From the NCBI GenBank assembly GCA_030614715.1, contig JAUWTM010000021.1, positions 1-36,419 of the forward strand: a stretch of 36,419 nucleotides of DNA, read 5' to 3'. The notes beneath the pieces are model-generated. The model worked only from the letters and a program-made list of their open reading frames with translations, was not told where the DNA came from and searched no databases. The translations under genes were made by a program, and so were the position numbers. The stretch comes from Planctomycetota bacterium. Its GTDB lineage: Bacteria; JAJVIF01; JAPKYR01. Below, in pieces: positions 1-36,419 of the stretch (position 1 is its first letter; each line of letters opens with the position of its first letter).

Positions 1-981
1 GATCTCAGCAGTGAAGCATCGATGGATTATTCATGGAAGCTGGATTCGGGCGTGTGGTCATCGTGGCAGACAGGGCTTCTTACAATCGAGCTGCCCGATC
101 TTTCGAATGATATCCACACGTTCCAGGATTCCTGGCTGGACACCGACGCGAGGTATTCCGGAACGGCAAACCCGATCGAGTACCGGATCAAGGCGAGGAA
201 CACGTCTGGCTCATCACCGTCATTCGCGACCGACACAGGTTACCCCAGGATGCGTCAGGTCGAGATGGCTATCTGGTGCGCAGCGGATGATGATTCCGGT
301 ACGAACGCCGTGACACCGTGGTCACGCGGACTGGCCGATCTGGGAGACTGTAACGATTTCTGGAACGACTACGGTCTTAATTATGTTTTAAAAAGTCCGG
401 GTGGATTCATGTGGATGACAACGCCCGCGTTCAGGAACCTGTCAGGAAGCGAACCCGACCAGATGCACAACGCGTACGGACTCGTGCAGAACCCGGATTC
501 GCTAGATGTTTACATTGTCGATACGGCGTACGGCAGTTCCTCTTTCGCATTTGCGAAATCGTTTTGTCCCGGAGATTTCAACAACACGGAGCGGCTTTAC
601 ATAATCATGTCACGCGACTCGCGTGGCTCGGCTCCGAATATCAATCATGCCACTTTGGCACATGAAACTGGTCACACAACCGCACGGTTGATCGATATCT
701 ACCTGCTCGATTCAAACTGGAATTTCATTTACGATGACGCAACTACCTGTGCTGACCTTCAGACCTTCTGCAACAGCCCTCCGGGCTTAACACCGCCAAT
801 GTTCTGCGACGAGGACGCGTTCTATCCGGAGGAGCCGAACTCGTTTTTCAAAATACCCAAGCAGATCATGTACTACAGCTTCAGCGGGCGTCCAATCAGC
901 GATTACGACATGTACGTAAGTCAGTGGTTCTGGTTCGATGAATGGCTGAGCACGTACGAAAGCAATTACCCGGAGCCATAA
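1..981 (+). CDS. Secreted metallopeptidase-like protein (5' end outside window)
   Basis: The frame is open from the first base of the window to a TAA at 979-981, so the N-terminus is missing; an internal ATG at 22 is unlikely to be the true start. The first ~75 residues look like the end of a fibronectin/Ig-like beta domain (a stretch reading EYRIKARNTSG). The remainder contains the zinc-peptidase signature HETGH (bases 661-675) followed by RLIDIY, within a context (LAHETGHTTARLIDIY) typical of extracellular zincin metallopeptidases where HExxH supplies two zinc ligands. The third ligand cannot be fixed by eye; a conserved-looking Asp/Tyr and several Cys residues (CADLQTFC, FCDEDAFYPEE) follow. 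The protein is probably exported, judged from its aromatic, Asn/Asp/Ser-rich composition, but the signal peptide is outside the window. Its family is uncertain. It ends 38 bp before a repeat array. Confidence 0.6.
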   Translation, partial: DLSSEASMDYSWKLDSGVWSSWQTGLLTIELPDLSNDIHTFQDSWLDTDARYSGTANPIEYRIKARNTSGSSPSFATDTGYPRMRQVEMAIWCAADDDSGTNAVTPWSRGLADLGDCNDFWNDYGLNYVLKSPGGFMWMTTPAFRNLSGSEPDQMHNAYGLVQNPDSLDVYIVDTAYGSSSFAFAKSFCPGDFNNTERLYIIMSRDSRGSAPNINHATLAHETGHTTARLIDIYLLDSNWNFIYDDATTCADLQTFCNSPPGLTPPMFCDEDAFYPEEPNSFFKIPKQIMYYSFSGRPISDYDMYVSQWFWFDEWLSTYESNYPEP

Positions 982-1018
982 TACTCGATCGATTTTTCAT
1001 GACGAATACACCCATATT

Positions 1019-1136
1019 CCCGTAGCACCGCATGGCAATGCGTCCAACCTCCACTTGCCCCAATCCCGTAGCATCGCATGGCAATGCGTCCAACCTCCAC
1101 GTACCCCAACCCCGTAGCACAGCACGGCAGTGCGTC
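1019..1136 (+). repeat. Left REP array, 3 copies, 46-bp period
   Basis: Three copies have GTAG boxes at 1022, 1068 and 1114, exactly 46 bp apart. Each has GTAG, then a small hairpin, then GTCC and a conserved spacer (AACCTCCAC...CCCCAA). Copies 1 and 2 form CGCAT-GGCA-ATGCG; copy 3 has GCAC-GGCA-GTGC and stops after its hairpin. GTAG directly 5' of a hairpin is the known recognition layout for REP-associated tyrosine transposases. The array lies just downstream of the RAYT gene. Confidence 0.8.
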
Positions 1137-1159
1137 TGATGTTTGGCTAATGCAAAGTG

Positions 1160-1726
1160 CTAAAAATTTACTGGATTCAACCGATCTTCCCACCAGCGCA
1201 TCGGATTTTCGATTATATAATTCCGTTTCGTCTCGAGGTCTTCCTTATCGCGAATTACGTGATCATTGTAATTATTCTGCCAGACCGTAGCCCCCGGTGT
1301 ACTCCTTAGATCATTGATCCGTCTGCTGACTGCTGCTTTGAAACCAGAGACAAATGTTGATAAGGACTTCGGGAGCCTGATGAGTTTAGATTTGCCAATC
1401 AGTACTGAGTTGTCCTTGCCACTGAGTTGCCTGTCCCAGAAGTAAAAATCATTTATGAAGATGATTCCATGCAGGTGATTCGGCATGATGATCCATTCGT
1501 CGAAGTCGATTTCCCTTCGTATATCTGCAGACTTCAACCACTCTTCCTTTGCGATTTCACCGAATTGATTCAAATACGTTATCCCACCGATTACCTCGCC
1601 GAAGATGCACTCTTTGTTTTCGGTGCAAATGGTGAAGAAGTAAGCACCAGGATGGGAATAGTCATGGTCTTTGAATCGGCGGGATTTTCGTCGAGTCAGG
1701 TATTTGTTGATTTCTTCCACGGACAT
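1160..1726 (-). CDS. REP-associated tyrosine transposase (RAYT, Y1/HUH family)
   Basis: A 188-aa single-strand DNA transposase of the Y1 (IS200-like, TnpA_REP) superfamily. Such enzymes cut and rejoin single-stranded REP DNA at a GTAG next to a hairpin. The N-terminus carries the family's RRKSxRxKxxDYSxPGAYFFTICT block (residues ~13-36) and IFGEV. The HUH metal site is in IMPNHLHGIIF (~80-91). Downstream are a FVSGFKAAVSRRIN helix (~126-139), VWQNNYNDHVIRD (~149-161) and a closing NYIIENPMRW (~169-178). Tyr residues in the last two blocks are candidates for the nucleophile; I cannot say which. I chose the ATG at 1724-1726 over the preceding in-frame GTG. Length is normal and no frameshift is seen, so it looks intact. 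REP-type arrays lie on both sides. Confidence 0.88.
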   Translation of the reverse strand: MSVEEINKYLTRRKSRRFKDHDYSHPGAYFFTICTENKECIFGEVIGGITYLNQFGEIAKEEWLKSADIRREIDFDEWIIMPNHLHGIIFINDFYFWDRQLSGKDNSVLIGKSKLIRLPKSLSTFVSGFKAAVSRRINDLRSTPGATVWQNNYNDHVIRDKEDLETKRNYIIENPMRWWEDRLNPVNF

Positions 1727-1806
1727 CACCGCTATCTATTGGTTAAACGGCTGGGAAATGTAAAAACTGAAAAAAAAATGGGGATATTTCGATTTTTTCT
1801 GGTGGG

Positions 1807-2018
1807 CTGGACGCACTGCCGTGCGGTGCTACGGGATTGGAGTAGATGGAGGTTGGACGCACTGCCGTGCTGTGCTACGGGGTTGGGGTAAATGGAGGGT
1901 GGACGCACTGCCGTGCTGTGCTACGGGGTTGGGGTACGTGGAGGGTGGACGCACTGCCGTGCTGTGCTACGGGGTTGGGGTACGTGGAGGTTGGACGCAC
2001 TGCCGTGCGGTGCTACGC
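1807..2018 (-). repeat. Right REP array, 5 copies, 46-bp period, inverted to the left array
   Basis: Five copies start (GGACGCACTGCC) at 1809, 1855, 1901, 1947 and 1993, all 46 bp apart. The GTAG boxes read on the minus strand (CTAC at 1829, 1875, 1921, 1967 and 2013). The hairpin is CGCAC-TGCC-GTGCG or GCAC-TGCC-GTGC. The spacers (GGGGTTGGGGTACGTGGAGG and variants) are themselves conserved, so this is a tandem array and not a CRISPR. It lies upstream of the RAYT gene, and its last copy runs into the kinase stop codon. Confidence 0.85.
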
Positions 2019-3179
2019 CTTGTGTTTATCCAGGATTTTGCTCTCTGAGAAATACTGCAGGTTTCCGCATACGTCGCAGACGAACAGCCTCGGATGGAAT
2101 TCCAACAATTCCTGGCTCCTGCTGCCGGGCCACATTGTCGACGTCGCTTCGTCGTCGAGTTCCTGGTAATAGCCGTCCTTGCAGAACGTGCACTGTGTAC
2201 CCCCGACAAGGTCGTCCTTCATCGTGTTCAGCAATTGGTCGATAGTCTGAACGCGTTCCACGACACTCGGTGTGAGGGTCTTGTCGAGGATCTTGTAGAC
2301 CGAATCCATCTGTTTCGACTTGGATGTCTTCCTGAGGTCCCATTCCTCCCGATGGTGCCAGTCGTGTGGTAATTGCTTTCCACCAGAGATCAGGTAGTAG
2401 AGCAGCTTTCCAAGTGAGTAGATATCGCTGGCTCCACAGACATCGCCTTCCTTGATCTGCATGACCGACAATTCCGGAGGCATGAAGAACTCAGTCGGGG
2501 CTTCAATGCCTGTGAGGTTGTGACGTCTTCCGTCTATGACGTGACAGATTCCGAAGTCGATGATTATTGGTGTCCCGTCGTCTTTGATCAGGATATTCTC
2601 GGGTTTCAGGTCACGGTGTATTATCCCCGCTTTGTGGGCTGTGTTCAGTGCGCTTGCGATTTCTACGATCAGTGCAAGTGCCTCGTGTTCATTGCCCTCG
2701 AAGACCTTCTCGAACTCCGCCTTGGTCTTGAGAGTGTGCCCTTCGATGAGTTCCATCACGTAAAACGGTGGATATGGTGGTTGCTTCTCCTCGCCATCCT
2801 CCTCTCCTTCCTCTTCCTCCCCGGATTCCGGAGCAGGCATCTCGGTCTTGTAGTCGAAGACCCTGATAATATGCGGATCGTCGAGATTCATGAGAGTCTG
2901 CGTCTCGGAACCGAATCTGCTCAGTGAATCGGGGGTTGGATTGTTCAGGAATTTCACCGCGTACTGCGGCTTTTTGAAAAGGAATTCGCATTCGTTGAGG
3001 AATCGTGAACGGGTCATGGGATTGACCCTGATTGTCTCCATCTTCAAGCCGGCCTTCCGCAGGTACTCCGAAAAGTCGTAGGATGACCAGACATCGCTCT
3101 CGCCACCTTCTTCATCGAGCTGCTCTTTGAGGATCCACCAGTTATTGATACCCTGGATTAACTGAGTTGCCTCGGGCAT
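2013..3179 (-). CDS. Hanks-type Ser/Thr protein kinase with C-terminal Cys4 motif
   Basis: A 388-aa soluble eukaryotic-like protein kinase. Visible features are a modified glycine loop (LDEEGGESDVW, ~21-31), the ATP-binding Lys in YAVKF (Lys76), Glu92, the catalytic loop HRDLKPEN (188-195), DFG (208-210), a PPEL activation-segment end (~234-237) and DIYSLG. About 45 residues lie between glycine loop and Lys76, more than usual, and an acidic Glu-rich stretch (~117-131) interrupts the N-lobe. No membrane segment or PASTA repeats follow. Instead the tail has CTFC (330-333) and CDVC (368-371), a likely zinc-ribbon. The start has a good GGGAGG ribosome-binding site about 8 nt upstream. It follows the VOC and propeller genes on the same strand after a 160-bp gap. 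The stop codon TAG is part of the GTAG of the outermost REP copy, so the original 3' end may have been altered by repeat insertion. Substrates are unknown. Confidence 0.85.
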   Translation of the reverse strand: MPEATQLIQGINNWWILKEQLDEEGGESDVWSSYDFSEYLRKAGLKMETIRVNPMTRSRFLNECEFLFKKPQYAVKFLNNPTPDSLSRFGSETQTLMNLDDPHIIRVFDYKTEMPAPESGEEEEGEEDGEEKQPPYPPFYVMELIEGHTLKTKAEFEKVFEGNEHEALALIVEIASALNTAHKAGIIHRDLKPENILIKDDGTPIIIDFGICHVIDGRRHNLTGIEAPTEFFMPPELSVMQIKEGDVCGASDIYSLGKLLYYLISGGKQLPHDWHHREEWDLRKTSKSKQMDSVYKILDKTLTPSVVERVQTIDQLLNTMKDDLVGGTQCTFCKDGYYQELDDEATSTMWPGSRSQELLEFHPRLFVCDVCGNLQYFSESKILDKHKA

Positions 3180-3339
3180 ATTTACTGTCCTCCCAGATAA
3201 TGAATACCTTCCATAAGAACCATATCGTCAGCCAATCAGGCTGCTCAAGCTCAATCGCAATCCGCAGGGATGTGAATTGTACATTATTTAAGGGAAATAA
3301 AAAATGGGGATACGCTTCTGACGCTGTTTATAAGGCTCT

Positions 3340-3819
3340 TCAACCGCTCTTGTCAGGCCAATCGGTTGATTCGGGCTTTTCCGCAGGTGTGTAATAGATC
3401 TCAACGGAATTTCCCATCGGATCCTTTGCCGTCATGCCCCAGTAAGAATCCTGACGCCAGACCGGTTTACCGTCGTAGATGGGAACTGAAGCATCCTTCA
3501 TGCGCCTGTAGACCTCTGCAAAGTCCTCTTCAGGGACATTTATCGCCCATGACGTCCCTGCGATGTCACCGCCCCATCCTGGCTGCCAAACCCATTCCTC
3601 CGGGACCGGCATTTCATCAGGGGAGCGGAAGAACATGAAACCGACACCCTCGCTCTCGTATGAAAGCCATCCCCATGATTCGTCGTTCATGTACGATACT
3701 TCCTTCATCCCGAGGAGTTCCGTGTAAAAATTACGCACCGCGTCGATGTCGTTGCACATAACAAAAAGGAACCGAATGTTAATTTTCGGTGTTTCATCTT
3801 TGGATTTTTCTTCTGACAT
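3340..3819 (-). CDS. VOC-family protein (glyoxalase/bleomycin-resistance/dioxygenase fold)
   Basis: A 159-aa cytoplasmic protein with one vicinal-oxygen-chelate module of paired beta-alpha-beta-beta-beta units. The first unit contains RFLFVMCNDIDAVRNFYTEL and LGMKEVSY (~16-42). The second contains AINVPEEDFAEVYRRM and ends in the characteristic MTAKDPMGNSVEIYYTP (~129-145), whose final Glu is the usual metal ligand. An aromatic-rich region (WVWQPGWGG) sits between the halves. VOC proteins include glyoxalase I, extradiol dioxygenases and antibiotic-binding proteins; nothing here fixes a substrate. The start is preceded by GAGAGGG, and the ATG lies 12 nt after the stop of the upstream beta-propeller gene, so the two are very likely co-transcribed. 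Confidence 0.8.
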   Translation of the reverse strand: MSEEKSKDETPKINIRFLFVMCNDIDAVRNFYTELLGMKEVSYMNDESWGWLSYESEGVGFMFFRSPDEMPVPEEWVWQPGWGGDIAGTSWAINVPEEDFAEVYRRMKDASVPIYDGKPVWRQDSYWGMTAKDPMGNSVEIYYTPAEKPESTDWPDKSG

Positions 3820-3831
3820 TTTACCCTCTCA

Positions 3832-5295
3832 TCAGTCTGTCGCTGGAATTTTGCTTATATAGATCCGGTCAACAGTCAGGTTACCCGCGGGGTCCGGCCA
3901 GTCGTAATGGAGATCACCAGTCACGTATACATTTCCGTCACGATCGACCGCCGTGCCCCATACGTAACTCCAACCCTCGTCCCCGTAGGTTGTGTATCGA
4001 AGAAGCTCCCCGTCAGGATCGAGAACAGCAAGGTATGCTGCACTCTCCGCCTGTGTCTCGACGATCGCGGATGCTTCACCGGTATCGAAATCCACGGTAC
4101 CCGAAAAGTCACCTGTGACATAAACATTGCCGTCCCTGTCAGTGCTCACGTTGAATGCACGAGTGATGTCGCCTGAGTAAAATGCTTTCGCCCACTCGAA
4201 CCCGGCAGTCAGGCTGATGTTCACAATGAAGGAATTAGTCTGCCAGTTGGTTTCGCTGCCGCCCCCATCGTTGAAAAGGTCGAAATCTCCGTTGAAATCA
4301 CCCGCGAGGTATATAGTGGTGGAGTCGACCGCGAAAATGTCGTTGCACTCGATAAATCCATCCGTTGCAGGCCACTTGATTCCAGTCACGAACTCACCTG
4401 AGTCGTTCAGGCCCGTGATAAATACACCACCGTCCAGTCCGTAATCGAAAATATCCTCATTCGGGCCGGGATCGAGGTCGATCTCACCGAATCCTGTCCC
4501 GCAGATCCACACGAGTCCATCGTTATCGACCGAAACTCCTCCCGGGACCTCGAAATCATCGCTTCCCCACGAACGCACCCAGTTGAAATTACCGTCAGGA
4601 TCGAACCGGGCGAGGAATATGTCGTATCCACCGAACCAGTCAGCGTTTAACGTTGTGCCGTCGGCAGTTTCGTATGGCCATTCGCTCGCATGTTTCCCGA
4701 TGACATATACTTCACCGTCGGGTCCGATTTCAATGCCGTAGATTTCCTCGGGATAATAGGCAGCCCATGTCTGAACCCACTGAAAATTCCCATCGGAATC
4801 GAACTTTGACAGGTAAAGGTAACCGTCATCGCCAGTGCGTATTGTTTCTTCGAACGGATTCGGATCGAAATCGGTCACTTCGATGTAGTTCCCGGCTGCA
4901 TAAATATTGCCATCGGCATCCAGAGCCACCTGGTTTACCACCGCAGGCCACGAGACTGTCCAGACGTTAATTCCACCGGTCGTGAATTTACTCAGAAATC
5001 CTCCCCACACAGGTTCCCCCTGGTCAGATGCCGACTCATCGTTGTCGTCAGCAGCATTGCTGAATCCAAAGTTAACAGTGCCGGGGAAATCCTTGTCGGT
5101 CCAGCCGACCACGTAAAGGAAATTATCCCCATCGAGAACGATGTCGAGGGCCGAGCCATTCATCCCGCCGTCCCATTGAATGGACCAGCCTCCGTTGGGC
5201 ATGTCGCTGTAGATCACCTCCGCGTAGCCGGGAGTGACTAATGTAACGATCATGAAGAGTGATAAAGCGACTATTGTCCGATAGCAGGGAACCAC
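3832..5295 (-). CDS. Secreted beta-propeller (SBBP-repeat) protein
   Basis: A 487-aa exported protein. I chose the GTG at 5293-5295 because AGGAGG (5303-5308 on the minus strand) lies 7 nt upstream; an in-frame ATG 24 bp earlier would put this Shine-Dalgarno inside the gene. The N-terminus (MVPCYRTIVALSLFMIVTLV, then TPGYA) is a signal peptide. The mature part is a run of ~45-60-residue units of the type GNFNWVRSWG...GVSVDNDGLVWICGTGFG...DLDPG, and NVYVTGDFSGTVDFDTG, matching the SBBP/beta-propeller repeat family. Such proteins are extracellular or surface proteins of unknown binding partner. No C-terminal sorting domain is apparent. It heads the VOC gene 12 nt downstream. Confidence 0.8.
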   Translation of the reverse strand: MVPCYRTIVALSLFMIVTLVTPGYAEVIYSDMPNGGWSIQWDGGMNGSALDIVLDGDNFLYVVGWTDKDFPGTVNFGFSNAADDNDESASDQGEPVWGGFLSKFTTGGINVWTVSWPAVVNQVALDADGNIYAAGNYIEVTDFDPNPFEETIRTGDDGYLYLSKFDSDGNFQWVQTWAAYYPEEIYGIEIGPDGEVYVIGKHASEWPYETADGTTLNADWFGGYDIFLARFDPDGNFNWVRSWGSDDFEVPGGVSVDNDGLVWICGTGFGEIDLDPGPNEDIFDYGLDGGVFITGLNDSGEFVTGIKWPATDGFIECNDIFAVDSTTIYLAGDFNGDFDLFNDGGGSETNWQTNSFIVNISLTAGFEWAKAFYSGDITRAFNVSTDRDGNVYVTGDFSGTVDFDTGEASAIVETQAESAAYLAVLDPDGELLRYTTYGDEGWSYVWGTAVDRDGNVYVTGDLHYDWPDPAGNLTVDRIYISKIPATD

Positions 5296-5319
5296 ATTAG
5301 TACCTCCTTGAAGCACCAT

Positions 5320-5730
5320 GGACGGGAAAGAGTACCATATATGTGATTAATATTTAATGCAGAAAACGGACCTGAAGTCCTCCGAATCTCAATACTCAAG
5401 GATGAGACGATAGCCTCGAGTGGGCAAGTCAGTCAGCCCGATTTCCATGGTAAGCGAGTACTTACTACGGTATTGTCTGCATGTTTACCATCGATTTCGC
5501 AACTTAAAAAGTGGTACCCTTCGCAGTCAGGGACAAAGGTGAAATCCCACTATTAATCGTCGATTGGTGCTATTTTCGATTGGCTATACCGGGCTGAAAA
5601 ACTGGTTTAAAGTGCAATAAATATGTTTAAAAAGGGTGAAATTTCATGAAACTGGTAACCTAAAACTGGGGTCCAATTGGATGTTTTCAAGTGGTTCTAA
5701 TTCGTCTATATTATGAGTAGAAATTTCGAG
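5320..5730. other. Gene-free intergenic region with AAACTGG direct repeats
   Basis: I see no convincing gene in this ~410-bp AT-rich stretch. Near its right end three similar boxes occur in direct orientation: AAACTGGT at ~5599-5606, AAACTGGT at ~5649-5656 and AAACTGGG at ~5663-5670, the last followed by GTCCAATTGG. Regulators of the MocR family often bind direct repeats near their own gene, so these are candidate operators for the downstream MocR gene. This is inferred from position and repetition only. Confidence 0.35.
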
Positions 5731-5934
5731 CAGTTAGGGTTGGCGGGTACGGGAAGCAATCCAGATCGACAAGAATGCCCCTGTCCCCCTCTACCGGCAC
5801 CAGTTGCCAAAGTTCGCCGCCTTATCGATGCAGGCCTCCTCGCAACCCGGTACCCGCCCCCCCAGCTCGAAGACCCAGGAAAGACAACACTTACATCGAA
5901 TACCAGGTTTTAACAGATACAGTTTTATTTCGGG
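5731..5934 (+). pseudogene. Decayed wHTH-module copy A of the downstream MocR gene
   Basis: This stretch aligns to the leader and first ~65 codons of the MocR gene at 6158. It retains CAGTTAG, GGCGGGT, a segment reading IQIDKNAPVPLYR (versus IQIDKKKSVPLYR), then in another frame RLIDAGLLATRYP (versus RLIDEGLLAAGTRLP), and finally AAGACAACACTTACATCGAATACCAGG matching the SRKTVLIAYQE region. The ATG is lost (ATGCAAATCC became AAGCAATCC), there are frameshifts, and about 35 bp corresponding to PSSRELAETVDV is missing. Arms GGCGGGTACGGG (5742-5753) and CCCGGTACCCGCC (5846-5858) form an inverted repeat. It is not expected to encode protein. Confidence 0.75.
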
Positions 5935-6134
5935 CAGTTAGGGTAGGCGGGTACGGGAAGCGCATCCAGATCGACAAGAATGCCCCTGTCCCCCTCTACC
6001 GGCACCAGTTGCCAAGTTCGCCGCCTTATCGATGCAGGCCTCCTCGCAACCCGGTACCCGCCCCCTTCGCCCCCGAAATATCGAGTAGAAATAATAAGGG
6101 TTACCCTTTTTCTTTTTGTGAATCGGTACACGGG
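5935..6134 (+). pseudogene. Decayed wHTH-module copy B of the downstream MocR gene
   Basis: This is the second tandem copy, 204 bp after copy A. Over ~130 bp it differs from A at only about four positions, including single-base indels, so A and B were duplicated recently or are homogenised. Both are much more diverged from the real gene. The same inverted arms occur at 5946-5957 and 6050-6062. After the right arm only weak similarity to the gene remains. A palindrome AAGGGTTACCCTT (~6096-6108) followed by a T-rich run lies near the end and could be an operator. Confidence 0.75.
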
Positions 6135-6145
6135 CAGTTAGAATT

Positions 6146-6263
6146 GGCGGGTTACGGATGCAAATCCAAATAGACAAGAAAAAATCTGTCCCCCTCTACC
6201 GGCAGATCGTCGCCGAGATCTGTCGTTTGATTGATGAAGGCCTCCTGGCAGCTGGAACCCGCC
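6146..6263 (+). promoter_or_regulatory. Inverted arms spanning the MocR start codon (third unit of the series)
   Basis: GGCGGGTT (6146-6153) is perfectly complementary to AACCCGCC (6256-6263). The arm-to-arm span is 118 bp, against 117 bp in copies A and B. The corresponding arms in A and B are GGCGGGTA and TACCCGCC, so the last pair has changed on both sides and pairing is preserved. The left arm covers the only ribosome-binding-site-like sequence before the ATG at 6158. A fold in the mRNA could therefore limit translation; this is an inference from pairing alone. Confidence 0.4.
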
Positions 6264-7690
6264 TCCCATCCTCACGCGAACTTGCCGAAACCGTCGATGT
6301 AAGCCGAAAAACAGTCCTTATCGCCTACCAGGAGCTGATTGCAGACCGTTATCTCGAATCACGGCCCCAGTCGGGGACATTCGTGGTCGACAGATCGGTG
6401 GTAGCAGACCTCGACACTGCCGATAAAAATCCTGACTCGGTAAAAGCATCCGATGCCGCGATGGACTGGTCACCGTACCAGATCCCCGGTGGCTTTTTCT
6501 CACTCCCGCCAGAAAGAAAGGCCACCGAACAGCCGCAGGCGCCGATCAGCTTCATAAAGGCACTGCCGGACAGCCGGCTGTTCCCGTTCGAGCAGATTAA
6601 GCAGATCACGCAGCAGCTTCTCTGGGACCCGAAAGCGTTTTTCTTCGACTACGGTCACCCGCAGGGGTACCAGCCGCTGGTCGAGTACCTCGAGAAGAAG
6701 GAAGCACTGTCCGGAGTCGCGATGAAACCCGGCCAGAACGATGTGGTCGTGGTATCCGGGTTCCAGCAGGGGATGAATCTTTTAATAAACGTGCTGCATG
6801 ATCCGGGGAAGTCGGTAATTGTCGAACAACCGACCTACGCTGCAATTCTCAATTTCTGCATCGCCCGAAAGATCCCGTACATCGGTGTTCCGGTCGATAA
6901 CAACGGGATGCAGGTGAATAAAGTCGAGGCCATCCTCAAGAAGGGTAAAATCAGCGCGATTATCACCATCCCGACGTTCCACAACCCTACCGGGACAGTG
7001 ATGTCGACCAGCCGACGGAAGAAACTCCTCGAACTTGCCGCCGAGTACCAGGTACCGATAATAGAGGATGACTGGGCGCAGGACCTTCGTTACGAGGGTC
7101 CGCAGGTCCCGAGCCTGAAGAGCCTGGATGAAGCCGGATCAGTTATCAGGCTGGGTAGTTTCTCAAAGGTCTTCCTGCCCGGACTCAGGCTTGCCTGGGC
7201 AACGCTGCCGAGTGAACTTGCTGTGCCTCTCGTGAGGATGAAACGCGGGTGCGACCGGGGAGACAGCTTCTTCCTGCAGGTGATAATGCACGAGTTCATC
7301 CTGAAGGGATACCTCGATAAGCATTTACGCCGTACGAAGAGGATTTACAAGTCAAGACGGGATGCGCTTCTCGAAACGATGGAGGAGCATTTCCCGAAAG
7401 AACTTACGTGGACCAAGCCGCAGGGGGGATTCAGCCTGTGGGTGAACCTGCCCAGGAAGCTGAAATCTCTTGCGTTATACCATTACTGCCGGGAACGCGG
7501 AGCCGAGTTTGCCGTGGCGAATTTCTTCTGGCCGGGCAAGCAGGACGCATCGGGGTTCCGGCTGAGCTGGAGCTTACTCGAGGAAGGTGAAATCATAGAC
7601 GGTGCCACACGTCTGGGCATGGCATTACAGGAAGTGCTGAACGATCCGCATGTCCTGGACGAACTTGCAGAATTATACGGTGAACTGTAA
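6158..7690 (+). CDS. MocR/GntR-type PLP-dependent transcriptional regulator
   Basis: A 510-aa fusion of a GntR-type winged helix (residues ~1-75: VPLYRQIVAEICRLIDEG, LPSSRELAETVDVSRKTV, then the SGTFV wing) to a fold-type I aminotransferase-like domain (~125-490). PLP-site residues seen are HNPTG (275-279), EDDW (303-306), the Schiff-base lysine in GSFSKVFLPGLRLAW (Lys337, with Arg344) and Arg468 in FRLSWS. MocR proteins use PLP or its adducts as ligands to control vitamin B6, GABA, taurine or amino-acid genes. Here the usual Tyr of EDDY is Trp306, which may alter cofactor contacts. No metabolic target gene lies beside it, so the ligand is unknown. Two decayed copies of its first domain precede it, and its own leader carries the same inverted arms, suggesting unusual autoregulation. 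Confidence 0.88.
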   Translation: MQIQIDKKKSVPLYRQIVAEICRLIDEGLLAAGTRLPSSRELAETVDVSRKTVLIAYQELIADRYLESRPQSGTFVVDRSVVADLDTADKNPDSVKASDAAMDWSPYQIPGGFFSLPPERKATEQPQAPISFIKALPDSRLFPFEQIKQITQQLLWDPKAFFFDYGHPQGYQPLVEYLEKKEALSGVAMKPGQNDVVVVSGFQQGMNLLINVLHDPGKSVIVEQPTYAAILNFCIARKIPYIGVPVDNNGMQVNKVEAILKKGKISAIITIPTFHNPTGTVMSTSRRKKLLELAAEYQVPIIEDDWAQDLRYEGPQVPSLKSLDEAGSVIRLGSFSKVFLPGLRLAWATLPSELAVPLVRMKRGCDRGDSFFLQVIMHEFILKGYLDKHLRRTKRIYKSRRDALLETMEEHFPKELTWTKPQGGFSLWVNLPRKLKSLALYHYCRERGAEFAVANFFWPGKQDASGFRLSWSLLEEGEIIDGATRLGMALQEVLNDPHVLDELAELYGEL

Positions 7691-7696
7691 TGTTGC

Positions 7697-7705
7697 TGGT
7701 ATACT
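7697..7705 (+). promoter_or_regulatory. Candidate extended -10 promoter (TGGTATACT)
   Basis: TG-N-TATACT is a good extended -10 element. It lies seven bases after the MocR stop and ~60 nt before the lipoprotein start at 7766. No clear -35 box is visible at the usual distance. The element would let the lipoprotein gene be expressed independently of MocR. Confidence 0.35.
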
Positions 7706-7765
7706 AATTAGTGAGTGTGTACAGCTGAATGTAATGTCACGATTGATGGAAGGTTGGATGAAATA

Positions 7766-9703
7766 ATGCAGGTACACGGCTTAAAAAAATGGAATAGATA
7801 TAACCGCACCCTGCTTAGAGGCGTCTGCTGGTTTGCGAGCGTTGTCGCGATTGCGGCATTGCTCACGGCATGCGGAGGGGGGGGCGGGGAAATTCAGCCT
7901 CCCCCCCCCTCCGACGCCTCCCTGATGGGGAACGTTTCATTTGATCCCAATGTCCCGCTCGTAGAGCGCCAGGCTGATGTATCGACCGGCGCAGTTACGT
8001 TGCGTATTGTGGATCCAGGGGATGACATTGGTGGCGTTGATCCGGGCGATCCCGAGGTTCCATCAACGTTTTCATCAGACGGCAATTACGTATTCAAGAT
8101 CACTGAAGATGAGCACCTTGCATTCTTTAACCTCTGGTTCATCGTCGATGCACCACTGGAAAACAATGGATTCGACACCACCCCGGTCAGCCTTAACATC
8201 CCAGTGTCACTCACACAGGGGATCGGCACGCTGCTGTCGTGTCACGTGGAAAAACCGCTGAACAATACGCTGCAGGTTACGTACACCTACGACGGTCCCA
8301 ACGGCGCTCGAAAGATCCGGATGCAGCTTGATTTCATTACCGACCTGATCAGGTACGACCTCGATCTTGATGGTTTATTCGACGACATAATCGCGGTCGA
8401 TGCCAATCATGATGGCATCCCGGATGAACATGCGCCGGTGATCATTCCGTTTAACTACAACTCGGCAATCGAATCGGTCGGTACCGTAACAAGCACCGGC
8501 TCGAATTCGATCACCGTATCGGGGACGCTCTTTGAAGTCTGGGCGACGACCAACATAGAAAACAGTATTACCGGCGCAGCATTGTCGCTTGCCGACCTGT
8601 CGTTTGGCAGGACGGTAATAATGAATTACGTGACTTACGCAGGCAGCAACCTCGCGACAACTATTCGCGTGCAACCGCTGCCGACCGAGCCTCAGGGCAA
8701 TTTCGAGACCGTGCGAAGCGGCGTCATCCAGGACCTGACCACAGATACGATATTTGTTGGTGACGTGCTGTTCCATGGTTATCAGAACGCGGTAATAGAG
8801 GATATCCTGGGCAACACAGTCAACCAGGATCAGCTTGAAATCGGCAAGAACGTTACAGTGACCGGAATCCGCAGCGGTGATGTAATAACCGCCAAGAAGA
8901 TCGTGCTCAAGGACGTAACACCGACCACGCACTATATTGAGCGAATGGGTACGATCGATGAATACTACACGGTTGGTGATACATCGGTCATAGTGGTCGC
9001 CGGCATCCCGTTCCAGCTGAGCATGCTTACACTGATCAGGGATCTGTCCGGTACAGTTGTGGGCGGGGAGCACCTGGTTGTTGGTAATCCCGTACGGGTG
9101 TTCGGTATTGAAGATACCGGGGAGTTCTTCGCAAGTGAAATCGAGCTGCAGTTCACGATCGATCCGGAGCCTGCAGTCCCTGAGATAGTGGTGCTTGTGG
9201 ATGATGCATCGATACTGCCGACAGTGGAAATTGCGATAAACTCACTGAACACTGAAATCGCGATTACAACGGTTGTTGTTGCTACAGGTGAAGAGACTGA
9301 TCCGACGTGTCTGCTTGATGCCTTCCTGGACCTGATTCCCGGATCGTATACAGGAACAGTTCTCAACGGACTTCCCGGGCTCAAAGGCGAGAATCCGGCC
9401 GTTGATCCTTTGAAGGGTGTGTACCCAAGGGTATCCGGAGAAGGATGTTTAGTCCTTACTTTGATTGAGGAGAGCTTCTTCGATGACGCGAGATTTATAA
9501 TTAACTGGGCGCTCCCGCTGGGTGTCGGAACGCTAGGAACTCCATTTGAGTTTGAATCAGTAATGATAGACTCAAAATATGGGGACGGGCCTGAAATTCT
9601 CGATGCGATAGCAGTAGCGGACCAGCTTAAGGCCCTGCTGAATGGTGAGGAGCACTACCTCTACACCTACGCGAGTCGGGAAGTTGGTCTCTCTGATGAA
9701 TAA
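7766..9703 (+). CDS. Lipoprotein with DUF5666-like beta repeats
   Basis: A 645-aa predicted lipoprotein. I prefer the ATG at 7766 over an earlier GTG at 7715 because it gives a compact signal peptide: basic N-terminus, hydrophobic WFASVVAIAALL, and lipobox LLTAC with Cys36 as the modified residue. A Gly/Pro-rich linker follows (GGGGGEIQPPPPS). A middle beta domain has Asp-rich calcium-site-like sequence (DLDLDGLFDDIIAVDANHDG). Three ~65-residue units then follow: GTVTSTGSNSITVSGTLF, SGVIQDLTTDTIFVGDVLF and MGTIDEYYTVGDTSVIVVAG, each leading to a GxxVxVxG..xxFxAxxI strand pattern. This resembles DUF5666 modules of bacterial lipoproteins with no known function. It is followed by a strong terminator. 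Confidence 0.75.
   Translation: MQVHGLKKWNRYNRTLLRGVCWFASVVAIAALLTACGGGGGEIQPPPPSDASLMGNVSFDPNVPLVERQADVSTGAVTLRIVDPGDDIGGVDPGDPEVPSTFSSDGNYVFKITEDEHLAFFNLWFIVDAPLENNGFDTTPVSLNIPVSLTQGIGTLLSCHVEKPLNNTLQVTYTYDGPNGARKIRMQLDFITDLIRYDLDLDGLFDDIIAVDANHDGIPDEHAPVIIPFNYNSAIESVGTVTSTGSNSITVSGTLFEVWATTNIENSITGAALSLADLSFGRTVIMNYVTYAGSNLATTIRVQPLPTEPQGNFETVRSGVIQDLTTDTIFVGDVLFHGYQNAVIEDILGNTVNQDQLEIGKNVTVTGIRSGDVITAKKIVLKDVTPTTHYIERMGTIDEYYTVGDTSVIVVAGIPFQLSMLTLIRDLSGTVVGGEHLVVGNPVRVFGIEDTGEFFASEIELQFTIDPEPAVPEIVVLVDDASILPTVEIAINSLNTEIAITTVVVATGEETDPTCLLDAFLDLIPGSYTGTVLNGLPGLKGENPAVDPLKGVYPRVSGEGCLVLTLIEESFFDDARFIINWALPLGVGTLGTPFEFESVMIDSKYGDGPEILDAIAVADQLKALLNGEEHYLYTYASREVGLSDE
7873..7913 (+). repeat. 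G8/C9 homopolymer tracts forming a 12-bp hairpin in coding sequence
   Basis: CGGAGGGGGGGG (7873-7884) is perfectly complementary to CCCCCCCCTCCG (7902-7913), with 17 nt between. The G8 run (7877-7884) and C9 run (7901-7909) encode the Gly-rich and Pro-rich linker immediately after the lipidated Cys. Such runs are prone to slippage. Confidence 0.7.
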
Positions 9704-9731
9704 GACAATAACGTCTTGGTTGCTATAGCTT

Positions 9732-9765
9732 TAAAAAAGACCCACCTGATTCAGGTGGGTTTTTA
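9732..9765. terminator. Rho-independent terminator, probably bidirectional
   Basis: The 10-base arms ACCCACCTGA and TCAGGTGGGT (9740-9760) are perfectly complementary. They are preceded by a run of A and followed by TTTTT. The site is ~35 nt after the DUF5666-like lipoprotein stop and upstream of the next lipoprotein promoter. Confidence 0.85.
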
Positions 9766-9776
9766 CATATTCGGAT

Positions 9777-9805
9777 TTCAATTATGCCTGACTACATTAT
9801 ATAAT
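9777..9805 (+). promoter_or_regulatory. Candidate sigma70-like promoter
   Basis: A perfect TATAAT is at 9800-9805 with a weak -35 (TTCAAT, 9777-9782) 17 bp upstream. It lies between the terminator and the strong AGGAGG ribosome-binding site (9831-9836) of the lipoprotein gene. Confidence 0.45.
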
Positions 9806-9841
9806 TAGAAAAGAAAGAAAAGTGTGTGATAGGAGGACAAG

Positions 9842-12220
9842 GTGAGATCCGGAATACTAGTAATCCAACTTGTCTTGGTCCTATTGCTGGCAGGATGCTC
9901 CAACGGTAATCCAGTATTACCATCGCAAGCATCCGCTGAGCAAAATCCCAATGCGGTCAGCTCAAACAGGTACGAACTTGGCATCTGGGAAGTGGTCATC
10001 GATCCGGTTGAGTTATCTGTCGAGGTGGTTCAAATCCGAAACGGGAATTTCCACCTGAACATCAGGCGGTACATAGAGGAAAACCCGTGTTCAGATTGCC
10101 TGACCTTCGAGAAGCCAGTGGTTCCGAAACCATACGGTGCCGACGTGGATATCACAATCAACCATCCTTTCGACTACATGCTTTACACTGTCTTCGACGT
10201 CCGGGGTATTGTGATGCTTGAGGGTAGTTATGAATTCACTGTAGAAGAAAAAACATATCTCACAACTCATGCAGGGCTTGGTGATCCAGCACTACTGAAC
10301 CCGGACGGCTGGACCGGGTTGTTCAACGCGCAGGAGTACACGCTACCAGGAGTATTCGGATATACGGTCGGAACCAGGATTCCGCCATCATGGTCAGAAC
10401 CAACTAACACCCTTAATGCATTTCGTGCATTCTATTCATCAGGGCAAAGCGAAGATGAGGGTGGACGAAGGGCTTTCCTGCCGGAAGATTCCGTAACGAG
10501 GAAATACCAGCTCCAAATTCCAGGGGGTCAACCGTTCCGGTTCTGGTATGCGGTCGATGCTTCGTGGGCCCAACCCATGTATGATCCACCCTATACTTTG
10601 AATGACTTCAAGGAATGGGCGAATTGCACGGAGGCGTACAGGTTTGATGTCGAAGAGATCGCCGGGGGCTTGTATGTAGATGGTGGCGCGACGATGATGC
10701 GAGTTAAAGCCTGGGACCATAACGGGGAGTATCATCACGACCGCGCCTGGATTGCAGTCCCTGATGTAACGGGTGAAATTAAAATTGATATCGATGATTA
10801 TGCTGTCGGCTGGGACGGAAATGATACAACGTACGAATTTATAATCACCAATACTGACGGGGGACTTGATGCGTCGCTTGGAACGGAGTTGTTTGTCTTT
10901 TACATCGATTACGCAGATGGTGATCCCTTTAATGGAGTAATTGAAGGTGTGGGAAGATATACGATCCCGGTTTCGGAAACGCCATTGGGACCGATGATCC
11001 ACTCATTCAGTCCCGGCCAGGCGTTGGACTATTCGGTCCTTCAGGAGGCTACCGTTAAAGGTGAGAACTTTTATGACGGCTGCACGCTGCATCTGGAGCG
11101 TTCCGGACAGCCTGATATCATTGCTACCGACATACAGTTCATAGATAACTGGCAAATATCAGTAGATCTTGACCTCATTGGAGTCGAAACGGGATTCTGG
11201 GATGTCGTGATCACAAACTCTGATCTTGCCGCGGATGTATTTATTGATGGCCTGGAAGTTCTGGACGCGTCCGGCTGCAATGATGTAATTCACGGCAACT
11301 ATCTCGGCAACGGTGATTTTCAGAATGGTTATCTTTTAGAGGGTTGGGACGCATGTTTCGTCCAAGGCTCAGGTACGGTGCATGATGGCCGGATGCTTGC
11401 CTACGAGACAAAGCCTGGTGGTGTCAGCGGATTGACATTTAATGTTGATACCCCAGATCCATCTGAAGGCGTAACAATCTGGGAGAATCCGATTGACAAC
11501 TGGCACAAGGCTCCCTACTCAGTTGAGTACCTGGAATCGATACCCGGGTTTGCCGTGGCATGGGGAGGTCCGACCATTAGAATAACAAACCTGTTTGGTA
11601 TGTCAGTTGATGATATAGGACTCGATCCCTGGGGTAACGGAATGGTGTATGCGTTTGATATTGACAGCACCGATGGATTCTGGGCTGCAGTCACGGGTAC
11701 AAGTAAACAGGATGGTATTCATCATTATATTCCCAATGATTATGAGAATTATGAGTCCATATATTGTTTGAGGTATGGGGGAATCTATGTAGGCATAATA
11801 AATGAAATTCTGTCGATTCAGGACGAGAAATTGCTTATATTGAATTGGCGCGGTGATATTTTTTCATTCGATGTCAGTGTTGATCCAGGTGTTTTCGTAA
11901 AGGAATTACAGTCTCCCTTTTCATCGGACCTGATATACAATATGATGGGATTGGGTGTCTCGTGCGACATGGCTATCGACCGGTCGAATCCCGGCCAATC
12001 TCAATGCAGGATAATTGTGATGGGTAATATTGATGGAACGGGTGTAGAGTTAGTGAAAATCGATGCCGACCTGAATGTGCTGGCTGGTCCGGTTAATTTC
12101 GATATACCTCATTACAAATCGATGGCGATTAATCCCGAGACACGTAACCTTACACTCTGGCATGAGATCGATGGTTCACCGGGAAGCTACTCAATAATCG
12201 AGCAGCCTAATGACTGGTAA
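9842..12220 (+). CDS. Large lipoprotein of the WExVIDP family, paralogue 1
   Basis: A 792-aa lipoprotein starting at GTG, with AGGAGG five bases upstream. The signal peptide ends in lipobox LLAGC (Cys19). An N-terminal domain (~45-330) carries ELGIWEVVIDPVELSV, FHLNIRRYIEENPCSDCL (a CxxC pair), VFDVRGIVMLEGSYEF, AFRAFYSSGQSEDEGGRRAF and FWYAVDASWAQP. An IPT/TIG-like Ig domain (~380-475: PMIHSFSPGQ...ATVKGENFYDGCTLHLERSG) follows, then a beta-rich C-terminal part ending CDMAIDRSN...CRIIVMGN...ELVKIDADLNVLAGP and IIEQPNDW. The whole length aligns with the gene at 15063, and the N-terminal domain with the gene at 25064. It probably sits in the outer membrane or periplasm; the function is unknown, possibly surface binding. 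No catalytic motif is seen. Confidence 0.75.
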   Translation: MRSGILVIQLVLVLLLAGCSNGNPVLPSQASAEQNPNAVSSNRYELGIWEVVIDPVELSVEVVQIRNGNFHLNIRRYIEENPCSDCLTFEKPVVPKPYGADVDITINHPFDYMLYTVFDVRGIVMLEGSYEFTVEEKTYLTTHAGLGDPALLNPDGWTGLFNAQEYTLPGVFGYTVGTRIPPSWSEPTNTLNAFRAFYSSGQSEDEGGRRAFLPEDSVTRKYQLQIPGGQPFRFWYAVDASWAQPMYDPPYTLNDFKEWANCTEAYRFDVEEIAGGLYVDGGATMMRVKAWDHNGEYHHDRAWIAVPDVTGEIKIDIDDYAVGWDGNDTTYEFIITNTDGGLDASLGTELFVFYIDYADGDPFNGVIEGVGRYTIPVSETPLGPMIHSFSPGQALDYSVLQEATVKGENFYDGCTLHLERSGQPDIIATDIQFIDNWQISVDLDLIGVETGFWDVVITNSDLAADVFIDGLEVLDASGCNDVIHGNYLGNGDFQNGYLLEGWDACFVQGSGTVHDGRMLAYETKPGGVSGLTFNVDTPDPSEGVTIWENPIDNWHKAPYSVEYLESIPGFAVAWGGPTIRITNLFGMSVDDIGLDPWGNGMVYAFDIDSTDGFWAAVTGTSKQDGIHHYIPNDYENYESIYCLRYGGIYVGIINEILSIQDEKLLILNWRGDIFSFDVSVDPGVFVKELQSPFSSDLIYNMMGLGVSCDMAIDRSNPGQSQCRIIVMGNIDGTGVELVKIDADLNVLAGPVNFDIPHYKSMAINPETRNLTLWHEIDGSPGSYSIIEQPNDW

Positions 12221-12225
12221 CCGTA

Positions 12226-12257
12226 TCTGATTAATTACAATCAGAAGGTGGGTTTTT
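12226..12257. terminator. Possible terminator between convergent genes
   Basis: TCTGATT (12226-12232) pairs with AATCAGA (12239-12245) around a six-base loop. GGTGGGTTTTTC follows. The stem is AT-rich and the T run is a few bases away, so it is moderate. It separates the lipoprotein stop from the convergent MBL gene. Confidence 0.45.
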
Positions 12258-12278
12258 CAAAACCAGTTCAGGCAAAGG

Positions 12279-13436
12279 TCAGTTCCAGTCATATTTACAT
12301 TGTCTCGCTGCCGGTGTAATGGTGCATTCTCCAGTGTCGGTGTCCAATACGAATGTTATGGACTCAGGATTGTCCAGTGCAGGGCAGAATTCAGCGGCTA
12401 TATCGTAGCAGTCACTTTTATTCTTACTGCTCTGGTTCCGCTGGGTGCACAGTATCACTGAACCGTGAGCCTGGAGGAACTGAAACGGCTCCTTGTCCGG
12501 GATCGGGTGATCCTTTCCGACCGAGTTAACACTGTACTCAGGCTCGACAGCTTTTACCCCATCCTCCGTGATGCCGTTCACACTCCCGTGATGCGGGATT
12601 TTAATAACACGGGCTGGCAGTGACGGTGCGGTGTCAGGATTTCCCAGCATCCTCTCCCACGATTTCTCCTCAGCGTCACCGGTGAGCAGGAATGTCCATT
12701 TCTTTGCTTCATTCGTGCCCGTAGCGGGTTTGAGCCTGATCACGATGCTCTGGTTATTGGCGTTACGCTTTGCTTCCTCGGCCAGGAGCTCCATGTTCGC
12801 ATGAACGGCCAGTTTCAGGCTCTCCAGGTCTTCGATTTTAATTTGTTTATCAGTGCTGGCCCGGGTGGTAATACCCAGGGCATGCTTCGATATTGTGTCC
12901 GCGGGAATCTGGACATCGGGTGCAAGCAATTCAATGTCTATATTATTAAACGGGTTATCAACGGGCTCGGCCAGCGATGGGTATTTGATGTCCGTTTCAA
13001 GCTTCCCCAGGTTTGTTATCAGGTTATCGTTTTGACCGACACTTTGAATAACAAGACGTCGCCATGAGAACTTATCTTCTGAACCCGTTGGTGATGTATA
13101 GGATACATGGTCGATCTCAGGTAACATAGACTTCGACGGCTGTGCTCCCCAGAATTCCCTGATCTTAATGTAATCGTTACCCGCCTCTTTACTCTCAACC
13201 TGATCCCTTGTGAAGAAGTACAGGCCGTAAATGTGATCCGAATCTATATGCGTGCCCACAAGCAGGTCGATAGTTTTAACATTTTCCCCTTCAAGGTAAT
13301 CCGTAAGAGCGTCACTGCAGGAGATTGTCTTACCGCCATCGACCACGATACACGCTTTCCTGCGACCCTCCTTGAAGGTTATTATCGCGCAATCCCCATG
13401 GCTGACACAGTTGAGGAATGTAACTTTAAACTCCAT
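12279..13436 (-). CDS. ComEC-like metallo-beta-lactamase-fold hydrolase
   Basis: A 385-aa protein without signal peptide or membrane segments, so it corresponds to the stand-alone MBL part of ComEC/Rec2-like proteins. Motifs seen are HGDCAIITF (~13-21), VVDGG (~31-35), the metal motif THIDSDHIYGL (62-72, with His63, Asp65, Asp67, His68), TGDAEEKSWERML (252-264, Asp254) and IKIPHHGS (278-285, His283). The Asp and His pattern is complete, so two-metal hydrolysis of a phosphoester, probably nucleic acid or nucleotide, is expected for the family. It lies 45 bp downstream of the subtilase on the same strand, with its own AAGGAA ribosome-binding site, forming a two-gene unit. Related MBL proteins occur as effectors or regulators in protease-containing conflict modules; that role here is inference. 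Confidence 0.8.
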   Translation of the reverse strand: MEFKVTFLNCVSHGDCAIITFKEGRRKACIVVDGGKTISCSDALTDYLEGENVKTIDLLVGTHIDSDHIYGLYFFTRDQVESKEAGNDYIKIREFWGAQPSKSMLPEIDHVSYTSPTGSEDKFSWRRLVIQSVGQNDNLITNLGKLETDIKYPSLAEPVDNPFNNIDIELLAPDVQIPADTISKHALGITTRASTDKQIKIEDLESLKLAVHANMELLAEEAKRNANNQSIVIRLKPATGTNEAKKWTFLLTGDAEEKSWERMLGNPDTAPSLPARVIKIPHHGSVNGITEDGVKAVEPEYSVNSVGKDHPIPDKEPFQFLQAHGSVILCTQRNQSSKNKSDCYDIAAEFCPALDNPESITFVLDTDTGECTITPAARQCKYDWN

Positions 13437-13481
13437 GATTGATTTCCTTTGACATAATGTAACCGGGCATCCCTGTTGACG

Positions 13482-14792
13482 TCACACGCTCTGTATCATG
13501 CGCAGGACGTCGACCAGCCCGGAACCCTGGAAATTACGGTCCCTGTTGAGATCGGTGCACGTATTAAGGAGGAATTTCTTGACCTCTCTTGCTTTACCCT
13601 TGAATTCAGGCTTGGCGGACAGAAATACCACAAGTGCACCGGATACGTGAGGGGTTGCCATACTCGTGCCGTCCATCTCGATCGTACCATCTGAAGTACC
13701 GGCTTCAGCCGAAACAATATTTTCCCCCGGTGCAAGGCAGTCGGGCTTGAATCTTCCGTCCCCGGTCGGACCCTTCGAGGAGAAGAACGACGGTCCGTAG
13801 GAGTGCGGGTGGTCCTTGTGGCAAGACCCGACAGTGATCACCTCTTCTGCGTTCCCGGGATCGGTTATACCCATGTCAATGTAAGTGCTGAAGATGTCCA
13901 GATCGCCACCAACTACTGTCGCGACAGCCTTATAACCGTCATTTCCGGCCGCAATACAGACCAGCACGCCGGAATTCATCAGCCGGTTTGCTTCCTGGCA
14001 TTCAGGTGACCATCCGCATGCGTAACTGGGTATCGGTACGGGACCGCCAAGGCTGATGTTAACCCCGTGAATTTTCATTTCCCCGGCCTGGTCATTGATC
14101 TTCCTGACCCTTTCCATTGCCCTGATCAGCATGCTCGATGATCCGCCATCCTTTCCAAGAACCTTGAAATCCCACAGGGTTACGTCGTATGCAAGACCGG
14201 CAATAATGCCCGCTACGTGAGTGCCGTGTGGATCAGAGTAACCCGCATCACTCTCGCCAGTGAAATCCTCCTGGCCGCCCTTGTCGAAATTTCCGTTTCT
14301 GGTGAACCACTTATGGTTGATATCGACGCCGGAATCCATCACGACCCACCCGATATCCTTGCCATACGCCTTGAACAGGTGTGTCGCGGCAAGCACGTTG
14401 ATGGTTTTCTTAGAATCGCGGACGCAGGACATCAATTTTTTATCAAGCCATACGTGTCCGATCACACGCTGGTTCTCTTTCTTCTTTTTAACAGGCTTCT
14501 TCTTTGTACCCTTTTTCCCTTTAACCTTCAGTTCAGGCTTCACCTTGGTCAGGTTAATCAGGTTGACCTGATCCATATTTTCAATTGTGGCAAAAACGTA
14601 ATAGTCGGTATGTCCGGATACAGTGACCTTTAATTTGTTGCCCTCGAGGAATTCCCGGACCTCATCAACACTGCTGGATTCATAAAGTGAGCAGATGACA
14701 TTGACAGGTTCTCCAGTGTCCCTCAGCCTGTGCACGACTTCCGGCAGCACGATGTTGCCCTCGATCTGCCGTATAATATTTTTGGGTGACAT
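13482..14792 (-). CDS. Cytoplasmic subtilisin-like serine protease (S8)
   Basis: A 436-aa S8 peptidase with no signal peptide. Residues ~1-90 resemble an I9-type inhibitor/propeptide or N-terminal adaptor (VNVICSLYESSSVDEVREFL, YYVFATIENMDQVNLI). They are followed by a very Lys-rich linker (~89-106). The catalytic triad is complete: Asp153 in VVMDSGVD, His189 in DPHGTHVAG and Ser377 in DGTSMATPHVSG, with oxyanion Asn284 in AAGNDG. A GGAGGGG ribosome-binding site precedes the ATG. Lack of export signals with an intact triad suggests an intracellular protease or zymogen activated by cleavage of the N-terminal region. It is the first gene of a two-gene unit with the MBL hydrolase and is divergent from the lipoprotein at 15063. 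Substrate unknown. Confidence 0.85.
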   Translation of the reverse strand: MSPKNIIRQIEGNIVLPEVVHRLRDTGEPVNVICSLYESSSVDEVREFLEGNKLKVTVSGHTDYYVFATIENMDQVNLINLTKVKPELKVKGKKGTKKKPVKKKKENQRVIGHVWLDKKLMSCVRDSKKTINVLAATHLFKAYGKDIGWVVMDSGVDINHKWFTRNGNFDKGGQEDFTGESDAGYSDPHGTHVAGIIAGLAYDVTLWDFKVLGKDGGSSSMLIRAMERVRKINDQAGEMKIHGVNISLGGPVPIPSYACGWSPECQEANRLMNSGVLVCIAAGNDGYKAVATVVGGDLDIFSTYIDMGITDPGNAEEVITVGSCHKDHPHSYGPSFFSSKGPTGDGRFKPDCLAPGENIVSAEAGTSDGTIEMDGTSMATPHVSGALVVFLSAKPEFKGKAREVKKFLLNTCTDLNRDRNFQGSGLVDVLRMIQSV

Positions 14793-14821
14793 TCAAACCC
14801 CTCCAGTAGTGGAAAAAGTTC

Positions 14822-14843
14822 CCTGACATTGTTATTTGTCAGG
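14822..14843. promoter_or_regulatory. Inverted repeat in the subtilase leader
   Basis: CCTGACA (14822-14828) and TGTCAGG (14837-14843) are perfectly complementary with eight bases between. The site is 30 nt upstream of the subtilase start, within the divergent region. It could be an operator or an mRNA hairpin controlling the subtilase-MBL unit. Confidence 0.35.
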
Positions 14844-15005
14844 CACTCAGTCGATTGGTAATAAAATGCGGGTGACGTATACGACAGTTTTACATATTCG
14901 CAAAATGGAGTCAAGGTAAGTATCTTAAAATACTCAATGCAATGCGACATGCGTGTTGAAACGCTTTTTATAGCCCATTTTTCGCCGGATTTAATTCCTG
15001 AGATA

Positions 15006-15014
15006 TGATATAAT
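15006..15014 (+). promoter_or_regulatory. Candidate extended -10 promoter (TGATATAAT)
   Basis: This is a consensus extended -10 (TG-N-TATAAT) 48 bp upstream of the lipoprotein start at 15063. No good -35 is visible, which is acceptable for extended -10 promoters. Confidence 0.5.
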
Positions 15015-15062
15015 TCACAATACAATTACACGTAACTTAAAGTGGTTTCATGGAGAGAAACG

Positions 15063-17495
15063 ATGAGAACACACACGATGATTTCTGTTGTCCTGCTTTC
15101 AGTCGTATTACTCTGGGGCTGCTCGGTATCGGACCCGATATCACCTGACGGTGGGACTGACCGCCAGGACCTTACACAGGCTCCGCAAAGTACCTTGTTA
15201 AGTTCAGACAATTACCTCTGGGGTGTATGGGAAATAGTAATAGACCCCGTTTCACTCGAAATCGCAATCAACCAGATCAGGCAGGGAACTTTTCATGCGA
15301 ATGTCAGGCAGTTCCTCGAGGAAGGGCCGTGCACGTCTTGTCTGAGCATCATGCCGCCGATAATTCCGCAAACTTATGGGATGGACGTCACACTCGCATT
15401 GACCCATCCATTCCCGGGACTTGATCAGTACACCGGATTCGATGTGCGCGGCATAGTTTTGCTTGAGGGAACGTACGATTTCGATATTTTCAGCATGCTG
15501 ACAACCCGCGCAGGAGCCGGAGACCCATCGGTGCTCAATCACGATGGCTGGACGACGGCATTCAACGCAATAGATTACACGCTGCCCGGAATTCTGGGTT
15601 ATTCACCCGGGACCATGATCCCGCCACCACCAACGTGGTCTAATCCGGATAACAACCTTAATGCCTTCAAGGCATTTTACTCGGCAGGCCAGAGTGAGGA
15701 CGATGGCGGACGCAGGGCGTTCTTTGCCGGGGATGCCGTTTCAAGGACATACGAGATTCAATTCAATACTGCTGAACCACTACGGTTCTGGTATGCGGTC
15801 GATGCATCGTGGGAGGAGCCGGTAGGATCTGCACCGTGGGAACTGGACGATTTCGAACCCGATGCAAACTGTCCTGAGGCCTATCGCTTCGACTTCAGCG
15901 TGGTTTCAGGTGAGCTATGGCCGTCAGGCGGCGTTGTCACGATTGGCGTTGACATTTACGACCATCAGGGCTGGAGTGAGCCGTGGTCGGTGGCGTACGC
16001 GAGTCCAGAATGCCAGGACGGTGCAGGAGTGATTATTGCACCGCCAGACACAATCATGGGCGACATAGCTCACTGGGAATTCGGGATTTCGAATGTCAAC
16101 AGTGGACTCGATCCGGCTATGGGTGCCGAGTTGATGGTTATCTGCGGCAATCCGGATGATGACCCGCTGACAGGTCCGATTGACGGTGTCGGCAGGTTCA
16201 CGATCCCGGTAGGCGATGGTCCGCCGGAGGATCCGATTGTCATCAGCATCGATCCGGACACCGGCGAACAGGATTCAGGAGTCGATAACGCAGAGGTCGT
16301 GGGCGAGAACTTCCAGGACGGCTGTACGCTTCATCTCCAGAAAGCCGGGCAGGTCGACATCGATGCAATGGACATTGTCTTCGTTGACAGCCAGCACATC
16401 TACGGTGATTTCGATCTAACAGGCGCTGCACTCGGATTCTGGAACGTGGTAGTAATCAATCCCGGTGGTGGCACAGGGACCCTCGTTGATGGATTTGAGG
16501 TCCTCGAGTATACGGGATGCAACAGCAACCTCCATAACAATTACCTTGGAACCGGAGATTTCAGCGGCGGTACTCACATGGGCGCGTACGATGCACTTTT
16601 CGTTCACAACACGGGAACAGATGCCGACGGTGAATTCCTTGGATACATCAGCGGATTCGCGGGCACCGTAGTTACAACCTACATAATAGATACTCTGACT
16701 CCACTGGATGGGCACGGACTCACAGGGTCGGGATGGGGTAATCCCCATATCGGATCGTGGCCTGTGCCGTTATCAATCGACGTCTCAGAGGAGAACGGTC
16801 AGTTCTTCATCGCGTGGAACGACATTCCGTCGATTATCGAGGTCTGGGACACGACATCAGGGAAGCTTGCGGGTCAGACCGATGCATCGTCGAACGGCAC
16901 TATTTTTTGCCTTGATACGGACGGCAGTGGTGGTTTCTGGAACGCATATTTCCCCGAGATGGGATTCGCGCCGGGGATCAAGCACTTCACGCCTGACGGA
17001 CCTCAACCGGGGACGCTGATTGAGAAAACCGCGGATTCATTCCTCCTGCCTGAGACGTGGGGAACACCGACCGAGGTAATTGTCATACCAGGTGACACGC
17101 TGCTCGTCCTGACAGGCGCACAGCAGGGCAAAATCAGGGCGTACGACATCAGTTCGTCACCGCCGGTATATACGGGCAGTCTCAACGGCATATTCTCAGG
17201 TGACCTCGACTGGGGAACATACCCGTCGCGACCGTGCGACATGGCTGTGGACTGGTCGGACATCGATGTGGCTCACTGCAGGATTGTCATTTCAGGAAAC
17301 CTGATATCGGGCGGAATTGAGCTGGTGAAAATCGATGAGGATTTGAATGTGCTCGCGGGACCGACTGCACTTTCAACGAACCATTACCACTCGATGGATA
17401 TCAATCCGGACACTGGTGATATCGCGCTCTGGCCGAGACAGGATAGTCCGGGTCCGGGTGAGTATGCGTTGATTGAACAGCCAGTCGGGTGGTAG
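15063..17495 (+). CDS. Large lipoprotein of the WExVIDP family, paralogue 2
   Basis: An 810-aa lipoprotein. I chose the ATG at 15063, with GGAG seven bases upstream, over an in-frame GTG at 15042. The signal peptide ends in lipobox LLWGC (Cys20). The domain order is as in the gene at 9842: N-terminal domain with LWGVWEIVIDPVSLEI, FHANVRQFLEEGPCTSCL (CxxC), FDVRGIVLLEGTYDF, AFKAFYSAGQSEDDGGRRAF and FWYAVDASWEEP; then an IPT/TIG-like domain (NAEVVGENFQDGCTLHLQKAG); then a C-terminal beta domain ending CDMAVDWSD...CRIVISGN...ELVKIDEDLNVLAGP and LIEQPVGW. The two are clear full-length paralogues in the same orientation, separated by the opposite-strand protease-MBL unit. Function is unknown; the cell-surface location is inferred from lipidation. 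Confidence 0.75.
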   Translation: MRTHTMISVVLLSVVLLWGCSVSDPISPDGGTDRQDLTQAPQSTLLSSDNYLWGVWEIVIDPVSLEIAINQIRQGTFHANVRQFLEEGPCTSCLSIMPPIIPQTYGMDVTLALTHPFPGLDQYTGFDVRGIVLLEGTYDFDIFSMLTTRAGAGDPSVLNHDGWTTAFNAIDYTLPGILGYSPGTMIPPPPTWSNPDNNLNAFKAFYSAGQSEDDGGRRAFFAGDAVSRTYEIQFNTAEPLRFWYAVDASWEEPVGSAPWELDDFEPDANCPEAYRFDFSVVSGELWPSGGVVTIGVDIYDHQGWSEPWSVAYASPECQDGAGVIIAPPDTIMGDIAHWEFGISNVNSGLDPAMGAELMVICGNPDDDPLTGPIDGVGRFTIPVGDGPPEDPIVISIDPDTGEQDSGVDNAEVVGENFQDGCTLHLQKAGQVDIDAMDIVFVDSQHIYGDFDLTGAALGFWNVVVINPGGGTGTLVDGFEVLEYTGCNSNLHNNYLGTGDFSGGTHMGAYDALFVHNTGTDADGEFLGYISGFAGTVVTTYIIDTLTPLDGHGLTGSGWGNPHIGSWPVPLSIDVSEENGQFFIAWNDIPSIIEVWDTTSGKLAGQTDASSNGTIFCLDTDGSGGFWNAYFPEMGFAPGIKHFTPDGPQPGTLIEKTADSFLLPETWGTPTEVIVIPGDTLLVLTGAQQGKIRAYDISSSPPVYTGSLNGIFSGDLDWGTYPSRPCDMAVDWSDIDVAHCRIVISGNLISGGIELVKIDEDLNVLAGPTALSTNHYHSMDINPDTGDIALWPRQDSPGPGEYALIEQPVGW

Positions 17496-17509
17496 ATAGA
17501 CTGTAAGAG

Positions 17510-17620
17510 TTCACCACAGAGGCACAGAGACACAGAGGTAAGAATTAGAAATAAGAAGAAGAATTAAGCCTGTTTGCTTAACTCTTCTTCTTTTTCTTCT
17601 CTCTGTGCCTCTGTGGTGAA
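17510..17620. repeat. Long inverted repeat (CACAGAG family) between convergent genes
   Basis: A 21-base arm at 17510-17530 (starting TTCACCACAGAGGC) is perfectly complementary to 17600-17620. A nested inner stem follows: AGAAGAAGA with TCTTCTTCT, and TTAAGC with GCTTAA around CTGTTT. A partial third copy of the motif (TTCTCTGTGCCTCT) lies at ~17630-17643. Repeats of the ACCACAGAGGCACAGAG type are common in intergenic DNA of many environmental bacteria. The position between two converging genes would also suit a bidirectional terminator. Confidence 0.75.
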
Positions 17621-17665
17621 TTCCTTTCCTTCTCTGTGCCTCTATTTATTTCAGTTTCTTTTTAT

Positions 17666-18661
17666 TTAATCCAATTCCGTGTGATAACTCATCGCTCTGA
17701 GGACCATGTCGAAGAAGATATTATCGAGGTCACCGATCGGGTACCAGTCGTACGTCTGAGCGATGGCCATGTCATACTGGATTCCGGGTTCCATCTCGTT
17801 CATGCGGACAAATGAGCTCTCGCCGTTGACAGCAGCATTTACCAGCTCAATTGCGTGATCGACGAAGAAGTAATCCATCGCATGATCGAGGCCCGACTGA
17901 ATCCTGTAATACGGACAGAGAACATCCCCAATGTAAGTGATCGCCTCACGTGTATCCCAGAATTCATCGTCGGATGTGACATGGCCGTGCATGATTCCCA
18001 GCCATTTTTCATCGTTCCACTGGGTCATGACGTAACGATCCTGCGCGCCTTCGAGGTCGAGAAGGAACCTGCAGTCAAGCTCCGGGTATCTTGCGAGTGT
18101 TCCGGCAGCGACAGTGATTCCCCAGCTTGACGTTGCGATCCCGATTCCACCGGAAAGCACGTCCTCACGACTGTTGAACCAGTCGATTATGTCAGCGAGA
18201 TCATCCTGGTTAACCGGACCGTTGTAGTCCTCGTCACCGGCGGAAAAGCCCCTGCCGCGCGAGTCATACAACAGGACAATCATGCCTGCATCGACGAACT
18301 CCCACGCGTTGGACTTTCGCCATCTCGCATGCCACGCTGCTCCCGGCTGGAGTCCACCGGGGATGAGGAGAAGTCCCGGGTACTGGTTAGCGGCAGACGA
18401 GTCCTCCGGACGGTGTACAATCAGGTGAAGGCCGACATTATCGTCGGTAACGAGCCATTCGTCCTCCTGAACCTGTGTGCGTTCGTTCTGGACGTCGGGA
18501 GTCCAGTGAGGGATGTCGGACGGGTCGAGGTACGGATCATCGGAGAATGGATCGTTGGGATTGGTGATCGGGTCGCCACCACCGCTGCATCCGATCAGGC
18601 ACAGTACCGTCGCAGTCAAAGCAATTGAAAGAATGGTTTTTAAGGAGTACGCTCGAAACAT
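17666..18661 (-). CDS. Lipoprotein alpha/beta hydrolase
   Basis: A 331-aa lipid-anchored hydrolase. I chose the ATG at 18659-18661, with AAGG seven bases upstream; the next ATG upstream (18664) is equally in frame. The lipobox is LIGC (Cys25), then an Asp/Pro/Asn-rich linker. The alpha/beta-hydrolase core shows LLLIPGG (oxyanion strand), the block MIVLLYDSRGRGFSAG typical of prolyl-oligopeptidase/CocE-like hydrolases, and a nucleophile elbow IATSSWG in place of the usual GxSxG first Gly. A DHAMDYFFVDHAIELV segment provides candidate acid and His residues. It is probably a periplasmic or outer-membrane esterase or peptidase; the substrate is unknown. It converges on the lipoprotein gene at 15063 across the long inverted repeat. 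Confidence 0.75.
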   Translation of the reverse strand: MFRAYSLKTILSIALTATVLCLIGCSGGGDPITNPNDPFSDDPYLDPSDIPHWTPDVQNERTQVQEDEWLVTDDNVGLHLIVHRPEDSSAANQYPGLLLIPGGLQPGAAWHARWRKSNAWEFVDAGMIVLLYDSRGRGFSAGDEDYNGPVNQDDLADIIDWFNSREDVLSGGIGIATSSWGITVAAGTLARYPELDCRFLLDLEGAQDRYVMTQWNDEKWLGIMHGHVTSDDEFWDTREAITYIGDVLCPYYRIQSGLDHAMDYFFVDHAIELVNAAVNGESSFVRMNEMEPGIQYDMAIAQTYDWYPIGDLDNIFFDMVLRAMSYHTELD

Positions 18662-18859
18662 CATTTTACCTTGTTGCAATTATACAATGTTTGGTCGGTA
18701 TTTAAAGTGAATTAAGAATAATACCAGCCACATTTTACTTATTCAGGGGATTTTTGCGAACAAAATTTCAATTTGCCCTGAATTTATTTGCTACATATCA
18801 TCCTGTCAGGCTATTCTTATGAGCTGATAAGGCTTATTACTTAAACGTACACAACAGAA

Positions 18860-20947
18860 ATGAAAACGCCATTAAATCCACGATGGTGGTATGTCCTGCT
18901 GTTAGTACCGTTTATTGTATACCTGAAGGGGCTCGCACCATCGACCGTTTTCGGTGATACCGGTGATTACCAGACCGCCGGCTGGATCTGGGGTGTCTCA
19001 CACCCGCCCGGATACCCGCTTTACACAATGCTTGTCGGGCTGGTGCAGCGAATTCCAATCCCCCCGATCTGGATACAGGTGCATGAGTACAGCGTACCCG
19101 CATGGCGATCGAACCTACTTTCCGCAATTTTCGCCGTTGGTGCCCTTGCTGTAATGTTCGCGCTTGTCAACAGGCTGACAAGGAAGCCTGTAGCTGCGCT
19201 TATTGCAGCCGGAGCCCTGGCTTTCAGCCGCGTGTTCTGGTGGCATGCTGAAATTGCCGAAAATGATGCACTCTCCTGTCTTTTTATACTGCTGATATTT
19301 CTAATCGCTGTCCGGATCGTTCAGGAGAAGCGTCCGGGAGACCCGTACCTGCTCGCAATTCTGATCGGATTGGGAATATCGCATCATCAGGCGATAATTC
19401 TCTTCCTTCCGGCGGTCGCGGTCTGGCTGGTCCTCAACAAGTCTCTGAATATGAAACCAGTACAGTGGATCGGTTGTGTTCTGGTCTTCATACTGGGCCT
19501 GGCACCGTTTCTCTACCTGCCCATCGTGGAGTACCGCTCGATAAACGGTCCGCTCAATTTCGTTTCCGAGGCGGAATACTCCAGAATGCACGCCAGTGAC
19601 AGCGAAATGCTGCATGAAGGACGATATACAACAAAGTCTAAGCTGGAATACTTCGTGAATTTTGTCGGCCGCCAGGTGTACGCTAAGCAGAGGGAGTTCA
19701 CACGTACCGAGGAAGCGCTTGGTGACGATGTCACTACGTCGGCTGACGTGTTCATCTTTTATGTCAACATGGTCAATGGTGACTTCGGTTACCTCCTTGC
19801 TTTTTTGGGATTCCTGGGAATTGTTCTGGGAGCCCGCCCTCTGAAACCTTTAATTAACAGGCGTCCCGGCGTTGAAAGAAAACGGCAAAAGAAGAAAGCG
19901 AAAAAAAATGAGCCCATTAGAGGTGATCCGGGACGTCTTCATAACTGGCTTCTTCTTTTCACGGCATGGGGGCTTTATTTTCTGGTCATTCATTTTGTGC
20001 CGTCGGGTGATATCCTCAGGGCTCCGCATTACAACCTTCTCACGGCAGGCTACGGCCTTATGCTACCCCTGAATCTCATTTTTGCAGTGTTTATTGGTGC
20101 AGGTACAGCGAACCTCATGGCCTCGCTGGAGATGTCAGGATTCGATGCCCGAAAGGTCAGGCTCGTTGTGCTCGTACTGGGAATAATTGCACTTGCCGTG
20201 AACCTGACCGGAAACTACAGGTACGGTGATCGGTCCGGGAGCACCCTTGCACATGAGTACGGCTTGAATGTGCTCGATTCCTGTCCGGAAAATGCGGTGC
20301 TGGTGCTTGCAGGCGATGAAATGTATCCATTTTTATATCTGCACAATGTCCATCCGAACACGATGGGTGGTTACGGATATCGGTCGGATGTGAAGCTGAC
20401 AACATGGTCCGGTGAAATTGAGAGCTTCAGCGAACTTGCGGACGTGGGTGGAGCAATGGCCCAGGCAATCATCAGGATGCGTGAGCAATGCCCGGACAGG
20501 GAAGTGAACACGACATTCTTCAATTCACGCTTCCTCGAGGAGCCGGAGCTGCAGGACCTTGCGCTTGCCCGGAGAGGTCTCGTGTTTGCGTTCGAGCCTC
20601 CGGACTACGAGGAATGGCTTGTCCTGACCAGTGACCAGTTGTCCGTTCAGACAGGTGTATTCTTCCACGAACCAGATCTTCCCGAGACCTATCGCTGGGA
20701 TTTCTGGGGAGGCAATGCAATCTCGAACCCCGACATGGCGCTGGTGACGGAATCCGACCGCTGGTTGTGGGAGCCGGAGGTCGATATCCAGTGGCGGATC
20801 GGTGAAATGCTGATTTTCTACGGGACTGACGCCCTGGTGAGCGATGATAACGAAAAAGCAATGGGGTATTTCAGGCAGCTTATGTTGGTTGAGCCTGGGA
20901 ATCCGGAGGCACAATCGTATCTGGAGATTGCATCTCAAAATCCATGA
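18860..20947 (+). CDS. DUF2723 membrane protein (glycosyltransferase/PMT-like) with TPR-like tail
   Basis: A 695-aa polytopic protein. Its N-terminus shows the DUF2723 signature: LAPSTVFGDTGDYQTAGWIWG, then SHPPGYPLYTML (residues ~26-56), where the acidic loop after the first membrane segment matches the catalytic loop of protein-mannosyltransferase-like GT-C enzymes. Around ten hydrophobic segments extend to ~residue 460, broken by a Lys/Arg-rich cytoplasmic loop (RKRQKKKAKK, ~334-343). A soluble C-terminal half follows and closes with a TPR-like helix pair (EKAMGYFRQLMLVEPGNPEAQSYLEIA). The likely role is transfer of a sugar from a lipid carrier to protein or lipid at the periplasmic face; acceptor unknown. 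Its last 68 bp overlap the convergent gene at 20880. Confidence 0.8.
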   Translation: MKTPLNPRWWYVLLLVPFIVYLKGLAPSTVFGDTGDYQTAGWIWGVSHPPGYPLYTMLVGLVQRIPIPPIWIQVHEYSVPAWRSNLLSAIFAVGALAVMFALVNRLTRKPVAALIAAGALAFSRVFWWHAEIAENDALSCLFILLIFLIAVRIVQEKRPGDPYLLAILIGLGISHHQAIILFLPAVAVWLVLNKSLNMKPVQWIGCVLVFILGLAPFLYLPIVEYRSINGPLNFVSEAEYSRMHASDSEMLHEGRYTTKSKLEYFVNFVGRQVYAKQREFTRTEEALGDDVTTSADVFIFYVNMVNGDFGYLLAFLGFLGIVLGARPLKPLINRRPGVERKRQKKKAKKNEPIRGDPGRLHNWLLLFTAWGLYFLVIHFVPSGDILRAPHYNLLTAGYGLMLPLNLIFAVFIGAGTANLMASLEMSGFDARKVRLVVLVLGIIALAVNLTGNYRYGDRSGSTLAHEYGLNVLDSCPENAVLVLAGDEMYPFLYLHNVHPNTMGGYGYRSDVKLTTWSGEIESFSELADVGGAMAQAIIRMREQCPDREVNTTFFNSRFLEEPELQDLALARRGLVFAFEPPDYEEWLVLTSDQLSVQTGVFFHEPDLPETYRWDFWGGNAISNPDMALVTESDRWLWEPEVDIQWRIGEMLIFYGTDALVSDDNEKAMGYFRQLMLVEPGNPEAQSYLEIASQNP

Positions 20948-21410
20948 ATTCCCCTGCGAGATCGGAGTTCGAATCAGACTCGGCAGGTATGTAGGGAGGG
21001 TATCCAAGTTCCTGCAGGTCATCGAAGAGCTTCCCGCCGGGGTAACGGGGCACCCGGTACTGCCACCAGCCGATTTCAAGCTGTGGGGAGAATGTATCGA
21101 GTGGACGGTCGGGGTCCCACGTGGCGAGAATGAAGTCCTGGTCGGATTCCCTGATATCGTCCATCAGCCTCTGACGTCCCGACATGGAAAGCGATTCGGC
21201 GATCTCCTCAAGTACATCCCGGATGGCAACGTCACGGTTGTAGGTCTCAAGGGACCATCGGTATTCCTGGTTGACGGCAACCACGAAGTGGCGCCATTCG
21301 TCTATCAGGTCGTGGAGGTTCAGCTTGCGATTGAGCCTGCCTGCAAGCTGTGACAGGGTTTCGCGAACTCTCTCGCGGTCGGTGAGGGTCAGGTCGTGTT
21401 CGAGACTCAT
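20880..21410 (-). CDS. Hypothetical cytoplasmic protein
   Basis: A 176-aa protein I do not recognise. It has a GGGAGG ribosome-binding site six bases before the ATG, supporting a real gene. The N-terminal half is helical and charged (RERVRETLSQLAGRLNRKLNLHDLIDEWRHFV, then NRDVAIRDVLEEIAESL), the middle contains ATWDPDRPLDTFSP and GWWQYRVPRYPGGKLFDDLQELGYPP, and the tail is acidic and Pro-rich. There is no signal peptide or membrane segment. The 3' end overlaps the 3' end of the convergent DUF2723 gene by 68 bp, so the last ~22 residues may be poorly constrained. Confidence 0.6.
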   Translation of the reverse strand: MSLEHDLTLTDRERVRETLSQLAGRLNRKLNLHDLIDEWRHFVVAVNQEYRWSLETYNRDVAIRDVLEEIAESLSMSGRQRLMDDIRESDQDFILATWDPDRPLDTFSPQLEIGWWQYRVPRYPGGKLFDDLQELGYPPYIPAESDSNSDLAGEFMDFEMQSPDTIVPPDSQAQPT

Positions 21411-21594
21411 GAAGTACCTCCCCTGTTTCGTACGGCAGTCTATACAGACTAATATATCACATAGAAGTACGAACCAATGCAGCCGGACATGTAAAAATGA
21501 GGGTAAAAATCAGAGCCGTCATTGGCCCTGGTCAAGCATGAATTAGCCGGATTTTTATTATGAGGATAAAACGTAAACGTGATAGGATAGTAAC

Positions 21595-22509
21595 GTGAGT
21601 TACCAGCCGCAATCGGAACATCACAGGCAGTACGAACGGACATACCGTCTCGGTATGCACGGCGGCTGGACGCAGGGAGCGAAGTACACAAAGCTCTTCC
21701 TGATAATCATAGCAGCGGTTTGGGTCGCAGCACTTCTGCTTCTGCGACTAACCCCGGCAATCGCAGTAATCATTGATGGCATGTTACTCCAACCATCGGA
21801 TGTGGTACGGGGGCACGTGTGGCAGCTCTTCACAGCCCAGTGGATCGGATCTGTAGCAGGCTGCCAGTTCTGGATCGTCCTTTTCCACCTGTTCTACCTG
21901 CTTGTTTTCGGACCCAAGGTTGAGCGTGAGTGGGGAAGCCCCCGATTTCTGCGTTTCTACCTGTTGGTTGCCTTCATCGCAGCGCTGCTCGCATGTCTTC
22001 TGAGACTGCCGACACCGTTCGCGGTCGTGCCGGCGTCGACAATGAGCGCAGCGATTTTCGCGATCATGGTCGTTTACGCGGCTAACTGGCCGCGCGATCC
22101 GGTATGGATCTTCGGTCTTTTTCCGACCCCTATTCTCTACGTGGTTATCTGCCTTTGTGCGCTTGAGGTGCTCTTTATGATCCTGGCTCCCGCCGGTGAG
22201 TTTGGTGTCGATTACGTGGCAAGCGGAATGGGCGTGATGATCGGTTTCGCATCGGTGAAGGTGCCGTTTGTAAAGGCGGTGCTGATTGGTGAAAAGACGA
22301 AGAAGAAAGTATCCGCAGGTGGAAGGGTGAGAACGTCGGAATTCAGAAAGAAACCGAGACCACTGAAAAGAAACCAGCCACCATTCCCGTCAAGCGAGGA
22401 TGTATCAGAACCCGATGCGACATTTGCGGACAAATCAGGTCCGGCTCGAAAGCCGTCGCAGAAACCTGATGAGAAAAACGGAAAGCGTTCGGGATTCCTG
22501 GAATTTTAA
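21595..22509 (+). CDS. Rhomboid-fold membrane protein, probably catalytically inactive
   Basis: A 304-aa protein with ~6 membrane segments between residues 33 and 225, then a basic Pro/Lys/Arg/Ser-rich cytoplasmic tail (~230-304). Rhomboid hallmarks are VRGHVWQLFTAQWIG (~71-85), the L1/TM2 block FWIVLFHLFYLLVFGPKVEREWGSP (~92-116), the serine helix TMSAAIFAIM (Ser151 aligned to the nucleophile), and VASGMGVMIGF (~208-218) where active rhomboids have AHxxG. The catalytic His is replaced by Ser210 and the oxyanion Asn after His98 is absent. It is therefore predicted to be an inactive rhomboid-like protein that may bind or chaperone membrane partners. The start is GTG at 21595 with GGAT upstream. 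Its alignments are by eye. Confidence 0.7.
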   Translation: MSYQPQSEHHRQYERTYRLGMHGGWTQGAKYTKLFLIIIAAVWVAALLLLRLTPAIAVIIDGMLLQPSDVVRGHVWQLFTAQWIGSVAGCQFWIVLFHLFYLLVFGPKVEREWGSPRFLRFYLLVAFIAALLACLLRLPTPFAVVPASTMSAAIFAIMVVYAANWPRDPVWIFGLFPTPILYVVICLCALEVLFMILAPAGEFGVDYVASGMGVMIGFASVKVPFVKAVLIGEKTKKKVSAGGRVRTSEFRKKPRPLKRNQPPFPSSEDVSEPDATFADKSGPARKPSQKPDEKNGKRSGFLEF

Positions 22510-22543
22510 ATTTTGAATTGGGAAGGTAACTGGCGAGGACGGT

Positions 22544-23800
22544 TCAATTCTCTGCCAGTGCGGCTTCGGCCGCGGAGTAGAGCTGATCGCGCCAGTCCTC
22601 GTAGTCCGGTCTCATGTTTAGAACCGTTTGCTCGATGGTGGAGTAGTCGGTATCAGCCTGCGAATCGTATTCCCCGTCCAGGTAATCTTTAAGTGTGGTC
22701 CACCACGTCAGTGCTGCGGATGTATCAACCTGGTATTCCTCGATCCTTGCAAGATTGTAATAAAATTCCGTCGGTATGCCGGAGTCGGACGCGAACCGTG
22801 TCAGGTTGATCGCGTAACGGCTCATTCCGTCGAACTCAGAAGTTTCCTCGTTCAGATATCCGTTGGCAAGCAGCACCAGCGGTTCCGTCAGATCATCGTA
22901 CTCATCTGAAAAATTCAGGTTGGCAATAATGTACCGGACCCCGTTCCAGATGTAGAAATCCCGCCATGACATCAGGTAATTACCGTTGGCGCTTAGAGAA
23001 TACCGGTCCGCTTTCAGTATCATAGTGCCGTCGCGTTCGATCTCTTTAAAATCGGTTTCGAATCCCCATGACCTGAATCCCTCGATGAACCCATGATCAA
23101 CCGAGACCAGTACGATGTAGTAGCTTGTTGGGTGGAACACGAAGCCCTCGATATCAAGGACGCAATCAAGGTACCCATCACCGGTAAGGTCTCTCCACTC
23201 CATGCGCGGCTGGATTGTTCCAACCAGTGCGGCACGCCAGTCGATCAGGTCGGGGTCCATCGCATCGAAGACGGCATCGGTGAAATCGAAAAGCCCGGGG
23301 ATCGGGGTTAGTGCAGGAGGTGGTGGAACCGCCTGGAGGTCGAGACGGAGGACAAGTTCACGTGGAATGAGTGAATATTCATCGATAATCTCGAACTCAT
23401 CACCGGACCGAGTAATCATCACGAGAAAATAGCCTGCAACAGAGTAGAAATCATTAAGATCATAAGCCCTGTTGTCAGGAACCGACATCTGGTACGTGAC
23501 AAGGTATGAAAACACACCCTGGTCACCGTCGGACGGCATCAGGACCCGTACGCCGCGAACTAAATACCGTCCGGGAATCACGTCCCCGTCGTTTTCATCT
23601 GTGAAAGACGGCTGGATTATCCGCGACTGCAGGAAGCGGATAGCGTCGATGCGTTCGGATTCGCTCAGGGGAATCTCAGTGATGTAATTTGTGAACGGTT
23701 CAGGGTCGGCATGTGCGGGGGTCGGAACGAACACATACCCGGTCAGTATTAACAAGCAGAAAAATGTGATTGAGAATGCTGAGATGTTAACGCGACGCAT
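22544..23800 (-). CDS. Secreted protein of unknown function
   Basis: A 418-aa exported protein. The ATG at 23798-23800 is preceded by GGGGA seven bases upstream and gives a clean signal peptide (MRRVNISAFSITFFCLLILTG, cleavage after AHA); an in-frame start 39 bp earlier would spoil it. The mature protein has a beta-rich centre with one FG-GAP/VCBS-like phrase (WRDLTGDGYLDCVLDIEGF), a Pro-rich linker (VPPPPALTPIPG), and a helical C-terminal part containing TPR-like character (FYYNLARIEEYQVDTSAALTWW, then LKDYLDGEYDSQADTDY). I do not recognise a family. It is transcribed divergently from the permease gene. Confidence 0.65.
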   Translation of the reverse strand: MRRVNISAFSITFFCLLILTGYVFVPTPAHADPEPFTNYITEIPLSESERIDAIRFLQSRIIQPSFTDENDGDVIPGRYLVRGVRVLMPSDGDQGVFSYLVTYQMSVPDNRAYDLNDFYSVAGYFLVMITRSGDEFEIIDEYSLIPRELVLRLDLQAVPPPPALTPIPGLFDFTDAVFDAMDPDLIDWRAALVGTIQPRMEWRDLTGDGYLDCVLDIEGFVFHPTSYYIVLVSVDHGFIEGFRSWGFETDFKEIERDGTMILKADRYSLSANGNYLMSWRDFYIWNGVRYIIANLNFSDEYDDLTEPLVLLANGYLNEETSEFDGMSRYAINLTRFASDSGIPTEFYYNLARIEEYQVDTSAALTWWTTLKDYLDGEYDSQADTDYSTIEQTVLNMRPDYEDWRDQLYSAAEAALAEN

Positions 23801-23960
23801 GTAAGATCCCCATCCATCCGGTTGAAGTACAAGCTTCAAAGCCTGACTGTATCACGGAGCTTAATAAGGTTCAATCTCTAACAGTGTCAATGCCCGGTGA
23901 ACCTGCGGAAGAAGATGCAGGATTGCCCTTGCGGACCGTACGGGGTATCATCACACCTGC

Positions 23961-24917
23961 ATGTCGAGCATGAAGGACATCCTGGGCAGGTATCCGGAGC
24001 TGAAGCGTCCCGGACCGAAGTACTGGCTGATCCCGGCGATCATAGTGATTATTGCCGTCTTCGGGTACTCGGCACACGACACCGAGATGGCCGAATTTTC
24101 ACGTAACGACCAGGGCCGAATCGAGATCGACACCCCGGATTACAGGTGGGAGGCCGCACTCAATATTCTTCTCGGCGCGAAGAAGCCTGTGACCGAGGAA
24201 GTCGACGGTGAAATGATCCCTGTAATGCGCGAGGTCGACGGTGAGATGGTGGCTGTTACTCATCGTAAGGGTGGACTGATCCGTCCGGATTTTTCAACGC
24301 GAACGATGAGAATACTTGTCCCCGACCTGCTTGAGACGATCGAGATAGCACTGCTTGGGACGTTGATAGCCGTCGTGTTTGCGTTTCCGCTGTCATTTCT
24401 CGCGGCCCGGAACATCGTCGGCTCGAATCCTGCGAGTATGACGGTATACGGCATCGTACGTTTCATCTTCAATTTCCTGTCGGCAATCCCTGCACTTGTT
24501 GTCGCACTGATTTTCACAGTGATTGTGGGGGTCGGACCCGCAGCAGGAGTATTAGCACTTGGATTTCATTCTATAGGGATGCTCGGACGTCTGTTCGCGG
24601 AGGCGCTGGAGAACGTGGATCGCGGACCAATAGAGGCGCTGCAGGCAACGGGTGCCGGACGGGTCCAGACGGTGGCGTTCGCAGTTGTGCCGCAGATCGG
24701 GCCCCTGTTCCTCGCCTATTCAATCTACCGCTGGGACATTAACGTAAGGATGAGCATGATACTCGGTTTTGTCGGGGCGGGGGGTATTGGAGTCTTCCTC
24801 CAGCAGAACATCAACATGTTCCACTACTCACAGGTATCGACGTCGTTCATACTAATACTGGTGACAGTCAGCCTGATCGATCTGGGAAGCGGATGGATCC
24901 AGAGAAAATTGCTTTAA
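23961..24917 (+). CDS. phnE: PhnE-like ABC transporter permease
   Basis: A 318-aa inner-membrane permease of the phosphonate/phosphate-type ABC importer family. After a first membrane segment (~21-36) comes an ~80-residue periplasmic insert, then the core: LLETIEIALLGTLIAVVFAFPLSFLAARNI (~123-152), SAIPALVVALIFTVIVGVGPAAGVLALGFHSIGMLGRLFAEALENVD, the coupling EAA loop EALQATGAGRVQTVAFAVVPQ, and NVRMSMILGFVGAGGIG. These match PhnE closely. The insert contains a tandem duplication, EVDGEMIPVMR then EVDGEMVAVTH. No PhnC ATPase or PhnD binding protein is in the window and both neighbours face away, so partners must be elsewhere. The substrate is inferred by family only. Start at 23961; ATG at 23970 is also possible. 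Confidence 0.8.
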   Translation: MSSMKDILGRYPELKRPGPKYWLIPAIIVIIAVFGYSAHDTEMAEFSRNDQGRIEIDTPDYRWEAALNILLGAKKPVTEEVDGEMIPVMREVDGEMVAVTHRKGGLIRPDFSTRTMRILVPDLLETIEIALLGTLIAVVFAFPLSFLAARNIVGSNPASMTVYGIVRFIFNFLSAIPALVVALIFTVIVGVGPAAGVLALGFHSIGMLGRLFAEALENVDRGPIEALQATGAGRVQTVAFAVVPQIGPLFLAYSIYRWDINVRMSMILGFVGAGGIGVFLQQNINMFHYSQVSTSFILILVTVSLIDLGSGWIQRKLL

Positions 24918-24944
24918 GTGATCCTGGTGACAATAAAGAAAGAT

Positions 24945-24987
24945 AACCACTAAGAACACAAAGGGCACGAAGGAAGACACAAAGGAA
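24945..24987. repeat. CACGAAGG-family intergenic repeat
   Basis: AACCACTAAGAACACAAAGG followed by GCACGAAGGAAGACACAAAGGA matches the widespread intergenic repeat of the type 'ACCACGAAGGACACGAAGG' seen in many environmental genomes. It lies between the permease gene and a terminator. It is distinct from the CACAGAG inverted repeat at 17510. Confidence 0.6.
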
Positions 24988-24989
24988 AA

Positions 24990-25041
24990 AACCCTGGATC
25001 GAATCAGGGTTAATAAAAACCCGGGATCAGATCCCGGGTTT
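24990..25041. terminator. Paired terminator hairpins between convergent genes
   Basis: The first hairpin is AACCCTG/CAGGGTT (24990-25011). The second is an 11-bp perfect stem, AACCCGGGATC/GATCCCGGGTT (25018-25040), with one base between arms. Read on the minus strand, the second is followed by TTTTTATTA, a strong terminator for the lipoprotein gene ending at 25064. The first serves the permease side less clearly. Confidence 0.85.
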
Positions 25042-25063
25042 GTATTGTCAATTTGTGGGTTAT

Positions 25064-27253
25064 TTAAGGACCGCCGCCGCCATAGTTCGGATCCATGTCG
25101 GGATCGCTTGCGTTTGTGACACGTGTCAGGTTCGTGGGATGGGGCAATACCGGTCCGCCACCGAGATCCCACTGGACCCGCCAGATGTCGATATTTTCGT
25201 TCTTGCGATCCGATGTGAAAGCAACCCATGTCCCATCGAAAGAGAACGAGGAAAACGAATCGATGTAATCGACGGGATCCTCTTCAAACCGCGAGATGCT
25301 GAAGGGTTCTATCAGGAAATTATAGAAGAATATGTCGTAACGTCCCGGATCCGGTGAAAGGCGGTCTGTGGTCCATGAGATGCCGGGAGCGCCCACGCCC
25401 ATTGAGGCCGGGTATCCATCGAAGCCTGAATGGAACGTAATCCGTGTGGGCAAGTTAAAACTGGATTCCTGGTTAATGGGATTGATCCAGTAAATTTCGA
25501 CATTGCCGCCACCGGAACGATCCGAATGGAACCAGAGCACATTGAGAGGGTCTTCCCGGTCGAAATGCGGTGCCTCATCGTCTGCGTAGTTGGCGGTTAT
25601 TCTCTGCGGCGTGATCGGACCCGCCGGGTTCCACCTGTACACTTCATTCTGACCGTTGAAGTTGCGTGTGTATGCGACGTCAGTTGCCGAGCGATTAATA
25701 TCCGGCTCACGCTCGTTGAATTCCGACGTAGCTATCCACTCGCAATCAGGCGGGGTTGGCTGGAAGTTATAGCTGTTTGGATTTATCAGTTGACCTTCAA
25801 CATTGTACTGCAGCTTCATCATTACGATGTCGAAGTCGCCCTTGATACCACCAGCGGGAAGCTGCTCCCTGTTGGTGGCAAATACAAGCCATTGTTCCCC
25901 GGCGAGAGTAGCAATTGAAGGCTCGAGTTCCTCTGACATCACGCCACCGTCATCGGTAAGCTTGGTGACCACTCCGGGATTGTTATTTATGAACTGGTAG
26001 GCGTAGATATCCGAGTCGGTGCCGTTACGCCAGCTCGAAAACGCAATGATGTGCATGTTGTCGTTATTCCCGCCGGACCCACCTAGTCCTATCTCGAACG
26101 GGTAGATATTGTAAAGTTTGTCGTTACCGTCACCATCGGTATCAATACTTCTCGCCCTGACAATGGCGCGGTAATCACCAACATCAGTAACAAGGTCACC
26201 CCATGCGTCCTCGTTGTAAACGTTGGTCCAGTATCTCCTGAGGGTCGAGCGTTCGTACTCGCCGTAATCAATGAGGAACTGGATCTCCTCATCGGTGAAA
26301 GGCGGCAGGCCATCTCCCGGAGGCCACGCATCGTCACCGCTGGTTGGCCACTCGTACATCTGGTACCAGACACCCGATGGCGGGTCAAATTCCTTGTCGT
26401 ATATTTCAACGAACAGGTCGACGTCGATCGTGTTCTCCTGCCAGTCGGCCACAACGCACTCGAAATTAACAGATGAGACCTGTGTATTCGGGGGTAGATC
26501 CTCAGATTGAGCCATCGCCAGGATTTCGAACGGCTCCTTGCAGTGATCGGGCCATGACGCGTCAAGGATGACACCCGGCATGCCCCATCCTGAGTCGTCC
26601 GGAATCTTCAGGATCAGCCGTTCCTTATCGGAGTAGATCGTGGGACCGTCACCGTCGGGATCTGACAGAAACTCACGCTTGATGTCCTCTTTCTCGAAAG
26701 CAATAAACGGATTAAGCCACTGTTCTGTAAGGGACCATTCCGGATCGGGGTCCCAGATGCTGGTGTAGCTGTCGGGATTCTCGACCGACCATCTCAGGAT
26801 ATTTTCAGGATCGTTGTCATTGAACGGAAGCCAGTCGAGGATGATCCGAAGATCGAAGGCTGTGTAGACTGTCGGGTTCGTGACCGTTACGTCGATAAGG
26901 TAGATATCCTCATCGGTGTCGTAATCGACCAATGTCCATGACATGCAGCCCCCTTCAGGGCAGTTGGCATGTGAGAGGAAAGCGGTGAGGTTCAGGTGAT
27001 TCTCGACAGTGTGCTGCGGTATGACATTTATCTCCCATGTGTCCGGGTTGATATCGATACGCGCGTAGGCGATAGCATTGTGCCCGGGTGTCAGGAAGAC
27101 GTTATCTGTAAGCCTGTTTTCAGAGTCAACGGGTGGTGCGACAGCTCCCCCGTTACCGCTGGAGCATGAGACCGTTCCCAGGATCAGGAATAAAAGCAGA
27201 ATTGCAAAATTTGGGTGGATCAGTCGATTAAACGACCTGTTTTGAATCGTCAT
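25064..27253 (-). CDS. Lipoprotein with WExVIDP-like N-terminal domain and TolB-like propeller
   Basis: A 729-aa lipoprotein. The ATG at 27251-27253 with GAGAGG upstream gives a signal peptide and lipobox-like GTVSC (Cys30); an in-frame start 72 bp earlier is less credible. Residues ~50-290 resemble the N-terminal domain of the genes at 9842 and 15063: ARIDINPDTWEINVIPQHTVENHLNLTAFL, a CPEGGC cysteine pair, TVYTAFDLRIIL, NPFIAFEKEDIKREFL and ILDASWPDHCKEPFEI. The C-terminal ~330 residues are WD40-like (PD40/TolB) propeller blades: IAFSSWRNGTDSDIYAY, LVFATNREQ, VLWFHSDRSGGGNVEIYWINP and VAFTSDRKNENIDIWRV. Here a propeller replaces the IPT domain, so the N-terminal domain is a module combined with different partners. 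The gene is followed by a strong terminator. Confidence 0.75.
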   Translation of the reverse strand: MTIQNRSFNRLIHPNFAILLLFLILGTVSCSSGNGGAVAPPVDSENRLTDNVFLTPGHNAIAYARIDINPDTWEINVIPQHTVENHLNLTAFLSHANCPEGGCMSWTLVDYDTDEDIYLIDVTVTNPTVYTAFDLRIILDWLPFNDNDPENILRWSVENPDSYTSIWDPDPEWSLTEQWLNPFIAFEKEDIKREFLSDPDGDGPTIYSDKERLILKIPDDSGWGMPGVILDASWPDHCKEPFEILAMAQSEDLPPNTQVSSVNFECVVADWQENTIDVDLFVEIYDKEFDPPSGVWYQMYEWPTSGDDAWPPGDGLPPFTDEEIQFLIDYGEYERSTLRRYWTNVYNEDAWGDLVTDVGDYRAIVRARSIDTDGDGNDKLYNIYPFEIGLGGSGGNNDNMHIIAFSSWRNGTDSDIYAYQFINNNPGVVTKLTDDGGVMSEELEPSIATLAGEQWLVFATNREQLPAGGIKGDFDIVMMKLQYNVEGQLINPNSYNFQPTPPDCEWIATSEFNEREPDINRSATDVAYTRNFNGQNEVYRWNPAGPITPQRITANYADDEAPHFDREDPLNVLWFHSDRSGGGNVEIYWINPINQESSFNLPTRITFHSGFDGYPASMGVGAPGISWTTDRLSPDPGRYDIFFYNFLIEPFSISRFEEDPVDYIDSFSSFSFDGTWVAFTSDRKNENIDIWRVQWDLGGGPVLPHPTNLTRVTNASDPDMDPNYGGGGP

Positions 27254-27362
27254 GGGGGAAAACCTCTCGATTCGATAAGCGAATCCGGGCCAAGCCAAAC
27301 AACTCCGGCAGGCCCGGAGTGACACTAGGATTTTACCACAGCAACGCGGTTGTCACAATCCA

Positions 27363-28655
27363 TTAGTGAGTGGGGAAACCTCTCGGGACGGTGATATCGG
27401 CCCTCGGGAGATGATAAACCAGCCCGGCACTGGTGAGCTCACTGTCGATCATGGATACAGCTTTCTGAATATCAGACGCCGGCTCAAATCCGAGTGACCT
27501 GACAAGGTCATTTTCCAGACCTGAAACGAGCACTATTCTGAAAGTCCTTGATTTCTCCTTGATGGCGTAGACCGTCTGGCCGTAGACAATATAGTTTTCT
27601 CTCAAACGCTGCCTGACAGCGTCGAGATCGAGCGTTGCGAAGTCAGTGATCGCCTGATGTCCGGGACCATCGAAGCAGCTCATGACGTAGAGCAGTGTTC
27701 CACCAGGTTTGAGTGCCCGGACCGCGTTGTCCATGCCCTTGTGGGACTGGACAATGTTCCCGTCCTTCGGAGCCCCACCCGCCGAGGCGATAACAACGTC
27801 AGCAAGGCCGTCAATGTCAACGCCATTAGATGCGTCGGCGAATTCGCAGGCTCTACGGTGTGAGCTGTCGAGATTACCTGCCGAGAAGAAGCCGAACTGC
27901 CTGTCCGGGAGGATTACAGATACCAGAGCGAAATGTCTTTTATCCTTCAAAACCAGTTGAGCGGCTTCGAGCATGTCCTCATGGACAGGATTACCGTCCA
28001 GACTTCCGGAGAACACTAATGCATGACGTCCGGGCACCTTCCCTGATGTATCGAAGGTCAGTGCATGGTTGGCCGCGATGGTATCAAGCGATGCGAGTCC
28101 GGGTACGAATATTTTCCTGCCGCCCCCGAATCCGGCGAAATAATGGTGGACGACGGCAGTGGATGGAATGATCAGGTCAGCTTCGTCCAGAATTGCGTTA
28201 ACCCGTACCGGTGTACCACGTGATGTGGTCCCGTGATCGGTCATCGGACCTTCAGGGTCGTGTTTGATGACCTCTATTCTGTCGACAGCTTTCCCGACAG
28301 ATTCCCTGAACCTGTCCTCAGGCGGGTGCACATGCGATCCGGACGCGACGATCACCCTGATCCGGTCGTCAGGGATACCGCCCCGGTTTAGTAAGTCGAG
28401 GAGCATCGGAACCAGCCGTTCCCTGCCGCAGACCCGCGTATGATCGGGCACGATAATCAGGACCCGTTCAGGTTTATCCTGGAGGATCGATCCAAGGGGT
28501 GGAGAGCCAACAGGTGAATCAAGAGCTTCGCACAATGCCCTCCCGGGATCATCGAATCCTCTTGAGGTAGCGGGCATCAGGGTCTCGACACGTATTCCGT
28601 CGGGAATTACTGCCTCGAGGCTGAATTTTTCATATGGAAGGTTCAGGGCAGGCAT
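27363..28655 (-). CDS. larA: LarA-type nickel-pincer racemase family protein
   Basis: A 430-aa cytoplasmic enzyme of the lactate racemase (LarA) family, which uses a nickel-pincer nucleotide bound to a Lys and racemises or epimerises 2-hydroxyacids. Visible motifs are PDHTRVCGRERL (the family D-x-T-R), VASGSHVHPPE (catalytic His region), STAVVHHYFAGFGGGRKIFVPG (second catalytic His and the Lys that carries the cofactor), and late SAGGAPKDGNIVQSHKGMDNA. All key residues appear present. I chose the ATG at 28655, four bases after the stop of the upstream gene; an earlier ATG at 28685 would overlap that gene. The cofactor-making larB, larC and larE are not in the window, so activity depends on genes elsewhere, and the substrate need not be lactate. 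Confidence 0.85.
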   Translation of the reverse strand: MPALNLPYEKFSLEAVIPDGIRVETLMPATSRGFDDPGRALCEALDSPVGSPPLGSILQDKPERVLIIVPDHTRVCGRERLVPMLLDLLNRGGIPDDRIRVIVASGSHVHPPEDRFRESVGKAVDRIEVIKHDPEGPMTDHGTTSRGTPVRVNAILDEADLIIPSTAVVHHYFAGFGGGRKIFVPGLASLDTIAANHALTFDTSGKVPGRHALVFSGSLDGNPVHEDMLEAAQLVLKDKRHFALVSVILPDRQFGFFSAGNLDSSHRRACEFADASNGVDIDGLADVVIASAGGAPKDGNIVQSHKGMDNAVRALKPGGTLLYVMSCFDGPGHQAITDFATLDLDAVRQRLRENYIVYGQTVYAIKEKSRTFRIVLVSGLENDLVRSLGFEPASDIQKAVSMIDSELTSAGLVYHLPRADITVPRGFPTH

Positions 28656-28659
28656 ATTC

Positions 28660-29097
28660 TCACTTGATATCGGGGGGTCGGGCAATCTGTCTGGCTATCG
28701 TCAGGGCGTACGCGAGGAACACCTTGCGGTCACCGCGTGAAAACAGCCCCAGGGAAACCCGAAGGGGCACATGGTCGTTCTCCACTTCCTTGCCGATGTC
28801 CGCCAACTCTGCCCACAGGCGAAGCGCGAGAGCATGGGGTATTCCGGCATTGGTCGCGTCGGTGACATCCATCTCCAGTCTTGCGGGAAAACCATCGGCT
28901 GGCGCAAGAAGCCTGAAAAATGGAGCCGGACCTTCATCGAGCCAGACTTCGAAGGTGGCTGAGTCATCGAGCCATGAGATTGGATGCCCGCCGGAACGCC
29001 AGCTGAGGACGATCTCATCAAGGTGGCTGAGCGCCTGACCGGTGAAGAGGTCACGGAAATTCTGCGGAGCGGGTTCGAGGTCCGGCTCGAAAGACAT
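28660..29097 (-). CDS. Hypothetical protein upstream of the LarA homologue
   Basis: A 145-aa soluble protein that I do not recognise. The ATG at 29097 is taken as start; a GTG 15 bp earlier is also in frame. It reads as an acidic alpha/beta protein: DEIVLSWRSGGHPISWLDDSATFEVWLDEGP, FFRLLAPADGFPARLEMDVTDATNAG, and a helical end (FLAYALTIARQIARPP). Its stop lies four bases from the LarA start, so the two are translationally linked and may act in the same pathway. There are no cysteines or membrane segments. Confidence 0.6.
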   Translation of the reverse strand: MSFEPDLEPAPQNFRDLFTGQALSHLDEIVLSWRSGGHPISWLDDSATFEVWLDEGPAPFFRLLAPADGFPARLEMDVTDATNAGIPHALALRLWAELADIGKEVENDHVPLRVSLGLFSRGDRKVFLAYALTIARQIARPPDIK

Positions 29098-29170
29098 GGT
29101 TTCAGTGTACACCTGAAATGTGTCGAAATGAAAGCGAAGAATGGCTGTTTCCGCAGGAGGTGGTGAGGAA

Positions 29171-32100
29171 TCAGACTGTGATAATCTTTTCCAGCTCGAT
29201 TTTTAAGCGATCCATCGCGGTCTCAAGGGCCGGGACCATGCTTGCCGCCTTATCAAGATCACCGTCCGAGGAAAACTGCTCGATTTCCTGCGAAATAGCC
29301 CTGACGGTTTCGGCGGCGATGCTCGCTGACGCTCCCTTGAGTGAATGTGCAGCTCTCATTGCCGTCTCAAGGTCACCGGCGTCGATTGCTTCCCTCAGTT
29401 CATCGAATTTACGCGGGACGTCGGCCAGGTAAATTTCGTAAACCTCTTTCAGTAGATCGCGATCGCCGCCAATCTGCTCCAGCGCGAGCTCAACGTTCAG
29501 TATGGCTGTAATTTCGTCATCCGGACTCATCTCTTCAAACTCCTCCCCTGCGAGGTCAATGATTCTGCCATCTCTCCATTTTTCAATGATGTTCTGGAGG
29601 CTGGCAAGTTTCACCGGTTTGGGCAGGTAGTCGTCCATACCGGTCTCCATGATTCGACTACGGTCGCCCTCCATGGCGTAGGCAGTCAGCGCAACGATAG
29701 GGAGGTTATTGTAACGCGGATTCAAACGAATTGCCTTCGCAGCCTCAATACCGTCCAGCCTGGGCATCTGGACGTCCATAAGGATGAGGTCGAAATCCTC
29801 ATTTTCCAGAGCGCGCAAGGCGCCGAATCCATCAGCCACCAGGGTGTACGAGTGACCAAGCCTCTGGAGCATCGCCACCGCGACTTTCTGGTTAACGGGA
29901 TTGTCCTCGGCGACAAGCACCTTGAGGGACGGATCGGAATGATCGAGAGGGTCATGACGGTCAGCATGGATAGGATTGACCTTCCCGGGATGCTCGAGAA
30001 TATCTGTCAGGATCACATTGAGACCGAGACTCGAGATCGGTTTGTAGAGCCACGTGTCGCAGCCAAGCTCCTTCAAATCATCCGGACTCAAACCAAGGTC
30101 GGCAGAGACAATCGCGACGATCGGTGTCAGCCTGTAATTTTCGTCAGTGCCCAGCGACTTGAGAATTTCCCTGCCGTCGAATCCATCCGTGGTAAGGTCA
30201 AGGATAAAGAGATTGAAATTGACATGGTGTTTCAGGCGCTCTTGAATGGAAATCGGGTCGATCCTGTCGTGACTTACAAGTGTCAGGTGTGCCCCGACTT
30301 TCTCGCATGAATCCTGGATGGTCTCGAGATCGTGGCTGGGATCGCCAATGTAGAGGAAATTCAGACCTGCGGGAATCTCGAATTCCTCGTGACTGGCAGC
30401 GCCTGTACCTGACGGTACCCCAAACTTAACGGTGAAAGTGAAGGTTGAGCCGGAATATAGCTTGCTTTGAACGCTTATAGCACCATCCATTGCTTCGACA
30501 ATACGCTTTGAGATGGCAAGGCCCAGGCCGGTACCGCCGTAACGTCTTGTAGTTGAACCGTCCGCCTGGACGAAGTCATCGAAGATTCTATCGACCTTGT
30601 CAGGCGGGATACCGATGCCTGTATCAGTGATATTAAACTCGATTACAGCGTAGTTATTCTCGAGTTCCTTTAAAGATGCTTCAAGGGTAACACCACCGGT
30701 TTCTGTGAACTTAACAGCGTTACCTATAAGGTTGAAAAGGATCTGTCGGAGCCTTGTCGGGTCTCCGTACAGGTCTGTGGGGACGTCTGGGGCAATCCTG
30801 CTGTTAAGAGAGAGTTCCGCCTGCTGAGCCTTATGTGCGAACGACATCGTGATCTCGGAAACGACCTGGACAAGGTCAAATTCAGTATTCTCGAGAGATA
30901 GCTTGCCCGCTTCAATTTTAGACAAGTCCAGGATGTCATTGATCAGGGTCAGCAGGGTGTCGGCGGATGACTTGGAGATACTGAGGTATTCCTGCTGCTG
31001 GACCGACAGTTTTGTACCCAGGATAAGTTCAGTCATGCCTATGACAGCGTTAAGCGGTGTCCTGATCTCATGGCTCATGTTCGCGAGGAACTCGCTCTTC
31101 GCCAGGGCGTTAGCAGCGGATTCCTCTGCAAGCTGATTCGCCCTCGTGATGGCCATTTCAAGCTGGTCGTTGGCACTTGCCAGCTGCTGGACAACAGCTT
31201 CCAGCCTATCCTGTGCGCCGACCAGATCGGAAATATCGACCGCAGTCATAGAAATGTAAAGCGGTCTGCCGTTTTCATCTATAAGCAGCGTAGCATTCAC
31301 AAGTGTGGGGAATGTACTCCCGTCACTTCTAACGTTCCAGATTTTTTCCGCTGAGTAAACACCCTCTTGCATCAGTTTCTCGTTGAGAAATACAACCTTT
31401 TTGTACTGATCCTTACTGTAGAGCTTTTCGGCTGAAGTGCCGACAAGATCATCGATTCCGCAACCATTCATCTGGGCAAAAGTTTCGTTGACATAGAGCA
31501 GGGTGCCGTCAAGATCGAGTATTGCAGCGCCGTAACTGGACCTGTCGGAGATCGTCTTGAATTTCCGCAACTCTTCTTCAGCCAGTTTCTGATCGGTGAT
31601 ATCCCTGCCCACTGCAACGATTTCGACAGGATTGCCTTTTTCATCAAGGACTCCGTTGCCAACCCAGGCAATCCACCTGAGACCGTTCTTGGAGTAAGCA
31701 CGGTGTTCAACATAGCCTGTATGTGGCTGGGAGTTGAGGCTGGTCACAATCTCCTTAAGTGTTATATCGATATCTTCTTCAAAGATGAATGGATGGAATT
31801 CCTGTCCGAGAAGTTCCTCCTCGGTTTTACCTATGAATTCCTGGAACGTGGGGCTTACAAACGTGAAACGGTTTTCGAGATCGAGTTTGATGACCATGTC
31901 ATTCTGATGCTCGACCAGCAGGCGGTACTTTTCCTCGCTCTCCTGTACTTTTATCTCAGCGAGTCTCCTCTCATGGTCTGCTCGTTCGCGAGCGAGCTTG
32001 GAGTGAAGGATCGGCGCGATGTGTCCCGCGATGGTTTCGATCACTTCGATGTCGTATTCCGTGTAATCAGTTTCCTTGTCCCCGACAAGGAGCAGTCCAA

Positions 32101-33754
32101 CGACGGTTCCATGGTGCACTACGGCAGTACAAAGTGCGCGATTGAGCTTAATATGACCTTCGGGAACGTTCAGACCCGGGTCCTTGCAGACGGTATTGCC
32201 GGTAACCAGCGACTGGCCCCAGATTCCTTCCCACTTCTCAGGTGGGAAGACCGGCGATCTATCCGTAACCTGGCATTGGTCCCAGATTTCCTTCGTCAGT
32301 GAGGGCAGCACAAGCGCCCCATTTTCATTCAGATAACCGAACAATCCGAGGGGGCTCTTTAATTCGTCCTGGACCACCTTGAGGACTTCATTGTAAAGGT
32401 CCTCTTCAGGTGTAGTCAGGAAGATATTTGACATCCTGTTCCGAATACTGAGTTGTTTTCCTCGTTCCGCGAGGTTTTCAGTTGCTGTCTGGAGGGTCTT
32501 ATTGAGTTCCTTAATCTCTGTAATGTCTGCGAAGGTCTCAAGCAGGCATGGACGGTCATCGATTGTGACACGGACGACACTTTTCAGAATTGGGATCTCC
32601 GTGCCATCGGCATTGGTAAGGGTACGCTCAACACCCTGGACAGATTCACCAGAATCAAGCACAGGACATATACCGTCACATCTGTCGCAAAAATGGTCCG
32701 CGCAAGGGGCAGCTATCACTTCGTCCCTCTCGCAGCCGATCATGTTAAGCGCGCGGGAATTTATCTTTATAACCTTCCTCGTTTCAATATCGACAACAAC
32801 CAGGCCGGTAGGACTGGATTCGATGATCGTCTCAAGGTCGTCGGTTCTTTCGGCTATCTTACGCTCAAGGTCTTCGTATGAATCCTTGAGCTTGTCAGCC
32901 ATGAAGTTAAAGGAGTTAGCGAGGTCCTCGATTTCGTCCTGGCTGTGAATTTCGATACGGTAATCCAGATCTCCCCGACCGAGGCTCTCAACACCGTTTC
33001 TCAGTTTACCTACCGGGTTAATTACAAGGCGTCTGATCTGGAACGAGGTCAGGAAGAACAGGCATAAAAGGAAAGCCCCGGCAAATCCGCCCAGGATAAA
33101 TGTGTTATTTCTTGCCAGCAACATTGCGGCGCTAATCGGGACTCCCACAGCCTTGATGGCGATGTCATTCGTAGATCTCCCGAATCCCGCGACATCACCG
33201 TACCGTTCAACCAGGGATGCAGGTGCATCCAGGGGATCCCCATGGCATTTCAAGCAGGAATCATTAAATGTAATCGGTGTTGCTATGCTGAGGTATTGTT
33301 CGTCTTCCCATACAACTATGCCGCACCACTCTACCAGTTCAGGATTGACCTGAAACCTGCCGATGACCTGAACCTCGGCATTATTCGCTATGTTTACCGG
33401 ATTACGCGGGTTGGTAGTTGCGAATTTAAAGTAGTACTCGGGAAATTGTTCCATGAAACGTTCAACGATGCTCCTGGACATGAACGTCGTTGACATGGCC
33501 TCCGGCACGAATTCGTCCTCAGGAAGCAGATCGTACATGATCGGACGCAGTTCCTCACGGACGTACATCTGGGCAGCATCAACCTGGCTGATTACGATCT
33601 TGCAGTTATTTCGTGCATTAATTAATACCTCTCTTCTCTCCATGGTGTAAATTAAGCAAGTGATGAGGATCCAGAATAAAAGGAAGAATATTCCCAGTCT
33701 GAAAATTACCTTGGTATGCAAGCCATATAGATTTCTTTTAGACACGATATTCAT
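29171..33754 (-). CDS. Hybrid histidine kinase with heme c sensor, PAS/GAF, two receivers and HPt
   Basis: A 1,527-aa membrane phosphorelay kinase (start ATG 33752-33754). Domain order: TM1 (~17-36); periplasmic Tll0287/DUF3365-like sensor with heme c motif CLKCH (167-171); TM2 (~218-238); HAMP (~240-292); coiled coil; PAS (~305-415) with a Cys-rich insert CADHFCDRCDGIC (351-363); GAF (~440-585); two PAS (~605-725, ~730-845); coiled coil; HisKA with His895 in MSHEIRTPLN; HATPase with NLIGNAVKF, DTGIGIP and GGTGLGLAISKR; a degenerate receiver (~1131-1252, Asp1186 but weak acidic pair); a canonical receiver (~1278-1392, EDN, Asp1327, Lys1379); HPt (His1470 in AAHSLKG). It likely senses redox state or a gas via heme and passes phosphate to a separate regulator. 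An upstream in-frame extension of 35 residues is probably untranslated. Confidence 0.88.
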   Translation of the reverse strand: MNIVSKRNLYGLHTKVIFRLGIFFLLFWILITCLIYTMERREVLINARNNCKIVISQVDAAQMYVREELRPIMYDLLPEDEFVPEAMSTTFMSRSIVERFMEQFPEYYFKFATTNPRNPVNIANNAEVQVIGRFQVNPELVEWCGIVVWEDEQYLSIATPITFNDSCLKCHGDPLDAPASLVERYGDVAGFGRSTNDIAIKAVGVPISAAMLLARNNTFILGGFAGAFLLCLFFLTSFQIRRLVINPVGKLRNGVESLGRGDLDYRIEIHSQDEIEDLANSFNFMADKLKDSYEDLERKIAERTDDLETIIESSPTGLVVVDIETRKVIKINSRALNMIGCERDEVIAAPCADHFCDRCDGICPVLDSGESVQGVERTLTNADGTEIPILKSVVRVTIDDRPCLLETFADITEIKELNKTLQTATENLAERGKQLSIRNRMSNIFLTTPEEDLYNEVLKVVQDELKSPLGLFGYLNENGALVLPSLTKEIWDQCQVTDRSPVFPPEKWEGIWGQSLVTGNTVCKDPGLNVPEGHIKLNRALCTAVVHHGTVVGLLLVGDKETDYTEYDIEVIETIAGHIAPILHSKLARERADHERRLAEIKVQESEEKYRLLVEHQNDMVIKLDLENRFTFVSPTFQEFIGKTEEELLGQEFHPFIFEEDIDITLKEIVTSLNSQPHTGYVEHRAYSKNGLRWIAWVGNGVLDEKGNPVEIVAVGRDITDQKLAEEELRKFKTISDRSSYGAAILDLDGTLLYVNETFAQMNGCGIDDLVGTSAEKLYSKDQYKKVVFLNEKLMQEGVYSAEKIWNVRSDGSTFPTLVNATLLIDENGRPLYISMTAVDISDLVGAQDRLEAVVQQLASANDQLEMAITRANQLAEESAANALAKSEFLANMSHEIRTPLNAVIGMTELILGTKLSVQQQEYLSISKSSADTLLTLINDILDLSKIEAGKLSLENTEFDLVQVVSEITMSFAHKAQQAELSLNSRIAPDVPTDLYGDPTRLRQILFNLIGNAVKFTETGGVTLEASLKELENNYAVIEFNITDTGIGIPPDKVDRIFDDFVQADGSTTRRYGGTGLGLAISKRIVEAMDGAISVQSKLYSGSTFTFTVKFGVPSGTGAASHEEFEIPAGLNFLYIGDPSHDLETIQDSCEKVGAHLTLVSHDRIDPISIQERLKHHVNFNLFILDLTTDGFDGREILKSLGTDENYRLTPIVAIVSADLGLSPDDLKELGCDTWLYKPISSLGLNVILTDILEHPGKVNPIHADRHDPLDHSDPSLKVLVAEDNPVNQKVAVAMLQRLGHSYTLVADGFGALRALENEDFDLILMDVQMPRLDGIEAAKAIRLNPRYNNLPIVALTAYAMEGDRSRIMETGMDDYLPKPVKLASLQNIIEKWRDGRIIDLAGEEFEEMSPDDEITAILNVELALEQIGGDRDLLKEVYEIYLADVPRKFDELREAIDAGDLETAMRAAHSLKGASASIAAETVRAISQEIEQFSSDGDLDKAASMVPALETAMDRLKIELEKIITV

Positions 33755-33775
33755 GATCCATTTGCTGATTCCACT

Positions 33776-33855
33776 TACCTGAGAGACTCCTCGCGTTCCG
33801 GTAACACACCCGCGGCACCGTGGAAGTGACCAACAGCGGTTGACTTGCTCAGGTA
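33776..33855 (-). promoter_or_regulatory. Possible structured leader upstream of the hybrid kinase
   Basis: TACCTGAG (33776-33783) and CTCAGGTA (33848-33855) are perfectly complementary and enclose 64 nt that contain further GC-rich self-complementarity (CCGCGG at ~33809-33814). A competing pair, TTCCAC (33769-33774) with GTGGAA (33820-33825), is also possible. The element ends ~20 nt before the chosen start. It does not match any riboswitch consensus that I can recall. Confidence 0.3.
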
Positions 33856-33963
33856 TCACTAATAATGTCGAATTTTGGGAACCCCGGTACTTAACCGGGT
33901 TTTATGCCGATTGATAGTAAGGGCTTTTCGGTTAAATATCGGTCGAATTTAATTTGAATTGTT

Positions 33964-35802
33964 TTAAATAAACTCAATGATCTCGAATGAATTGGAATTT
34001 TGGTTAATTTTAATGTAGCAATCAACGGGAACCGATTCAAATACATCGGTCGAATTATTCAAGTCCGGCCAGCGGATTTCGAGCCGGTCGATCACATCCG
34101 CCTGCCCGAGGCCGAAGTGCACTTCGGGTGGATTCTGATGTCCGGCATGTCCGGCGCCTCCGAGAATTTCACGGACCTGCGTTGTGTCGCCGCATGTGAT
34201 GGTTATCCGTGCACCGATTGCTGAACGGTTCGAGCCTGAGAAAGAATCGCTGCCCGGACGCATCGAGCCCTCGCATATTATCCCGATCCAGTGGTTGCCG
34301 TTATCAATCTGATTCTGAAACAGGGCAGCCTGTCGCGTGCGATCCCCGATTATCTCCGATGTCAGGCGCATGAAGCTCTGCCCGACAAGGATATCCTCGT
34401 CACCGTCGCGATCGTAATCTGCGATCGAAATTCCACCGCACCCTTCCCAGTTGAATCCCGCGAGATCGGTCATATTTTCGAATGTGTGATCCGGAAGCTG
34501 CCTGTAGAGTTTTAAAAACTGTCCGTCGGGATAGTCGGACGATCCGATCAGCAGGTCGAGAAGGCCATCGTTATCGAAATCAAGCGTACCTGTATGAAGG
34601 TCGCCCTCGTTCCAGCGTTCCATAGCGTCGATTTCATGCTGCCTGACGATTCCGAGCATCGACCTGGTGAATGTCCAGTCGCTGTCGGCTCCTCCGTTGA
34701 TCAGGAATGTCGACCGGTCCGACGCGGGTCCTGCCCACCAGTGAGCGATCTCACCGGTGAAGCAGTCGATGTCGCCGTCGTTGTCGAAATCCGCGACCGT
34801 ACAGTCGAACGTGTTGCCGTTAGACCGGAACGGGAGCTCTGTCACACGGTCCACAATTTCAGGATATTCGCCCCAACGGTCCTCGTCGCCATCGAAACCT
34901 GTCGCCTCACCCATCTGCGTGAAGCCATCCGGTCCGCCTGCCCAGAGGAAGTTCCACTGACGTCCGTACACCTGCACGAGAATATCCTGCCAGCCGTCGT
35001 TGTTCCAGTCGGTGTGAGTCACGCCGTAAACGGGTTTTGATGAGTTGTGAAATCCGGGCTGGCCGGTAGTTGTTAAGCCCCACGCATCGGTCGCATCGAC
35101 GAATAATCCGTCTCCCAGCCCGGAATATATCCTGTCCTGGTAGCATTCGTACGACCAGCCGTATTCACGGTACCAGTTACCCTCGAAGAGGTCGATGAAG
35201 CCGTCTTTATCGCAATCCAAAAATGCTGCAGCGCAGGTTGTAGCGGGATACATATCAACACCGGAATTATGGAGTCGAGTGAAGCGTCCGATACCGTTGT
35301 TGATGAAAATTTCCGATCGCCAGCCGTGATCGGGATTCGCATAAACGACCTCCCCATGCTCATCGATCATGAAATCGTCTGTGTCGGGGTCGGACTCAGG
35401 CTTCAGGAAGTCGCAGTAGACCGCCGAATACACATCCTGGTCACCGTCGTTGTCGACGTCACTGAAAATCAGCGCGTTGACCGGCCTCGTCTCCTCGCCA
35501 TCTTCACCCATTCTTGTCAGTTGCAGCCCGCAGGCACCTGTGATTTCCTCGAAGCGACGTCCGCCGGGTCTGCCGGGATCGCGAAGCGAGTGAAACACGC
35601 GGTATTTCCCCAGTACCGCATCAAGCCAGCCGTCGGAGTCGACATCGGCCCATACAACGCGAACGACTGGAATTTCACCGAGGCCGATGTCGGGTGCTAT
35701 GTTGATGAAGAAAGGGGAGTCGGTGGATTCCTGCGCTGATGCGGATATACACAGCACTGCAGTCAGCAAAACTAATTGGAAAGTGAAAGGTCGGTATCGC
35801 AT
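33964..35802 (-). CDS. Secreted FG-GAP/VCBS repeat protein with ASPIC/UnbV C-terminal domain
   Basis: A 612-aa exported protein with GAGG upstream of the ATG. The signal peptide is MRYRPFTFQLVLLTAVLCIS, then ASAQ. Many calcium-binding-type blades follow: WADVDSDGWLDAVLG, FSDVDNDGDQDVYSAVY, FLDCDKDGFIDLFEGN, DWNNDGWQDILV, DFDNDGDIDCFTGE, DFDNDGLLDLLIG and DYDRDGDEDILVG, i.e. a seven-bladed integrin-like propeller. The last ~110 residues are an ASPIC/UnbV domain: NHWIGIICEGS, SAIGARITITCGDTTQ, GHQNPPEVHFGLGQADVIDRLEIRWPD. This is the CRTAC1-like architecture, found in surface or secreted proteins of unknown ligand. No anchor or sorting motif is seen at the C-terminus. Confidence 0.85.
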   Translation of the reverse strand: MRYRPFTFQLVLLTAVLCISASAQESTDSPFFINIAPDIGLGEIPVVRVVWADVDSDGWLDAVLGKYRVFHSLRDPGRPGGRRFEEITGACGLQLTRMGEDGEETRPVNALIFSDVDNDGDQDVYSAVYCDFLKPESDPDTDDFMIDEHGEVVYANPDHGWRSEIFINNGIGRFTRLHNSGVDMYPATTCAAAFLDCDKDGFIDLFEGNWYREYGWSYECYQDRIYSGLGDGLFVDATDAWGLTTTGQPGFHNSSKPVYGVTHTDWNNDGWQDILVQVYGRQWNFLWAGGPDGFTQMGEATGFDGDEDRWGEYPEIVDRVTELPFRSNGNTFDCTVADFDNDGDIDCFTGEIAHWWAGPASDRSTFLINGGADSDWTFTRSMLGIVRQHEIDAMERWNEGDLHTGTLDFDNDGLLDLLIGSSDYPDGQFLKLYRQLPDHTFENMTDLAGFNWEGCGGISIADYDRDGDEDILVGQSFMRLTSEIIGDRTRQAALFQNQIDNGNHWIGIICEGSMRPGSDSFSGSNRSAIGARITITCGDTTQVREILGGAGHAGHQNPPEVHFGLGQADVIDRLEIRWPDLNNSTDVFESVPVDCYIKINQNSNSFEIIEFI

Positions 35803-35862
35803 GGATGAACCTCGGGGTGCGTGATCTATGGATTTTATCGGATTAGCGGGAGTTAGTCGAGG

Positions 35863-36419
35863 TTAACTGGTTGATGGGGAATATAGTCGAAAACGAAACG
35901 GTCTGAATCGCAACATAATTGTCATGAATAGAAGTAACAAAATGCATCCGGTGTTAATTCCCGCTTTTTTTATGAAATGATATACGAGCAGATTTGTCCG
36001 CATTTGATCCGTTCGATCGTGAAAATCGATCACGAACCATGGCTGGAAAAAGGAATCAGTTCCAAAAATATAAGATGTGGCTTCAAGTGTAGAAACAGCG
36101 ATATTAAACATGATCGAATTGGGGTAATTATTGACGGTAAAAAATATAGTAGCAAGACTTCCAACCATAACCAACACTGGTACTAGTATTCCGACCAGGA
36201 CGCCAAAAGCGTTTCTGATTATCAAGGCACCAATATAGACAAGACATGGGATTGCGAATCCAGCAATGATGAATCCGGTTAACAATAGGAAGTAATGCAG
36301 TGGTAAAAGTGGTGTACTTAATGATCTGTAAACATGAAGAGACACTCTCAAGTTAAGAAACTGGACCATTGCGACCGGAACAGCTCCGTAGAGTAACGCG
36401 CACGAGTGGAGCGGTCGGC
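35863..36419 (-). CDS. Multi-pass membrane protein (5' end outside window)
   Basis: The frame is open from the right edge of the window to the stop at 35863, so the start is beyond the window; the ATG at 36369 is internal or only a possible start. At least four hydrophobic segments are visible (LHYFLLLTGFIIAGFAIPCLVYIGALII, then FGVLVGILVPVLVMVGSLATIFFTV, and near the end ILLLLFMTIML), with a periplasm-like Asn/Phe-rich loop (FGTDSFFQPWFVIDFHDR) between. The layout would suit an ABC-2 type or similar permease, but no signature motif is visible. The family is unassigned. Confidence 0.5.
   Translation of the reverse strand, partial: RPLHSCALLYGAVPVAMVQFLNLRVSLHVYRSLSTPLLPLHYFLLLTGFIIAGFAIPCLVYIGALIIRNAFGVLVGILVPVLVMVGSLATIFFTVNNYPNSIMFNIAVSTLEATSYIFGTDSFFQPWFVIDFHDRTDQMRTNLLVYHFIKKAGINTGCILLLLFMTIMLRFRPFRFRLYSPSTS

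Follow-up and report, generated by a model that had tools for sequence, protein, structure and literature searches.

The locus studied here raises the question of why a RAYT gene should lie between two arrays of GTAG-hairpin repeats that run head to tail and point away from it on either side, and how such arrays multiply. We analyzed a window of 36,419 nt, which corresponds to contig C41 in an assembly of 4.29 Mb (254 contigs, 87% complete). Searching the window with the REP pattern GTAGCANNGCAYGGCARTGCGTC and at most 3 mismatches, we found eight matches, three on the plus strand to the left and five on the minus strand to the right of the RAYT gene, while no match was observed across 100 dinucleotide-shuffled versions of the window. 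The step between neighboring units is exactly 46 bp in each arm, so that the 3 + 5 outward-facing GTAG-hairpin units with exact period, as given in a preliminary description of this DNA, were fully recovered by the pattern scan. Tandem Repeats Finder reports two arrays of period 46 and nothing else in the whole window: 1018-1136 with 2.6 copies and 89% matches, and 1800-2017 with 4.7 copies and 93% matches. The features of the locus are as follows.

1018..1136, plus strand: left head-to-tail array, period 46 (Tandem Repeats Finder)
1022..1044, plus strand: REP copy 1, left arm, outermost, GTAGCACCGCATGGCAATGCGTC (pattern match)
1068..1090, plus strand: REP copy 2, left arm (pattern match)
1114..1136, plus strand: REP copy 3, left arm, innermost, of the commonest genome-wide type GTAGCACAGCACGGCAGTGCG
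1160..1729, minus strand: RAYT gene, encoding P0001 (189 aa)
1800..2017, minus strand: right head-to-tail array, period 46 (Tandem Repeats Finder)
1810..1832, minus strand: REP copy, right arm, innermost (pattern match)
1856..1878, minus strand: REP copy, right arm (pattern match)
1902..1924, minus strand: REP copy, right arm (pattern match)
1948..1970, minus strand: REP copy, right arm (pattern match)
1994..2016, minus strand: REP copy, right arm, outermost, whose GTAG gives the TAG stop of the adjoining kinase ORF

The GTAG of the units lies outward on both flanks, with the RAYT gene between the inverted arms. Two units of the left arm carry the hairpin CGCAT-GGCA-ATGCG where other units carry GCAC-GGCA-GTGC; this change is two-sided, so the pairing of the stem is kept. 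With a 21-nt REP core the spacers between the units measure 25 bp, and the length of 20 bp given previously applies approximately to the longer unit used there but not to this core. The locus is flanked by a plus-strand ORF (22-981) and by a minus-strand protein-kinase ORF (2013-3179), the stop codon TAG of which, at 2013-2016, is provided by GTAG in the outermost REP of the right arm. The kinase orthologue in a genome of a sister genus (G001) is 45% identical and its C terminus is about 13 residues longer; the right array may have trimmed the kinase gene.

The protein P0001 matches the NCBIfam model NF047646 (REP-associated tyrosine transposase) with an E-value of 8e-19 and 68 bits, which lies below the curated cut-off of 80, and Pfam Y1_Tnp with an E-value of 0.00078 and 20 bits (cut-off 23). 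All 14 members of an alignment of P0001 and 13 relatives (alignment A1) match NF047646 at an E-value of 0.001 or better (best 9e-21), and the residues H85, H87, W150, Q151 and Y171 are invariant among them. H85 and H87 constitute the HUH motif. Y171 aligns without gaps, in a weak match (E 0.31), to residue 115 of the solved TnpAREP structure 4er8, which we take to be the catalytic Tyr, and it is probably the catalytic Tyr of P0001 as well.

From these features it is well supported that the locus is a REPtron, that is, a known kind of system, equipped with direct-repeat arms. As in other REPtrons, an HUH/Y1 gene lies between inverted GTAG-hairpin REPs and the REP is dispersed in the genome, but the flanks are head-to-tail 46-bp arrays where other REPtrons have single REPs, REP pairs or alternating BIMEs. 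According to the available text of the cited papers, each REP type generally has one RAYT (PMC2817692, PMC6006769), RAYTs are normally flanked by inverted REPs, and a third of the RAYTs described early lie in BIMEs, for which rolling-circle copying was proposed (PMC2817692). Work on P. fluorescens describes the REPIN as a replicating unit (Bertels and Rainey 2011, PMC3116915) and reports ordered REPIN clusters adjoining RAYTs, which are either tandem whole REPINs with flanks or GI/GIII REP arrays spaced 112 and 72 bp (PMC3116915). The basic unit in our genome resembles these REPINs in being an inverted REP doublet with GTAG outside, but here the arms are multiplied in direct orientation. The contrast to known RAYTs drawn in the preliminary description therefore holds for the direct-repeat arms, which are the unusual part and occur on both sides of the RAYT gene and at many other loci; it does not hold for the inverted flanks, which are standard, nor for repeat clusters as such, since BIMEs and REPIN clusters are known (PMC2817692, PMC3116915). 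In the openly available literature that we searched, a RAYT enclosed by two such arrays, head to tail and inverted to each other, was not found to be described; many subscription papers lie outside this scope.

If the RAYT acts on these repeats, copies away from the locus, in head-to-tail multiples and with GTAG-hairpin boundaries, are to be expected, as already pointed out in the preliminary description, and such copies are indeed present. Using GTAGCANNGCANGGCANTGCGTC with at most 3 mismatches we found 110 matches in the 4.29-Mb assembly, 55 on each strand, compared to a single match for the reversed pattern. For closer analysis 41 stretches were taken around the listed matches (about 100 of the 110 were listed; two further match lists were covered fully) and rescanned together with the window. 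REP copies were accepted with at most 4 mismatches, and opposite-strand matches within 12 bp of a better match were dropped as palindrome echoes; a copy at L051 6042 (5 mismatches) and a stray match at L055 579 (4 mismatches) were also dropped before counting. This resulted in 111 REP copies in 49 clusters (gap limit 300 bp, 700 bp in the window), 29 of which contain at least two copies. The genomic copies keep their GTAG-hairpin boundaries, and head-to-tail neighbors at 45-49 bp were observed in 15 stretches besides the window. As the REP occurs genome-wide, with GTAG-hairpin ends and head to tail elsewhere, RAYT-driven dispersal is the natural reading.

Next to their number, the arrangement of the copies is highly regular. 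Within clusters, plus-strand copies always precede minus-strand copies with GTAG outside: we counted 22 junctions of the order '+-' and none of the order '-+', the latter being absent in all 29 multi-copy clusters. Because the '-+' order is absent within clusters, alternating BIMEs were rejected as a description of them. At any distance the stretches analyzed contain four '-+' neighbors, at 305 (C62), 3279, 3470 and 3910 bp. Same-orientation neighbors make up 40 of the 62 neighbor pairs, and 34 of these 40 are spaced 45-49 bp, 28 of them beyond the window; in the available text of an earlier study, by contrast, head-to-tail (HT) dimers of GTAG REPs are reported to be rare (Di Nocera 2013, PMC3733652). 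From the '+-' polarity with GTAG outside we infer that the clusters with both orientations are REPINs whose arms are extended head to tail. Fourteen clusters combine both orientations and have at least three copies. Their arms are never equal, but in 11 of them the copy number is odd, so that equality is impossible. Examples of uneven REPINs are C6 with four plus and one minus copies, C97 with one plus and four minus copies and C170 with two plus and three minus copies. Unequal arms suggest that the two arms grow separately. We also considered whether the arms arose mainly by nesting of whole REPINs in REPINs and rejected this, since the arms would then stay equal; the case rests on the three even-numbered clusters among the 14, all of which have unequal arms, and on 5 of the 14 in which the arms differ by at least two units, although loss of single REPs could imitate part of the inequality. 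Both C84 and C227 end in arrays with an identical spacer and may be one locus split by the assembly; they were counted as two in the cluster tally, and the pair was excluded from the between-locus spacer test described below. In the outer flanks of some arrays (L047 2272 and 4482, L085 8499) what remains of another, degenerate unit (its tail) is found at the same distance. Given these degenerate outer units and the many copies near contig ends, the numbers of copies and the lengths of arrays reported here are minimum values.

The sequences between the units give further insight into how the arrays were formed. Spacer cores have a mean similarity of 0.76 within loci (32 pairs) and of 0.46 between loci (525 pairs). 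After deduplication, the mean between loci is 0.43 versus 0.33 for shuffled spacers, a value reached in none of 200 shuffles. Likewise, 36 between-locus pairs score at least 0.7, where the shuffles give 0.3 on average and none of 200 reaches 36, although many of these pairs are non-independent, as one array gives several near-identical spacers. Spacers common to distant loci are shared by the window with C97 and by C6 with C170 and C38. The match of spacers within a locus indicates that array growth is local, while the sharing between loci points to an occasional transfer of REP-spacer-REP pieces. A REPIN center common to C67, C84, C179 and C195 (pairwise scores of 0.53-0.77, calculated without a shuffle control) fits what is expected for moving REPINs. 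With respect to length, 19 of the 22 distinct spacers have 24-28 bp; all 22 start with T, mostly TC, and most finish with CC or CCC. The G content of the spacer cores is only 7.3%, compared to 15.2% in the outer and 20.3% in the inner flanks. The regular period with spacers might also suggest a CRISPR-like array, or an unrelated repeat array that came to lie beside a transposase by chance. We rejected the CRISPR-like array, since the spacers recur within arrays instead of being unique, and together with the inverted layout, the dispersed copies and the position of the RAYT gene between the arms this leaves the whole alternative a negligible probability.

Taken together, we hold with good confidence that the locus is a REPtron whose REP spreads as REPINs, most likely by means of the RAYT, and that the arms of these REPINs then grow head to tail. 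The first steps can be proposed from what is reported for the family: in the available text, TnpAREP binds and cuts single-stranded REP, GTAG helps to choose the cut for one group 3 member, and for the E. coli enzyme both cleavage and recombination of REPs have been observed in vitro, while the multiplication of REPs is described as poorly understood (PMC8266576). By analogy, the RAYT, as an HUH/Y1 single-strand endonuclease, would recognize the single-stranded GTAG-hairpin and cut and rejoin the REP; this cleavage, and a dependence of dispersal on the RAYT, are likely from the family. Several observations, detailed above and below, speak against strong claims here: the arrays fold no better than shuffled sequences, the commonest REP type has an imperfect stem, no cut site stands out, two assemblies have the REP while an orthologue of the RAYT was not found in them, and the '-+' pair on C62 lies just past the 300-bp cluster limit. 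For the most part the REP would spread in the form of REPINs, its inverted pairs with outward GTAG. The arms of the REPINs, including the two around the RAYT gene, would lengthen head to tail by one REP plus about 25 bp at a time, with the growth being local and the two arms lengthening separately, and short REP-spacer-REP pieces would sometimes move, or be copied, between loci. The idea of a 'self-amplifying element' in the preliminary description is thus supported for the repeats (REPs and REPINs with their arms), which multiply, but not supported for the RAYT gene, of whose type we found one copy in the 87% complete assembly.

The 46-bp step itself could come from strand slippage, from REPs that exchange unequally, or from a REP-spacer circle that is cut by the RAYT and copied in rolling-circle mode. 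It is quite possible, if somewhat short of probable, that the RAYT disperses the REPINs and that the head-to-tail arms arise without it, by slippage or unequal recombination as in minisatellites. The high spacer similarity within loci is what unequal exchange at REPs would give, and the arms that differ by two or more units are in line with it as well. However, slippage and unequal exchange need a first head-to-tail pair, and they leave unexplained why unlike spacers have a like distance; the narrow length range of the distinct spacers suggests that the spacing was set before amplification, and spacer cores that are poor in G compared to the outer flanks and that share their ends are unlike random flanks. 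Both the growth of the arms and the equal spacing would be explained if the RAYT measured the step or if a REP-spacer circle were copied in rolling-circle mode. That the step of about 46 bp is set by the RAYT, which would either cut beside one REP and join the strand to a target at a constant distance from a REP already in place, or copy a 46-nt REP-spacer circle, in constant polarity, nevertheless seems doubtful to us and is put forward as a minor possibility. If it were true, REPINs would become polarised multi-arm elements, and REPs would have, beside REPIN dispersal, another way of multiplying that works in direct orientation. For the REPtron with growing REPIN arms, narrow steps and spacers that record the shared descent of the copies amount to a readable history, here in a REPtron and REPIN family from a little-sampled lineage, and lead to the prediction that the arms grow in units of about 46 bp and depend on the RAYT in doing so.

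The two arms could also be regarded as long terminal inverted repeats, which would make the whole 1-kb unit an autonomous transposon. When the left arm is compared to the reverse-complemented right arm, 105 of 115 positions are identical in the outer-end register, which is similar to a TIR, and 101 and 99 positions are identical in registers shifted by 46 and 92. GTAG is found at both ends, and the right end abuts and terminates the kinase frame, where the orthologue mentioned above is longer. However, the assembly holds a single RAYT copy of this type, no close RAYT was found among 98 genomes searched (best 49% identity), and no syntenic relative lacking the unit was found; for an empty-site comparison the class offered a single kinase orthologue at E 1e-40 (G001:C319), and this one lies beside other genes. 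Hence we consider a transposon of this kind very improbable.

We also analyzed the genes around the clusters, because the arrays could be intergenic elements kept by the host, for example at mRNA ends or for DNA topology, with their number under host selection. By rough ORF calls, the genes flanking the 49 clusters are convergent in 13, co-directional in 17 and divergent in 2 cases, with one side missing in 12, and 5 of the 49 clusters lie inside a predicted ORF of at least 120 aa according to simple ORF calls. The excess of convergent over divergent neighbors, and the position of the window arrays between convergent ORFs, would suit such a role, but selection against damage to promoters would produce this bias as well. 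Single-stranded DNA folds of the two arrays are no stronger than those of shuffled sequences (z = -0.53 and -1.11). A terminator scan of 980-2060 gave no site in the arrays and one terminator-like site inside the RAYT ORF, with 1.2 expected, and a promoter scan of the same region found none, with 1.4 expected in shuffles; in Rfam the window has no match at gathering scores. A host-kept element is therefore improbable as an explanation, and dispersal as REPINs by the RAYT remains the preferred reading.

In order to compare the locus with its relatives, we searched for proteins similar to P0001. Relatives with 32-49% identity occur in 16 other genomes among the 98 searched. A scan of named genomes with P0001 alone found no relative, while a scan with alignment A1 yielded relatives scattered across many phyla (best 80 of 548). 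We surveyed 108 RAYT loci, namely 28 of the 29 loci from the 98-genome search (L102 was left out) and the best 80 of the 548. REP-containing tandem arrays within 1.5 kb were observed at 11 of these 108 loci, though contig ends truncate some of the loci and diverged arrays escape Tandem Repeats Finder. Arrays of a single orientation with periods of 30-59 bp lie on one side only at L090, L186, L099, L213, L244 and L245, of which L186 has the array of L090 on a contig of equal length and is probably a duplicate of it, and L227 has a single-orientation row with a 200-bp period that takes in gene sequence. Single-orientation arrays on both sides of the RAYT gene were found by Tandem Repeats Finder at none of the 108 loci. 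At L115:1316-2174 we observed a RAYT gene with three REPs per side, all on one strand (direct flanks), an arrangement that Tandem Repeats Finder had missed. At L171:1-350 a 135-bp tandem repeat (2.6 copies) covers a REP together with the first part of the RAYT gene, the 5' end of which is thereby itself repeated.

A GT(A/G)G hairpin with a stem of at least 6 bp lies within the RAYT gene at 79 of the 108 loci (examples are L088:1754-1781, L089:1733-1761, L096:1774-1802 and L103:1768-1795). As a control we used the 57 named-genome loci with full flanks, where such hairpins were present in 42 genes, in 3 control stretches of the same loci and in 2 codon-shuffled genes. REPs inside the RAYT gene predominate in TnpAREP subclass 2.4, although the available text does not state this for every member (PMC6006769). 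The relatives of P0001 resemble this subclass in being spread over many phyla and in their frequent in-gene hairpins, whereas P0001 itself has no REP insert in its gene according to alignment A1. Unlike in many relatives, e.g. L088, the REP belonging to P0001 is not of the double-foot type.

The REP itself is restricted in its distribution: allowing 1 mismatch, it is present in 3 of the 98 genomes searched, all of one family, with 72 matches in the source genome, 30 in G001 and 38 in G002. The commonest REP of G001 and G002, which are sister-genus assemblies, differs by one base (GTAGAAC for GTAGCAC). The stretches fetched from them contain 72 REP copies, whose neighbors within 300 bp comprise 28 of the order '+-', none of the order '-+' and 4 of the same orientation. 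All four of the latter belong to G002, three at 45 bp and one at 209 bp. As the sister assemblies mostly have plain inverted pairs, the inverted pair is likely the older form and the head-to-tail arms are probably an expansion mostly in the source genome. An orthologue of the RAYT was found neither in G001 nor in G002 (best E 5e-4 and 0.08; the assemblies are 92% and 82% complete), which argues against a strict need for this particular RAYT or else reflects assembly gaps. Persistence or spread of the REP without this RAYT is thus possible. Of the three assemblies, the RAYT was found in one, the source genome, which also has the most head-to-tail arms.

Other sources of the repeat were considered as well. 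A viral origin was rejected, because a 24-nt core of the REP has no exact match in viral contigs. We likewise rejected another Y1 gene of the same genome as its partner, since none of 9 scanned Y1 loci carries this REP with at most 5 mismatches (a tenth place was left out). The Y1 genes at L005, L008 and L044 are near their own, different GT(A/G)G hairpins, and the genome thus seems to hold several REP families.

Finally, we examined the variation among the 111 REP copies. The commonest subtype (A), GTAGCACAGCACGGCAGTGCG, accounts for 63 copies and has a shorter, weaker and imperfect stem. The second subtype (B), GTAGCG(A/G)CGCATGGCAATGCG, accounts for 17 copies and has a stem of 8-9 bp at the GTAG. 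No cut site stands out near the REP: CT at positions 7-8 past the core is present in 24 of 99 distinct 3' flanks. In several variants GTAG is replaced by GTAC (L069:2055-2120, L051:6042 and 6109, L063:2059 and L082:2041), two of them within a head-to-tail array; in the available text, GTAC in place of GTAG changed the cut site of a Marinomonas RAYT substrate in vitro (PMC8266576). At L051:2033, L073:2059 and L065:2071, REPs of subtype B continue into (T/C)CGCAGTGCGT, a tail similar to the 3' half of subtype A; it looks as though B had taken the place of the stem inside an A copy.
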